From: Flavobacteriaceae bacterium
Lineage (GTDB): Bacteria; Bacteroidota; Bacteroidia; Flavobacteriales; Flavobacteriaceae
Assembly: GCA_027073495.1 (NCBI GenBank)
Contig: JALSVQ010000164.1
Coordinates: 24,845 to 88,844 of the forward strand
Length of the DNA: 64,000 nucleotides
Reading direction: 5' to 3'
Shown one piece after another: positions 1 through 64,000 of this stretch. Each line of letters opens with the position of its first letter. Positions within the stretch are counted from its first letter, which is position 1. Made by a program: the position numbers and the translations under genes. Under the pieces are notes generated by a model, which saw nothing but the letters and a program-made list of their open reading frames with translations, did no database searches and was not told the DNA's origin.

Positions 1-1816
1 GTTTGTTGCATTTTCTGCAAGTATTATTGGGTATGTAATGCCTCCATCTATTGAGAGTAATACATTTACATGTTGGCAGTTTACAGGGGCAATATCAGTT
101 TGAGAAACATCCCAAGTTACTGTTTGATTACTTCCTCCTTGCCAAATAATATTTTGTTCAGTAGGGTAAGTAACCAAAAATGGGCCAGCTTGATCGGTGA
201 TGGTTACCTTCTTATTATCATCAGCAACGCATCCAGCCATATTTGTACTATTATCACGTACGGTAACTCTAAAATGCATTATTCTAGCTAACGATGGTAG
301 GCATTGCCAGTTTGATGTTAGTTCATTGGCTACTATTTTATTCATTTTTGGAAAATAACGACTTGGGTTTTCTGAGGGATAAAAAGATCTAAAAGTTGGT
401 CCTACAGTATTAGTTGGAGCAGGAGGCATTGGTGCAACTTCTTTATCATATTGTTCCCATGTAAATGTCAATGGATCTCCATCAGCATCAGCAAATGAAA
501 CTGGAGTTAACTTAAAAGGGGTGTTAATAGGAATTGTGTAATCTTCTCCAGCATCAATTGTAGGGGGTGTATTAGAACTTGGAATATAACTAGCACAATT
601 ATCGGCATAACCTTGGAGATATGTATGTATTTGTTTTAAACTTTTTATGTGATAGTACAATTCACTTTTTGAAATAACATTTGGAGCACAAATACCAGCG
701 TATGACATTAGTGTAGAGCCACTACCAGGTTCATAACTACTATCATTTGATCTATTGCAATCATTATTTTGAGAATGTTTAGCAGCAAATTGATGTCCCA
801 TTTCATGCATCACTATTCGTGCATGCTTTTGCATTGCACCATTTGATTTTCTATTAGATCTTCCTTTACCTTTTTTTTTCAGCTCTACAGACCGATTTAA
901 GAGCTGCAATTCCATCCCAAGGCCCTCTTTCAAAAAGATGTCCGATATCATAATTTGAAATGCCAATTACTTGGTTGGTATTATTATGATTTTGGTCTAT
1001 TAAAGTGCCATTATTTGTAAATGGATCTGATGCTTGGTCATAATAAAATAAATCTGTAGTGTTGTTGATTAACAATAGTCGGACTCCTAAATCATTTTCA
1101 TAGACCATATTAATAAAATTGACTGTATTGACAACTTTTGAGAGTATAATAGCTTCATCAGCTATACTATAAGCTCCTCTATCATTGGTAAATTTCCAAG
1201 TTGTAGTAATGGCTAAGCGATATGTTCTTAATTGGCAATCTCCTAAAATTTGAGTAGTTCGAGATGACATAGTATCTGAAGTTGTTTCTACTGTGTCACA
1301 ATGCATTGCTTCATTATAAGAGGCTTCATCTTTTTCATTGTAAACGATATATTCTGTTTTATTTGTAGCAGCTAGCGGTTCAATTATAAAGATGTCGTTA
1401 TTTGATTTTATGATAGCATGTAAGCCTAAAGAAGTCCAGCTAATTCGTATTTTTTTATGATCTTTTGAAACGCCATAAAAAGTGCCGAATTTACTATATT
1501 TATTAGCTAATTGCTCTTCCATCATTTGATATCTAATGATTTTGAAACTCGAAAATTCATCTTCTGATATAGGAAAAACTAATTCGGTGTCACTTTCGTT
1601 CAAATAAATATCTCCTTCAGATTTTGAGGAAAAAAGTACTGTTTTAAAATGTGCAGTATCTAAAGAAAAGGTAGTTCCTTTTGTAATGTTTTTAGGAATA
1701 CTAAGTTTTTCTTCCTTCCAATAATTATTATCTTGTTGCGCAATAACAAAGTTTGTCAACAAAACAAAGAATACTATAAGGTAATTCAATTTGAAAAAAC
1801 GATTTGAAAATTTCAT
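1..1816 (-). pseudogene. Reprolysin-like zinc metalloprotease, frameshifted at an A9 tract; C-terminus runs off the window start
   Basis: ORF 866-1816 ends ...GPWDGIAALKSVCRAEKKR*. Dropping one A of the A9 run (minus strand, ~871-879) continues in frame as ...KKGKGRSNRKSNGAMQKHARIVMHEMGHQFAAKHSQNNDCNR..., with an HExxHxxxxxH zinc motif and then a reprolysin-like/FN3-like tail to position 1. Confidence 0.8.
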
Positions 1817-2116
1817 AAAAAATAGGTTTAATATCTTGCCGCAATAACGGTTTTTTAACGAGAAAACAAAATGTAATTATTATGATTATAAGCTAATTTC
1901 TATGTTTTATTATAAGCCTTGTTGAAGGAAGATAAATTTATTATAAAATATTTTAGCATGATTATATTTTGATTTCCAGAAAATGAAATGATTTTTGTAG
2001 TAAACTGATAAAAATTAATAGATAGTTTATGATTTTTTAAATCGCTTTTGGTACATTTGTGCTTTAAGCGTTTTTTTACGTTAAAAAAAATAATTATAAT
2101 TTAAAATAAAAGAATT

Positions 2117-3310
2117 ATGCCAGGATTTGAATTATTTGGTGATGCAGAGCGCAAAGAGGTAAATGAAGTATTGGAAACAGGTGTTTTAATGCGTTATGGT
2201 TTTGATGGAATGCGCAACAATATATGGAAAGCAAAAGCTATGGAAGCTGAACTTGAAGACTTACTACAAGTCAACCATGCACAATTAGTGAGTAGTGGTA
2301 CAGCGGCATTGAATGTAGCATTAGCAGCGCTTGGAGTGGGAGCAGGAGACGAAGTGATAATGCCTACTTTTACGTTTGTAGCAAGTTTTGAAAGTATACT
2401 TACCGCAGGAGCAACACCTGTTTTGGTTGATATTGATGAGAGTTTAACACTCGATCCTAAAGCTGTAGCAGCAGCCATAACTCCAAAAACAAAAGTAATT
2501 ATGCCTGTGCATATGTGTGGTGCTATGGCAGATTTGACAGCGCTAAAAGCATTAGCTTCAAAACACGATATTTTCTTATTAGAAGATGCATGTCAAGCAT
2601 TTGCAGGAACGTACAAAGGCGATGCCCTTGGTACAATAGGAGATATTGGTTGTTTTTCTTTTGATTATGTCAAAACAATAACTTGTGGTGAAGGTGGCGC
2701 AGTAGTTACCAATAGTCCTGAGTTAGCAACTTTTTCTGACCATTTCTCCGATCACGGACATACACATATAGGCACTGATAGAGGAGCAGAAGAACACCCT
2801 TTTATAGGTTATAATTACCGTATTTCAGAACTGAATGCAGCTGTAGGATTAGCGCAAATACGTCGTACAGAAGAGTTTTTAACAATTCAAAAAAGAAATA
2901 AAAAAATACTCAAAGACGCTTTGGCTACAATACCAGAAGTGCGCTTTAGAATTTTGCCAGATGAAGCAGGAGATTCAGCTACATTTTTATCATTTTTTAT
3001 GCCTTCATTAGCGTTGGCACGTATGACAGTACAAGCTTTTAAAGAATATGGAATTGATGCCAATTGGCATTATTATGACAATAGCTGGCATTACATTCGT
3101 GCTTGGGAACACTTTGTAAACCAACGCACATTAGGTCCTTTGTCACAAGAAGTAAAATCAGGTTTAGAATACTTAAAAACTGCAGAATTCAAACAATCTG
3201 ACGATGTAATCGGAAGAAATATCTCGTGTTTGATAAAACTTTCTTGGTCAGCAGAAGAAGTAAAAGCACGCGCTGAAAAAATGGTAGCAGCTATTCAAAG
3301 TGTTTTATAA
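2117..3310 (+). CDS. kdnA: DegT/DnrJ/EryC1 family PLP aminotransferase, probable 8-amino-3,8-dideoxy-manno-octulosonate transaminase
   Basis: MPGFELFG...SSGTAALNVAL...EDACQAFAGTYKG...DYVKTITCGEGGAV...FSDHGHTHIG..RGAEEHP; matches my memory of Shewanella KdnA across the length. A kdnB homologue is in the same window. Confidence 0.85.
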   Translation: MPGFELFGDAERKEVNEVLETGVLMRYGFDGMRNNIWKAKAMEAELEDLLQVNHAQLVSSGTAALNVALAALGVGAGDEVIMPTFTFVASFESILTAGATPVLVDIDESLTLDPKAVAAAITPKTKVIMPVHMCGAMADLTALKALASKHDIFLLEDACQAFAGTYKGDALGTIGDIGCFSFDYVKTITCGEGGAVVTNSPELATFSDHFSDHGHTHIGTDRGAEEHPFIGYNYRISELNAAVGLAQIRRTEEFLTIQKRNKKILKDALATIPEVRFRILPDEAGDSATFLSFFMPSLALARMTVQAFKEYGIDANWHYYDNSWHYIRAWEHFVNQRTLGPLSQEVKSGLEYLKTAEFKQSDDVIGRNISCLIKLSWSAEEVKARAEKMVAAIQSVL

Positions 3311-3318
3311 AATAATAC

Positions 3319-4986
3319 GTGAAAAAACAGCCAAAAAATAAGCTTGCACAACAAATTATTGCTGCCTGTAAGGCTGCGAAAATAAAGCATGTAGTTATAT
3401 CGCCAGGTTCACGTAATGCACCGTTAACTATTGGTTTTTCGCAACATCCTTATTTTGAAACCTTGTCTGTAGTAGATGAGCGTAGCGCAGGTTTTGTAGC
3501 GCTGGGTATTGCGCAACAGACGCACAATGCTGTTGCCTTGGTTTGTACCTCTGGCTCGGCACTTTTGAATTATCATCCTGCTGTGGCAGAAGCTTTTTAT
3601 AGTCACATTCCTTTGGTAGTCATTAGTGCAGATAGACCTAAAAAATGGATTGATCAAGGAGAAGGGCAAACCATACGTCAAGAAAATGTATTGGCTAATC
3701 ATACCGTTTTTAATCTTAATTTAGCCGAAAATTTATCTAATAGTCATTTGCTTAATGAAGCATTAGCTAGTGGAAAAATTAAGCAAGCACCAATTCATAT
3801 CAACGCGCCTTTTGATGAGCCACTTTATGAGATGGAACCTTTAACTATTAATGAAGAATTAGCTACTAATACTGATTTTGAAGTGTCTGAGCAACCATTA
3901 GAAGTAGCCGTATTAGAGCCGTATGCGGAAAAATGGAATGTTTCTAAACGAAAAATGGTTTTAGTAGGTGTCAATCAGCCTAATGAATTATTACAAATAC
4001 AACTCAACCATCTTGCTAAAGACCCTTCGGTTTTGGTACTTACGGAAACAACATCCAATGTGTATCATTCGGATTTTATTAATAATATAGATCAATTAAT
4101 TACGCCATTTACCAAAGCTGAATTTGAAGCTTTTCAACCCGAAATCTTAATTACATTGGGCGGAATGCTTATTTCTAAACGCATTAAACAGTTTCTACGT
4201 AGCTACAAACCACAAGAACATTGGCATATTAGTCCTTTTGATAATGCGCCCAATACTTTTGAATGCTTGAGTAAGCATTTCAAATTGTCTAGTGATCTGT
4301 TTTTTAGTCAATTTTTCTTTTTAATTACACCAACTGCTAGTGATTATCAAAAGCAATTTTTACAATTAAAAATAAAACGAAAGCTAAAACATAAAGCACT
4401 TGTTGCTCAAATGCCTTTTTCAGATTTTTTGGCTTATGATTTACTGTTAAAAAATTTGCCAAAACATACGATGCTTCAAGTAGCTAATAGCTCGGCTATA
4501 CGTTATACACAATTATTTGATTTGGATAATAGCTTGACCGTGTTTTGCAACCGAGGTACTAGTGGTATTGATGGTTCTAGTTCTACAGCTGTAGGCGCAT
4601 CACTATTTAGTGAAAAGCAGACCGTTTTACTAACTGGAGATATCAGTTTTTTCTATGATAGTAATGCTTTTTGGAATGCTAATATCAAATCAAATTTTCG
4701 TGTTATTCTAATGAATAATAGCGGTGGCGGTATCTTTAGATATATATCAGGACCAAGTAGTACCAATGAGCTTGAACAGTTTTTTGAGACCAAGCACAAG
4801 CGCGATGCACATTATTTTGCAAAACAATATGGATTTGATTACCATAAAGCAACCAATGCTACCGAATTAAAAGCTATCTTTGCCACGTTCTTTGAAGCAA
4901 GTGAAAACTCTAAAATACTAGAAATTCAAACACCTAGAACAGTAAATGATGTGGTCTTAAAGCATTATTTTAAAAACTTATCATAA
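3319..4986 (+). CDS. menD: 2-succinyl-5-enolpyruvyl-6-hydroxy-3-cyclohexene-1-carboxylate synthase (GTG start)
   Basis: ThDP-enzyme N-terminus HVVISPGSRNAPLTIGF, VDERSAGFVALGIAQ, GTSGIDGSSSTAVGAS, NNSGGGIFRY. Confidence 0.95.
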   Translation: MKKQPKNKLAQQIIAACKAAKIKHVVISPGSRNAPLTIGFSQHPYFETLSVVDERSAGFVALGIAQQTHNAVALVCTSGSALLNYHPAVAEAFYSHIPLVVISADRPKKWIDQGEGQTIRQENVLANHTVFNLNLAENLSNSHLLNEALASGKIKQAPIHINAPFDEPLYEMEPLTINEELATNTDFEVSEQPLEVAVLEPYAEKWNVSKRKMVLVGVNQPNELLQIQLNHLAKDPSVLVLTETTSNVYHSDFINNIDQLITPFTKAEFEAFQPEILITLGGMLISKRIKQFLRSYKPQEHWHISPFDNAPNTFECLSKHFKLSSDLFFSQFFFLITPTASDYQKQFLQLKIKRKLKHKALVAQMPFSDFLAYDLLLKNLPKHTMLQVANSSAIRYTQLFDLDNSLTVFCNRGTSGIDGSSSTAVGASLFSEKQTVLLTGDISFFYDSNAFWNANIKSNFRVILMNNSGGGIFRYISGPSSTNELEQFFETKHKRDAHYFAKQYGFDYHKATNATELKAIFATFFEASENSKILEIQTPRTVNDVVLKHYFKNLS

Positions 4987-5864
4987 TGGAAGAAGAAAAT
5001 AGAAGAGAAGCACGTGTAAAACTGATAGCAGGTGGCGCAAAATTAGGATATTATAATGTATTAAAAGTTTTGAGAGGGACTTCTGTAGGTTATTATTTGG
5101 GCGATGAAGTAGGAAATGATATTTTATTACCTACAAAATATGTTCCAGAAACCATTGCTTTAGATGAAGAAATAGAAGTTTTTGTATATCGTGATAGTGG
5201 TGGTAGAATAGTAGCAACTACATTAGAACCCTATAGTACAGCAGGTCAATTTGACTTTTTGGAATGTCGCCAATTAACACAATATGGTGCCTTTGTCGAT
5301 ATTGGTTTAGAGAAAGATATTTTAGTACCTTTTAAGCAGCAAGTACAAGAGATGTATCAAGGTAACTTCTACGTTACTTATGTTTACCTAGATGAAGTAT
5401 CACAGCGTTTGGTGGGTACAACACGTATCAATAAGTTTTTTGAAGAAACGGTTACTGATATCGAAAAGTTTGATAAAGTGAAGCTGATGATTTATAATAA
5501 AACAGACATTGGTTTTGCTGTGATTGTAAATAATAAATATCGTGGTTTACTATATGACAATGAAGTTTTTGAGCCCTTAGAAATTGGTGATAGAATATAC
5601 GGTTATGTTAAAAAAATACGAGAAGATGGGCGTTTAGACATGACCTTGCAACAACCAGGTTATGCCAATGTAGATATTCAAGCGCAAAAGATACTAGATG
5701 CGTTAAAAGAGAATGATAATTACCTTGCATTGACAGACAAAACAAATCCCGAAATCATCAAAGATGTATTGGGAATGAGCAAAAAAACATTTAAAAAATC
5801 TATAGGATTACTATATAGACAGCATATTATAATGATAGAAGACGATGGTATCCGTTTGAATTAA
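4986..5864 (+). CDS. cvfB: CvfB-like S1 RNA-binding protein
   Basis: S1-like repeats, C-terminal winged-helix-like region; overlaps the menD stop by one base. Confidence 0.75.
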   Translation: MEEENRREARVKLIAGGAKLGYYNVLKVLRGTSVGYYLGDEVGNDILLPTKYVPETIALDEEIEVFVYRDSGGRIVATTLEPYSTAGQFDFLECRQLTQYGAFVDIGLEKDILVPFKQQVQEMYQGNFYVTYVYLDEVSQRLVGTTRINKFFEETVTDIEKFDKVKLMIYNKTDIGFAVIVNNKYRGLLYDNEVFEPLEIGDRIYGYVKKIREDGRLDMTLQQPGYANVDIQAQKILDALKENDNYLALTDKTNPEIIKDVLGMSKKTFKKSIGLLYRQHIIMIEDDGIRLN

Positions 5865-5883
5865 AAAAAACATAGTATATTTG
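5855..5883 (+). promoter_or_regulatory. Putative Bacteroidota promoter for menB (TTTG ... TATATTTG)
   Basis: TTTG at 5855-5858 and TATATTTG at 5876-5883; spacer of 17 is slightly short. Confidence 0.4.
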
Positions 5884-5903
5884 AAAATAATAAATTATAG
5901 AAA

Positions 5904-6722
5904 ATGAGTAGAAATTGGCAAGCAATCAAAACCTACGAAGATATTAAGTTTGAATTCTTTGAAGGTATAGCTAAAATAACGATTAATAGACCCGAGGTGT
6001 ATAACGCATTTCGTCCAGAAACCAATAATGAAATGTTAGAAGCCATGGATATCTGTCGGGAACGTCAAGATATAGATGTTATTATTTTGACAGGAATAGG
6101 AGATAAAGCATTTTGTGCAGGAGGAGATCAAAATGTGAAAGGCGTAGGAGGTTATATCGGCAAAGATGGTGTGCCCCGTTTGAATGTATTAGATTTGCAT
6201 AAGAAAATACGTGAAATACCAAAGCCTGTTATCGCTATGGTCAACGGCTATGCTATCGGTGGAGGACATGTCCTGCATGTAGTATGTGATTTGACTATAG
6301 CTTCTGAAAATGCCAAATTTGGGCAAACAGGACCTAAAGTAGGTAGTTTTGATGGCGGATTTGGTTCATCTTACTTAGCACGAATCGTAGGGCAGAAAAA
6401 AGCACGTGAAATATGGTTTTTATGCGAACAGTATACAGCAGCAGAAGCCAAAGAAATGGGCTTGGTTAACAAAGTAGTGCCTCTAAATGAGCTGGAAGAC
6501 ACGACTGTACAATGGTGTAAAACCATGCAACAGCGTTCTCCTATGGCATTACGTATGATAAAACGCTCTTTAAATGCAGAGTTAGATGGGCAACATGGAT
6601 TGATGCAACTAGCAGGAGATGCTACACTTATGTTCTATCTGATGGAGGAAGCACAAGAAGGAAAAAACGCATTTTTAGAAAAAAGATCGCCAAATTTCAA
6701 ACAATTTCCAAAATTTCCTTAA
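5904..6722 (+). CDS. menB: 1,4-dihydroxy-2-naphthoyl-CoA synthase
   Basis: Crotonase fold: [77 protein letters not shown]. Confidence 0.95.
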
Positions 6723-6757
6723 TTTTACAAAAATTTAAAGATTAAAATACACTAGAT

Positions 6758-7477
6758 ATGCCATTTATAGAAGAACAAGATTTAATTTATTTGCACAAGC
6801 AGATAGAAACTGAAATTGAAGAACGTAATAAACTCGAAACACGTTATAGAAATAAAAGTTTTCAATATGTAGATACTAAGCGTAAAGCTAAAATGTATCA
6901 AATCATATCAGCCTTATTATTACTTGGTTTACTAGGAGCAATAGGTTATGCTTTTAAACAAAGTATAGCAAAGACAGTTGCAGAATTAACACCACAAGAA
7001 GTAGAAGTTAAGGTAAATAAATATTTAGAAGAGCAGGGAATGGCAGCTATTCCTAAAGATTCTTTAGATAATTTGAATGAAATAGCTTTCAATTATGAAA
7101 TGATGGACAATAAATCAGATGATGAAAACTCAGATTCTAATACTAATACCGACAATCAATCAACAACGAATAATAATGTAGCTCAAAGCACGAATTATAC
7201 AGACAATAATCCTTTTGAAGGTTATGTTTATAGTGTTGGGATAGGCTCATTAAAACGAAATGCTATAAAAATGAATTCAGAAGAATTTTCTAATTTTAAA
7301 CGTTTTCAAGGAAGATTGGATTTATATAGTATAGGAAATTTCAAAAGCTATAAAGAAGCTACAGCATTTAAGCTGAATGTGCGTAAATATTTACATATTA
7401 GAGACGCTTATCTTGTAGCTTACAAAGATGGGAAAAATGTTTCTGTTAAGGAAGCTTTAGCTAAAAACGGAAAATAA
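6758..7477 (+). CDS. Single-TM protein with C-terminal SPOR-like region
   Basis: TM segment MYQIISALLLLGLLGAIGYAF, Asn/Asp-rich linker, C-terminal repeat-like region YSIGNFKSYKEATAFKLNVRKYLHIRDAYLVAY typical of SPOR-type domains. Confidence 0.55.
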   Translation: MPFIEEQDLIYLHKQIETEIEERNKLETRYRNKSFQYVDTKRKAKMYQIISALLLLGLLGAIGYAFKQSIAKTVAELTPQEVEVKVNKYLEEQGMAAIPKDSLDNLNEIAFNYEMMDNKSDDENSDSNTNTDNQSTTNNNVAQSTNYTDNNPFEGYVYSVGIGSLKRNAIKMNSEEFSNFKRFQGRLDLYSIGNFKSYKEATAFKLNVRKYLHIRDAYLVAYKDGKNVSVKEALAKNGK

Positions 7478-7550
7478 TTTTTTAATTAAGAGTTATTAGT
7501 TATAGTTGATGAGTTATAATTATTCAAATAATAATTATAGATTCCTATAG

Positions 7551-7588
7551 AAAAAAAAGAATGTAGCGTAAGCTTCATTCTTTTTTTT
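7551..7588. terminator. Bidirectional intrinsic terminator between convergent genes
   Basis: AAAAAAAAGAATGtAGCgtaaGCTtCATTCTTTTTTTT: perfect stem with an A-tract and a T-tract on either side. Confidence 0.85.
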
Positions 7589-7970
7589 ATTCCAAAATAG
7601 CTTTTATATTAGGTTTGAAATAGTGAGGTCCTTTGAGTACTTTACCATCTTCACGGTAAATTGGATTGCCATCAGCACCTAATTTACTCATATTACTACG
7701 TTGTATCTCGTTAAAAACAGCTTCAATTTTGTTTTGTAAGCCGTGTTCTATTATTGTACCACATAGTATATAAAGCATATCGCCGAGTGCATCTGCTATT
7801 TCGACGAGATCGCCAGCATTAGCAGCTTCTAAGTATTCTTTGTTCTCTTCGTCCATAAGGTTGTAGCGTAACTGATGTTTGGCATTGCCTAAATGAGCAG
7901 TAGGTTTGTTTTTAGAATCAAGGCCAAATGTATCATGAAATATTTTTACAGCGTGAAGTTTTTCTTGCAT
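7587..7970 (-). CDS. MazG-like/HisE-like nucleoside triphosphate pyrophosphohydrolase family protein
   Basis: FHDTFGLDSKNKP..., EENKEYLEAANAGDLVEIADALGDMLYILCGTIIEHGL (EExxE...ExxD pattern). Confidence 0.8.
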   Translation of the reverse strand: MQEKLHAVKIFHDTFGLDSKNKPTAHLGNAKHQLRYNLMDEENKEYLEAANAGDLVEIADALGDMLYILCGTIIEHGLQNKIEAVFNEIQRSNMSKLGADGNPIYREDGKVLKGPHYFKPNIKAILE

Positions 7971-8087
7971 GGTTGTAGTTTATAAAAATTTAATTGTATT
8001 TTTGATGCAATATAATGATATTGTCTAAGTATAAGACAAAATAAGAATATATTTTCTCGTGTAATAAATGAAAAATGATAAAACTGA

Positions 8088-8128
8088 CTTGTCATTTCGA
8101 CAAAGAGCGGAACGAACGCCGAGAAATC
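8088..8128. repeat. Possible dispersed intergenic repeat element (CTTGTCATTTCGAC...GAGAAATC type)
   Basis: cttgtcatttcgacaaagagcggaacgaacgccgagaaatc resembles the intergenic repeat family common in Bacteroidota; only one copy seen in this window. Confidence 0.5.
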
Positions 8129-8148
8129 AAAATAATTAATAATTAAAA

Positions 8149-8361
8149 ATGAATTTAGTATTAAAAATACCAGTTAGTAGTAATCAGATGATTTTTGCAC
8201 TTTTTTTTGTTATTCTATTTACTTTTGGTATTGTATTAATGTATCGCAAAGATAAATCAGTACATCAAGTACATTATAGCAAAACAGCACGTTACACGTT
8301 TTTGTCATTCATACTTTTTATAACAGTTCTTTTTATCATTAAATTTGTACTACATCAATAA
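8149..8361 (+). CDS. Small membrane protein, two predicted TM helices
   Basis: 70 aa; overlaps the crcB start. Confidence 0.55.
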   Translation: MNLVLKIPVSSNQMIFALFFVILFTFGIVLMYRKDKSVHQVHYSKTARYTFLSFILFITVLFIIKFVLHQ

Positions 8362-8723
8362 TGAAACAGTTACTATTTGTTTTTATAGGAGGAGGAGCAG
8401 GGAGTGCTTTGCGTTTTTTGGTCAATAAATATACAAATGTATTATCTGGTTTTGTGCCTTTTCCAACACTTATAGTTAATATTCTAGGTAGCTTTTTGAT
8501 AGGGATTCTGGTTGGTATTTATACAAAAAACACCATTACACACAATCAGTCTTTACTTTTGATTACAGGCTTCTGTGGTGGATTTACAACTTTTTCTACC
8601 TTTGCCATAGAAAATGCTAAATATTTAGAAAATGGTAATTATGTTATGGCGTTGCTTTATATAGTATTAAGTCTAGTCATTGGTATTAGTTTTGTGTTTC
8701 TGGGTTTTTATTTAGCTAAGTAG
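8361..8723 (+). CDS. crcB: Fluoride efflux transporter CrcB/FluC
   Basis: GGGAGSALRFLVNKYTN, PTLIVNILGSFLIGIL, TGFCGGFTTFSTFAIEN. Confidence 0.95.
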   Translation: MKQLLFVFIGGGAGSALRFLVNKYTNVLSGFVPFPTLIVNILGSFLIGILVGIYTKNTITHNQSLLLITGFCGGFTTFSTFAIENAKYLENGNYVMALLYIVLSLVIGISFVFLGFYLAK

Positions 8724-8786
8724 TTACTCTTTATTAGTATTGAATATTAAGTATTTAATACTATTTTCAAAATAAACAGCAAAATA

Positions 8787-8819
8787 CTTGACAAGCCCTA
8801 TTTTCATGTTGTATATTTG
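8787..8819 (+). promoter_or_regulatory. Bacteroidota-type promoter for queA
   Basis: CTTG (8787-8790), 21-nt spacer, TATATTTG (8812-8819). Confidence 0.6.
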
Positions 8820-8848
8820 CAGACTTAAACAATAAAATTGAGGTATTT

Positions 8849-9901
8849 ATGAAAATGAAATTATCAAGATTTGCTTTTAATCTTCCAGAAGAATTAATCG
8901 CAAAATATCCTGCAGAAAATAGAGATGAATCCCGTTTAATGGTGCTTAATAGAGCTAAAGGGACAATTGAACACAAACAATTCAAAGATTTGATTAACTA
9001 TTTTGATGAAGGAGATACTTTTGTTTTCAATGATACTAAAGTTTTTCCAGCACGTTTGTTTGGAAATAAAGAAAAAACAGGAGCGAGAATAGAGGTTTTT
9101 TTACTGCGAGAGCTTAATCCAGAAACAAAACTTTGGGATGTCTTAGTGGATCCTGCGCGTAAAATACGTATTGGGAATAAACTTTTCTTTGGAGATGATG
9201 AGTTAGTTGCAGAAGTTATAGACAATACAACTTCTCGAGGAAGAACTTTGCGTTTTCTCTATGATGGTACGTACGAGTCATATCGTGAAAAATTGAATCA
9301 ATTGGGCGAACCACCTATTCCAAAAATAATAGGAAGAGAAGTAGAAGAACTAGATAAAGACCGTTTCCAAACAATTTTTGCTAAAGAAGAAGGAGCAGTA
9401 TCTGCACCAACAGCAGGTTTACATTTCTCAAAACATCTATTAAAACGAATGGAAATAAAAGGTATCAATAATTCTGCTTTGACCCTTCATGTTGGTTTAG
9501 GGACTTTTGCATCTGTAGATGTTGAAGATTTATCTAAGCATAAGATGGAGTCTGAACGCACTATTATACCTGAGCGTACAGTAGTTTCTGTAAATAAATC
9601 TAAGGCTAATAATAAGCGTGTTTGCGCAGTTGGTACTACGGTAATGCGCGCTATGGAAAGTGCTGTATCTACTACAGGAACTTTAAAACCAATGAATGGT
9701 TGGACTAATAAATTTATTTTTACACCACATGATTTTAAGGTTGCTAATGCTATGATTACTAATTTTCACATGCCAAAATCTACATTAATGATGATGGCGG
9801 GTGCTTTTGCCGGGCATGATTTTCTTCTAAAAGCTTATAAAGAAGCTATTAAAGAAAAATATAATTTCTTTACTTATGGTGATGCTATGCTGATTTTGTA
9901 A
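8849..9901 (+). CDS. queA: S-adenosylmethionine:tRNA ribosyltransferase-isomerase (queuosine synthesis)
   Basis: [72 protein letters not shown]. Confidence 0.95.
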
Positions 9902-9967
9902 TAAAAGTAATATAAATACATATTTAAAATAGTCAAAAAATAGTAAATCAAAGCAAAAATAAATGAA

Positions 9968-11266
9968 ATGATATTTTTAACAACCGCTAGTATAAAACCA
10001 GAGTATTTAATTATTATTAGCGTTTCATTGATTATAATATTAAGTTTTATATTCAATTTTATTTCTAAAAAGACCAATATTCCAAGTGTACTTTTGTTAT
10101 TAGCTTTAGGTATTGCTATTCAATATTTTTATCCAGAATTAAAAGAGAACCCTTTGATATCTAATTCTTTAGTATTGGTAGGGAAAGTAGGCTTGATTTT
10201 GATTGTTTTAGAGGCGGCACTTGATTTAAAAATAAAGAAAAAAAAACTAGGATTAATTTTCAAATCCTTTTTAATGGCTTTATTGGGTTTATTTGGAAGT
10301 GCTATACTCATTGCTTTTGCAATACAATATTTTCTAGAGGCTACTTTTTATGACGCTTTAATATATGCAGTTCCTTTGTCTATTATGAGTAGTGCTATTG
10401 TTATACCAAGTGTTAATAAACTACCTGGAGAGAAAAAGGAATTTATGATATATGAGAGTACTTTTGCTGATATTTTGGGTATTATATTCTTTCAGTTTTT
10501 AACTTCTCCTAATGAATTTTTCTCGACTACACATGTCGTTTTTAGTGTGACATCAAATATTTTAATTACCATTGTAGTAGCTATTGTATTTAGTTATATT
10601 ACTGTTTGGGGAATACAAAAATTAACCAGTCACGTCAAATTATTTTTAATAATAGCAGTATTGTTACTCGTTTATGCGTTGGGATCTATATTTCATTTGT
10701 CTTCATTAATCATAGTATTATTTTTTGGTCTAATATTGAATAATACAGAGGTGTTTTTTATAGGTCGTTTAAAGAATAGCATTGATAAACAAAAAATAAA
10801 TTTTATTTTCAAAGAATTTTATATTATAACATTAGAATCAGCATTTGTGCTTCGTACATTTTTCTTTGTTATGTTTGGGGTAACGATATCTTTATTGGCC
10901 TTGGTTAATTATGAAGTAGCAATTCAAAGTATCATCTTTATTACTATTTTGTATACTATTCGCTTAGTCTTATTAAAAATTGTTTTTTGGAAAGAAAGTA
11001 TATTTCCTGAATTGTTTATTGCACCAAGAGGCTTAATTACAATACTATTATTTTATACAATACCAACAAAACATATAATTTCAAATTTTAATCAAGGCGT
11101 ATTATTATACACCATACTTATTTCGAGTGTAATTATGACACTTGCTTTGGTTTTAGGAAGAGGAAGTAAAAATATTAAAGAAGTATTGCATGATTATGAT
11201 GAACTTCATGATTCTATTGAGAAAAGTCTAGAAGAAGGCCATTATGAATTTGATAAAGAAGACTAG
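9968..11266 (+). CDS. Cation:proton antiporter (CPA/NhaP-like)
   Basis: Polytopic protein, VGKVGLILIVLEAALDLK, FIAPRGLITILLFY. Confidence 0.85.
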   Translation: MIFLTTASIKPEYLIIISVSLIIILSFIFNFISKKTNIPSVLLLLALGIAIQYFYPELKENPLISNSLVLVGKVGLILIVLEAALDLKIKKKKLGLIFKSFLMALLGLFGSAILIAFAIQYFLEATFYDALIYAVPLSIMSSAIVIPSVNKLPGEKKEFMIYESTFADILGIIFFQFLTSPNEFFSTTHVVFSVTSNILITIVVAIVFSYITVWGIQKLTSHVKLFLIIAVLLLVYALGSIFHLSSLIIVLFFGLILNNTEVFFIGRLKNSIDKQKINFIFKEFYIITLESAFVLRTFFFVMFGVTISLLALVNYEVAIQSIIFITILYTIRLVLLKIVFWKESIFPELFIAPRGLITILLFYTIPTKHIISNFNQGVLLYTILISSVIMTLALVLGRGSKNIKEVLHDYDELHDSIEKSLEEGHYEFDKED

Positions 11267-11488
11267 TTTTTTATTTAAGAACTCACTCTCATTCTAATAA
11301 AATAAACATAATAATATTCAGTCTATTTTGAATAAGTTGTAAAATGTAGAAAACATTTTAATGATGTTTTTATTGCGATTATAGATATAATTAAGTCAGA
11401 TATACATTAAATGCCCGCAAATACATATTAAGTCATTATTACTAATACATTTAGACCTAAATTTGCTTAAATAATAAAATAAAGCATT

Positions 11489-11887
11489 ATGAAAAATAGT
11501 ATTATGTTAAGCACATTATTGCCATCAGTATTCAACATTGCACAACAAACTGATTTCAATATTGTCGATGAATGGAAAAATATAGAAGGAAAAGCAGTTT
11601 ATTTTAAATTCGATAAAGAAGGATTTGTCTATTTTGATACTGAAAAAATTCAAACAGGAAAAGAATTTATTGTAAAAGGGAAGAAAAGAAGCATGCGATA
11701 CGAAATAGATAATTCTAAGTTTCTGAAAGAGATAAAGATAATATATCAAACGCTTGATAATAGCGAACTTGAAAAAACAATGTTTATTGTTAATATTATT
11801 AGTAATAATAAAATTGAAATTCTCCCTTTAAAAGACAGTAAACATCTCAGAGAAAACGCGTATACGTTTATTAGAAAAAATAATTAA
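11489..11887 (+). CDS. Hypothetical protein (lipocalin-like size and composition)
   Basis: 132 aa ORF, N-terminal hydrophobic segment. Confidence 0.5.
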   Translation: MKNSIMLSTLLPSVFNIAQQTDFNIVDEWKNIEGKAVYFKFDKEGFVYFDTEKIQTGKEFIVKGKKRSMRYEIDNSKFLKEIKIIYQTLDNSELEKTMFIVNIISNNKIEILPLKDSKHLRENAYTFIRKNN

Positions 11888-12038
11888 TTTAGATAGAATC
11901 ATATTTATAAGCCTAATATACCTTGTACAAACGATTGACCAATTGTGGAATAATTCAGGGAATTTTGCTTGAAATGATAAAGATAATAGATAGGATTTAT
12001 CATATAAAAATGATTAAAATTATTACATTTAGTAACAG

Positions 12039-12581
12039 TTACTCAACGATTTTCCGATTTAAAAAGTTGGCAATCTTTTTGAAATTAACTATTAAGACAT
12101 AGCCTACTACTAAATTCAATCCATTTATTAAGTATGAAGTGTTAAATATACTATTATTCAAATTTTGGTTATCATAGGCTTGATCAAAGCCTTTTGGAAC
12201 GGCTGCCTTAAAAGCATTTAAACTATGAATTAAAAAAGAGGGAATATTATTAATTAATAATAAACCACCTATTATCAAAACGGTAAATTTAATGACATCA
12301 ATACTTTTTAGCCCGCTAAAATCTATTTTATCTTCATCAAAACCTTTTTCTAATTGCAAAAAATCACTTATTTTTTCTGCTTTTATTAATAATAAATAGG
12401 AGAGCCCTAATATTAGAAATAGATTTATTAAGACTACTGGAACAATCAACAAATATTGATTTGATTTCATACTCTTAATAAGTAGTAAAATAGTATTTGG
12501 AAGTCTAGAAAATAGTGCGGAAATAATAGAATAAAGTCCAAATATTTTGATTAAAAGTATAAAAAAATCGCGCTTTGTCAT
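12039..12581 (-). CDS. Hypothetical multi-pass membrane protein
   Basis: 180 aa with about four hydrophobic helices. Confidence 0.5.
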   Translation of the reverse strand: MTKRDFFILLIKIFGLYSIISALFSRLPNTILLLIKSMKSNQYLLIVPVVLINLFLILGLSYLLLIKAEKISDFLQLEKGFDEDKIDFSGLKSIDVIKFTVLIIGGLLLINNIPSFLIHSLNAFKAAVPKGFDQAYDNQNLNNSIFNTSYLINGLNLVVGYVLIVNFKKIANFLNRKIVE

Positions 12582-12685
12582 TGGTTCGTGTTTTTAATGG
12601 TTATGTTATTAGCTTTAAATAATTTTTTTTGAAAGGTTAAGAGTTATTTTAGGTAATAATAGTTGTCCCTTTTATATTAACCGTA

Positions 12686-13489
12686 TTATCGGTCACCATT
12701 TTTAGATTTATATTGAAAAAGCACTACTTTAACATTCTTATCAGAAAGAATTTTATTTTTGAAATATACATTTTTTAATTCTGAGATTAGTACTTTAGGA
12801 TTTATAATTCTAAATTTATAGAACTGAAATGACCATGTTAGCATTTTTAATTTATGGAGATGTTCTTTTATTAATGAATAATCAACTGAATCTGCAGAAA
12901 TAAAGTTTGGTTTTGTGTCAATTATCATTTGGTTTATTACTTCAAATTTTGTTGCTACAAGGTTAACCTTTAATTTGTTGATGTGCGCAGGTAAATAGTA
13001 AGATGTCATATAACCGTTTTCTCTAAAAATAGCTAAATGTTTAGGATTTGTAGATTCTATTATTAATTGTTTATGCTTTATTTTTAGTTTTTTGCAAATA
13101 GTATCAATACGATTATATGCATATTGTTTATTCTCGCTACTTAAGTTCTTGAAATCTAACCAAAACATATTCTTATTATTAATCTTAATGGCCTTAAAAT
13201 AATCTAATAAATTCAGGTTTATGGATTTGGCAGGAGGATGATTAACATCAAACAATTTATTTTTTGATTGAAACACTACATCTACTTCATACTTATCAAA
13301 AATAGTATTGACTTCGATTAATTTTTCTTTAGAATCAACTCTGTGAATCCATATCTTGTCAATATATTTTGCTTCTATATATTTATGTAATCCATTGATG
13401 AAAATTAGAGTTATTATATATAAAAATATAACTGTTTTTATGGTTATGATAAAGAATTTCATGATTTTTTTTCTAATTACTTTTTTCAT
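12686..13489 (-). CDS. Membrane-anchored GDPD/FAM151-like TIM-barrel protein
   Basis: N-terminal TM, then IWIHRVDSKEKLIEV..FDKYEVDVVFQ..FDVNHPP..LLDYFK..NNKNMFWLDFKNL. Internal Met (MKKVIRKK) chosen as start because the longest ORF (to 13522) overlaps the upstream gene by 50 nt. Confidence 0.55.
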   Translation of the reverse strand: MKKVIRKKIMKFFIITIKTVIFLYIITLIFINGLHKYIEAKYIDKIWIHRVDSKEKLIEVNTIFDKYEVDVVFQSKNKLFDVNHPPAKSINLNLLDYFKAIKINNKNMFWLDFKNLSSENKQYAYNRIDTICKKLKIKHKQLIIESTNPKHLAIFRENGYMTSYYLPAHINKLKVNLVATKFEVINQMIIDTKPNFISADSVDYSLIKEHLHKLKMLTWSFQFYKFRIINPKVLISELKNVYFKNKILSDKNVKVVLFQYKSKNGDR

Positions 13490-15008
13490 AGTCCTGATTG
13501 ATAATACTTTTGTTTTTATCAAATTTTGTGAATTTAATTTGTGATAAATCTGCTATAGTATGTATTAAATACTTTGAATTGTAAGGCAATTCTTTATTTT
13601 TTATTGATTTATGATTATTTATATATTTTTTAGATTGCCAAATTATAAATGGTATATTATACATCGGTGCTGTTCCTTTTGATTCTGTATGACATGCTTC
13701 ATCTATTGTTTCATACACATCTTCACCGTGATCAGAAAAATATAAAACATATGAATTGGAGTCATAATTATTTACTTTTTCTATTATTGTATTAATAATA
13801 AAATCATTGTATAGTACTGCATTGTCATATTGATTTATTGTGGAATATGCAGTTTCATGTTTGTATTTAGTTCTTGGAATATTTTTAAAAATATTAAATT
13901 TAGTAGGATATCGTTTCGAATATTGCAAGTGAGTACCCATTAAATGTATTAATATAAATTTTCGTTTTTCTTTTTCTGCTAAAACTCGATCTAATGGTTT
14001 TAAAATCACTTCATATAGTTTAGTATCTGAAATAGCTGTAAAATAACTTTTGTCACTTGTTTTTGACATTAATGTAATACTAGTTTCATAAATACCAATT
14101 GGTTTTTGATTTGAAATAAAATATGTTTTATAGTTAGCACTATTCATTAATTGTATTAAAGTAGAGTTGTATTTGTTAGATATATTTGAATTATCTAGTA
14201 CTAACACATCTTCAAGTGCTGGTATTGTATGAGTGTGTGGCGTTTTGACGTTTTTAAAAACTGTTAATCCAGATTTTTTTGACAATAAAGGATTGGTATC
14301 TCTGTAATATTTATACAAGCTCATATGATTTCTTGTAGTAGATTCTCCTATGATTACAACACAAATTTCTTCTTTTTCTTCTTTGTATTCAATATTTTTA
14401 AAGTTCCCGTTTTTTAAAATTTCAATATCATTGAAGGCCTCTCTTTGTTGTAAATACGTTATCGATGAACTGTAAATAGTATATGGAAGAAAATCGCTTC
14501 TAAGTTTGTACGTAATCGAAAATAGTAATAAAAATAAAACAATTATAAGTGGTATGCTTTTTTTTATAATCTGTATTGTATTTGTTTTTAAGGAATAATA
14601 GATTCCAACAGTGAAAGAGATAATATGAAGCAATGCAAATACTAAAACTGAATCTCTAAAATAGGATGAAAAAAACTCTGAAAATTCGCTAATATTTGTC
14701 TCAAGTACGATATAGATTGTACTTTCAGATATAGCGTCTTTGAAAATTATAAAATGTGAAATCTCAATAAACGAAGATAAAGATATCAAAAATGAAGTAA
14801 AGAAAAGATAAATAATAAAAAACTTCTTATCTCTGATTAATTGTAATGTATATGTTACAATAATTATTACTATAAAATATATTAGTATTGCCCTTTTTGA
14901 AAAATTATATAGTAATTGAGCACTTAATAGTGTAAATAAAGGGAGAATTAACCCTGTTAAATGAATTAAATATTTTTTTATAAATAAAATAAATTTAAGA
15001 GTACCCAT
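13473..15008 (-). CDS. Phosphoethanolamine transferase (EptA/CptA-like sulfatase superfamily)
   Basis: Five N-terminal TMs, VVIIGESTTRNHMSLYKYYRDTNPLL, HLMGTHLQYSKRYP, YFSDHGEDVYE, HTESKGTAPMYNIPFIIW. Confidence 0.9.
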   Translation of the reverse strand: MGTLKFILFIKKYLIHLTGLILPLFTLLSAQLLYNFSKRAILIYFIVIIIVTYTLQLIRDKKFFIIYLFFTSFLISLSSFIEISHFIIFKDAISESTIYIVLETNISEFSEFFSSYFRDSVLVFALLHIISFTVGIYYSLKTNTIQIIKKSIPLIIVLFLLLFSITYKLRSDFLPYTIYSSSITYLQQREAFNDIEILKNGNFKNIEYKEEKEEICVVIIGESTTRNHMSLYKYYRDTNPLLSKKSGLTVFKNVKTPHTHTIPALEDVLVLDNSNISNKYNSTLIQLMNSANYKTYFISNQKPIGIYETSITLMSKTSDKSYFTAISDTKLYEVILKPLDRVLAEKEKRKFILIHLMGTHLQYSKRYPTKFNIFKNIPRTKYKHETAYSTINQYDNAVLYNDFIINTIIEKVNNYDSNSYVLYFSDHGEDVYETIDEACHTESKGTAPMYNIPFIIWQSKKYINNHKSIKNKELPYNSKYLIHTIADLSQIKFTKFDKNKSIINQDYEKSN

Positions 15009-15070
15009 ATATTATAACTTAAAATTGCTATTAATAACATATAGTTATCAATAGCAATCTTTCATTTTGT

Positions 15071-16261
15071 TTACCTTTCCATACTAGGAATAGCAACTAC
15101 TTCTTCGGTATCAGCATTGTAGTCCACGCCATCAAAACGGAAACCAAACAGATTATAAAATTCATTAGTATAACCTTCTAAATCAGCAAGTTGCGACAAT
15201 GTTTCTGTTGTTACTTCTTTCCATAGTTTTGCCACTTCTTCTTGTACATCTTCTCGCATTTCCCAATCATCTACACGGATACGTCCTTCGGCATCAGTAG
15301 GAGGAGTGTCTAAATACAAATGCTCACTAAATAATCGTTGTATTTGCTCAATACATCCTTCGTGAAGTCCTTTGGCTTTCATCACCTTATAGAGTAGTGA
15401 AATATACAAAGGTATAACAGGTATTGCAGAACTTGATTGTGTAACAAGCGCTTTATTTACAGAGACATAAGCCTTTCCATTTAAAGTATTAATTTTATCT
15501 GTAATTTTAAATGCTGTAGCTTCCAAATGATCTTTTGCTTTACCAATAGTTCCATTACGATATACAGGCTTAGTCACTTCAGGTCCAATATATGAATAGG
15601 CTACAGTCTTGAAATCTTTAGCCAAAACGCCAGCTTCTTTTAACTGATCAATCCAAAGTTCCCAATCTTCACCACCCATTACTTTAATTGTATTCTGAAT
15701 ATCTTCTTCATTTCCTGTAGCAATGCTCACATCTTTAACGATACCTGTATGAAAATCTACTGTTTTATTAGTATAGATACCTCCAAGTGGTTTTAAGGTA
15801 GATTTATAACGTTTTCCTGTGTCTGGATCTGTACGTACTGGAGATGCCAAACTATAAACTAATAAATCTATTTTTCCTAAATCTTGCTTTACCAATTCAA
15901 TGGTTTGTTTCTTTATCTCGTGAGAGAACGCGTCACCATTGATGCTTTTGGCATATAGTCCTTCTTTGTGAGCTTCTTTTTCAAATGCAGCAGAATTATA
16001 CCATCCCGAAGAAGCTGTTTTTCCTTCTGCTGGTGGTTTTTCAAAGAAAACACCTATGGTAGCTGCTCCTCCTCCAAAAGCACTAGTAATACGCGATGCC
16101 AAGCCAAAACCTGTTGATGCACCAATGACTAGTACGTTTTTACCGCTTTTTAATGTTCCCTTAGATTTTATATATCCTATTTGTTGTGCTACATGCTTTG
16201 CACAGCCCTCAGGATGTGATGTTATACAGATGAAGCCTCTTGTTTTTGGTTCGATTATCAT
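15071..16261 (-). CDS. fabV: trans-2-enoyl-CoA/ACP reductase
   Basis: MIIEPKTRGFICITSHPEGC, LVIGASTGFGLASRI, YSYIGPEVTKPVYRNGTIGKAKDHLE. Confidence 0.95.
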   Translation of the reverse strand: MIIEPKTRGFICITSHPEGCAKHVAQQIGYIKSKGTLKSGKNVLVIGASTGFGLASRITSAFGGGAATIGVFFEKPPAEGKTASSGWYNSAAFEKEAHKEGLYAKSINGDAFSHEIKKQTIELVKQDLGKIDLLVYSLASPVRTDPDTGKRYKSTLKPLGGIYTNKTVDFHTGIVKDVSIATGNEEDIQNTIKVMGGEDWELWIDQLKEAGVLAKDFKTVAYSYIGPEVTKPVYRNGTIGKAKDHLEATAFKITDKINTLNGKAYVSVNKALVTQSSSAIPVIPLYISLLYKVMKAKGLHEGCIEQIQRLFSEHLYLDTPPTDAEGRIRVDDWEMREDVQEEVAKLWKEVTTETLSQLADLEGYTNEFYNLFGFRFDGVDYNADTEEVVAIPSMER

Positions 16262-16276
16262 AATTGTAATTAAGTA

Positions 16277-18187
16277 TTAAAATTTAATGCCTCTTAGATA
16301 GTTTAATTTGTCTTTCCATATAGCTAGTATTTCTTTGTGTTTTGCTATATTTTTGTCAACTTCTTTAAGAATCGGATTGTCACTTTTTGCGTTTGAGAAA
16401 AATGATTTGTTATTTTCTAATTGATTGATTTCTTTGGTTATATCATCAACTTTTTTACGTACATATTGTATTTCGCTATTTATTCCTCGTGTGTCTTCTT
16501 GCGCTATTAATGATTCTATTTTACTTTTAAATTTCAATAAAGCAGATTCGCTTTTATTCATATTTAACTGGTCAAATAGTTTATCAATAAATTTATTGAA
16601 TTTGGCATCAACATGCATTTTGTTACGAGGCACAAGACCAAAAGTTTTCCATTTGTCAATATAGCTCATTATAAGGGCTATATCTTCTTTGTGTTCGCCT
16701 TTTAATGTTGTATTTTCTTTCATTTCTGAGAGATATGCTTTTTTAGCAAGATACACTTCATTTTTAGCTTGATCTTCTTCACTGTTTTTGCTGTGAAGCT
16801 TATCAAAATAAGCATTACAAGCTGCTTTAAATTCGTTCCAAATTTTATCAGAATATTTTTTTGGTACGTGACCAATATTTTTCCAATCTTGTTGTATTTT
16901 TTTGAATAGGGCAGTAGCAACTTCAAAATCTTCACTATCTTTATTAGCTTCAGCTATTTCAATAAGTGCTCGTTTCTTTTTAAGATTTTCAGTTAATTCA
17001 TTCTTTAAACCTTTATAAAATGAGTTTTTCATTTTGTTAAAGTCACGAGTTGCTGCTTTAAACTCATTCCAAATAGTTTTGGACTCTTCTTTGGCAACAT
17101 GACCAACAGCAAAGAATTTCTCACGAAGCTCATTAACTTGTTTTATATTTTTTTGCCAATCGACTTTAGTTTCATTTTTCAATGAAGCTACAAGTGCATT
17201 TATTTCGGCTATTATTTCACGTTTGGCAGTTGCATTTTCGGCATACTTACCTTTCATTTCTTCTAGCCAAGCACGTTTTTTCTCGTGTATCACTTTGGTA
17301 GCATTGCTAAAACGTTGCCAAACTTCTTCGCGTATTTCACGGGATACAGGTCCTGTTTCTTTTTTCCAAACATGATGTATTTGCTGTAATTTAGAAAAGG
17401 CACTTTGTATATTTTCTTCTTGTGCTAATGCTTCTACTTGCGCAATCAATTTTTCTTTTAATTCAAGATTTTCTTTAAAGAAATGCTCTCTTGACACGTG
17501 ATCGTGATGTAATAAATCAAAAAAGCGTTCGGTATGAAAATAATAGGTTTTGAATAGCTCTTGAAAATATTGTTTTGGTACTGCACCAGCAGTTTTCCAA
17601 GCATTATTTATTTTTTCAAAAGACTTGTAGTTATGTGCCTCTGGATTATCAATAAGCTGTTTAAGTTCTTCTATAAGAGCCAAACGTTTTTCATGATTTT
17701 CTTTTTGAGATTTTTCAAGTTCTTTGTAGTATTTAGCACGGTTTCCCTTGTAAATTTTCATTGTAGCATAAAACTCATCATTACTCTCATCTCTAGAATT
17801 GAAATCTTCTGCAAGACCGCCATCAGCAAGAAATGCATCTTTTTTAGCTTTGATTAAAGCGGTATTTTTCAAATCAAATTCTTTTTGGATAGCATCAACA
17901 TGAGATTTGATAATGTGGACAGGTTTGTTATAAACAAGATCTTTTAAAGCATCAATTAATGCAGGAACAGTCAATTTACTGTAATCTACATCTTCCAAAG
18001 TAACGAAAGCTGGTTTCTCGTCAGCTTTTGTTTCTGTTTGCGCTACTACTGTTTCATCAGTATTATCACTAGTTTCAGAAACAGTTTCAAGGGTTTCTTT
18101 TTCAGTGTTTTGAGCGTTTTTAGTTGCTTCATTTAAGTCCTGTTGTCCAGCTGCATTTTGCAGCTTGTCATTTTCGTTTTCTAACAT
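16277..18187 (-). CDS. DUF349 repeat protein
   Basis: Repeated W-x-x-x-G-x-V-P / IWNEFKAA units. Confidence 0.9.
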   Translation of the reverse strand: MLENENDKLQNAAGQQDLNEATKNAQNTEKETLETVSETSDNTDETVVAQTETKADEKPAFVTLEDVDYSKLTVPALIDALKDLVYNKPVHIIKSHVDAIQKEFDLKNTALIKAKKDAFLADGGLAEDFNSRDESNDEFYATMKIYKGNRAKYYKELEKSQKENHEKRLALIEELKQLIDNPEAHNYKSFEKINNAWKTAGAVPKQYFQELFKTYYFHTERFFDLLHHDHVSREHFFKENLELKEKLIAQVEALAQEENIQSAFSKLQQIHHVWKKETGPVSREIREEVWQRFSNATKVIHEKKRAWLEEMKGKYAENATAKREIIAEINALVASLKNETKVDWQKNIKQVNELREKFFAVGHVAKEESKTIWNEFKAATRDFNKMKNSFYKGLKNELTENLKKKRALIEIAEANKDSEDFEVATALFKKIQQDWKNIGHVPKKYSDKIWNEFKAACNAYFDKLHSKNSEEDQAKNEVYLAKKAYLSEMKENTTLKGEHKEDIALIMSYIDKWKTFGLVPRNKMHVDAKFNKFIDKLFDQLNMNKSESALLKFKSKIESLIAQEDTRGINSEIQYVRKKVDDITKEINQLENNKSFFSNAKSDNPILKEVDKNIAKHKEILAIWKDKLNYLRGIKF

Positions 18188-18368
18188 ATTATGCTAAATT
18201 TTATTTATTTAATTCAAAACATAAAGATAGTATAAGCTAGGAGAAATACAAAATATAAGCTAAAATATTAATAATAACCTTTATGAAATGGAGTATGATG
18301 CAGATTTACAGTTAATTGTATTATTTAAAGCATTTCTAAAAAATAGTAATAATTGAAAATTTTAAAAG

Positions 18369-19118
18369 CTATTTATTCCAAATTTCCCAAGCCTTTTCAG
18401 CTTGAAATTCAAGCATTTTGAGTCCGTTTTGAATGCTAGCACCCTGTTTTTCTCCTTGAACCAAGAACAACGTTTTACTAGGATTATAAACCAAATCAAA
18501 TAAATAATGCTGTTTAGTAAGGTATTGATATGGTATAGCTGGAGCAAAATCAACATTAGGAAATGTTCCCAAAGGCGTTGTGTTGACAATAAGTTGATAG
18601 GAAAGGAGCAAAGCCTCATCAATTTTTGAATAATGCAGTTGTTCCTTTGTTGGATTTCGTGATACAACCAAAAAAGGTATTTCTAATTTTTCGAATACAA
18701 ATTTTACAGCTTTTGCAGCACCTCCACTACCTAATATTAATGCTTTTTGATGTATTTTTTTTAATTTAAGTTTTAATGCAAGTTCGAAACCATAAATATC
18801 AGTATTATAGCCAATTAATTTTTTATTTTTTGTAATTTTAATAGTGTTAACAGCACCTATTTTTTGAACCGTTGGTGATACTTCATCAAGATATTCTAAA
18901 ATGGTTTCTTTATACGGAATGGTAACGTTTAACCCCTTAATATTTGGATTGTTTTTAAGTATTAAAGGGAAATCTTCTATCGCAGTAATAGGATAATTAT
19001 CATATTGAGAAGCTTCAATACCTTCCTTAATAAATTTAGTTGCAAAATACTGTTTGGAGAACGAATAATCAATTTGCTTTCCAACTAAGCCATATTTACT
19101 AATGCTTGTTTTTTTCAT
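18369..19118 (-). CDS. aroE: Shikimate dehydrogenase
   Basis: YGLVGKQIDYSFSKQYF, GLNVTIPYKETI, GAVNTIKI, LILGSGGAAKAVKF, FDLVYNPSKTLFL. Start moved to MKKTSISKYG. Confidence 0.92.
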   Translation of the reverse strand: MKKTSISKYGLVGKQIDYSFSKQYFATKFIKEGIEASQYDNYPITAIEDFPLILKNNPNIKGLNVTIPYKETILEYLDEVSPTVQKIGAVNTIKITKNKKLIGYNTDIYGFELALKLKLKKIHQKALILGSGGAAKAVKFVFEKLEIPFLVVSRNPTKEQLHYSKIDEALLLSYQLIVNTTPLGTFPNVDFAPAIPYQYLTKQHYLFDLVYNPSKTLFLVQGEKQGASIQNGLKMLEFQAEKAWEIWNK

Positions 19119-20109
19119 AATACGATAAAAATAATAAAACACTGATCCCTAATACGATAAATAGTATTGCAATACTGTTTTCTCCATTAGAAAAATCAGG
19201 GAAATAGCGCGTATAATTGATTACTATAGGATTGCCTTTTGCGTCTAATAGATGTGCGCCAACAGTTTTGTATATTGGTTTTTTCCATGGCCAAACCATG
19301 AGCAGTGATCCTGTGATAAAACCAATGATTCCTGCTATTGTTATTTGATGCCAACGCTTTAATATATAGGCAAATACATGAGAAAGACTAATCATACCAG
19401 CTACGGAACCAAGTGCAAACACAGCAAGCACTTGTAGCAAATGCACACGCCCAGCATCTGCAAAAGCTAGTGCAAACTCACCTTGAAAAATATATTTTAA
19501 AGTGTCGAACAAAGCATTAACAGAATCTACAAGTAACAATACATAATTGCCTAATAATATGAGGATAAAAGATCCTGAGACTCCAGGCAATGTCATTCCT
19601 AAAACACCAATTATTCCACAAAGAAACACAAAAATAAGGTTGTCATTTTCTTGAGCTGGAGGCAAAAAACTCAGTGCTAAACCAACGGTTACTCCTAATA
19701 GTAAAGCACTGATAGTGAACTTGTTCCAGTCTTTAAAACTTTGGTTGATATAGTAAATAGAACCGAGAATCATTCCAAAAAAAGTAGCCCAAACATAGAG
19801 CTCATGAGCGTGCAACAAATAATCTAAAATCTTACTAACACTAAAATAGCTGATGAGCATTCCTGTGACTATCAAAAGTAAGAAACCGCCATTAACATAA
19901 CGATAAAGTGACTTAAAACGTAGATTAATAAATAGTTTTAATGCTGTTTTGTTAAATTTTTGAAGCGAATAAATAAAATCTTCATAAAAACCCGCAACAA
20001 AAGCTACAGTACCGCCAGAAACTCCAGGTACTTTATTGGCTCCACCCATTAATAAACCCTTGAGAATAAGCAAAAGTTTACTCGATAAAGTTGCGTATTT
20101 TTCGTTCAT
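19099..20109 (-). CDS. DUF368 family (PopT-type polyprenyl-phosphate transporter), paralogue 1
   Basis: KGLLMGGANKVPGVSGGTVAFVAGFYEDFI, LPGVSGSFILILLGNY. Confidence 0.9.
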   Translation of the reverse strand: MNEKYATLSSKLLLILKGLLMGGANKVPGVSGGTVAFVAGFYEDFIYSLQKFNKTALKLFINLRFKSLYRYVNGGFLLLIVTGMLISYFSVSKILDYLLHAHELYVWATFFGMILGSIYYINQSFKDWNKFTISALLLGVTVGLALSFLPPAQENDNLIFVFLCGIIGVLGMTLPGVSGSFILILLGNYVLLLVDSVNALFDTLKYIFQGEFALAFADAGRVHLLQVLAVFALGSVAGMISLSHVFAYILKRWHQITIAGIIGFITGSLLMVWPWKKPIYKTVGAHLLDAKGNPIVINYTRYFPDFSNGENSIAILFIVLGISVLLFLSYYEKNKH

Positions 20110-21017
20110 TATTGTTTTTTTACAGCTATTTTTTCAAGCGCAAAGATAAGTAAAAAGCCTGCTAATGCTAGTAAAACACTTAAAAACATTTTTGAATCAC
20201 CATCATATTGAGTGGGTAATATGTTTTTTTGTTTTAGTACAAATTCTTTATGCTCAATCAGTACCGTTTCAAGCGTTTGTTTCCAAGGCCAAACTTTGTT
20301 GAGTGAGCCAATGAGAAAACCGGTGAGTACAGCAAGTGTTAGGTCACTATAGTTTTTGAAAGTCCATTGTAAAAATTTTGAAAATGTAAGCAAACCAACT
20401 AAAGCACCACTACCAACCAAAGCAATACTTTTAATATCGAATTGGTGTACAGCATTAAGTATTCCTGCATAAGAACCCATTAACACTAGGATAAAGGCAC
20501 CAGAAATACCCGGTAATATCATTGCACAGATAGCAATAGCACCAGAAAGGAAGAGATAAAAGCTACTTAATTCTGTTTGCATTTGTTGTACAGTTGTTAG
20601 GTAATAAGCAAAAACAGCACCTATAAAAATAGCTAAGAATCGTGACCAAGAAATTATTTTTATTTGCTTGAATATCAATAGTATACTCGAGATTATTAAG
20701 CCGAAGAAAAATGCCCAAACCAATACGGGTTTATATGCCAATAACCAAGTGATGACTTTGGCTAAAGATAGGACACTAACCAATATTCCTGAAAATAATG
20801 TCAGTAAAAAAGAACCGTTTATTGTTTTCCAAACTCCTTTAAAGCCTTGTGTTTTAAAAACAGGGATTAGTGTAAGATTAATACTCGCAATTGCGTTTAA
20901 CAAATCTTCATAAATACCTGAAATAAAAGCGATTGTTCCTCCAGAAACTCCAGGCACCACATCTGCAGCTCCCATAGCCATTCCTTTGAAAAATAGTATA
21001 ATGTATTTTTTATCCAT
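20109..21017 (-). CDS. DUF368 family (PopT-type polyprenyl-phosphate transporter), paralogue 2
   Basis: KGMAMGAADVVPGVSGGTIAFISGIYEDLL, LPGISGAFILVLMGSYAGIL. Confidence 0.9.
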   Translation of the reverse strand: MDKKYIILFFKGMAMGAADVVPGVSGGTIAFISGIYEDLLNAIASINLTLIPVFKTQGFKGVWKTINGSFLLTLFSGILVSVLSLAKVITWLLAYKPVLVWAFFFGLIISSILLIFKQIKIISWSRFLAIFIGAVFAYYLTTVQQMQTELSSFYLFLSGAIAICAMILPGISGAFILVLMGSYAGILNAVHQFDIKSIALVGSGALVGLLTFSKFLQWTFKNYSDLTLAVLTGFLIGSLNKVWPWKQTLETVLIEHKEFVLKQKNILPTQYDGDSKMFLSVLLALAGFLLIFALEKIAVKKQ

Positions 21018-21021
21018 TTAA

Positions 21022-21669
21022 TTAATTATTAAAAAGTGTAAAACCGCCATATCCTAAACTATAAGTGATAAGTAATAGAGCAAAAAATGCTACTATAACA
21101 TAACCCACTATTCGAAGTAATTTACTTTTTAATAATAAATTGCTAAGCTCATCTGCAAAAAACACCATTAGCACACCATAAATAGTCATTGCGATGACAA
21201 TTAGCTCAAAGGCATTGGTCAAATTTCCTACTAAAACTATAGCAATAAGAATGGTATCCAAAGAAAAAGCAAAATTAAATAATGCTATTTGAGTTCCTGT
21301 TTGGATAACTGTTTCTTTTTGAGAAAATTGATATGAAAAATTGGTTTTATTACGAACTAAATTGAATACTAAAATAAGACTATTACTAAAGATAAAAAGT
21401 CCGCCTAAAAAGAGTAAGACAAAGCGAGGAGTGATAGCAAAATCAGCTATGGTAAACCATTCATTATTAAAAAATGTAAACTGTGTAACAGCCCAAAGAA
21501 GTAGAACTGCAAGTAAAAAGGAAATTGTAATTCCTATAAAAAGTGCTTGTTTCCTTTTAGAATTGCTCAATTTTGATGTTGCATTACTTAAAAAAGAAAC
21601 ATTATCAAAACTAGTTATTAAAAGTAAGGCTAGGAGTGCTATGATGGCAAAAATAGATATTGAATTCAT
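21022..21669 (-). CDS. TerC-like integral membrane protein
   Basis: SFDNVSFLSNATSKLSNSKRKQALFIGI, FAFSLDTILIAIVLVGN; acidic residues within TMs. Confidence 0.65.
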   Translation of the reverse strand: MNSISIFAIIALLALLLITSFDNVSFLSNATSKLSNSKRKQALFIGITISFLLAVLLLWAVTQFTFFNNEWFTIADFAITPRFVLLFLGGLFIFSNSLILVFNLVRNKTNFSYQFSQKETVIQTGTQIALFNFAFSLDTILIAIVLVGNLTNAFELIVIAMTIYGVLMVFFADELSNLLLKSKLLRIVGYVIVAFFALLLITYSLGYGGFTLFNN

Positions 21670-21676
21670 AATTGTA

Positions 21677-22093
21677 TTATTTAATGCGGTATGCAGTTTG
21701 GTATGTTATACCTTTATTATCTTCAAAACGTCCTTCAAAATCATAAGTACTATCGGTTGTTGATAGTATTTTTATAAAAAATGCTTTGCGTTCCAAACGA
21801 TTTTTAGGATTTTTTTTCTTTAAGACAAATTCACAGTCATTAACCCAACGAATATGAAATGTATCTTGGTGTTTTTCTGTTTTTTTTATGAGTTTTCCAT
21901 TAAAATCACGTTTGTAATACTGTTCAAATGCTTCAATTTGATATTTTTTAGTACGTGTTATAATGGTTTCACTGATTAATGAGTCCACTTTTTTAACTTT
22001 AAAAGTGCCTGTTTTGTAGCTAGCACAATCTCGATCAATTTCTTGACAAGCTCCAAGACTTAATAAAAACAGTAAGATTAATAAATTACGCAT
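21677..22093 (-). CDS. Small lipoprotein, hypothetical
   Basis: Lipobox LLFLLSLGAC; immediately upstream of the TerC-like gene. Confidence 0.65.
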   Translation of the reverse strand: MRNLLILLFLLSLGACQEIDRDCASYKTGTFKVKKVDSLISETIITRTKKYQIEAFEQYYKRDFNGKLIKKTEKHQDTFHIRWVNDCEFVLKKKNPKNRLERKAFFIKILSTTDSTYDFEGRFEDNKGITYQTAYRIK

Positions 22094-22131
22094 ATTTTAG
22101 TTTTAATGTGCAATTTAGTAAAAAAATGCTA

Positions 22132-22572
22132 CTATTTATAATTTTTAAAACTTCCGTCACGATAAAATATAACAATTTGTTCAATTGTTTTCGTATCTGA
22201 TGGAGAAGGAGCAAGCAAAGGCTTTATTTCATCTACGGTTTCAGCACTACTTTTAGTTGGTAACACTTCTAGCTTTTCAACTTCTTGTTGATTAAAAAGA
22301 TTTGCCTCTTGTGATGGAGTAGGAGGCGTGATAGTTTTTTGTACTGGATTATATGGAAAAGAACCTTTGCCTAATAATAGCCAATCAAGACTTACAGTGT
22401 CATATTGATTTATGATTTTTAATATAAAATCAAGGCTTGGTTTGTTACGTCCTGATAATAAATGTGAAATACTCGATCGTTGCACTTGAATCGTATCTGC
22501 AAATTTTGATGCGCTTAATGCGTAGTAATCGAGTATTATTTTTATCCTTTTTATGATTTCTGAGTTATTCAC
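22132..22572 (-). CDS. XRE-family helix-turn-helix transcriptional regulator
   Basis: ASKFADTIQVQRSSISHLLSGRNKPSLDFILKI, DWLLLGKG. Confidence 0.9.
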   Translation of the reverse strand: MNNSEIIKRIKIILDYYALSASKFADTIQVQRSSISHLLSGRNKPSLDFILKIINQYDTVSLDWLLLGKGSFPYNPVQKTITPPTPSQEANLFNQQEVEKLEVLPTKSSAETVDEIKPLLAPSPSDTKTIEQIVIFYRDGSFKNYK

Positions 22573-22613
22573 AATTGTAAATGTTTAATAATGTAAATAG
22601 AAATATTGTAGCG

Positions 22614-22625
22614 TTACAAATGTAA
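22614..22625. promoter_or_regulatory. Putative operator TTAC-AAAT-GTAA
   Basis: Inverted repeat upstream of the XRE gene, same TTAC-N4-GTAA form as 22828-22839 and 22852-22863. Confidence 0.45.
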
Positions 22626-22826
22626 TTTATTCTTATTAACTACAAGTGTAAAATGTAATATATATCATTAGTTTATTGAAGTGTAACTTTAAGTTAATAA
22701 TCATAATAACTTGATTAACTGTATTTAATTATATTACAGTATTAATATTGTAAATATAAGGTTTAAATTTCCTAATTTTTAATTGAACACTGTTTACATA
22801 ATTAATCAAACTATTGAAAAGCACTG

Positions 22827-22864
22827 TTTACTTTTGTAAAATATCTTTTGTTTACTTTTGTAAA
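22827..22864. promoter_or_regulatory. Two tandem operator-like dyads TTTAC-TTTT-GTAAA, 24 bp apart
   Basis: tgTTTACttttGTAAAatatcttttgTTTACttttGTAAAa just before the M14 peptidase start at 22877. Confidence 0.5.
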
Positions 22865-22876
22865 AACATTATTCAT

Positions 22877-24058
22877 ATGAAAATTGATAAATTGAAACAG
22901 TGGTATAAAGAGTATCACAAAAAAACATTGAAAGGGCAATATGTCACCTATGAGCGTATTGAACCTTTATTAAATGAATTACCTGCTATTTTTAAAACTG
23001 AAATTTTGGGACATTCTGTTTTAGGTCGCCCAATCAAAAGTGTAACTATAGGAAGTGGTAAAACACGAATTTTACTTTGGTCACAGATGCATGGCGATGA
23101 ATCTACTGCTACACGTGTTCTTTTTGATGTATTTGAATTCTTTAAACAGCCTACAACAGCTTTTAAACCCATTTGTGATGTACTATTGACTAACTGTACG
23201 CTAGTTTTTGTACCGATACTCAATCCTGATGGTGCAGCAGCTTATACACGAGAAAATGCACTAAATATTGATTTGAATCGTGATGCCAAATCACTTCAAA
23301 TGCCAGAAAGCATTGTGCTTAAGACTATAACTTCATATTTTAAACCGCATTTTGCCTTCAACTTGCACGATCAAAGTACAAAATACAATGTTTCAGGAAC
23401 TAAAAACCCATCAACACTATCATTTCTAGCTCCTGCGGCAGATGTAAATAGAAGTATAACGCCTTCACGCAAAAAAGCAATGCAAGTAATTGCTGAAATG
23501 AATAGTTTTGTACAAAAAATAATCCCAAATCACGTTGCTTTGTATGATGATGAGTTTTGTAATACGTGTTTTGGAGATACCTTGCAACAAATGGGTGTTC
23601 CTTTAATGCTTATCGAAGCAGGTCATAGTGATTGGAAACGTGAAAAAACACGTGAATACTATTTTTATGCATTGCTAAAAGGATTAGAAAGTATAGCTAC
23701 TAAACACTACAAAACAGCGACAACAAAACAGTATTTTGAGATTCCACGTAACAATACCTTATTTTACGATGTTATATACCGTAATGTATTGGTTAAATTT
23801 AATAAATTTTCTTATGTTATTGACATAGCCATCAATTTTGATGAATATATTTCCGATGATAAAGTGCTTCGCAAGGGGAAAATTGCAAAGATTGGTGACC
23901 TTTCTCCTTATTTAGCTCACATAGAAGAAGATGTATATAAAGCTGAATATAATAATGACAATAAATTACCGAAAATAGGTGATTCAGCTGACTTTTTTCT
24001 TGCAGATATTGAAATTACTAATGGATTAACAAAAAAAATGAAAAATCATTTTATTTAA
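22877..24058 (+). CDS. M14 family zinc carboxypeptidase
   Basis: SQMHGDESTATRVLFDV (HxxE), LNPDGAAAYTRENALNIDLNRD, FNLHDQ, MLIEAGHSDW. Start placed at MKIDKL because the longer ORF runs through the operator repeats. Confidence 0.85.
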   Translation: MKIDKLKQWYKEYHKKTLKGQYVTYERIEPLLNELPAIFKTEILGHSVLGRPIKSVTIGSGKTRILLWSQMHGDESTATRVLFDVFEFFKQPTTAFKPICDVLLTNCTLVFVPILNPDGAAAYTRENALNIDLNRDAKSLQMPESIVLKTITSYFKPHFAFNLHDQSTKYNVSGTKNPSTLSFLAPAADVNRSITPSRKKAMQVIAEMNSFVQKIIPNHVALYDDEFCNTCFGDTLQQMGVPLMLIEAGHSDWKREKTREYYFYALLKGLESIATKHYKTATTKQYFEIPRNNTLFYDVIYRNVLVKFNKFSYVIDIAINFDEYISDDKVLRKGKIAKIGDLSPYLAHIEEDVYKAEYNNDNKLPKIGDSADFFLADIEITNGLTKKMKNHFI

Positions 24059-24119
24059 TATAAAAAAAGTTTAGTTTTGTTGTTTAAACAAACATACTTA
24101 ACACTAATAAAAGTCAAAC

Positions 24120-24602
24120 ATGGATAAACTTAAATTAGACGATATTGATCGTCAAATATTGGATACACTCGTATTAAATGCTAGAACACCCTTTACAGAC
24201 ATAGCAAAAAAACTAAATGTATCTGCAGGGACAATACATGTCCGTTACAAAAAACTAGAAGAAATAGGCTTAATAAAAGGAACATCTTTAGCCGTTGATT
24301 ATCAGAAACTAGGTTATAATTTTATAGCTTTTATCGGAATTTTTTTAGAACAAACTTCACAAACGAGTTTTGTTTTAGAGCGCTTACAATCAATACCCTA
24401 CGTTACTGTGGCTCATATTACAACAGGAAAATTTAATATTTTTTGTAAAATACGAGCTAATGACACAATGAGTGCTAAGAAAATAATCTTTTTGATTGAT
24501 GATATTGATGGTGTAATGCGTACTGAGACAATGATATCACTAGAAGAAAGTTTTAATGATAAAAAACGATTAATGCAACGTGTCTTTCACGAATTAAGCT
24601 AA
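24120..24602 (+). CDS. Lrp/AsnC family transcriptional regulator
   Basis: LDDIDRQILDTLVLNARTPFTDIAKKLNVSAGTIHVRYKKLEEIGLI. Confidence 0.93.
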   Translation: MDKLKLDDIDRQILDTLVLNARTPFTDIAKKLNVSAGTIHVRYKKLEEIGLIKGTSLAVDYQKLGYNFIAFIGIFLEQTSQTSFVLERLQSIPYVTVAHITTGKFNIFCKIRANDTMSAKKIIFLIDDIDGVMRTETMISLEESFNDKKRLMQRVFHELS

Positions 24603-24618
24603 ATTAAACTAAAATATA

Positions 24619-24655
24619 AAAAGCCGTTTAAATTTTATTTTGACGGTTTTTTTTT
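24619..24655 (+). terminator. Intrinsic terminator after the Lrp/AsnC gene
   Basis: aaaaagCCGTttaaattttattttgACGGttttttttt. Confidence 0.65.
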
Positions 24656-24676
24656 GTCTAATTTTAAAACTATAAA

Positions 24677-25804
24677 ATGAAAATAGCTATTGTTTTATAT
24701 CCTACCTATGGAGGAAGTGGTGTTGTGGCAACAGAACTGGGAATGCATCTTGCTTTGAAAGGGCACCAAATCCATTTTATCACATACAAGCAGCCTGTGC
24801 GTTTAGATTTATTGAATGATAACATCTATTTTCATGAAGTGCACGTCCCTGATTACCCATTATTTCAATACTTACCTTATGGTCTTGCGTTAGCAAGTAA
24901 AATGGTGGATGTCACAAAACAATACGGTATCGAATTATTTCATGTACACTACGCTATTCCTCATGCATACGCCGCATACAATGCTAAAATGATACTTCAA
25001 GAAGAAGGGTTTAACATTCCTATTGTCACAACATTACATGGGACAGATATAACACTTGTGGGAAGTCATCCAAACTATAAACCTGCAGTATCTTTTAGTA
25101 TTAATCAATCCGATTATGTAACTACAGTATCGGAAAGTCTTAAAGCAGATACTGTTACTATTTTTAATATAAAAAAAGAGATACAAGTAATTCCAAATTT
25201 CATCAACATTACACATGATAAAACTGATTTTACTGATTGCAATAGGAAATTATTAGCAAAAGATTCAGAACGCATTATTACTCATGTCAGTAATTTTAGA
25301 CCATTAAAACGTATCGAAGATGTTATTCATATTTTTAATCAGATACAAAAAGAAATTCCAGCTAAATTATTACTCGCAGGAGATGGTCCTGAAAAGGAAG
25401 CTATGGAGCAATTAGTACTTGATTTGGCATTGGAAGATAATGTTGTTTTTTTAGGAAACACGAATGATATCAGTAAGTTACTTTGTTTTTCAGATTTATT
25501 TTTACTGCCTTCAGAAAAAGAAAGTTTTGGTCTAGCGGCACTTGAAGCCATGCTCTATAAAACACCTGTAATATCAAGTAATGCAGGAGGAATACCAGAA
25601 GTAAATAAACATGGTTATTCTGGATATTTAAGCCCTGTTGGCGCTGTTGATGAAATGGCAAATAATGCATTAAAAATTTTGAAATCTGATGAAATTTTGA
25701 AGCAATTTAAGCTGCAAGCACGGAAACAGGCAGCACAATTTAATGTCACCAAAGTAGTTCCTATTTATGAAGCTTTATATGAAAAGGCATTGAAAAATAA
25801 ATGA
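24677..25804 (+). CDS. bshA: N-acetyl-alpha-D-glucosaminyl L-malate synthase (bacillithiol)
   Basis: MKIAIVLYPTYGGSGVVATELGMHLALKGHQIHFI, HVHYAIPHAYAAYNAKMI, NFRPLKRIEDVI, PSEKESFGLAALEAM. Confidence 0.95.
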   Translation: MKIAIVLYPTYGGSGVVATELGMHLALKGHQIHFITYKQPVRLDLLNDNIYFHEVHVPDYPLFQYLPYGLALASKMVDVTKQYGIELFHVHYAIPHAYAAYNAKMILQEEGFNIPIVTTLHGTDITLVGSHPNYKPAVSFSINQSDYVTTVSESLKADTVTIFNIKKEIQVIPNFINITHDKTDFTDCNRKLLAKDSERIITHVSNFRPLKRIEDVIHIFNQIQKEIPAKLLLAGDGPEKEAMEQLVLDLALEDNVVFLGNTNDISKLLCFSDLFLLPSEKESFGLAALEAMLYKTPVISSNAGGIPEVNKHGYSGYLSPVGAVDEMANNALKILKSDEILKQFKLQARKQAAQFNVTKVVPIYEALYEKALKNK

Positions 25805-26628
25805 TATTTCAATTATTAAAAAAAACGTTACATTTGAAAAGAATATTCAAAATACTTACTATTGTTTTTATGACTTTTTTACTGACAGTCTTAACACAAA
25901 TTGGAGGTATATTATTATTATTGAGTATTTTAATTAGCATAAAAGTTAAAAAAAAGATACATTGGTCAATACTATTTATTGTTTTTTATACAAGTGCTAC
26001 TTTCATTTTTGTTCCTATTATAGCACCACTATTTGGAAGGGAACGAGTGAGCGAAGCTATAAATTTAAAACCTACTAATTTTGCTACGATAGTATTGAAT
26101 AGAAACTATGTCAGACCAAGTTTAAATGCAATTTTATTGCATACAGCTAAACAATTAAAAAACAAAGGAATACAACTTAATTATTTAGATGCCAATTTTC
26201 CATTCATCAATAGATTTCCACTTTTACCACATTTGAGCCATAATGATGGCAAGAAAATTGATATAAGTTTAATATACGAAGACAAAATGGGAAATATAAC
26301 AACAAAACAGAAATCACGCTTAGGTTATGGTGTATTTGTAGCTCCAACAGCTAAGGAGTACAATCAAATAACTTATTGTTTAGAAAAAGGATATTTTCAA
26401 TATGATTATCCAAAATATTTTACCTTTGGAAAAATAAATGATTCGTTAGTGTTTTCAATAAAAGGAACAAAACTATTGATTCAGACATTATTAAATGAGA
26501 GACAACTAGGCAAGCTGTTTATTGAACCACATTTAAAGCAGCGTATGCATTTATATAATAAAAAAATACGATATCATGGCTGTCATGCGGTGCGCCATGA
26601 TGATCATATTCATATTCAATTAAAATAA
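25801..26628 (+). CDS. Membrane-anchored LAS/MepA-like metallopeptidase (putative murein endopeptidase)
   Basis: Two N-terminal TMs, then SHNDGKKIDISLIY (HxxxxxxD) and C-terminal GCHAVRHDDHIHIQLK (HxH). Confidence 0.6.
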   Translation: MIFQLLKKTLHLKRIFKILTIVFMTFLLTVLTQIGGILLLLSILISIKVKKKIHWSILFIVFYTSATFIFVPIIAPLFGRERVSEAINLKPTNFATIVLNRNYVRPSLNAILLHTAKQLKNKGIQLNYLDANFPFINRFPLLPHLSHNDGKKIDISLIYEDKMGNITTKQKSRLGYGVFVAPTAKEYNQITYCLEKGYFQYDYPKYFTFGKINDSLVFSIKGTKLLIQTLLNERQLGKLFIEPHLKQRMHLYNKKIRYHGCHAVRHDDHIHIQLK

Positions 26629-26634
26629 TAACTT

Positions 26635-27123
26635 ATGAAAAAAATAATAGTATTAGCAATGTCTTTATTATTTATATCTAGCTGTAAATCAAGTAAAACA
26701 GAAGATGTAAACTCAAAACCCACAGCAAAAAAAAATATAATGAAAGATAAAAAAGAAGTACAAAATTTTGAACTGCTTTTACAAGAATCTCACGGTGGTT
26801 ATAAAGAACAACGTTTACTTATTGTCAATGATCAAAAGCAGCTTACTGATGTTTATATGAAACTCAATCAAATACGAAAACCAGGAATTCCTATTCCTGC
26901 TGTTGATTTTGAAAAAAATACAATTTTAGCGCTGTTTTTTGGAACACAACAAAATGGAGCACAAAAATATACAATAGTTGGTGTCTCAGAAAAAAACAGT
27001 GTACTCAATGTTTTATTAGTAGTGAATAAACCTGAAGTAGCAACTATGGTCATTACTCAACCAAGTATGTTTCTTAAAATACCTAAGAGTAATGCAAAAG
27101 AAATCGCACTAAAATTTAAATAA
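26635..27123 (+). CDS. PrcB-like lipoprotein
   Basis: Lipobox SLLFISSC; VDFEKNTILALFFGTQQNGAQKYTIVGV. Confidence 0.65.
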   Translation: MKKIIVLAMSLLFISSCKSSKTEDVNSKPTAKKNIMKDKKEVQNFELLLQESHGGYKEQRLLIVNDQKQLTDVYMKLNQIRKPGIPIPAVDFEKNTILALFFGTQQNGAQKYTIVGVSEKNSVLNVLLVVNKPEVATMVITQPSMFLKIPKSNAKEIALKFK

Positions 27124-27186
27124 AATTAGAAAATACGCTACTATTTTGTTATTTTAGCAAACTATTAATAGCATAAAGAAAAAGAA

Positions 27187-28269
27187 ATGAAATTTAGAAA
27201 TTTTCCAATGGTTCCTCGTGTAGTTTTTGGTCGAGGAAGTTTTAATCAAATAAATGAAATACTAGCACCCAAGAGAAAAAGTGATAAAGCACCATTTATT
27301 TATATAATAGATGCCGTTTTTGAAGGGAATAATTGGTTATTAGATCGTATTGACTTAAAATTTAATGATAAAATCATTTTTCAAAGTGCTAAAGAAGAGC
27401 CAAAAACAATTCGTGTTGATGAATTACGAGATCAAATAGTAGCGGAATTTGATGATTTGCCTTCAGGTATTATTGGAATAGGAGGTGGAACTATGCTCGA
27501 TTATGCTAAAGCAGTAGCATTAATGCTTACCAATCCAGGATCATCAGCAGATTATCAAGGTTGGGATTTAGTAAAAAATCAAGGAATCTATCACGTTGGT
27601 ATTCCTACCATTTCAGGAACAGGAGCAGAAGTTTCGAGAACGACAGTACTTACAGGTCCTGTTAAAAAATTGGGTATGAATTCAGATTATACACCATTTG
27701 ATCAAGTAGTATTGGATCCAGAGCTTACAGCAGGAGTCCCTACAAATCAATGGTTTTATACGGGGATGGACTGTTATATCCATTGTATAGAGTCATTAAC
27801 AGGAACATATCTAAACACATTTAGTGAGTCATATGGAGAAAAATCTTTAGAACTTTGTAGAGAAGTATATCTCGAAAAAGAAGAGCGCGATGAAGATGCA
27901 CAAAATAAACTGATGATGGCTTCTTGGCACGGTGGTATGAGTATTGCCTATTCGCAAGTAGGAGTAGCCCATGCAATGAGTTATGGACTGTCATATCTGT
28001 TAGGTACAAAACACGGTGTAGGAAACTGTATTGTTTTTGATCAATTGGAAGAATTTTACCCAGATGGTGTAAAAGAATTCAAACAAATGGTTAAAAGACA
28101 TAATATAGATATCCCACAAGGGCTTTGTGCTAATTTAACAGACAAAGAGTTTGATACTATGATAGATGTAGCATTGAGTTTAGTACCGCTTTGGGAAAAT
28201 GCACTAGGTAAAGACTGGCAGCAAACAATTACTCGCAAAAAATTGCGAACGATGTATGAAAAAATGTAG
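27187..28269 (+). CDS. kdnB: Iron-containing alcohol dehydrogenase, probable 3-deoxy-manno-octulosonate 8-oxidase
   Basis: MKFRNFPMVPRVVFGRGSF, GGGTMLDYAKAVALML, PTISGTGAEVSRTTVLTGP, HGVGNCIVFDQLEEFYP; matches KdnB as I remember it, and kdnA is in the window. Confidence 0.83.
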   Translation: MKFRNFPMVPRVVFGRGSFNQINEILAPKRKSDKAPFIYIIDAVFEGNNWLLDRIDLKFNDKIIFQSAKEEPKTIRVDELRDQIVAEFDDLPSGIIGIGGGTMLDYAKAVALMLTNPGSSADYQGWDLVKNQGIYHVGIPTISGTGAEVSRTTVLTGPVKKLGMNSDYTPFDQVVLDPELTAGVPTNQWFYTGMDCYIHCIESLTGTYLNTFSESYGEKSLELCREVYLEKEERDEDAQNKLMMASWHGGMSIAYSQVGVAHAMSYGLSYLLGTKHGVGNCIVFDQLEEFYPDGVKEFKQMVKRHNIDIPQGLCANLTDKEFDTMIDVALSLVPLWENALGKDWQQTITRKKLRTMYEKM

Positions 28270-28277
28270 GTTTATAA

Positions 28278-28718
28278 ATGTATAAAGCACAGTATAAAAC
28301 ATTAGTTCGAACTTATCTTATGATTATCTTCGGTATTTTAGGTTTTTCAGTCTATGTTTTTATAAAGAATAAAGCTGTTTTTAATCTTGATAATTTAAAT
28401 ATAAAAGACTATAAAATATTGATTTCTACGCTTTTAAGTTATGCTGTTTATTTTTTAATTAAATACTTATCCTATAAAAAAATCAAGACTATAAAGGATT
28501 ATAAAGGCCTGATGAAGCATAAAATAAATATGTATATTGATAGTATCATTTTAAATTTATTTTTATATGAGTTTATAGTATTAATAAATTTAACCTTTTT
28601 TATGATGACTAAAAATATTATATTTTTTATATTTGCAATTATAATGTTGCTATTAATTATAGTAAATATTCCAAATAAAAATATTTTTAATACTAAATTT
28701 TTACTTAAAAATGACTAA
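28278..28718 (+). CDS. Hypothetical membrane protein
   Basis: 146 aa, four hydrophobic segments; overlaps the next gene by 8 nt. Confidence 0.5.
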   Translation: MYKAQYKTLVRTYLMIIFGILGFSVYVFIKNKAVFNLDNLNIKDYKILISTLLSYAVYFLIKYLSYKKIKTIKDYKGLMKHKINMYIDSIILNLFLYEFIVLINLTFFMMTKNIIFFIFAIIMLLLIIVNIPNKNIFNTKFLLKND

Positions 28719-29163
28719 AACTACTAAAAAAAGAGAATTGTTAGATGGTATTGCAAAAGCAAGATTAGATCATTTGAAGTGGAAATCATATTTTGAGGTT
28801 GCGACTAGAGATATTACCAAATTTCGGTTAGATAATGATAAAGTTAACCCTATAGCTACAGAATGTGAATTTGGTCATTGGCTATATGGCGATGGACAGA
28901 ATTTAAATTTCAGTAATATTCTTTCAGAAATAGAAAGAGTACATGAAGATATTCATAAAAAGTACTTTGAAATAATAAAAACGATCAATAGAAATGATAA
29001 AAGTGTTTTTACTAGTAAGTCTTCATACCTCAGTGATAAACAATTTATAGTTGATAACCTTATTTTAGACTTGAATAATTATTCTTCAATTTTACGTAGT
29101 CTGTTAACACAACTAGAATTATTTGTTCAATCTCTTGATGAGGAAGAGGAACATTTTAAATAG
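28711..29163 (+). CDS. Stand-alone CZB (chemoreceptor zinc-binding) domain protein
   Basis: ARLDHLKWKSYFE ... ECEFGHWLYGDG ... IERVHEDIHKKYFEI (H-x3-W, C-x-F-G-x-W, HxxxH). Confidence 0.75.
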   Translation: MTKTTKKRELLDGIAKARLDHLKWKSYFEVATRDITKFRLDNDKVNPIATECEFGHWLYGDGQNLNFSNILSEIERVHEDIHKKYFEIIKTINRNDKSVFTSKSSYLSDKQFIVDNLILDLNNYSSILRSLLTQLELFVQSLDEEEEHFK

Positions 29164-29396
29164 ATTTACTAAAAATAATACTGTAGTTCGGAGTATTATT
29201 AAATCATATATTTTGTTTGTGATTATAAAGTGTTTTGAAAATTTATTTCATTGAATAAGCAGTTACAATAATAGTTACCTTTTTTAATATAGAATATTTT
29301 TAGTTAACACGTTGTATATCAGTATTTAGTTAATAATATGTTATATAAAAAAATGTTAAAATTAATCTAAATGTTTTTTTAAAAATATATATAATG

Positions 29397-29404
29397 TATC
29401 TTTG
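29397..29404 (+). promoter_or_regulatory. Bacteroidota -7 element TATCTTTG
   Basis: TATCTTTG 27 nt before the ATG at 29431. Confidence 0.5.
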
Positions 29405-29430
29405 AAGTGTTAACCAATTGACTATTAGAT

Positions 29431-30057
29431 ATGAAAAAAACAGTTTTCATAATTATTGTGTTTTTTACACTAACACTTCAAGCTCAAGAAAAAAATACCA
29501 AGAATATTAAACAACCTATTGCTTTTGTAGAAATGCTAATGGCACGTTCTTTTATTATAAATGACTTACCAGGTTGGGCAGCAGGTGGTGAATTGAATTA
29601 TCAATACAAAAATCATCTCTTTTCTTTTAGATACATAGAAGATGTTCATAATAAATTTGTTATAGTATCTCCAAGTGTTATTTTACTACCATTACCATCA
29701 TTAGTGGAGCATATTACCAATAAAGAATTAGGTATTTTGTATGGCAGAAGATGGATTTATGATGATACTGCTATTAGTGTTTCAGGAGGAATTTCTTACA
29801 ATCATTATACTTCAAAAAATTTAGATTCAACTTTAGAACTAATAGATGATTATCTTGGTTTTCCATTAGAAGTCAACATTAAATGGTTTAAAGCACAAAA
29901 AGAACGTTATAGAATTTATCAAGTAATTCCTGTTGGAAAACCTACTGCTTTTGGACGGAGTTTTGGCTTTAAGTTTTTTGCTAATATCAATAAACATAGT
30001 TATTTAGGCTTTGGTTTTACCTATGGTTTTGGATGGCATAAAAAGTATGAAAAATAA
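29431..30057 (+). CDS. Secreted/outer-membrane beta-barrel-like hypothetical protein
   Basis: Signal peptide FTLTLQAQ; alternating aromatic/Gly C-terminal strands. Confidence 0.55.
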   Translation: MKKTVFIIIVFFTLTLQAQEKNTKNIKQPIAFVEMLMARSFIINDLPGWAAGGELNYQYKNHLFSFRYIEDVHNKFVIVSPSVILLPLPSLVEHITNKELGILYGRRWIYDDTAISVSGGISYNHYTSKNLDSTLELIDDYLGFPLEVNIKWFKAQKERYRIYQVIPVGKPTAFGRSFGFKFFANINKHSYLGFGFTYGFGWHKKYEK

Positions 30058-30114
30058 TTAATACATTATTCCAACCATTTTTTGAAAGCACTTACATTAT
30101 CACGGGCTACTATT
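30000..30114 (+). repeat. 115-bp direct repeat, copy 1
   Basis: ttatttaggctttggttttaccta...cacgggctactatt; three mismatches to copy 2, offset 1108 bp. Confidence 0.95.
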
Positions 30115-30249
30115 TTTGTGCTGAATTAATAATTAATGAGCATAGATCCTTGCATATTTTTACTTTGTTTTAATTTAGTTTTAGTGATTTTCATAATAGA
30201 TAAACCTGCAAGTGCTTATTAAAATTTAAAAAAAATAGTATTATAGCTT

Positions 30250-31103
30250 ATGGATAAGAGCATTAAATTAAAACAAATATATTTACCCTTTCTGTTTGTA
30301 TCAGTAAGTAGTATTCTCTTTTACAACACAATTAGATGGTTTCTCGATATCAAACTCGATATATTACATATCAATGAAGATCTTCTTGATATATGGATTC
30401 CATTAGTGTTTTCTTTTTTCACAGTTTATTTTTTTCTTGGAAAAAGGCTGCGTATTCTCGCTGTTAAAAACATTAGGAGTTATTACGCCTTACTAGAAAT
30501 ACTATCATTTGCTATTGCTGTACCTATTTTTTTGAGTCAAAATTATATTGAAAAAGCTTCTTTTGACCTTATTACGGTCAATACTATTGAAAAATACACC
30601 AATATAATAATGAGAAATACTTTGCTATAAATTCATTTTTGGTAAATAATACGGGTGTTTCTTATTTAACAGAAAAAACATTAGGAGCAAGAAATAGACG
30701 ACTTATTTTTTCATTATACTTTTTAACCCCTTTTCAAAATACGGATAATATTTGGTATGGAGTTATTTACAAAAAAAATATTAGTAATAGGATGGTAGCA
30801 GCAGCTAAAAAAGCTAAGTACAAAAGTTTTCTCGATAAATCATTAAAAGATTTTGGATCTTATGATTTTCAAAATGTAAAATATTTTGGAAAACTCATCT
30901 ATTCAGATGATAGGGATGGATTTATAAAAGCCTTTAAAGAAGCTGAAGTTGATACTATTGAATCACAAATAGTTTTGGTTCCAAAAACTAATAACTTTAA
31001 CAATAGGCTTGGTAATACTGTTACTTGGCTATTTGTTTCATTTGGGTTAGTTGCATTGGTAGTACTAGTAATTATTATGACACTAAAAATTAAAACGAGC
31101 TAA
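30250..31103 (+). pseudogene. Fragment resembling the N-terminal region of Bacteroidota rhomboid-family proteins; frameshifted, no rhomboid domain
   Basis: ORFs 30250-30630 (...TVNTIEKYTN) and 30639-31103. The second reads upstream in frame as ...NEKYFAINSFLVNNTGVSYL, so a single indel near 30600-30620 joins them. Ends at a TM (LVALVVLVIIMTLKIKTS*) with no GxSG rhomboid core. Confidence 0.55.
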
Positions 31104-31107
31104 CTGC

Positions 31108-31222
31108 TTATTTAGGCTTTGGTTTTGCCTATGGTTTTGGATGGCATAAAAAGTATAAAAAATAATTAACACATTATTCCAACCATTTTTTGAAAGCACT
31201 TACATTATCACGGGCTACTATT
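31108..31222 (+). repeat. 115-bp direct repeat, copy 2
   Basis: ttatttaggctttggttttgccta...cacgggctactatt; overlaps the 3' end of the response-regulator gene. Confidence 0.95.
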
Positions 31223-31947
31223 ACAGTATCTTCATCATAATGCTTTAGTTTTAACTCCAAGCGACTATTGGTATAGGCTATGATATCTTCTATACTTGAA
31301 ATATGAACAAAAAAACCGCGATTTATTTTATAAAAAACACTTGGTTCAAGCAGTGTTTCTAAATCTTTAATGCTATAATCTACAAGGTAACTTCTATTTG
31401 ACTTATGATGTAGGTAAGTGCCTTTGTCTTTACTATAAAAACATACAATGTCTTCAGTATTAATAAGTTTTAAATGCTGTCCAATTTTGATGATAAAACG
31501 TTTTTTGTATGATTTTGTAGTGTCAGTTAACAAATTTTTTAATTCATCAATGACTATATTTGTACTCGTACTGCCTTTGAAAGTTTTATATTTTTCTAAG
31601 GCATTATCCAAATCATCTTCATCAATGGGTTTAAGCAAATAATCAATGCTTTTTAGTTTAAAAGCTTTTAAGGCATATTCATCATAAGCAGTGGTAAAAA
31701 TAATGTTACTTTTTATTGCTACGTGTTCAAATATTTCAAAAGATAAGCCATCAGAGAGCTGAATATCTAAAAAAATTAATTCAGGATGCTCGTTGTTATT
31801 AAACCAATCTACTGCATCTTCTACTGCATGAAGTGTTGTTACAACCGCTAAGTTTCTACTTTCCAACAAGCGTTTGAGTCTTCTTGCTGCTGGTTTTTCA
31901 TCTTCTACTATCAGTACTTTCATTGCTTTAGTTTTAGAAACGTTCAT
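31174..31947 (-). CDS. LytTR-domain response regulator
   Basis: VLIVEDEKPAARRLKRLLE, ELIFLDIQLSDGLSFEIF, TAYDEYALKAFKLKSIDYLLKPID, LytTR tail VFYKINRGFFVHISSIEDI. Confidence 0.95.
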   Translation of the reverse strand: MNVSKTKAMKVLIVEDEKPAARRLKRLLESRNLAVVTTLHAVEDAVDWFNNNEHPELIFLDIQLSDGLSFEIFEHVAIKSNIIFTTAYDEYALKAFKLKSIDYLLKPIDEDDLDNALEKYKTFKGSTSTNIVIDELKNLLTDTTKSYKKRFIIKIGQHLKLINTEDIVCFYSKDKGTYLHHKSNRSYLVDYSIKDLETLLEPSVFYKINRGFFVHISSIEDIIAYTNSRLELKLKHYDEDTVIVARDNVSAFKKWLE

Positions 31948-33274
31948 TATCCATTAACTCAGCTACTTTTTTATCTTCCCAAGATTGTCCAAGATATTTC
32001 CCTTTGTAAAATATTTTGAAATATTGGATGAGTATCCCCAATCCCCATCCGCCAGCAGGGTAGAGGAACCATTTATGAGACCAGTTGTTAATATAATTTA
32101 TATATGCTAAAAATGAAATTACTGCTACGTAAATAGCTAATCCTATATAAAATTGACGCATTTCTTGAGCTGTTTTTTGAGCACGTGCTAAACGTGCTTC
32201 GTTTTGTATTGTTTTATTTTCCATAATGGGTGTTTTTTTAGTGAGTAAGGGTAAACTTACTATGAATTCAGTTGTTGTTTTACTTATTAATACAGCTTGA
32301 TCGCTAATGAGTTGATACCGTTGTACAATGTTTTGCAAACCAATTTTGGTACTTTTTTTAAAAATTTCTTTTGGGTTTAATTTATTTGATATCTCCAATC
32401 GCTCATCATTGATATGAATTTGGATGTGCAACGGATTTTTTTCATTTACTTTATTGTGTTTAACCGCATTTTCAAGTAATAATTGCAATGACAACGGTAC
32501 TATTTTAAGATTTTCTTTACTAGAATTATTTGTGATAGTATATTCCAATCCGTTTTCAAAACGAAGTTTGAGTAAGGTTAAATAGGATTCAGCAAAATGG
32601 AGTTCTTCTTGGAGTGGTACCAATGTTTTGTCACGCTGTTCTAACACATAACGATAGACTTTTGACATTTTACTTGTGAACTGCTGCGCTTTATCTGGGT
32701 TCTCATCTATCAATGATGATAACACATTTAAGCTATTAAACAAAAAATGAGGATCAATTTGGTTTTTTAAACTCTCATATTTTGCCGATTGATTTTCGGC
32801 TCTATATTTATGTTCATCAATACGTTTTTCTGTTAATGCCTTGAAAAAATAGATAAGATGAGCAATTACAGTTCCTATTAGTGCAAATATAAAGCTTGTT
32901 TTATAGTATTTTGAAGCGCCTTGATCTTCAAAAATATAACTAAATTCTTTATTATACATTATAACAAGTATAGCAACACGGAGAGCAAAAACAGCCAACA
33001 TGGTTACGGAAAGTGAACCTATTATCCCTATAATTAAGGTTTTACTAGGGTTTACTTTCCAAGGGAATTTGGTATTGAGATAGCGGTAAAAATAAAATTG
33101 AGAATATGATATTACAAATGTATAAACTTGCATCCAAAAAAATGAAATAGCGCCTTCTTCAGCAAATATATGCTTGCTCAATGTACCATAACTAATGTAG
33201 CGCTCTATCAAAAAGAGGATAGATCCTATGATAAAAGCTATTTGGATGTTTTTATTGATTTTCATGGACTTCAT
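31934..33274 (-). CDS. LytS-type sensor histidine kinase with fused C-terminal 2TM domain
   Basis: QIDPHFLFNSLNVLSSLIDENPDKAQQFTSKMSKVYRYVL, LQLLLENAVKHN; the last 96 aa (31934-32224) MENKTIQNEARLARAQKTAQEMRQFYIGLAIYVAV...WFLYPAGGWGLGILIQYFKIF..SWEDKKVAELMDNE are 2TM-like. Confidence 0.93.
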   Translation of the reverse strand: MKSMKINKNIQIAFIIGSILFLIERYISYGTLSKHIFAEEGAISFFWMQVYTFVISYSQFYFYRYLNTKFPWKVNPSKTLIIGIIGSLSVTMLAVFALRVAILVIMYNKEFSYIFEDQGASKYYKTSFIFALIGTVIAHLIYFFKALTEKRIDEHKYRAENQSAKYESLKNQIDPHFLFNSLNVLSSLIDENPDKAQQFTSKMSKVYRYVLEQRDKTLVPLQEELHFAESYLTLLKLRFENGLEYTITNNSSKENLKIVPLSLQLLLENAVKHNKVNEKNPLHIQIHINDERLEISNKLNPKEIFKKSTKIGLQNIVQRYQLISDQAVLISKTTTEFIVSLPLLTKKTPIMENKTIQNEARLARAQKTAQEMRQFYIGLAIYVAVISFLAYINYINNWSHKWFLYPAGGWGLGILIQYFKIFYKGKYLGQSWEDKKVAELMDNERF

Positions 33275-33307
33275 TATTTAGATGCAAATTAAACTAATTA
33301 ATTGAGA

Positions 33308-34303
33308 TTACAATTCTAATTGCATAGTGATTGCTTTATCTTTTACCTCAAATTTAGCATCTTCCCAAGTAGGAGGTCCCATTGTGCCACGTGCATCATT
33401 TGAAAAAACATAAGCTTCTGTTGGTGCACCATAGCCATTTCTGTCTAACCTGTTGTTTCCATTTGCATCGTGATAGCAAGAGATAGCATAGTTGCCATTT
33501 GGAATGTTTTTGAACGTAACAGTTACTTTATTGTTTTTTATTATTACTTTTTTTGATAATTTCTTTATACTTAAAAAATGTTTTTGACTATCGTATAATG
33601 TAATTTTAAAAGTACCTTCGTTACTTGAGAAGCCTGTGATTGTTACTTTGATGTCATTTCCCTTTGTTGTAGTTTCTGATGTTCCACAAATATTTTTAAT
33701 GCGGTGTATTACCGTATTTTTCCCCCAAGTTGGTGCAAATTTATATTTGGTTTTTTGATTAAATAGCGGTAAGATAGCTTTAAACTTCGCGCAATAAGGT
33801 GTTAGGTCTTTTTTAAAAAAACGATCCATTCCCAATTGAAAATCTAAAGCACCACTTTGTGCTCTAGGATTTAAGCTATCCAAAGCAATAGCTTTTTGAT
33901 AGGTAGCAACAGTCAACCCCGAATATTTCATACCATTGGTTTGTGGGTCAAATGCTACTAAAGCAGTATAATAAAACCCTCTAAGGGCTGTTACTTCTGA
34001 ATTGTTTTTTGCCATTTGTTCAGCAATTTTAAGATATTGATTGGCTTTTTTTATTTTCAAATCCATAATATTTTTATCTTTGGTTTGAAAGCAAGCGTCA
34101 ATATTTGCTTTGGCTGCATAGTATGCTGGTAGCCATTCTTGTTTGCTATTTTTACTAATGCGCTCAAAAATATTTGAAGCAATATCGAGTTTGTTTTGTG
34201 CTAAAAGACTTAGTCCTTTTTGCATAGCATCTTCATAGACTGTTTGTGCTTGAACACTGTTTATACTGATGATAGCGATTAACAATACAATTACTTTTTT
34301 CAT
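33308..34303 (-). CDS. Secreted protein with TPR-like N-terminus and C-terminal DUF2141-like domain
   Basis: Signal peptide; ISKNSKQEWLPAYYAAKANID; VTITGFSSNEGTFKITLYDSQKHFL..GNYAISCYHDANGNNRLDRNGYGAPTEAYVFSNDARG. Confidence 0.85.
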   Translation of the reverse strand: MKKVIVLLIAIISINSVQAQTVYEDAMQKGLSLLAQNKLDIASNIFERISKNSKQEWLPAYYAAKANIDACFQTKDKNIMDLKIKKANQYLKIAEQMAKNNSEVTALRGFYYTALVAFDPQTNGMKYSGLTVATYQKAIALDSLNPRAQSGALDFQLGMDRFFKKDLTPYCAKFKAILPLFNQKTKYKFAPTWGKNTVIHRIKNICGTSETTTKGNDIKVTITGFSSNEGTFKITLYDSQKHFLSIKKLSKKVIIKNNKVTVTFKNIPNGNYAISCYHDANGNNRLDRNGYGAPTEAYVFSNDARGTMGPPTWEDAKFEVKDKAITMQLEL

Positions 34304-34376
34304 GATTTCTTTTATTTAATGATTAATTACACTGCAAAAATGCGATGTATTTGTAATGTATTCAAAAAGAAATTCC

Positions 34377-34407
34377 TGAATTGTAGATTATTGCGGATGA
34401 ATTGTAG
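34377..34407 (-). promoter_or_regulatory. Putative LytTR operator: CTACAATTCA-N11-CTACAATTCA
   Basis: Exact 10-bp direct repeat with a 21-bp period, 74 nt upstream of the DUF2141/HK/RR operon. Confidence 0.6.
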
Positions 34408-34481
34408 TTTTAATGAATTTACTATAAATTAAGAAAAAATATTTTCAAAAATCTGATATATCGAACGAAGTTGACTTTAAA

Positions 34482-34922
34482 TTATTTTTCGAGTCCTTTG
34501 AAATAATTGCCCAAAGCTTCTCGTTGTTCAGTGCTCATTTTGGCTTCGCTATGCATTAATACATATGGTGTCATAGGCATTTCACCAGCTTCAACTTCTT
34601 CAACAATGTCTTCTAGTTTTTTAGACTTACGCTTAGCTGTAAAAGTTCCCCATTCAGAAAAATTAAGTTCTTCACGCCCTTCATTAATATGATGCTTAAT
34701 TAACCAAGAAACAGGAGCTACATTGGTGTACCAAGGGTACTTTGACGTATTAGAATGACAATCATAGCACGAATTTTTAAGCGTGTTTGCTATGGTTTCA
34801 CTCGGTTTATGCATTGTTATAAAATCTTGTGATTGGACTACTGGAGGATTGGTTTTATCAATTCGAAATGCTTGAATAGCAATAAATAAAACAAGTAATA
34901 TTCTAACTATCTTTTTTTTCAT
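34482..34922 (-). CDS. Haem-binding (cytochrome c-like CxxCH) domain protein
   Basis: NSCYDCHSNTSKYPWYTNVAPVSWLIKHHINEGREELNFSEW. Confidence 0.85.
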   Translation of the reverse strand: MKKKIVRILLVLFIAIQAFRIDKTNPPVVQSQDFITMHKPSETIANTLKNSCYDCHSNTSKYPWYTNVAPVSWLIKHHINEGREELNFSEWGTFTAKRKSKKLEDIVEEVEAGEMPMTPYVLMHSEAKMSTEQREALGNYFKGLEK

Positions 34923-35002
34923 TTTATGTTTTTTTTTAATCTTTTAGCTGTCTATAAAGGTATTAAATTTAATCAATTAATTCATAGCACAGCGTATAAA
35001 TT

Positions 35003-35335
35003 TTAGAAAAACCTTTCATCTATAAAATCTATTATAAAAATTAAAACTAGAATTACTAAAATTCTTCCAATAAGAAGCATTTTTTTATTTTCAAATTGTT
35101 CTCTAAAATAGTGATAATCTAGCATTAAAAATAGGGGAGATCCTATCAAGCCTAAAATAGGTGCTCGTATCAAAAAATTTATAGTATCTGCGAATCCAAC
35201 AAATAATGATAATAAATGTGTAGCATTATGATTATGTGGCATTGTTTTGATATACTGATAAGACATGGATAGTACAATGTTAATGACAGTCCAAAAAAAT
35301 ATCCAAATGATGTTCTTCTTCATTATCGTTTTCAT
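35003..35335 (-). CDS. Hypothetical membrane protein
   Basis: 110 aa, three hydrophobic segments. Confidence 0.5.
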   Translation of the reverse strand: MKTIMKKNIIWIFFWTVINIVLSMSYQYIKTMPHNHNATHLLSLFVGFADTINFLIRAPILGLIGSPLFLMLDYHYFREQFENKKMLLIGRILVILVLIFIIDFIDERFF

Positions 35336-36930
35336 TAAACTGTTATTACACTAAAATTCAAATCTAAAGGGTCTAATTGTTTAGCCAATAAATCTATTAA
35401 TTCACTACCAATTATCTCGTATATAACGCTAAAATTCTGATGGCGCTCTTGTAAACTTCCATTAGGAAATAACTCATTTTTTAGTTGACGTATTTTTTGG
35501 ACTTCATCATCAAAACGTATTTTTTCTGCTTTATAAAAACGCTTTTCCAGCTTTTCTAAACTATTCATTTGACGTTTTTGTTCAGCACTTACAGCACCAT
35601 AAAATGATTTGTCGGTTTGTTTTACACTTGCTTCCAATAGTTTAAACTGATTGTGCAATGTTTTTCGTAAGGCTTCAAAATCTATAGGATTCTTGCTTAT
35701 TTCCTTTACCTTTTGCTTAATTAAACTTGCGGTATCCAAAAATAAATCCTTGTAATTCAAATTTAATTTTTCAATTTGTTTCTGCTGTTTTACTGTGATT
35801 AACAAAGCTGAATTACGCAACAAATAGATAGGAAAAATGACATTATTAATGTCAAAATACGCTTTGAGCTCTAGCCAATATGCCAATTCGCCACCACCAC
35901 CAATATAGCACAGATTGGGCAAAATAACCTCTTGATATAATGGACGCATCAAAACGTTAGGAGAGAAGCGTTCAGGAAATTTTTCCAATTCGCTTTGTAT
36001 TTCTTCAGGACTAAAAGAAATATTGGTATTATTAATAAAATAGCTATTTTCTTTATAAATAATGCGTTCTCGTAAATTATTTTTCAAATAAAAGAGATTG
36101 ATTGCTCTTGGGTTTACTTGTATTTTATAGTTTGTTTTTAGCTTGTCTATGGTCTTTTTTACGGTATTGTAGCATAATTGCTCTTTTAGTTCTTTACGAA
36201 TATACGGCTTAAAAATTGTTTTTAAATCCTTATTATCAGCGTCTAATATAACTAATCCATAGCTTTTGAACAGTTCATTAGCTAATCGTAATGTTGCTTT
36301 GGCAAGATTCGTTTCTTTGTTGTAAGATTCATTAAATAATGCTAATAATTCATCGCTATATTCACTTGCTGTTAATGTATTTTTAAATGCCTCAAATGAA
36401 GCTTCTAAACCTTGTGTATTCAAGCTTCCTACTGCACCTTGCGCTTCTTTTTCCCAAGTTATTTTCTTGTTTTTATAATTAAAATAGCGAATTTCATCAA
36501 AATCGTGATCTTCACTAGCCATCCAATAAATAGGCACAAAATGAGCATCAGGAAATACTTCGTTTAATTGCTTGCTAAGATTGATTGCACTAATTATTTT
36601 ATACAAAAAATACAAGGGTCCCGTGAAGAGATTGAGTTGATGCCCTGTGGTAATGGTAAACGTATTTGCTTTTGCTAATAATGCAATATTAGCTGCTGTT
36701 TCATTTGAAATAGGAATACTTTTATAGTGTTCATTTAGTACATTGACCAATATTTCACGTTGTTCTTTGTCTAAATTATTCGTTCTTTTTAATGCTATTT
36801 GTTTTTTAAAACCATCAATATCAGGATAATTACCTAAAAAAGGTTGTAGTTTCTCATCATTAACTATATAATCAATAACTGTTTTAGAGAAACTATTGGT
36901 ATCTTGATATGAAAGTGTTTCTTTGTGCAT
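35335..36930 (-). CDS. bshC: Bacillithiol biosynthesis cysteine-adding enzyme
   Basis: TITTGHQLNLFTGPLYFLYKIISAINL, FVPIYWMASEDHDFDEI, YIGGGGELAYWLELKAYF. Confidence 0.95.
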   Translation of the reverse strand: MHKETLSYQDTNSFSKTVIDYIVNDEKLQPFLGNYPDIDGFKKQIALKRTNNLDKEQREILVNVLNEHYKSIPISNETAANIALLAKANTFTITTGHQLNLFTGPLYFLYKIISAINLSKQLNEVFPDAHFVPIYWMASEDHDFDEIRYFNYKNKKITWEKEAQGAVGSLNTQGLEASFEAFKNTLTASEYSDELLALFNESYNKETNLAKATLRLANELFKSYGLVILDADNKDLKTIFKPYIRKELKEQLCYNTVKKTIDKLKTNYKIQVNPRAINLFYLKNNLRERIIYKENSYFINNTNISFSPEEIQSELEKFPERFSPNVLMRPLYQEVILPNLCYIGGGGELAYWLELKAYFDINNVIFPIYLLRNSALLITVKQQKQIEKLNLNYKDLFLDTASLIKQKVKEISKNPIDFEALRKTLHNQFKLLEASVKQTDKSFYGAVSAEQKRQMNSLEKLEKRFYKAEKIRFDDEVQKIRQLKNELFPNGSLQERHQNFSVIYEIIGSELIDLLAKQLDPLDLNFSVITV

Positions 36931-37625
36931 TATTTTCTTTGAAATAAGGTGTAAACATACTTTCGTATTTCACCGCTTGGCATAGTATAATCATAGTCCA
37001 TTGCCTTTAGAAGAACAAAATTGTGACCTAATTTTTCTGTTAACATTTCACTATTATAGCGTTTTACAGGTAGTCCACTACAAGTTGTTGCGCCTTCCAA
37101 ATTAAATGTTGCTAATATAACGTGTCCTTTTGATTTCACTTTACTTTTTAATAAATCAAAATAGGTTTTTTGGTCTTTTTCAGCAGTAAAAAAATGAAGT
37201 ACCGCTCTATCATGCCATAAATCGAGTAGGGGAAGGGCTAATAATGCTTTAGGTCTTGTTAAATCTTCTACAATCCATTGCACTGAAGAGGCTTTATCAC
37301 CTAAGCGTTGTTTAATTTTATTTAAAGCACAATTACTGATGTCATTAGCAATGAGGTTAGTATATTCACTAGCTATCAAGCTATCAATAAGTGTACTCGC
37401 ACCACAACCTGGGTGAAATTGAATAGCATCTTTTGCTAGATTGCATGTTGCTATCAACTCCAAACTAGGTTTTGATTCTTTCTCATACCAACCTAATGTT
37501 GTAATATCTGCATCGGTATAGATATCGCACCAATATTCATCTAAATTTTTGGCAACTTCTCCAGGTGTGCTACAGCATCCTGAATTTTTACCGTCAATAC
37601 TACAAGAATTTGCTTCACTCATCAT
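36930..37625 (-). CDS. Class I SAM-dependent methyltransferase
   Basis: GCGASTLIDSLIAS, DLWHDRAVLHFFT. Confidence 0.8.
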   Translation of the reverse strand: MMSEANSCSIDGKNSGCCSTPGEVAKNLDEYWCDIYTDADITTLGWYEKESKPSLELIATCNLAKDAIQFHPGCGASTLIDSLIASEYTNLIANDISNCALNKIKQRLGDKASSVQWIVEDLTRPKALLALPLLDLWHDRAVLHFFTAEKDQKTYFDLLKSKVKSKGHVILATFNLEGATTCSGLPVKRYNSEMLTEKLGHNFVLLKAMDYDYTMPSGEIRKYVYTLFQRK

Positions 37626-37635
37626 TTCGTTTTAT

Positions 37636-38940
37636 TTAAACGGGTTCTCCATAGAGATCAAAATCACCAGCATCATAGATTTTGATATTTATAAATTTAC
37701 CGATATTTATATAATGTTTACGCCCATCAACCAAAACTTCATTATCTACATCTGGCGAATCAAATTCGGTACGTCCTACAAAATAATCACCATCCTTACG
37801 ATCAAAAATACATTTATAGGTTTTTCCGATACGTTTTTGGTTTTCTTCAAACGAAATCTGGCTTTGTACTTCCATCAGTTCATTAACACGGCGTTTTTTT
37901 GTTTCCTCAGGTACATTATCTTCAAGTTTGAAAGCGCTTGTATCTTCTTCGTGCGAATAGGTAAAAGCGCCCATACGCTCAAAACGCATTTCTTGAACCC
38001 ATTTTTTAAGTTCCTGAAACTGTGCTTCGGTTTCATTAGGATAACCAACAATTAATGTTGTTCTAATATTAATATTTGGTACAAAATCTCTAAACTTATG
38101 AATTAACGCCGTAGTTTTCTCGTGAGAAGTACCACGTTTCATAGATTTTAAGATTTCATCATTGATATGCTGTAACGGAATATCAAGATAATTACATACT
38201 TTTGGTTCATCGCGCATCACTTCTAACACATCCATAGGAAACCCTGAAGGAAATGCATAGTGCAAACGAATCCATTCAATACCATCTATTTTAACCAATT
38301 CGCGCAATAAATCTGCCAGTCTTCGCTTTTTATAAATATCTAAACCGTAGTAAGTTAAATCTTGGGCGATGAGTATCAATTCTTTAACACCATTTTTAGC
38401 TAATTTAGTAGCTTCTTCGACTAAATTTTCAATGGGTTGCGAAATATTTCCGCCACGCATTAATGGTATTGCGCAGAAGGAGCAAGGTCTATCACAGCCT
38501 TCGGCTATTTTGAGATAAGCATAATGCGGAGGCGTTGTCGTTAAGCGTTCGCCTACCAATTCGTGTTTATAATCGGCATCTAATGCTTGGAGTAGATTGG
38601 TCAAATCGTGTGTGCCAAAATAGGCATCGACATCAGGTATTTCTTTTTCCAAATCAGGTTTGTAGCGTTCACTTAAGCAACCTGTTACAAATACTTTATC
38701 TACTTTTCCGGCTTCTTTTTGCTTGGCATATTCCAAGATGGTATTTATAGATTCTTCCTTGGCATCGCCTATAAAACCACAGGTATTGATTACAACGATA
38801 TTACCATCATCACTTTCGTGAGATACCTCCTTGTTGTTTGCTTTAAGTTGTCCCATCAATACCTCAGAATCATAGAGGTTTTTAGAACAGCCTAATGTAA
38901 CTACGTTTATTTTATTTTTTTTGATTGATTTCGTTCGCAT
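37636..38940 (-). CDS. rimO: Ribosomal protein S12 methylthiotransferase
   Basis: VTLGCSKNLYDSEVLMGQL, NTCGFIGDAKEESI, KIAEGCDRPCSFCAIPLMRG, TTLIVGYPNETEAQF. Confidence 0.95.
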   Translation of the reverse strand: MRTKSIKKNKINVVTLGCSKNLYDSEVLMGQLKANNKEVSHESDDGNIVVINTCGFIGDAKEESINTILEYAKQKEAGKVDKVFVTGCLSERYKPDLEKEIPDVDAYFGTHDLTNLLQALDADYKHELVGERLTTTPPHYAYLKIAEGCDRPCSFCAIPLMRGGNISQPIENLVEEATKLAKNGVKELILIAQDLTYYGLDIYKKRRLADLLRELVKIDGIEWIRLHYAFPSGFPMDVLEVMRDEPKVCNYLDIPLQHINDEILKSMKRGTSHEKTTALIHKFRDFVPNINIRTTLIVGYPNETEAQFQELKKWVQEMRFERMGAFTYSHEEDTSAFKLEDNVPEETKKRRVNELMEVQSQISFEENQKRIGKTYKCIFDRKDGDYFVGRTEFDSPDVDNEVLVDGRKHYINIGKFINIKIYDAGDFDLYGEPV

Positions 38941-38960
38941 GAATCGTTATTTAACCGCTA

Positions 38961-40493
38961 TTATTGTTTTTTCTTTTTAAAATATCCAAATAGGAAATAA
39001 AATAGGATGGCTCCAAATACCCAATAACGATACGAAACGCGTTCACCATCACCACCGACAGTACTCATTATTCTATTCCAATGGATTGATTTTAGTTTAT
39101 CAGCAAAAGTTTTTGCATTCATATTCCAACTCCAGAATATAAAAACGGGCTTTCCTACCACGTGATCAAAAGGAACAAAGCCCCAATAACGTGAATCTTC
39201 TGAGTTATGACGATTGTCTCCCATCATCCAGTAGTAATCTTGTTTGAATGTATAAGTAGCTGCAGGCTTACCATTAATTAATATTGTATCACCATCTAAT
39301 TGGACATCGTTATTTTCATATACTTCAATCAATCTTTTGTAGAGCGGTAAGGTTTTTTTGTTCAGCGTTACTGTTTCTCCTGCTTTTGGTATTGCAATTG
39401 GTCCATAATTATCTCGAGACCATTTGTAGTCTATGCTATGCGGAAAAAGACTTTTATTAAATATTCCTTTTGGATCTTCTTTCTTTGCTAATGAAGCTAT
39501 TATTGGGTTGTTTTTTAGTTTATTGTATTTTTCTGCTGTTAGATTCAAAATGTATTTTCCTTTACCCAGTCGTCCACCTTCAGTGATGTTATATTTCTTA
39601 AAAAATTCTTGACTTAATGCTTCACTGTTTTTGGTACTCACATTGTACATATATTGTAGATCTGCACGGTAAGGCATTTTTGATAAGGTATCATTAATGT
39701 AGATTTCACCATGTTTTATTTCCAATTTATCACCAGCTATAGCCACACAACGTTTTACATAATTAGAGCGTTTATCCAAGGGTTTGTCTACATGCCTTCC
39801 TGAAGGATCTCTAAAGAAATACACTGTATCAGCTGGCCAATGAAAGACTACAATATCATTATTTTTTATTTTTTGAATGCCAGGAAAACGAAATGATGGT
39901 AATTGTGGTTTGCTTAAATATGATTTTCCTAAAAATGGCATGGTATCGTGAACCATAGGGAAAGCAATAGGCGTAGTTGGTGTTTTGGCACCATAATGAA
40001 ACTTACTTACAAATAGATAATCACCAACTAACAATGATTTTTCTAGTGATGACGTTGGAATAGCATACGGTTGCATTACGTAAGTATGTACCATAGTAGC
40101 AACGATTACTGCAAAGAGTAAAGATGCTAAAAGAGTATCATCATTTTTCTTTGTGATAGGGCGATACTCTGTTTTGTCATTATAATTAATAGTAAAGATA
40201 TAAAAACCTAAAGTAACCACCGCTAGTACTTTGTCTTTTGTTGTGTCATGTCTATAAGTGGACATCGTTTCCGCCCAAATTATCCCAAACATAAAAAGAT
40301 TGATAATTGGTACAAATAGTAATATAACCCACCATTTTGGGCGCTTTATGATATCCATAAATACCACTGCGTTGTAAATAGGTATCAAGGCTAACCATTT
40401 ATTTTTTCCAGCTTTTTCATACAGTTTCCAAGTACCTAAAAAATGAATCACTTGAAGGATTAGAAAAAATATAAACCATTGTATTAGTGTCAT
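38961..40493 (-). CDS. lepB: Signal peptidase I with a multi-TM N-terminal extension
   Basis: IPTSSLEKSLLVGDYLFVSKF, KRCVAIAGDKLEI, MMGDNRHNSEDSRYWGFVP; ~120-aa hydrophobic N-terminal extension. Confidence 0.93.
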   Translation of the reverse strand: MTLIQWFIFFLILQVIHFLGTWKLYEKAGKNKWLALIPIYNAVVFMDIIKRPKWWVILLFVPIINLFMFGIIWAETMSTYRHDTTKDKVLAVVTLGFYIFTINYNDKTEYRPITKKNDDTLLASLLFAVIVATMVHTYVMQPYAIPTSSLEKSLLVGDYLFVSKFHYGAKTPTTPIAFPMVHDTMPFLGKSYLSKPQLPSFRFPGIQKIKNNDIVVFHWPADTVYFFRDPSGRHVDKPLDKRSNYVKRCVAIAGDKLEIKHGEIYINDTLSKMPYRADLQYMYNVSTKNSEALSQEFFKKYNITEGGRLGKGKYILNLTAEKYNKLKNNPIIASLAKKEDPKGIFNKSLFPHSIDYKWSRDNYGPIAIPKAGETVTLNKKTLPLYKRLIEVYENNDVQLDGDTILINGKPAATYTFKQDYYWMMGDNRHNSEDSRYWGFVPFDHVVGKPVFIFWSWNMNAKTFADKLKSIHWNRIMSTVGGDGERVSYRYWVFGAILFYFLFGYFKKKKQ

Positions 40494-40507
40494 AATATAT
40501 TATTTTT

Positions 40508-41035
40508 TTAAAATTTATAAGTCACTGTTAAAGCCATTGTATTAACAGTATTAATATCTTGAATAAGTGTTGGGCTAAATGTTAATTTTTCATTGACATT
40601 GAAGCTTTTGAGATGTGCATCTACTACAGCATCAACAATGTTTAGCGCATAAATACCAATGGAAACCATAAGTAATAAATCACGATCTTTTTTAACTGTT
40701 TTCATCGCATTAATAAGCTGTGAGTCGCTAAAAAATGGATAATTATCACTAGAGCCTTGTAAACGTAGTTTGTAGGCATCACGAAAATTAGTATATTGGT
40801 TATTACGTTGTACATAAAAATACACACTTGTGCCAATTGCTGCGTAAACAATCGGAACTTTCCAATATTTTTTATTGTATGCTTGCCCTAAACCTGGCAA
40901 AATAGCTGAGTAAAAAGCAGCAGTAGATGGCGCTAAAGGATTGAGCTTTGGTTCGGTTTCTTTAGTTGACGTTTTTTGAGAATATCCCCAAAAAGTAGTC
41001 ATAAAAAGTAATAAAAAAAGAAACCTGTTCACCAT
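40508..41035 (-). CDS. DUF5683 domain protein
   Basis: AAFYSAILPGLGQAYNKKYWKVPIVYAAIG. Confidence 0.88.
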   Translation of the reverse strand: MVNRFLFLLLFMTTFWGYSQKTSTKETEPKLNPLAPSTAAFYSAILPGLGQAYNKKYWKVPIVYAAIGTSVYFYVQRNNQYTNFRDAYKLRLQGSSDNYPFFSDSQLINAMKTVKKDRDLLLMVSIGIYALNIVDAVVDAHLKSFNVNEKLTFSPTLIQDINTVNTMALTVTYKF

Positions 41036-41041
41036 TGTTAT

Positions 41042-41932
41042 TTATTGAATTAATTTTTTAATTCGGTTGAAATCGGCATCAGAATAAAAAGGAATACTAA
41101 TACTTCCTTTTCCTTTTTTATCACGCTTAATGCTGATATTAGAACCAAAAAACTCCGTTAATGCTTCTTTGGCAGCAATGATATGTTGCGGAATTTCAGC
41201 TACTTCTTTTTTATCAGAAGTGTCTTTATTTTTTAATGCTTTAACCAATTCTTCTGTTTGTCGAACAGAGAGTTTATCTTTTAATATTTTTTCATAAACA
41301 TCAAGTTGTTCATCTTCATTGGTACAGTTTATTAATGCTCTACCGTGTCCCATAGATAAAAAGCCATCGCGCATGCCTGTTTGTACAATAGGATGTAACT
41401 TTAACAAACGGAGATAGTTAGTAATGGTAGAACGTTTTTTTCCTACACGTTTGCTCATTTCTTCTTGTGTCAGATCTACTTGTTCAATAAGCTGTTTATA
41501 CGAAAGTGCCACTTCTATTGGGTCTAGTTCAGCACGTTGTATATTTTCTACCAATGCCATTTCAAGCATTTCTTGGTCATTTGCTAGACGAATATAAGCT
41601 GGTATGGTTTGCATGCCGTTGAGCTTAGAAGCTCTAAAACGACGTTCTCCAGAAACCAATTGGTATTTGTTTTCTGCAAGTTTGCGCACTGTAATAGGTT
41701 GAATAACACCTAATGATTCTATAGAAGTAGCCAATTCTTGAAGCTGCATTGCATCAAATTTCTTTCGTGGCTGAAAAGGGTTTACTTCTATGAGACCAAT
41801 AGGAATTTCAAGAATATTTCCTACCACTTCATTAGCACCTTTGTCACTAGCTTTGGCAATTGCTTTTGTAGGATCATTTAAAATGGCATTTAAGCCACGT
41901 CCCAGACGTTGTTTTTTGGTTACTTTTGCCAT
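41042..41932 (-). CDS. parB: Chromosome partitioning protein ParB
   Basis: RLGRGLNAIL, VNPFQPRKKFD, LVSGERRFRASKLNGM, ALVENIQRAELDPIEVALSY. Confidence 0.97.
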   Translation of the reverse strand: MAKVTKKQRLGRGLNAILNDPTKAIAKASDKGANEVVGNILEIPIGLIEVNPFQPRKKFDAMQLQELATSIESLGVIQPITVRKLAENKYQLVSGERRFRASKLNGMQTIPAYIRLANDQEMLEMALVENIQRAELDPIEVALSYKQLIEQVDLTQEEMSKRVGKKRSTITNYLRLLKLHPIVQTGMRDGFLSMGHGRALINCTNEDEQLDVYEKILKDKLSVRQTEELVKALKNKDTSDKKEVAEIPQHIIAAKEALTEFFGSNISIKRDKKGKGSISIPFYSDADFNRIKKLIQ

Positions 41933-41934
41933 AA

Positions 41935-42699
41935 TTACGCGTTATTTTTTACTATTTCGTTTGCTAAATTTAAATAATTCACTGCACCTTTGCTACTTGC
42001 ATCATAAGCAATAATACTTTCTCCAAAGCTAGGCGCTTCACTCAATCGGATATTTCGTTGTATAATAGTTTTGAAAACCATATCACCAAAATGTTTGTTT
42101 ACTTCATCTACAACTTGATTTGAAAGACGTAATCTACTGTCATACATGGTGAGTAACAATCCTTCGATATCCAAATCTGGATTATGAATTTTTTGAATAC
42201 TTTTTACAGTATTGAGGAGCTTTCCTAAACCTTCTAAGGCATAATATTCACATTGTATAGGAATAACTACAGAATCTGAAGCTGTTAATGCATTTAAAGT
42301 CAATAAACCAAGTGAAGGCGCACAATCAATGATGATATAATCATAGTCATCTTTAATAGGAGCAATAGCTTCTCTAAGCATATATTCTCTTCGTTCTTTG
42401 TCCACCAGTTCTATTTCAATAGCGACAAGGTCAATATGAGCAGGAATCAGATCTACATTAGGTGAGTTTGTAGTTACTATTACCTTTTTAGCTTTGGCAG
42501 AATGCTCGAGCAATTCATAAGTTCCTAGTTCTACAGTTTCTACATCAATACCTAAACCAGAAGTAGCATTTGCTTGTGGGTCAGCATCAATTAAAAGCAC
42601 TTTTTTTTCTAGAACACCTAGTGAAGCTGCAAGATTGACAGATGTTGTTGTCTTTCCTACACCACCTTTTTGATTGGCTATTGCTATTATTTTCCCCAT
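41935..42699 (-). CDS. parA: Chromosome partitioning ATPase ParA
   Basis: IAIANQKGGVGKTTTSVNLAASL, LLIDADPQANATSGLG, DYIIIDCAPSLGLLTLNAL. Confidence 0.97.
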   Translation of the reverse strand: MGKIIAIANQKGGVGKTTTSVNLAASLGVLEKKVLLIDADPQANATSGLGIDVETVELGTYELLEHSAKAKKVIVTTNSPNVDLIPAHIDLVAIEIELVDKERREYMLREAIAPIKDDYDYIIIDCAPSLGLLTLNALTASDSVVIPIQCEYYALEGLGKLLNTVKSIQKIHNPDLDIEGLLLTMYDSRLRLSNQVVDEVNKHFGDMVFKTIIQRNIRLSEAPSFGESIIAYDASSKGAVNYLNLANEIVKNNA

Positions 42700-42966
42700 A
42701 TTGATACTACTGTTTTTTGAATTTGTAAAATTACATTTTTTTATGAGAATTTAAAATACAAAGCTGATAAAAAAAAGTTAATATGAATAAATGACATTAG
42801 ACTGCTTTACTGATTGAAAAAAAAGCTGATTTATTTACTTACTTGTACTCGTAAGTTTTGATATTTATTCTAATTAGATAAATTCCAAAAACAAAAAAAA
42901 ATTCGTTTAATAATTTTTCACTCAAGTCTTGGGAATTACTCTCAAACTAACATTATTATATCAACA

Positions 42967-43848
42967 CTATTTTCGTTTTTTGCTTTTTATCATAGCTTCT
43001 AGAGCATCCCACATATCTTCTGGAATAGCTTCCAAAAGATTGAATTGCCCAGCCCCTTTAAGCCACTCACCACCATCTATGGTTATGACTTCACCATTGA
43101 CATAAGCAGAGAAATCACTCATGAGATATGCAGCAAGATTAGCTAACTCTTGATGAACACCAACACGTTTTAAAGGGTTTCTTTTGGCTAAATCAAATTT
43201 GTCTTTGAGGTCTCCAGGTAATAACCTATCCCAAGCACCTTTTGTAGGGAAAGGACCAGGAGCAATAGCATTAAAACGGATGCCATATTTTGCCCATTCT
43301 ACAGCAAGCGAACGTGTCATAGCCAATACGCCAGCTTTTGCAGTAGCAGATGGGACAACATAAGATGAACCTGTCCAAGCGTAAGTGGTTACTATATTGA
43401 GTACAGTAGCTGCATCTTGTTTCTTATCAATCCAATGCTTACCCAATGCAAGGGTACAGTTTTTTGTTCCTTTAAGCACAATGTCAATGATGGTGTCAAA
43501 TGCATTAGCAGAAAGGCGCTCTGTTGGACTTATGAAATTTCCAGCAGCATTGTTTAACAAGCCATCAATTTGACCAAAGTGAGCAATAGCTGCATCGCGC
43601 ATAGTCACTACTTGTTCATAATAACGCACATCACAAGCTAAAGCTAAAACTTCACCTTGAGCAGTTATTCGTAGTTCTTGAGCTGTATTTTGGAGTTTTT
43701 CTAAATTTCGCGAAGTAATGACTACATTGGCACCCAATTCCAAAAAATATTTAGTCATTGCTTTTCCTAAGCCCGACCCTCCGCCTGTTACAATATATGT
43801 TTTTCCTTGTAATGCGTTGTCTCTAAGCATTGGTTTTGTGTAGTTCAT
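42967..43848 (-). CDS. SDR-family oxidoreductase
   Basis: YIVTGGGSGLGKAMTKYF, LNNAAGNFISPTERL, FNAIAPGPFPTKGAWDRL. Confidence 0.9.
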   Translation of the reverse strand: MNYTKPMLRDNALQGKTYIVTGGGSGLGKAMTKYFLELGANVVITSRNLEKLQNTAQELRITAQGEVLALACDVRYYEQVVTMRDAAIAHFGQIDGLLNNAAGNFISPTERLSANAFDTIIDIVLKGTKNCTLALGKHWIDKKQDAATVLNIVTTYAWTGSSYVVPSATAKAGVLAMTRSLAVEWAKYGIRFNAIAPGPFPTKGAWDRLLPGDLKDKFDLAKRNPLKRVGVHQELANLAAYLMSDFSAYVNGEVITIDGGEWLKGAGQFNLLEAIPEDMWDALEAMIKSKKRK

Positions 43849-43910
43849 AGTTTTTATTTTTTCAGATTGACAAAGTACAAAAAAAAACAGGAATAATGTT
43901 GTTTTTTAGC

Positions 43911-44954
43911 TTAAAATTTTAATAAATCCAGCGTCTTTTGGCGTTGGATTTTTTTTGTTTCGGTATAAATAAATTGATCTAAAAAATAAAAACTTTTAGG
44001 AGTTTGATATTTATGTAGTTCGGTATTAGTTGTATCAATTTCAAGATTATATGGTTTGCTTTCTATAACAATAATAAGTTTGTTTTCTAATAGCTCATCG
44101 GGGATGCTTGCTACAAAAAAAGGAACACAAATATGCTTTGAAAGTGCTGCTTCTACTTGCTCTGGTACAATTTTGTAGCTACCACTATTAATGATGTTAT
44201 CATAGCGTCCAAGCCATTCAAATTGTTTTGTATTTATGATATTGACAATATCATTAGTTGTAATAGTATTTTCGCTTAAATGTGGCGCTTTAATCACTAG
44301 GCGATTGCTGCTGTCACTACTAATACTAATATCGGGTAAAACAGTGTAATATTTAATATTCTTTATTAATTCCTTTGCGGCAATATGTGTAATGGTTTCC
44401 GTCATGCCATAAGTAGCGAAGCATTGTGTTTTTAAAGTATAAATTTGTGCTAATAAAGTATTATTTATAGCACCGCCACCAATAATTATTTTTGATACTA
44501 AACCTAAATCTTTTAATGAATGTTGCACTTGAAGAGGCACCATAGCTCCAAAATCATATTTTTTTGTATTCCCTGATAATGGACTGCTGTTTGTAGGCAA
44601 AATATCCAATTCCCAACCATTTATCAAGGCACGCAGTAACATCATTTTTCCTGCTATAAAAGTAGTAGAAAGGCATAGAAATGCTTTGGTTTTATTGGAT
44701 AATTTGAAGTGTTTTGCTGTGGCAATCGCACTGGCTACCATAGCTTTTTTTTGCAGTTGAATTTGCTTTGGTTTTCCTGTAGATCCTGAAGTATTAATAG
44801 TTACATAATTATTGTTATTAAACCACTGACATAAAAACAAATAGCTATCATTATCTAAAGTTTTTATAGTAGTTAATAAATCATTTATTCCGAGATAATA
44901 TTTACCATTAAGTTTAAAATCAGGATGGATAAGAGACGTGTTAATTAGCTGCAT
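43911..44954 (-). CDS. menE: o-succinylbenzoate-CoA ligase
   Basis: VTINTSGSTGKPKQIQLQKKAMVASA, CFATYGMTETITHIA; next to menC. Confidence 0.88.
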   Translation of the reverse strand: MQLINTSLIHPDFKLNGKYYLGINDLLTTIKTLDNDSYLFLCQWFNNNNYVTINTSGSTGKPKQIQLQKKAMVASAIATAKHFKLSNKTKAFLCLSTTFIAGKMMLLRALINGWELDILPTNSSPLSGNTKKYDFGAMVPLQVQHSLKDLGLVSKIIIGGGAINNTLLAQIYTLKTQCFATYGMTETITHIAAKELIKNIKYYTVLPDISISSDSSNRLVIKAPHLSENTITTNDIVNIINTKQFEWLGRYDNIINSGSYKIVPEQVEAALSKHICVPFFVASIPDELLENKLIIVIESKPYNLEIDTTNTELHKYQTPKSFYFLDQFIYTETKKIQRQKTLDLLKF

Positions 44955-45882
44955 TATTATATACTTTTCCTGTTAATTTTTCTTTCCAAGCTGTCCAATT
45001 ATATAGCTTAGCAAAAAAGAGCGTTATTAATGGATAACCGAGTAAAACAGGCAATAAAAATTCAAATGATAAAGCCTCAGGTTCTGAATAATCAATATAT
45101 AAGGCATTGGTATTTATAATAGTCCAATTGGTGCTAATAAGTATTGCTGCACTTATGTTATTAGCAGTATGCATGCCAAAACTGAGTTCTAAACCATCAT
45201 CCATCAATGTAGTGACACCATAAAACAACCCTGTTCCTATATAAAAAATCATAACCAAAGGACCGAGTTTATCAACTTCTGGATTGGCACCGTGCATTAT
45301 ACCAAACAAAATTCCAGTCATTAATAATGCTGCTAATCGACTATTGAGCGTAGTTCCAAACCATTGCATTAAATAGCCTCTAAAGAAAAACTCTTCTATT
45401 CCTGTTTGAAATGGGAAAAGCACAAAAGAGATGAGCAGTAAAAGATAAAATTTATTAGGATCAAAATTCCACACTAGATTTTCATCAGCACTTTGTATAG
45501 TAATGTAAAAGCCAATTAATGCAATGATAAATGTAATGCTAAAGCCCATAAATACACGTTTCCAATCAAAATCAGTACGTGCTGTTAAAACGGTTTTAAA
45601 GGCTCTACTATGTAATTTTTTAACTACAAAATACAAGCCTAAAACGCCAAAAACTCCAGAAACAAGCATTAAAGCGAGTAAATAATTTTTATTTTTAATG
45701 AGATATGAAAAACCGCCATCAGCAGCATATATAAATTCTTTGAATGAAGCACTATTGTTATATGCAACTGTAATTAGCGGAATAACACCAATTAGTTGCC
45801 AAAAAATAAAAACCAATAGACTCCCGATAAGGTAGCGCCACCAATCATTTTTTCCTAAAAATCCTAATTTTATAAAATCCAT
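44941..45882 (-). CDS. CPBP family intramembrane metalloprotease
   Basis: GIEEFFFRGYLMQWF, LFGIMHGANPEV, GMHTANNI. Confidence 0.9.
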   Translation of the reverse strand: MDFIKLGFLGKNDWWRYLIGSLLVFIFWQLIGVIPLITVAYNNSASFKEFIYAADGGFSYLIKNKNYLLALMLVSGVFGVLGLYFVVKKLHSRAFKTVLTARTDFDWKRVFMGFSITFIIALIGFYITIQSADENLVWNFDPNKFYLLLLISFVLFPFQTGIEEFFFRGYLMQWFGTTLNSRLAALLMTGILFGIMHGANPEVDKLGPLVMIFYIGTGLFYGVTTLMDDGLELSFGMHTANNISAAILISTNWTIINTNALYIDYSEPEALSFEFLLPVLLGYPLITLFFAKLYNWTAWKEKLTGKVYNNAAN

Positions 45883-45885
45883 TTT

Positions 45886-46926
45886 TTATATGTTTATAGC
45901 CCATTTTTTGGCTGTATTATAGTGCAAAGAGCCTTTTTTTATCTCTAATGGACTGGCTATGTTATTAGTAAATAAGCCGCCAGTTCCAAGTCCTTGTGGT
46001 ATTTCCACACCTAGCGAATAGGTGTATTGCGCAATAGCATTCAAGCCGATATTACTCTCTAATGCCGATGTAATCCACCAGCCAATTTTATGCTTTTTAG
46101 CTAGATAAATCCATTCATTTGTTCCTTGTATGCCTCCAACCAAACTAGGTTTGAGAATAATATAATGTGGAAAAATATTTTGAAGTACTTTTTCTTTTTC
46201 TGTCATATTAAAAACACCAATTAATTCTTCATCTAAAGCAATAGGAATAGGAGCGAGGTAGCATAATTTTGCCATAGCTTCGTGTTGCCCTGCTTTGATG
46301 GGTTGTTCTATAGAATGTACATCAAGATTGGCTAATGCTTGTAGTTTTTCTAAGGCATCACTTGGGTCAAAAGCGCCATTAGCATCTACGCGAATGGTTA
46401 TTTTAGATTTATCATAGTGCTTTCGAATGCCTTGTATTAATGCTAGTTCATTATCAAAATCGATAGCGCCAATTTTTAATTTTATAGTTTTAAAACCAGC
46501 TTTTAGTTTTGCTTTTATTTGCTCCTGCATAAAATATTCATCGTCCATCCAAATAAGACCATTAATAGGAATAGTTGCTTTTCCTGCAGTGAAATCAGAA
46601 GGAAAGAGTAAGGTTTCTATTTTGTTTTGTAAGCTTAAATAGGCTTGCTCTACACCAAACTGAATGGAAGGATAAGCCTTTAAATCTGACAAAATAGCGG
46701 TGTAAGACATACCATTTGCTATAGCATTGCAAGTCCATTGCAATTTTTCTTCATAATTGGGTTTATCATCAGCACTCAATCCTCTAAAAACAGCACATTC
46801 TCCAATACCATAGCTATTTCCATCACTAATTTTTAAAAAATACGTTTCTTTCTGACGCAAAACACCTCGAGATGTACCACTTGGTTTTTTAAAGTCTAAT
46901 AAATATTTAGTATAACTGGCTTGCAT
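45886..46926 (-). CDS. menC: o-succinylbenzoate synthase
   Basis: Enolase superfamily: KLKIGAIDFDNEL, IRVDANGAF, HSIEQPIKAGQ, IALDEELIG, ILKPSLVGG. Confidence 0.92.
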   Translation of the reverse strand: MQASYTKYLLDFKKPSGTSRGVLRQKETYFLKISDGNSYGIGECAVFRGLSADDKPNYEEKLQWTCNAIANGMSYTAILSDLKAYPSIQFGVEQAYLSLQNKIETLLFPSDFTAGKATIPINGLIWMDDEYFMQEQIKAKLKAGFKTIKLKIGAIDFDNELALIQGIRKHYDKSKITIRVDANGAFDPSDALEKLQALANLDVHSIEQPIKAGQHEAMAKLCYLAPIPIALDEELIGVFNMTEKEKVLQNIFPHYIILKPSLVGGIQGTNEWIYLAKKHKIGWWITSALESNIGLNAIAQYTYSLGVEIPQGLGTGGLFTNNIASPLEIKKGSLHYNTAKKWAINI

Positions 46927-46927
46927 A

Positions 46928-47452
46928 CTACTGTTCTAATGCCTGTTTGAACAAGGTTAATGATTTTTGTTCTGCTGCTTTAAAATTACCTTTATAAATC
47001 TTAGTAACCCAACGGATGAAATGTCCTTTACCCTTGATAGTAGTATGTTTAATTAGTTTTGTTTTTCCATTTTCATCACTTAGTATGTAGTCATTGACCG
47101 AAATCATATTTTCAACATCTAATATATCTCCAAAAGCATTGTTTTTGTTGTATTTTGTAATAGTCTGTTTGACCTGAAAAGCTTTATTTTGTTGTTTTGC
47201 CTTAATTAAATAGATGCTTCCCACTTTATTGGCTGTCGCTTTTTCAGCAGTTACATTTTCTGCTAAAGGATTCCATTTGGGTAGAAAGTTACTATCACTT
47301 AGTTTCTCAAATACCTCGTTTATAGGCTTGTTGATGATAATTTCATTACTATATGAAGATTCTCTTGCAAGTAGTGACGAACTTATAAAAAGCACGAGAA
47401 ATAAAAGCATTAAACCAACTACTATTTTTAATCCTAAACCTTTTGATTTCAT
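46928..47452 (-). CDS. SRPBCC-type protein with N-terminal TM
   Basis: INKPINEVFEKLSDSNFLPKWNPLAENVT. Confidence 0.75.
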   Translation of the reverse strand: MKSKGLGLKIVVGLMLLFLVLFISSSLLARESSYSNEIIINKPINEVFEKLSDSNFLPKWNPLAENVTAEKATANKVGSIYLIKAKQQNKAFQVKQTITKYNKNNAFGDILDVENMISVNDYILSDENGKTKLIKHTTIKGKGHFIRWVTKIYKGNFKAAEQKSLTLFKQALEQ

Positions 47453-47454
47453 AA

Positions 47455-48132
47455 TTATATTGTTTTGCTTTCTCCAATAGGAAGTATGGTTAGATTTTTA
47501 CCTTTATTTTTAAAATATGTGATAGCTTCTTGATGATCAATTTTAATAAAACCAAAAGTATCAAAATGGTAAGCTAATATTTGATTACAAGCTAAGAAAT
47601 CTGCTGCTATTACAGCACTTTTTATGCCCATAGTAAAATTATCGCCTACGGGAAGTACTGCCAAATCTAGTTTTGTTTGCATTGGGATGAGTTGCATATC
47701 CATAGTAAGCGCTGTATCTCCAGCAATGTAGATGACTTTGCCATTACTTTCTATCACAAAACCTCCAGGTTCGCCACCGTAGCTACCATCAGGAAATGAG
47801 CTAGAATGTACGGCATTGGTATAGGTGAGCTTTCCAAAATCAAACTGCCAAGTTCCTCCGTGGTTCATAGGATGTCCAGTAAAACCCTGTTTTTCAAAGT
47901 GCGTAACAATTTCATAGTTAGACACGATTAAAGCACCTGTGTTTTTTGCTAGTGTTGCGACATCAAGGATATGATCTTGATGGGCGTGAGTTATTAAAAT
48001 ATAATCTGCTTTAAGACTATTGATATCAATGTGTTTAGCTAATTCATTAGCTGAAATAAAAGGGTCAACAAGTAGTGTTTTTCCAGCTGTTTCAATACTT
48101 AAACTAGCGTGTCCGAGATAGGTTATTTTCAT
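47455..48132 (-). CDS. UPF0173-like metal-dependent hydrolase
   Basis: YLGHASLSIETAGKTLLVDPF, ITHAHQDHILD, IAGDTALTMDMQLI. Confidence 0.92.
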   Translation of the reverse strand: MKITYLGHASLSIETAGKTLLVDPFISANELAKHIDINSLKADYILITHAHQDHILDVATLAKNTGALIVSNYEIVTHFEKQGFTGHPMNHGGTWQFDFGKLTYTNAVHSSSFPDGSYGGEPGGFVIESNGKVIYIAGDTALTMDMQLIPMQTKLDLAVLPVGDNFTMGIKSAVIAADFLACNQILAYHFDTFGFIKIDHQEAITYFKNKGKNLTILPIGESKTI

Positions 48133-48134
48133 AA

Positions 48135-48896
48135 TTAATCGTTATTTAAATCAGCTTCAAAAGCCAGTTTTTTGTCACGGTATTCAAAATTTTGTCCAAG
48201 ATATACTTTGCGTACCATTTCATCAGCAGCTAAATCTTTAGGTTTACCAGATTTAAGTATAGCGCCTTGGAACATTAAGTATGTTCTATCCGTAATGGCA
48301 AGGGTTTCTTGTACGTTGTGATCGGTAATTAGAATACCAATATTACGGTATTTAAGCTGTGCTACAATGCGTTGAATATCTTCAACAGCTATTGGGTCAA
48401 CACCTGCAAAGGGTTCATCAAGTAAGATAAATTTTGGGTCTGTAGCCAATGCGCGTGCTATTTCTGTTCTACGACGTTCTCCTCCAGAGAGCAAGTCACC
48501 ACGTCTTTTTCTAAAACGTTCTAAACCAAATTCTTTGATTAGGAGTTCGAGTTTGTCTTTTTGTTCTTTTTTAGAAAGCTTTGTGAATTGAAGCACACTT
48601 AAAATATTGTCTTCTACGCTGAGTTTTCTAAAAACAGATTCTTCTTGAGCAAGATAACCTATACCTCGCTGAGCGCGTTCATACATCGCTAAACCAGTGA
48701 TATCTTCGCCATCAAGTGTTATTTTTCCTCCTGTTGGTTTTACGAGTCCTACAACAGTATAAAATGTAGTGGTTTTTCCCGCTCCATTAGGACCTAAAAG
48801 TCCTACTATTTCACCTTGATTTACCTCAATAGTAACGCCTTTTACTACTTGATTGCTTCCGTAGGTTTTTTGTACATTTTCTGCGCGTAGTATCAT
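48135..48896 (-). CDS. lptB: LPS export ABC transporter ATP-binding protein
   Basis: [77 protein letters not shown]. Confidence 0.95.
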
Positions 48897-48897
48897 A

Positions 48898-49704
48898 TTA
48901 TTTCTTTATTAGTGCGGTTTCTTTAGGTTCCATCATTTTGGCAATAAGAATACTGATTTCGTAGAGTCCTAAAACTGGTATAGAAACAATAATCTGACTT
49001 AAAATATCTGGAGGTGTGATGATAGCTGATACCGATAATATAACTATCAGCATTACTTTTCTGTATTTTTTTAAGGCAGCTGCATCAACTAATCCTAATT
49101 TAGTCAGGAAAAAGATAATAACAGGAAGTTCAAACATTAAACCACTAGCCAATACTGAAGTTTTGATTAAACCAATAAAAGAAGATAGTTTAAAATCATT
49201 GCTTACTGCTTCACTTACTTTGTAGTTTCCAAAAAAGTTAATAGACAAAGGAGCTATTATATAATAACCAAATAAAACTCCTGTAAAAAATAATAGCGAA
49301 GCTATCACCAAAAATGAAATGGCATGTTTCTTTTCATTTTGATATAATGCAGGACTAATAAATTTCCATAATTCTCGTAGTATTAATGGAAAAGCAATAA
49401 TAACTCCAAAAGTAAAGGCAATCCATATATCTGTAGAAAATTGTTCACCCATTTCCAGTGATTGAAATTTATAATCCATAGTATCAAAATGGAGTGTGTT
49501 ATTTGTGCCAAATAAACTGGATAATTTTGTTAATGCACGATAGGTAATAAAATCTGGTTTTGTTACTGCAAATATTATTTTGTCAAAAATAGAACGACTA
49601 AATATAAAGGCAATAAGCGCCATCACAATAACATACGCAAAAATACGTATAAGGTGTTTGCGTAATTCTTCTAAATGATCTAGAAAAGACATTTGTTTTC
49701 CCAT
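48898..49704 (-). CDS. tatC: Twin-arginine translocase subunit TatC
   Basis: [63 protein letters not shown]. Confidence 0.96.
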
Positions 49705-49705
49705 A

Positions 49706-50674
49706 TTATAGTATTCCTTCTTTAATTAAATCGTGTAAATGTACAACACCAAGATAGCTTTTGTCTTCGGCTAAAACGATGAGCTGTGTAATATTGTATT
49801 TTTCCATCAATTCCAATGCTTGTATTGCCAAAGTTCCTGAAGCTACTGTTTTAGGGTTTTTAGTCATTATATCAGCGGCTTTAAGACTGAGAAAATTATC
49901 TGAAGTACTAAGCATCCTACGAATATCTCCATCTGTAATGATACCCGAAATTTGCTTGTTTCCTACTGGAGCAACAGCAGTTACACCTAAACGTTTTTTA
50001 GAAATTTCTACAATGACCTCTTTGATAGGAGCTGTTTCTGCCACAAGAGGAACTTCATTATTGATTAATAAATCATCAACTTGAAGATATAAACGTTTTC
50101 CTAATGAACCACCAGGATGGTATTTTGCAAAATCATTAGCAGTAAAACCACGTAATTCAAGTAGAGCTACCGCAAGTGCATCTCCCATTACCATTTGCGC
50201 TGTTGTGCTTGTAGTAGGAGCGAGGTTATTTGGACAGGCTTCCTTTTCTATATATGCATTGAGTACAAAATGTGCATTTTTACCAAGATAAGATGCTTTA
50301 TTAGATGTCAATGCTATAAGTTTGTTTCCTGCTTGTTTAATAAGTGGTACTAGTGCTTTGATTTCTGGAGTGTTACCACTTTTTGAAATACAAATAACAA
50401 TATCATCTTTGAGAACCATACCTAAATCACCATGAATAGCATCAGCTGCGTGCATAAAAATAGCAGGAGTTCCTGTAGAATTAAGTGTGGCAACTATTTT
50501 GGTCGCTACATTGGCACTTTTTCCAATACCAGAAACCACAACGCGTCCTTTTGCTTGATATATTAAGGTGACGATGGAGGCAAACTCATTATCAATAAAA
50601 TTAACGAGATTTCCAATGGCATTATACTCCGTTATTATGGTTTGTTTTGCTATTTTGAGAATATTTTCTTTCAA
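49706..50674 (-). CDS. kdsD: D-arabinose-5-phosphate isomerase (KpsF/GutQ family)
   Basis: GRVVVSGIGKSANVATKIVATLNSTGTPAIFMHAADAIHGDLGM, SKSGNTPEI, C-terminal CBS pair. Confidence 0.93.
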   Translation of the reverse strand: MKENILKIAKQTIITEYNAIGNLVNFIDNEFASIVTLIYQAKGRVVVSGIGKSANVATKIVATLNSTGTPAIFMHAADAIHGDLGMVLKDDIVICISKSGNTPEIKALVPLIKQAGNKLIALTSNKASYLGKNAHFVLNAYIEKEACPNNLAPTTSTTAQMVMGDALAVALLELRGFTANDFAKYHPGGSLGKRLYLQVDDLLINNEVPLVAETAPIKEVIVEISKKRLGVTAVAPVGNKQISGIITDGDIRRMLSTSDNFLSLKAADIMTKNPKTVASGTLAIQALELMEKYNITQLIVLAEDKSYLGVVHLHDLIKEGIL

Positions 50675-50938
50675 AAGGAATCGATTATTTTAAATAAAAA
50701 TTAGAGTTAAAATATATAATTAATGATATTAGTGCAAACTTACAATTTTTAATTTTATTTCAAATAGAAATCAATTCAGATAATATGAATATCAAATAAA
50801 AATAAAAACTCAGTATCTTTTTAACTGATTTTGATATTCATTTGTTATAATTCAAAAAAAAAGATTATATTTGAATTCGATTAGCTAAAAAAAACACATA
50901 TAGTTTAATAGAAGTACTGTTAAATTACAAATTATATT

Positions 50939-53119
50939 ATGGATATACATAAAGCATTAAAAAAATATTTTGGTTTTGATAACTTCAAAGGCTTGCAAGA
51001 ACTTGTTATTACTAGCGTAATGAACAATCATAATGTGTTTGCTATTATGCCAACAGGAGGAGGAAAATCATTGTGTTATCAACTTCCTGCTTTATTAAAA
51101 GATGGGACTGCTATAGTAGTTTCTCCTTTGATTGCGCTTATGAAAAACCAAGTAGATGCTATACGAGGTATTTCATCAGAACACGGAATTGCTCATGTTC
51201 TGAATTCTTCATTGAATCGAGGGGAAATTAATCAAGTTAAACAAGATATAGAAAATGGTGTTTGTAAACTTGTTTATGTAGCTCCAGAATCATTAGCTAA
51301 AGAAGAGTATTTAGAGTTTCTAAAAAGTCAAACAATCTCTTTTGTAGCAATAGATGAAGCACATTGTATTTCAGAATGGGGACACGATTTTAGACCTGAG
51401 TATCGCAATCTTAGAGATACGATTCGTGCTATTGGAAATTTGTCTATCATTGGTCTTACAGCAACAGCAACTCCAAAAGTGCAAGATGATATTTTAAAAA
51501 ACCTACAAATTACAGAAGCAGATACGTATAAAGCATCATTTAATAGACCGAATCTTTTTTATGAAATACGCCCAAAAACAGCCAATGTTAATGCTGATAT
51601 TATCCGTTTTGTAAAACAATATGAAGGAAAATCGGGTATTGTATATTGTCTTAGTCGTAAAAAAGTTGAAGAATTGGCTCAAATACTCCAAGTTAATGGT
51701 ATTAAGGCCATACCTTATCATGCCGGATTAGATTCAAAAAAACGTGCACGACACCAAGATATGTTTCTCAATGAAGAAGTTGATGTAGTAGTAGCTACCA
51801 TTGCCTTTGGAATGGGAATTGACAAGCCAGATGTGCGTTTTGTAATTCATCATGATATCCCTAAAAGTTTAGAAAGTTATTATCAAGAAACGGGGCGTGC
51901 AGGACGTGATGATGGCGAAGGGTATTGCTTGGCGTTCTATGCATATAAAGATATCGAAAAACTCGAAAAATTTATGGTTGGTAAGCCTGTTGCTGAACAA
52001 GAAATAGGGCATGCTTTGTTACAAGAAGTTGTAGGTTATTGTGAAACATCAGTTTCACGACGTAAATTTTTGCTGCATTATTTTGGCGAAGAATTTGATG
52101 CAGTAAACGGAGCAGGAGCAGATATGGATGATAATGTTCGAAATCCAAAAAAACGTTTTGAAGCCAAAGATGATATCAAATTGATGTTAGAAGTAGTACG
52201 TGATACCAATCAGCGCTACAAAGCTAAAGAAACGGTTAATGTTTTGATGGGAAAAGAAAATGCTTTATTGAACTCACATAAAACCAATGAACAAGCTTTT
52301 TTTGGTAGTGGAAACCATAAAACAGCTTCATTTTGGATGGCTGCAATTCGTCAAGCTTTGGTTAACAGTTTACTTAAAAAAGAAATTGAAACTTATGGTG
52401 TATTAAAAATGACTAAAGAAGGACTATCATTTATTGATAATCCAGTTTCATTTATGATGAGTGAGGATCATAAGTATGAAGAAAGTGAAATAAAAGATAT
52501 TATTGGTATATCAAAAGCTGCTTCAGCTACTGATAAAGTACTGATAAAAATGCTTAAAGATTTACAAAAAACTACCGCAAAGAAACACGGTGTTCCTCCT
52601 TTTGCTGTTTTTCAAGAGCCTTCATTAGAAGATATGGCATTGAAATATCCTGTATCAATAAGTGAGTTGAGTCAAATATATGGCGTAGGAGAGGGGAAAG
52701 CCCGAAAATATGGTAAAGCATTCATAGCGTTGATTGCTAAATATGTTGAAGACAATGATATTGTTAGACCAGATGATTTAATAGTCAAAAGTACTGGAGA
52801 AAAATCAGCTTTAAAAGTATATATTATCACTTCTACCGATAGAAAATTATCATTAGAAGATATACGAAGTTCTAAAGGTATAAGCTTGGAAGAGCTTATT
52901 GACGAAATGGAGCTTATTGTTTATTCAGGTACTAAACTTAATATTTGTTATGCTATTAATGAAATACTTGACGAAGACCAGCAAGAAGAAATTTTTGATT
53001 ATTTTATGGAAGCAGATACGGATAGCATTGCAGAAGCTGTGGAAGAATTTGATGGAGACTATGAAGAAGAAGATTTACGACTAATGCGTATTAAGTTTTT
53101 GAGTGAGGTAGGACATTAA
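50939..53119 (+). CDS. recQ: ATP-dependent DNA helicase RecQ
   Basis: IMPTGGGKSLCYQLPAL, IDEAHCISEWGHDFRPEYR, GIVYCLSRKKVEELA, IAFGMGIDKPDVRFVIHHDIPKS. Confidence 0.96.
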   Translation: MDIHKALKKYFGFDNFKGLQELVITSVMNNHNVFAIMPTGGGKSLCYQLPALLKDGTAIVVSPLIALMKNQVDAIRGISSEHGIAHVLNSSLNRGEINQVKQDIENGVCKLVYVAPESLAKEEYLEFLKSQTISFVAIDEAHCISEWGHDFRPEYRNLRDTIRAIGNLSIIGLTATATPKVQDDILKNLQITEADTYKASFNRPNLFYEIRPKTANVNADIIRFVKQYEGKSGIVYCLSRKKVEELAQILQVNGIKAIPYHAGLDSKKRARHQDMFLNEEVDVVVATIAFGMGIDKPDVRFVIHHDIPKSLESYYQETGRAGRDDGEGYCLAFYAYKDIEKLEKFMVGKPVAEQEIGHALLQEVVGYCETSVSRRKFLLHYFGEEFDAVNGAGADMDDNVRNPKKRFEAKDDIKLMLEVVRDTNQRYKAKETVNVLMGKENALLNSHKTNEQAFFGSGNHKTASFWMAAIRQALVNSLLKKEIETYGVLKMTKEGLSFIDNPVSFMMSEDHKYEESEIKDIIGISKAASATDKVLIKMLKDLQKTTAKKHGVPPFAVFQEPSLEDMALKYPVSISELSQIYGVGEGKARKYGKAFIALIAKYVEDNDIVRPDDLIVKSTGEKSALKVYIITSTDRKLSLEDIRSSKGISLEELIDEMELIVYSGTKLNICYAINEILDEDQQEEIFDYFMEADTDSIAEAVEEFDGDYEEEDLRLMRIKFLSEVGH

Positions 53120-53157
53120 GATTTATTTTTTTCTAACTAAAGATTACTTAAACTTTT

Positions 53158-54012
53158 TTACTTTTCATTATTTTCAACAAATTGCAAGGTTTTAGCTACA
53201 ACTTCTTTATTCCAAAGCATTCTATAATGCCCAATACGTTCAAAAGCAATTAATTTACTGTTAGGAATAGCCGCGTGTATTTGAGTAGCATTTTTAAAAG
53301 GAATTACTTTATCTTTTTTATCGTGAATAATAAGTAATTGATTGAAATCTATATTTTTAAGATTTGAACTCGTACTCATTTTAGCAAAATCATCTTGAAT
53401 TAAATCATCTATATAATATTTGCAATACTGAAAAACACGTTCGTTAAAACCAATGAATTTTTGAAAATCACGGAATACATCAATAATATAATCATTACTA
53501 GACAGTAGTACTATTTTATCCACTTTGTAATTCGTTTCAGCCAAGGTATAAGCCAGAGCAGACGCACCAAAAGAATGTCCAATAATACTAAAAGGCTCTT
53601 GCGGATTTATGGATGCAAGCAACAATGCAAATGCCGCTTTAGTTTCATAAAGGTTTGTATATTTTTTAGTTGACTTATGGTGTGCTAAAAGATCAAAAGT
53701 AATAACACGATAGCCAGCAGCAGCAAATGCTTTTGCAAAAAGTAGCAAGCTACCAGCATTGCTATCCCAACCATGTACCATAAACAAGAGGTTTCCTTTT
53801 GGATTTCCTATTTCATAGCAATCTAAAGTATCATCTTTTACTGCTATAGTAAAGTGTTTTGACAATTCATAGAAAGGTTTTTCTCTTTTTTTAGGTGTTT
53901 TTAAACGTACTTTTTGAAAAATATTGAAGGCTGTTTTTCCAGCTAATTTAGGAATTATAGTTCCTAATATATTAAGATAAATACGAATAAAATTGAGATA
54001 TAAGAGTTTCAT
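53158..54012 (-). CDS. Alpha/beta hydrolase
   Basis: FMVHGWDSNAGSLL, IIGHSFGASALAYTLAE. Confidence 0.88.
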   Translation of the reverse strand: MKLLYLNFIRIYLNILGTIIPKLAGKTAFNIFQKVRLKTPKKREKPFYELSKHFTIAVKDDTLDCYEIGNPKGNLLFMVHGWDSNAGSLLLFAKAFAAAGYRVITFDLLAHHKSTKKYTNLYETKAAFALLLASINPQEPFSIIGHSFGASALAYTLAETNYKVDKIVLLSSNDYIIDVFRDFQKFIGFNERVFQYCKYYIDDLIQDDFAKMSTSSNLKNIDFNQLLIIHDKKDKVIPFKNATQIHAAIPNSKLIAFERIGHYRMLWNKEVVAKTLQFVENNEK

Positions 54013-54134
54013 AATTATTTTTTTGTAGATTTTACAAATGTACTATTTATTATGAAAAAATAGACCCCCTTTTTATTAGGTAAATTCAATATAAAAATAT
54101 AATTTTGTATTATATTAACTTAAAATAAATAAAA

Positions 54135-54260
54135 ATGTTAGCTTTTTTTAATACCTTATTTTTATATGATTATCTTATGGGTGTAATTGGTACTGTCGTT
54201 TTAGGACTTGTGTTTCTTACTTTAGGTATCGTTGGATATCGTTTTCTTAATAAAAAGTAA
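54135..54260 (+). CDS. 41-aa single-TM small protein (below ORF-track cutoff)
   Basis: MLAFFNTLFLYDYLMGVIGTVVLGLVFLTLGIVGYRFLNKK*; hydrophobic core, clean basic C-terminus. Confidence 0.45.
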   Translation: MLAFFNTLFLYDYLMGVIGTVVLGLVFLTLGIVGYRFLNKK

Positions 54261-54290
54261 TACTTTTTTACGTTTTTTTCTTTGATTCTT

Positions 54291-54323
54291 TTTGCAAACA
54301 AACGCTAAATAAGTATATCTTTG
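54291..54323 (+). promoter_or_regulatory. Bacteroidota promoter for prfC
   Basis: TTTG (54291-54294), 21-nt spacer, TATCTTTG (54316-54323). Confidence 0.7.
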
Positions 54324-54343
54324 CAGACCAAAATTGAATAGTT

Positions 54344-55930
54344 ATGGCTTTAATAGAAGAGATCAAACGTAGAAGAACGTTCGGTATTATATCACATCCC
54401 GATGCGGGAAAAACTACGTTAACAGAAAAGTTATTGCTTTTTGGTGGTGCTATTCAAGAAGCAGGTGCCGTAAAAAACAATAAAATTAAAAAATCGGCTA
54501 CTTCAGATTTTATGGAGATCGAACGCCAACGTGGTATTTCTGTTGCCACTTCTGTTTTAGCATTCAATTATCAAGGCAAAAAAATAAATATACTCGATAC
54601 GCCAGGGCATAAAGATTTTGCCGAAGATACGTTTCGTACGCTTACTGCTGTAGACTCTGTAATCGTTGTTATAGATGTAGCAAAAGGAGTAGAAGAAATG
54701 ACACAAAAACTCGTTGAAGTGTGTCGTATGCGCAATATTCCTATGATTGTTTTTATCAATAAAATGGATCGTGAGGGAAAAGATGCTTTTGACTTATTAG
54801 ATGAGTGTGAACAAAAACTAGGGCTTAAAACTATTCCGCTAAGCTTTCCTGTTGGAATGGGTTATGATTTTAAAGGAATATACAATATTTGGGAAAAGAA
54901 AATTAATCTTTTTTCGGCAGATAATAAACAAAAAGTATCTGAAGGTATTGAATTTACTGCTATTGATACACCAGAACTTGATGAACTAATAGGAAATAAA
55001 GCAGCCGATACATTACGAGAGGAATTGGAATTGGTTAGCGAAATTTACCCTAAATTTGATGTTGATTCGTATTTAAAAGGCGAATTACAACCTGTATTTT
55101 TTGGTTCTGCTTTAAATAATTTTGGTGTCAAAGAATTATTAGATTGTTTTGTAGAAATAGCACCACAGCCACAGCCTAAACAAGCAGATATCCGCCTTGT
55201 CGATTCTAAAGAAGAAAAAATGACAGGTTTTGTGTTTAAAATCCATGCCAATATGGATCCTAAGCACCGTGATAGATTGGCTTTCTTAAAAATAGTTTCA
55301 GGTACATTCAAACGAAATGCGAATTATATGCATATGCGTTTGGGTAAAAAAATGAAATTCTCTAGTCCAAATACCTTTTTTGCAGAAAAGAAAGAAATAG
55401 TAGAAGAGTCTTTTGCAGGTGATATAGTGGGACTTCATGATACGGGTAATTTTAAAATTGGAGACACTCTCACCGAAGGTGAGTTACTTAATTTTAAAGG
55501 AATTCCATCGTTTTCTCCAGAGCATTTTCGCTATGTTAACAATGCCGACCCAATGAAATCTAAGCAGCTAGCTAAAGGTCTTGATCAATTGATGGATGAA
55601 GGTGTTGCGCAACTTTTTACATTATCATTAAATGGTAGAAAAGTTATCGGAACCGTTGGTGCCTTGCAGTATGAAGTGATTCAACATCGTTTGGAACACG
55701 AATACGGTGCTAAATGCTCGTATGAACCTCTGAATATGCATAAAGCATGTTGGGTAAAACCTGACGATGAAAAAAATGAAGAATTTAAAGAGTTTAAACG
55801 TGTAAAACAGCGTTATTTAGCCCACGATAAACACGGACAATTGGTGTTTTTAGCTGACTCTGCTTTTACCATTCAAATGACACAAAGCAAATTTCCTAGT
55901 GTTAAATTGTATTTTACGAGTGAGGTTTAA
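54344..55930 (+). CDS. prfC: Peptide chain release factor 3
   Basis: RRRTFGIISHPDAGKTTLTEKLLLFGGAIQEAG, ERQRGISVATSV, DTPGHKDFAEDT. Confidence 0.97.
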   Translation: MALIEEIKRRRTFGIISHPDAGKTTLTEKLLLFGGAIQEAGAVKNNKIKKSATSDFMEIERQRGISVATSVLAFNYQGKKINILDTPGHKDFAEDTFRTLTAVDSVIVVIDVAKGVEEMTQKLVEVCRMRNIPMIVFINKMDREGKDAFDLLDECEQKLGLKTIPLSFPVGMGYDFKGIYNIWEKKINLFSADNKQKVSEGIEFTAIDTPELDELIGNKAADTLREELELVSEIYPKFDVDSYLKGELQPVFFGSALNNFGVKELLDCFVEIAPQPQPKQADIRLVDSKEEKMTGFVFKIHANMDPKHRDRLAFLKIVSGTFKRNANYMHMRLGKKMKFSSPNTFFAEKKEIVEESFAGDIVGLHDTGNFKIGDTLTEGELLNFKGIPSFSPEHFRYVNNADPMKSKQLAKGLDQLMDEGVAQLFTLSLNGRKVIGTVGALQYEVIQHRLEHEYGAKCSYEPLNMHKACWVKPDDEKNEEFKEFKRVKQRYLAHDKHGQLVFLADSAFTIQMTQSKFPSVKLYFTSEV

Positions 55931-55983
55931 GTAGAATAATTTATCTAAATTACTATTTGCTTGAAATCAAATCAGCTAGTTGA

Positions 55984-56643
55984 TTATTTATTCTTCTCAA
56001 CATAATCCAAAACATGCTTAGGAACTTCAATATTTTTAGCCAATAAAGTATCAGTTTCTGGATCTTGTGCAACTTGTTTAATAGGAATAACGCCAGCCCA
56101 AACAGGGAAATCTAAATCTTCTTTATTATCTACAACTCCAACATCACGTACCTTGGCAGAAGCTGTTTCTATCTTTAGTTTCAGTACCAAGGTACTATCC
56201 AATTCTTTATCGCTAATAGGACGTAAACTTCCCCATCGGTTTGGTATCATCTGTTCGATGATATTTTGAAGCGCATTATATTTTTCTTGTCTTGTTGTTA
56301 TTTCAGATACACTACAAAATAACGTTGCTGCATGATAATTCACTGAATGATGAAAGGCAGAACGTGCTAAAATAAGTCCGTCCAATTGCATTACCGTAAT
56401 GCTTGCTTTTTCAGCTTTTAAAATGGATGTAAGCATTCGATTTTTTAAAGAACCGTGTAAATAGATTTCATCAGTATTAAAACCATAAGACATTGGAATG
56501 CTTATGGCTTGATTTTCATAAATATAACTAACGTGAGCAATAAAATTTTGTTTTAGAATTGCTGCTATAGCAACTTTGTCATAGGTAGCTCGTTTTGAAC
56601 CACGAATAACTTTATTTAAGTCGGTTTTTTTATAATCACTCAT
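55984..56643 (-). CDS. Pyridoxamine 5'-phosphate oxidase family (FMN-binding split barrel) protein
   Basis: IPMSYGFNTDEIYLHGSLKNRML, ILARSAFHHSVNYHAATLF. Confidence 0.88.
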   Translation of the reverse strand: MSDYKKTDLNKVIRGSKRATYDKVAIAAILKQNFIAHVSYIYENQAISIPMSYGFNTDEIYLHGSLKNRMLTSILKAEKASITVMQLDGLILARSAFHHSVNYHAATLFCSVSEITTRQEKYNALQNIIEQMIPNRWGSLRPISDKELDSTLVLKLKIETASAKVRDVGVVDNKEDLDFPVWAGVIPIKQVAQDPETDTLLAKNIEVPKHVLDYVEKNK

Positions 56644-56652
56644 TCCATAAAA

Positions 56653-57855
56653 TTATATAATATTCATTTGTAGCATAATTTTACGCATCGTGTCATACGT
56701 TCTACTGATATCGCAATCCAAACCTAATGACATGCGTATCAAACCTTGAGAAAGTCCCATACTTTTTTGTTCTTCTTCAGATATTTCTGAAGATGTACTT
56801 GTTCCAGGAGCACTAAATAAAGTTTTATAAAATCCAAGACTTACTGCGAGATACCCCAATTTTTGATGTTGCATTTCTTCCATAAAAGCATTGGCTTTTT
56901 CTAAAGAACCAACATCTACCGTTAGCATACCTCCAAAACCGTAATTATTGTTAATCATACTTTTAAAAAGCGCGTGGTCAGGATGACTTTCTAATCCTGG
57001 ATAAACTACTTTTAAACTATCATCTTGAAACTTTTTGGCAATATAAGCTGCATTTTCACTATGCTGGCGCATACGTATATGCAGTGTTCTCATATTTTTC
57101 AAGATACTTGCTGCACGTAGACTATCTAATGCAGGTCCAAGGAGCATACTTGCACCATCATTAACATCTTTTAAGGCATCAATAAACGCTTGTGAACTAC
57201 AGATAGCGCCACCCATAGTATCACTAGAACCATTGATGAATTTTGTTAAACTATGTACTACAATATCAGCGCCTAACTGAATAGGAGAGAGAATCATTGG
57301 CATAAATGTATTGTCTACAACCAATGGTATATTGTGTTTTTTTGCAATTTTTGCAAGCTCAGGAATATTGGCTATTTCTAGTAATGGATTGCTTACACTC
57401 TCACAATAGATAAGTTTTGTTTGAGGTGTAATACTTGCTTCAACTTCTTTTAAATCGGTGATATTTACAAATGCGGTTTTAATGTTTAATTTTGGTAAGA
57501 AATTAGCCATAAAAGCGTGTGTTCCACCATAAATAGTTCTACTCGAAACAATATGATCTCCAGCACCACAAAGTTGCAATATAACTGGTGTAATGGCACC
57601 CATACCTGAACTCGCTACATTGGCACCCTCTGAACCTTCAAGTGCGGCAAGTGCTTGGCTCAAATAAAGATTGCTAGGCGAAGTATGTCTCGAGTATAAA
57701 TAGCAACCTTCTGAAGTGCCTTCAAAGGTATCATGCATTGATTTTGCAGTCAAAAAAGTATAGGTAGAAGAATCTGATATTGATGGGTTTACACCTCCAA
57801 ATTCACCAAAGTATTGCAAGTCTTGTATATTATTTGCGGGTTTAAAATCTTTCAT
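56653..57855 (-). CDS. Cys/Met metabolism PLP-dependent enzyme (methionine gamma-lyase/cystathionine synthase-like)
   Basis: CYLYSRHTSPSNLYLSQALAALEG, VVDNTFMPMILSPIQLGADIVVHSLTKFINGSSDTMGGAI. Confidence 0.9.
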   Translation of the reverse strand: MKDFKPANNIQDLQYFGEFGGVNPSISDSSTYTFLTAKSMHDTFEGTSEGCYLYSRHTSPSNLYLSQALAALEGSEGANVASSGMGAITPVILQLCGAGDHIVSSRTIYGGTHAFMANFLPKLNIKTAFVNITDLKEVEASITPQTKLIYCESVSNPLLEIANIPELAKIAKKHNIPLVVDNTFMPMILSPIQLGADIVVHSLTKFINGSSDTMGGAICSSQAFIDALKDVNDGASMLLGPALDSLRAASILKNMRTLHIRMRQHSENAAYIAKKFQDDSLKVVYPGLESHPDHALFKSMINNNYGFGGMLTVDVGSLEKANAFMEEMQHQKLGYLAVSLGFYKTLFSAPGTSTSSEISEEEQKSMGLSQGLIRMSLGLDCDISRTYDTMRKIMLQMNII

Positions 57856-57875
57856 TTTGGTATTATTTATGATTA

Positions 57876-58508
57876 TTATGGTATATTCAAATATTTATGG
57901 GTTTGCAATGATATTTTCCATTGCGGATTTTTCATGACATAATCAATGATTAATGGCAGCATTTTTTCGCGGTTACTCCATTCGGGTTGCAAGTATAATT
58001 CACAGTCTTTTCTTACATTTTTTACTTGATTTTCAGCAAATTTAAAATCATCTTTATTAAAGATAATCATCTTTAGTTCATCTGCTTTTTTATAGTTAGC
58101 TTCAAGTGGTAATTTTGTTTTTTTTGGTGATAAACAAACCCAATCAAAAACACCACTAAATGGGTAAGCCCCAGAAGTTTCTATATGTGTTTTGATATTT
58201 ATTTTATGCAATGATTTTGTAATATAATCTAAGTGCCACATCAATGGTTCGCCACCAGTTATGACTACTGTTTGCGCATATTTTTTGGCATCAGTTACAA
58301 TTTTATCGGTGTCAGTAGGCGGATGTAAATCTGCATTCCAGCTTTCTTTTACGTCACACCAATGGCAACCAACATCACAGCCTCCAATACGGATAAAATA
58401 AGCTGCTTTTCCTGTATGATATCCTTCGCCTTGTATGGTATAAAATGCCTCCATCAATGGCAGCATTTCGCCTTTGTCAATACGTTTTGTTTCTTCTTTT
58501 GTTAGCAT
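57876..58508 (-). CDS. queE: 7-carboxy-7-deazaguanine synthase
   Basis: LPLMEAFYTIQGEGYHTGKAAYFIRIGGCDVGCHWCDVKESW, VVITGGEPLMW. Confidence 0.95.
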   Translation of the reverse strand: MLTKEETKRIDKGEMLPLMEAFYTIQGEGYHTGKAAYFIRIGGCDVGCHWCDVKESWNADLHPPTDTDKIVTDAKKYAQTVVITGGEPLMWHLDYITKSLHKINIKTHIETSGAYPFSGVFDWVCLSPKKTKLPLEANYKKADELKMIIFNKDDFKFAENQVKNVRKDCELYLQPEWSNREKMLPLIIDYVMKNPQWKISLQTHKYLNIP

Positions 58509-58526
58509 TATGCAAATGTAGTGTTT

Positions 58527-59444
58527 TTATTCTTCTTTTTGCATTGCTACTGCAATCTGTGCAGCTAGTTTTGCATTATTATAAACTAGAGCAATATTTG
58601 AATCTAAGCTCATTCCATGGGTTATTTCTTTTACTTTAGCTAATAAAAAAGGAGTACTTGCTTTGCCTTTGATGCCCATTTTTTTTTCTGCTATTAAGGC
58701 TTCATCAATGGCTTTTTGCATTGTGTCATAATCCAATTCTTCTGCTTTAGGTACTGGATTTGCTACTATAACACCTCCTTTGAGATTAAGCGTCCATTTG
58801 GTTTGGAGCAATTGTGCTATTTCAGCCGCCGATTCCATTTTAAAATTCACTTCAAAACCACTTTTTTGTGTGTAAAAAGCAGGCAATTCTTTTGTTTTAT
58901 AGCCTAAAACAGGAACACCAAAGGTTTCTAAGTATTCAAGGGTTAGTTCAAGGTCTAATATGGCCTTTATTCCTGCGCATACAACAGCTACATTGGTATT
59001 GGCTAGTTCTTGAAGATCAGCAGAAATGTCAAAAGTTTGACTTGCTCCACGATGTACACCTCCGATACCTCCCGTAGCAAAGAGTCTTATTCCTGCTAAA
59101 TCTGCAGCAATCATAGTAGCTGCTACAGTAGTTGCGCCATCTATTTTTTGTGCTAATAAATAGGGAATGTCTCTACGACTTGCTTTTATTATTTTTTCGC
59201 CTGATTGTGCTAAATAGTCAATTTCATTAATACTTAGTCCAATTTTTATTTTTCCATTGAGCAATGCTATAGTTGCAGGTATTGCTCCATTATCACGAAC
59301 TATTTTTTCAACCTCTAAAGCGGTTTCTTTATTTTTAGGATAAGGCATTCCATGAGAAATAATAGTAGATTCTAGAGCTACTATTGCTTTGTTGTTTTTA
59401 AGTGCTTCTTGCACTTCGGGGCTTATTGATAGGTAATTATGCAT
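58527..59444 (-). CDS. psuG: Pseudouridine-5'-phosphate glycosidase
   Basis: IVALESTIISHGMPYPKN, GATTVAATMIAADLAGIRLFATGGIGGVHRGA, KGKASTPFLLAKV. Confidence 0.95.
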   Translation of the reverse strand: MHNYLSISPEVQEALKNNKAIVALESTIISHGMPYPKNKETALEVEKIVRDNGAIPATIALLNGKIKIGLSINEIDYLAQSGEKIIKASRRDIPYLLAQKIDGATTVAATMIAADLAGIRLFATGGIGGVHRGASQTFDISADLQELANTNVAVVCAGIKAILDLELTLEYLETFGVPVLGYKTKELPAFYTQKSGFEVNFKMESAAEIAQLLQTKWTLNLKGGVIVANPVPKAEELDYDTMQKAIDEALIAEKKMGIKGKASTPFLLAKVKEITHGMSLDSNIALVYNNAKLAAQIAVAMQKEE

Positions 59445-60355
59445 TATATATTTTTTAGTAATTGTTGTGCATTGAGCTCAGGATGAACGGTATATTTATG
59501 TTGCACTGTCATAGCTGCACAAGATTGTGCAAACGAAACAGTTTTATGAATGTCAAAATTGTGATTGGTACCATAAACCAATCCTGCCATAAAAGCATCT
59601 CCAGCACCACTGGTGTTAGTAGCTTGTACAACCTTAGCCTCTTTTTGATAATGTCCATTGGCATCGGCGTAAGCTACACCGTTACTTCCTAATGTAATAA
59701 ATACATTTTGAACACCTTATTCAATGAAATAGGCTAATAATGAATTATAATTACCATCAGTAGCTTGTAATGAACTGAGTAACTCTGCTTCGAGTAAATT
59801 CACTTTTAAGATATGGAGTTGTTTTAATATTATTTTTGCTTTTAATGCTTTTACACCTGACACTGCGTCTAAAGCAAATTTTTTATTTGGATATTGCTGT
59901 GTGATATGCTGCAAAATTTGTTCAGGCATATTGGTGTCTAAAACACAATAGGAAGCCTTGGTTATTAATGCTTTGTTAGCATCAATTAATGAAATCGGGA
60001 CAGTATCATAAATAGCCATGGCAGAAATACCTAAAGCCAGATCATTTTGTTCATCCATTATAGCCATAAACGTAGCACTATTAGCATTTTTAAGTACTAA
60101 ACTACCTGTTGTTTGTATTTGTAATGCTTCACAAGAAGCCATGAGCTGTTTTGCAAATTCATCTTGAGCAAAAACAGTTAGAAAATGGGTATCAGATCCC
60201 AAACGAGCAAGGTTTTCTGCTATATTACGACCAACACCTCCAAAAACAGTTTCCATAGTACCGATATTAGCATCTTTGTAAATTAATTTATCCTTTGGAT
60301 AGGCTATTAAATCAATGTTTGCAGCGCCTAGGACAAGAATTTTGTGTGGTGTCAT
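59444..60355 (-). pseudogene. psuK: PfkB-family pseudouridine kinase interrupted by one in-frame TAA
   Basis: ORF 59717-60355 ends ...SLLAYFIE*; the same frame continues after TAA (59717-59719) as GVQNVFITLGSNGVAYADANGHYQKEAKVVQATNTSGAGDAFMAGLVYGTNH...LNAQQLLKNI* and its stop overlaps the psuG ATG (TAATG). Confidence 0.88.
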
Positions 60356-60425
60356 TAAAAAAATGAAAATTAATAATTTGTTATTGTTATATTTTTGGTA
60401 AATTTACAAGATAAAAATAAATTTT

Positions 60426-61235
60426 ATGCATAAATTTAAAGCAATTTTTAAAATATCAAAACCTGTTATCGCAATGATCCATATCAAGGCGCTTCCAGGA
60501 ACTCCAAAACACCAGTTAACAGTAGAAACTATAGTATCTGAAGCTTTAAAAGAAGCTGAAATTTATCATCAAGCAGGTGTAGATGCCTTATTAATAGAAA
60601 ATATGCACGATGTGCCGTATCTCAAAAATGATGTTGGTCATGAAATCAGTACAGTAATGGCTATTATAGCTTACGAAATCAAAAAACGCTATGATTTACC
60701 TTTGGGCATTCAGATATTAGCAGGAGCCAATAAAGCTGCATTGGCAGTAGCAAAAGCCGCAAATCTTGATTTTGTACGTGTAGAAGGCTTTGTTTTTGCA
60801 CATACGGCAGACGAAGGTATTATAGAAGCTCAAGCAGCAGAAATACTGCGCTATCGCAAGGCAATTGAAGCTGAAGATGTACTTGTTTTTACAGATATTA
60901 AAAAGAAACACAGTGCGCATGCGCTAACGCAAGATGTATCGTTGTTGGACACCGCAAAAGCAGCACGCTTTTTCTTGACCAATGGTGTCATTGTTACAGG
61001 AAATCATACAGGAACTGCTGCAAGCACTGCAGAATTACAAACACTTAAAGCAGCATTAGATTTCCCTGTACTTGTAGGTTCAGGAATCACGATTGATAAT
61101 GTGGCAACTTATTTTCCTATCAGTGATGCTATGATTGTAGGTTCCTATTTCAAAAAATCAGGCTATTGGGAGAATGAAATAGACATAGCACGAGTTACAG
61201 ATTTTATGAAAAAAGTGAAGGAATTGAGAAAGTAA
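60426..61235 (+). CDS. BtpA/SgcQ family protein
   Basis: VIAMIHIKALPGTP, AGVDALLIENMHDVPYL, GIQILAGANKAALAVAKA, GVIVTGNHTGTAAS, VLVGSGITIDNV. Confidence 0.88.
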   Translation: MHKFKAIFKISKPVIAMIHIKALPGTPKHQLTVETIVSEALKEAEIYHQAGVDALLIENMHDVPYLKNDVGHEISTVMAIIAYEIKKRYDLPLGIQILAGANKAALAVAKAANLDFVRVEGFVFAHTADEGIIEAQAAEILRYRKAIEAEDVLVFTDIKKKHSAHALTQDVSLLDTAKAARFFLTNGVIVTGNHTGTAASTAELQTLKAALDFPVLVGSGITIDNVATYFPISDAMIVGSYFKKSGYWENEIDIARVTDFMKKVKELRK

Positions 61236-61353
61236 TTTGAATATAACTAAAACAAATTAATTAAATACCAATAATGGTAAAAATCATCGTTTAGATATTT
61301 GTTTTATTTTGTTCATAGTTGTTTGTTATTGTTAGTAATTATTCATTTAAAAC

Positions 61354-61394
61354 CTACGAATATACATTCAAACACTACGAATATACATTGAAAC
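61354..61394 (+). promoter_or_regulatory. Putative LytTR operator: two CTACGAATATACATTSAAAC repeats, 21-bp period
   Basis: 61354-61373 CTACGAATATACATTCAAAC and 61375-61394 CTACGAATATACATTGAAAC; followed by TATTTTTG at 61418-61425. Confidence 0.65.
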
Positions 61395-61441
61395 TTTACT
61401 TTATGCTAATGCCACACTATTTTTGTGTTTAAAATTTATAA

Positions 61442-61621
61442 ATGAGAGAATTAACTTATATCGAAAAAACATTAATATATACTATTGTTCTTTTTAGTGT
61501 GTTCATACTAATACTTCAGTTAGACTATGGTGCGATTGCCAATATTACTGCACTAACTCTATATCTTATTGTTGTAATCATTAGAATAATAATACCCTAC
61601 ACTAAGAATAAGAATAAATAA
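61442..61621 (+). CDS. 59-aa small membrane protein, two TM segments (below ORF-track cutoff)
   Basis: MRELTYIEKTLIYTIVLFSVFILILQLDYGAIANITALTLYLIVVIIRIIIPYTKNKNK*; just upstream of the LytS/LytTR genes. Confidence 0.6.
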   Translation: MRELTYIEKTLIYTIVLFSVFILILQLDYGAIANITALTLYLIVVIIRIIIPYTKNKNK

Positions 61622-61627
61622 TTGATG

Positions 61628-61635
61628 TATCTTTG
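61628..61635 (+). promoter_or_regulatory. Bacteroidota -7 element TATCTTTG before the histidine kinase
   Basis: TATCTTTG 29 nt upstream of the ATG at 61665. Confidence 0.5.
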
Positions 61636-61664
61636 AAAGTCTCTAATCTCATTAAAACTATAAA

Positions 61665-63329
61665 ATGAAACAACTAATTTTTTTTATAATACTATTATTT
61701 AGTTCTTTGTTATTTGCTCAAAAAAATGCAGATGACAAGGAAAATAATAAAGAACTGGAACAGTTATATGAGAATAATGCATATAGTGAAATTGTTGAAC
61801 TGTTAAAAAAGAATAACGATAAACTCTCAATGCGTGAATATAATTTGTTAACGATATCTTATGCACGTATCCAACAGTATGCCAATGGTTTGGTGTCTTC
61901 TAATAAAATGATAGAAAAGTGCAAAGAGAAAAATGATACCACAAACTTAGTTATAGCCTATAATCGTAAGGTAGAAAATCTTCTTGATTTGGAACGTTTA
62001 AAAGAGGCACTTAAACTCTGTGAAACTATAGAGCCAACCTTTAGAGTAAAGGATTCTATTCAATTTCAAAATCTTTGTTTTAAATGGGGAATACTATATA
62101 AACTAAAAAAAGATTATAATAAAGCACTTGAAGTATACGATAAAATAACACATAAGAAATATAGGGAATTAACACTGTTTACTAATAATTATGCAACAAT
62201 ATTAGAAGGATTAGGGAGGTCTGATGAAGCTATTGAATATTATAAAAAAGCAGTAGAAATTGATCTAAAAAATCATAAAGATGTAGGTCTTACATACTCA
62301 AATATTGCCCATATATTAATGAGTATAGGTCGATTAAAAGAAGCACAAAAATATTTAGATTTAGCAGAAAATAGTATTACAAAAAAAACACCGTTGCGTA
62401 CTCAAAAAATTATTTATAAATACTATTATGACTACTACCAAGGTACTAAAAATACTTTTTACGCAAGTATTTATTTGTCATTTATAGAAGACACAAATAA
62501 CAAAATTTATAACAAAAAACTCGATACAGAGTTGGAGGCTTTAAAAATTTCTTATGAGAGTAAGCGCAGACTAAATGAAGAAATAGAATCTTATAAAAAG
62601 CAAAAACTGTATGGAACTATTATTTTATTACTTATTATTCTCATTTTAGTTTCCATTCTATTCTATTTAAAATACAGAAATATTAAAGATGCCCATAAAA
62701 ATGTTGTTACAGAGCAGAAACTACTACGATCTCAGATGACGCCTCATTTCATTTTCAATTCATTATCGGTTTTACAAGGTATGATTTTAAATAATGAAAA
62801 TAAGAAATCAATTTCATATCTTTCAAAATTCTCAAAATTATTACGACTTATTTTAGAAAATTCGAGAGAAAAAGTAGTTCCAATAAGAGAGGAATTAGAA
62901 GCTATAAAGAATTATATTGATTTGCATAATATGCGAAGTGATATCACCTTTGAGTATGCACTTATTTTAGATGAAAATCTAGATGATTTAGATATCTATA
63001 TTCCACCAATGCTTATACAACCATTTATTGAAAATGCTATTGAGCACGGCTTTCAAAAAAAGTATGAAGGGGCTAAAATAACAATTCACATTTCATTGAA
63101 AGATAATAAGCTTATTTGCATTATAAAAGACAACGGTGTTGGTCTAAATGCTAAAAAGAGCACTCCAAATACTACTAAAAAATCACTATCTACCCAAATC
63201 ACTAAAGAGCGCTTGAAACTTATGGCAAAAGAATTTAAGGTTGAGACAGGATTAACCATTCAAGATAGGGGGGCGTTTAATGAAAAAGGAACACAGATTA
63301 ATTTAACATTACCATATAAAATTTTATAA
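61665..63329 (+). CDS. TPR-containing LytS-type sensor histidine kinase
   Basis: TPR units (GRSDEAIEYYKKAVEIDLKN), one TM, QMTPHFIFNSLSVLQGMILNNENKKSISYLSKFSKLLRLIL, PPMLIQPFIENAIEHGF. Confidence 0.95.
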   Translation: MKQLIFFIILLFSSLLFAQKNADDKENNKELEQLYENNAYSEIVELLKKNNDKLSMREYNLLTISYARIQQYANGLVSSNKMIEKCKEKNDTTNLVIAYNRKVENLLDLERLKEALKLCETIEPTFRVKDSIQFQNLCFKWGILYKLKKDYNKALEVYDKITHKKYRELTLFTNNYATILEGLGRSDEAIEYYKKAVEIDLKNHKDVGLTYSNIAHILMSIGRLKEAQKYLDLAENSITKKTPLRTQKIIYKYYYDYYQGTKNTFYASIYLSFIEDTNNKIYNKKLDTELEALKISYESKRRLNEEIESYKKQKLYGTIILLLIILILVSILFYLKYRNIKDAHKNVVTEQKLLRSQMTPHFIFNSLSVLQGMILNNENKKSISYLSKFSKLLRLILENSREKVVPIREELEAIKNYIDLHNMRSDITFEYALILDENLDDLDIYIPPMLIQPFIENAIEHGFQKKYEGAKITIHISLKDNKLICIIKDNGVGLNAKKSTPNTTKKSLSTQITKERLKLMAKEFKVETGLTIQDRGAFNEKGTQINLTLPYKIL

Positions 63330-63330
63330 A

Positions 63331-64000
63331 ATGCTTAAAACATTAATAATTGAAGACGAAATATATATTAGAAAAGGACTTCGAACAATGATTGATAGTC
63401 TCGAAAAAAATATAGTTATACTAGGAGAATGCGGAACAGTTAAAGAATCTATCGTTGTTGCTAAATCTACAAAACCAGATTTGATTTTTCTTGATATCAA
63501 TTTAACCGATGGAAATGCCTTTGATTTTTTAGAACAAACCAACGAACTTGATTTTAAAGTTATTTTTATAACAGCTTATGAGCAATATGCACTACTAGCT
63601 CTCAAAAATGGCGCTGTAGATTATATTCTAAAACCTGTAGATATTGAAGAGTTAGAAGCGGCAATAGACAAAGCAATTGTTTTGAACAGTAGCACAGAAA
63701 AAGAGCATTTGAAAATTGTAAAAAATCAATTGATTAATAATAAAAAAGACAAAATAGTTATACGAATTCAAGAAGGGTTTCAAGTGATTAGGCTAGAAGA
63801 CCTTATCTATTGCAATTCTGATAAAGGCTATACCACTTTTAATTTAGCTAATGGAAAATCGTATCTGGTTTCTAAACCTATTAAAGAATTTGAATCTCAA
63901 TTACCTAATGAGACATTCTTTAGAACACATCAATCCTATATTGTAAATATTAATTATATAGACAAATATGACAAAACGGGTTATATATACCTGAAATCTG
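63331..64000 (+). CDS. LytTR-domain response regulator (truncated by window end)
   Basis: MLKTLIIEDEIYIRKGLRTMIDS...PDLIFLDINLTDG...TAYEQYALLALKNGAVDYILKPVD...FFRTHQSYIVNINYIDKYD; open to 64000. Confidence 0.95.
   Translation, partial: MLKTLIIEDEIYIRKGLRTMIDSLEKNIVILGECGTVKESIVVAKSTKPDLIFLDINLTDGNAFDFLEQTNELDFKVIFITAYEQYALLALKNGAVDYILKPVDIEELEAAIDKAIVLNSSTEKEHLKIVKNQLINNKKDKIVIRIQEGFQVIRLEDLIYCNSDKGYTTFNLANGKSYLVSKPIKEFESQLPNETFFRTHQSYIVNINYIDKYDKTGYIYLKS

Follow-up and report, generated by a model that had tools for sequence, protein, structure and literature searches.

A probable decayed insertion between long direct repeats at a convergent gene junction of a Flavobacteriaceae genome, and loci of the same build elsewhere

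Organization of the barrel/LytTR junction

The window, by which we mean the whole 64-kb stretch of DNA that was analyzed, includes a gene junction where a segment of 993 bp lies between two copies of the same sequence. Upstream of the segment there is an intact open reading frame on the plus strand (29431-30057) that encodes a barrel-like protein of 208 aa; no Pfam or NCBIfam match was obtained for it, and the gene is rare, with homologues in 8 other genomes among 400 of the family. Downstream, convergent with the barrel-like gene, lies the intact gene of a LytTR response regulator of 257 aa (31174-31947, minus strand; Pfam LytTR and Response_reg), followed by the gene of its partner, a sensor histidine kinase with a C-terminal 2TM domain (31934-33274, minus strand; Pfam His_kinase and 2TM). 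The pairing of the LytTR regulator with the histidine kinase is kept in the six relatives examined. A second pair of the histidine kinase/LytTR type is located at 62586-63963 of the window, and it shows weak similarity to the pair at 31174-33274.

The two copies of the junction, at 30000-30114 and 31108-31222, form a direct repeat of 115 bp with 112 of the 115 positions identical (97.4%), free of gaps and with a start-to-start distance of 1108 bp; the coordinates and the three differences reported in the earlier note were confirmed. Outside this repeat no 25-mer occurs more than once on the same strand of the window, and under a simple composition model the chance expectation for a match this good is ~1e-47 in 64 kb. 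Copy 1 includes the genuine barrel end together with an orphan tail of the LytTR gene (30066-30114, minus strand), and copy 2 includes an orphan barrel tail together with the true LytTR end; the ends of both genes bear out this arrangement, which had been claimed before. The copies differ at 30019 (A/G, Thr/Ala), 30049 (G/A, Glu/Lys) and 30062 (T/C, intergenic), that is, only in the barrel/intergenic half, and the final 52 bp, on the LytTR side, carry no difference. The predicted folding of the repeat is unremarkable (z 0.24).

The inserted segment (30115-31107, plus strand) has a GC content of 26.8% and carries no mobility gene. Neither a transposase, nor an integrase, nor terminal repeats were found in these 993 bp, and no family match in the insert supports a transposase, as had been stated from the first reading of this DNA. 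The open frames at 30250-30630 and 30639-31103 gave no convincing match to Pfam or NCBIfam; when the second frame was used to search 400 genomes of the family, homologues were identified in eight other genomes, as open frames of 512-552 residues. As we read their sequences, these proteins have a membrane part at the N terminus and a rhomboid protease part at the C terminus. The insert was compared with the 512-aa rhomboid-fusion homologue in L124. Within the first frame (30250-30630, plus strand), positions 30265-30606 correspond to residues 7-122 of this protein, and within the second frame after the frameshift (30591-31103, plus strand), positions 30591-31091 correspond to residues 118-286. 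The insert therefore represents a flavobacterial rhomboid-fusion gene, of which it keeps the 5' 56% (residues ~7-286 of 512); this recognisable broken gene had been missed in the earlier note. The gene has a frameshift near 30600, it is truncated at the right border, where its stop codon (31101-31103) is placed four bases short of copy 2, and the rhomboid domain is missing; in consequence, the insert gene is a pseudogene. A genome search with 30115-31107, which had been suggested as a check, showed that the segment is single in the assembly, and its protein gave no match on plasmids. The missing rhomboid half was not found elsewhere in the genome, whose four other rhomboid genes are short ones and at most weakly similar. 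We propose no present function for the insert, and the structure is decayed and probably functionless.

Loci of the same build in the host genome and its relatives

The host genome (192 contigs, 2.35 Mb, 88.6% complete) is the sole representative of its genus among the genomes compared. A total of 1.00 Mb of it was scanned for direct-repeat pairs, the surrounding genes were read and the hits were classified by eye; hypervariable, tandem or multi-copy repeat hits (L159, L172, L179, L185, L225, L230, L234, L235) were left uncounted. Six more loci with this build were identified, in which one or two genes lie between copies of the end of a neighbouring gene. Where no family call was available, the names yigZ, prs, YeiH and DUF1697 used below are those that we presume from the sequence.

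At locus B (L162) a MutS-like gene is the cargo, and the repeat (163 bp, 92% identity) covers the final 54 codons of a gene of the yigZ type. The repeat at locus C (L174) takes in the leader of prs and the 5' part of the gene; it spans ~725 bp, split into two pieces of 94% and 97% identity. The cargo of this locus is a gene for a membrane protein of 221 residues, and the outer prs copy shows a frameshift and an internal deletion. Locus D (L176) has the genes of a Cons_hypoth698 (YeiH-type) transporter and a DUF5395 protein between 261-bp copies (95%) of the terminal part of a tRNA1(Val)-methyltransferase-like (trmN6-like) gene. At locus E (L178) the gene of a secreted SASA esterase of 818 residues is enclosed by two copies of the 5' part of a DUF1697-type gene; this repeat measures ~319 bp, and the orphan copy has lost 42 bp. 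The repeat of locus F (L165; 137 bp, 81%) stems from the end of a DUF3570 gene and encloses the gene of a 204-residue membrane protein, and locus G (L220 16120-18367, G000:C21) carries an AbiEi-AbiEii pair between copies of the end of a cation-efflux (CDF) gene (109 bp, 99%). Locus G is the youngest-looking of the sister insertions.

Each sister locus has one copy that is part of an intact gene and, across the cargo, an orphan copy, and the stop codon of the cargo lies at most about 65 bp from the far border. The repeats of the sister loci have identities of 81-99%, and their length varies with the site, from 109 to ~725 bp over the seven loci; no common border or terminal motif was seen among the seven insertions. 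When the differences between copies were pooled over loci B-F, we counted 37 synonymous changes in ~290 sites and 46 non-synonymous changes in ~1057 sites. Judged from these counts, the differences would be those expected of one constrained and one decaying copy, and a diverged donor would also be compatible with them; the yigZ copies (8 synonymous and 5 non-synonymous differences) seem to lean toward a diverged donor.

The direction of the change can be read at prs. In 23 of 24 prs loci of relatives there is one prs, with tRNA-Leu(CAA) just before it and in most cases rplY and pth after it; the gene for the 221-residue protein is absent from the 24 loci. In the host genome, this tRNA-Leu is separated from the intact prs by the decayed prs fragment and, after that, the 221-residue gene. 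Given the common order in the relatives, the segment and the extra target copy at prs are gains.

Insertions of this build are also present in relatives whose genomes are single contigs. A clear case was found in G014 (L308 1377-3842), with a repeat of 212 bp (95%) and a gene of 392 residues inside, and a locus of G021 (L242, 119 bp, 99%) is probably another. The insertion in G014 adjoins a gene that reads as a type I restriction methylase. The tally amounts to 7 per 1.00 Mb in the host versus 2 per 1.20 Mb in the single-contig relatives; this excess of the host over the control genomes is suggestive but not significant (P about 0.05).

Origin of the duplicated junction

The earlier note had claimed that the barrel and LytTR genes were once adjacent and that the intervening DNA came later. 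The six sister loci and the order at prs in relatives argue for this sequence of events; the empty junction itself was not found, neither by a DNA search of 60 relatives, in which the matches were mainly to LytTR, nor with the LytTR protein in species genomes, where the best identity was 60%. For this reason, the order of events at the barrel/LytTR locus was inferred from the sister loci. The result named in the earlier note as a refutation, a two-copy structure kept by relatives around functional genes, was not seen either, and the intervening gene is here a pseudogene.

Insertions of this kind are known but poorly understood; the one at the barrel/LytTR locus has decayed, and both flanking genes are intact. 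It is highly probable that foreign or displaced DNA was joined illegitimately, in this case at the barrel/LytTR junction, that the target was duplicated as it was copied or crossed over during the joining, and that the orphan gene parts decayed after the insertion. This could have been brought about by a Campbell-type integration of a circle bearing the target and the cargo, or by a repair or replication switch in which the target was recopied after the cargo; both fit the observed structure. No circular donor carrying the junction and the insert was found. A match to Ku, which is present in 3 of 31 genomes, was not obtained in the 88.6% complete assembly, and this argues against the repair of a staggered break by Ku-dependent joining. 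The host genome encodes ComEC, so that DNA uptake would be possible; a literature search on merodiploids formed via natural transformation returned nothing. A broader proposal, that this lineage gains single genes at many sites by an active, recurring and sequence-independent insertion that works without a mobile-element enzyme, duplicates 0.1-0.7 kb of target and is perhaps linked to uptake, is tentative and on balance doubtful.

The structure could also have arisen with no foreign DNA, through a tandem duplication of a region running from a rhomboid gene to the barrel and LytTR genes, with its break in the LytTR tail, and a later deletion that fused the rhomboid gene to the second barrel tail. 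Such a deletion would leave the right end of the truncated rhomboid gene directly at the barrel tail, as observed, and the barrel gene and the cargo are on one strand. Nonetheless, two separate events would be required, and the barrel gene would need a native rhomboid gene in its vicinity; the assembly has none that matches the insert, and at the loci fetched from relatives the homologues of the barrel gene and of the rhomboid gene are never neighbours, and neither lies beside LytTR. In addition, the same course would have to be repeated at six loci with unrelated cargo, and at prs the cargo is missing from the loci of the relatives. We consider this origin improbable.

A site-specific mobile element or an integron-type cassette, of which the insert would be a non-autonomous or decayed remnant and the 115-bp repeats the attachment sites, is a very unlikely source. 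In its favour, each of the two gene ends is completed by the repeats, a property of attachment sites that lie in gene ends, and the intact rhomboid homologues of other genera carry conserved attC-like cassette ends; however, the insert has no integrase or transposase, the cassette ends of the homologues are missing from it, the junction does not fold beyond expectation, and the repeats of the sister loci are unrelated, variable in length and devoid of a shared core. An integron-cassette origin of the window insert was rejected given that the ends conserved in four homologues are absent here.

An artefact of assembly, that is, a metagenomic chimera of strains joined through the shared junction sequence, might be suspected in a genome of 192 contigs, 88.6% complete and represented by one strain, but it is hardly credible considering that the copies differ at three sites, that the sister repeats differ by up to 19% and their orphans have indels or frameshifts, unlike joins made through k-mers, and that the same build is present in single-contig genomes.

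Comparison with known insertions and other repeats

As in the target-site duplications of insertion sequences and transposons, the target is directly repeated on either side of the segment. Those duplications have a fixed length of a few bp, and they are accompanied by a transposase and usually by terminal inverted repeats. In contrast, the window insert has no transposase, no terminal inverted repeats and no short duplication of fixed length, and the earlier judgment that 115 bp is too long for the duplication of an insertion sequence holds.

Homology-facilitated illegitimate recombination usually replaces or deletes recipient DNA, whereas at the window locus the target was duplicated and nothing was lost. 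The likeness between them is the entry of foreign DNA without mobile elements; in transformable bacteria this recombination is described as the combination of one homologous and one illegitimate join (PMC3240628; PMC2884548 citing primary work). The small variable segments of bacterial genomes include non-mobile insertions that have been ascribed to illegitimate recombination, some of them flanked by direct repeats (PMC2884548); these repeats are mostly <30 bp (PMC2884548), in contrast with the 109 to ~725 bp observed here.

The closest resemblance is to the insertion with long target duplication, which is reported to have been found by comparing two strains of Helicobacter pylori (Nobusato et al. 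2000, Gene 259:99; PMC1643837, PMC3031569) and concerns in that bacterium mainly restriction-modification genes (PMC1643837, PMC3031569). In both, a segment lies between long direct repeats of variable length that copy the target, and a transposase is not needed. Unlike the H. pylori cases, the insertion lies in a flavobacterium, its cargo is a rhomboid-fusion gene that is dead, and there is no pair of strains to compare at the locus. Restriction-modification cargo, which is a frequent association and not a strict definition of these insertions, was not found; the sister loci carry instead genes for a transporter, an esterase, a MutS-like protein and membrane proteins, and one of them the AbiEi-AbiEii genes.

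The kind of insertion is already known, and the new aspect is its recurrence over the genome with ordinary cargo, which is of more interest than the window locus itself. The value of this locus is that of a pointer to insertions with long duplications that recur throughout the genome and in relatives. A process known mostly from the restriction-modification genes of Helicobacter may be a general route for the entry of single genes without mobile elements, and the sister loci, some of which lie in well conserved neighbourhoods such as that of prs, make it countable and testable.

Other repeated or cassette-like structures were observed in these genomes. Four rhomboid-fusion genes from different genera (L140 5320-6858, L142 5587-7125, L143 1686-3224 and L144 5593-7131) are 90-92% identical; their neighbours are unrelated, and they have in common the lead-in GTTAGCTTGCATTTAAAAC and an attC-like end that starts at the stop codon (TAACAACGTATATAAAA...CATATACAAGACCGTTA), resembling integron-type gene cassettes. 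In L225 (G000:C44), L230 (G000:C117) and L139, small hypothetical genes are separated by attC-like repeats of ~125-140 bp (AACGGTTTGAATATGCGTAGTTGCGG...CCGCAATTACGTATATTTTTTGTT), and the array in G000:C44 adjoins what look like decayed pieces of an IS30-like transposase. Finally, L159 7714-17207 (G000:C124) contains a tandem duplication of 4.7 kb (90%), whose unit consists of a gene for a protein of 578 aa followed by genes that look to be of the PorP/SprF and OmpA types; between the duplicates the 301-aa proteins read as identical, those of 637 aa are nearly identical, and those of 578 aa differ.
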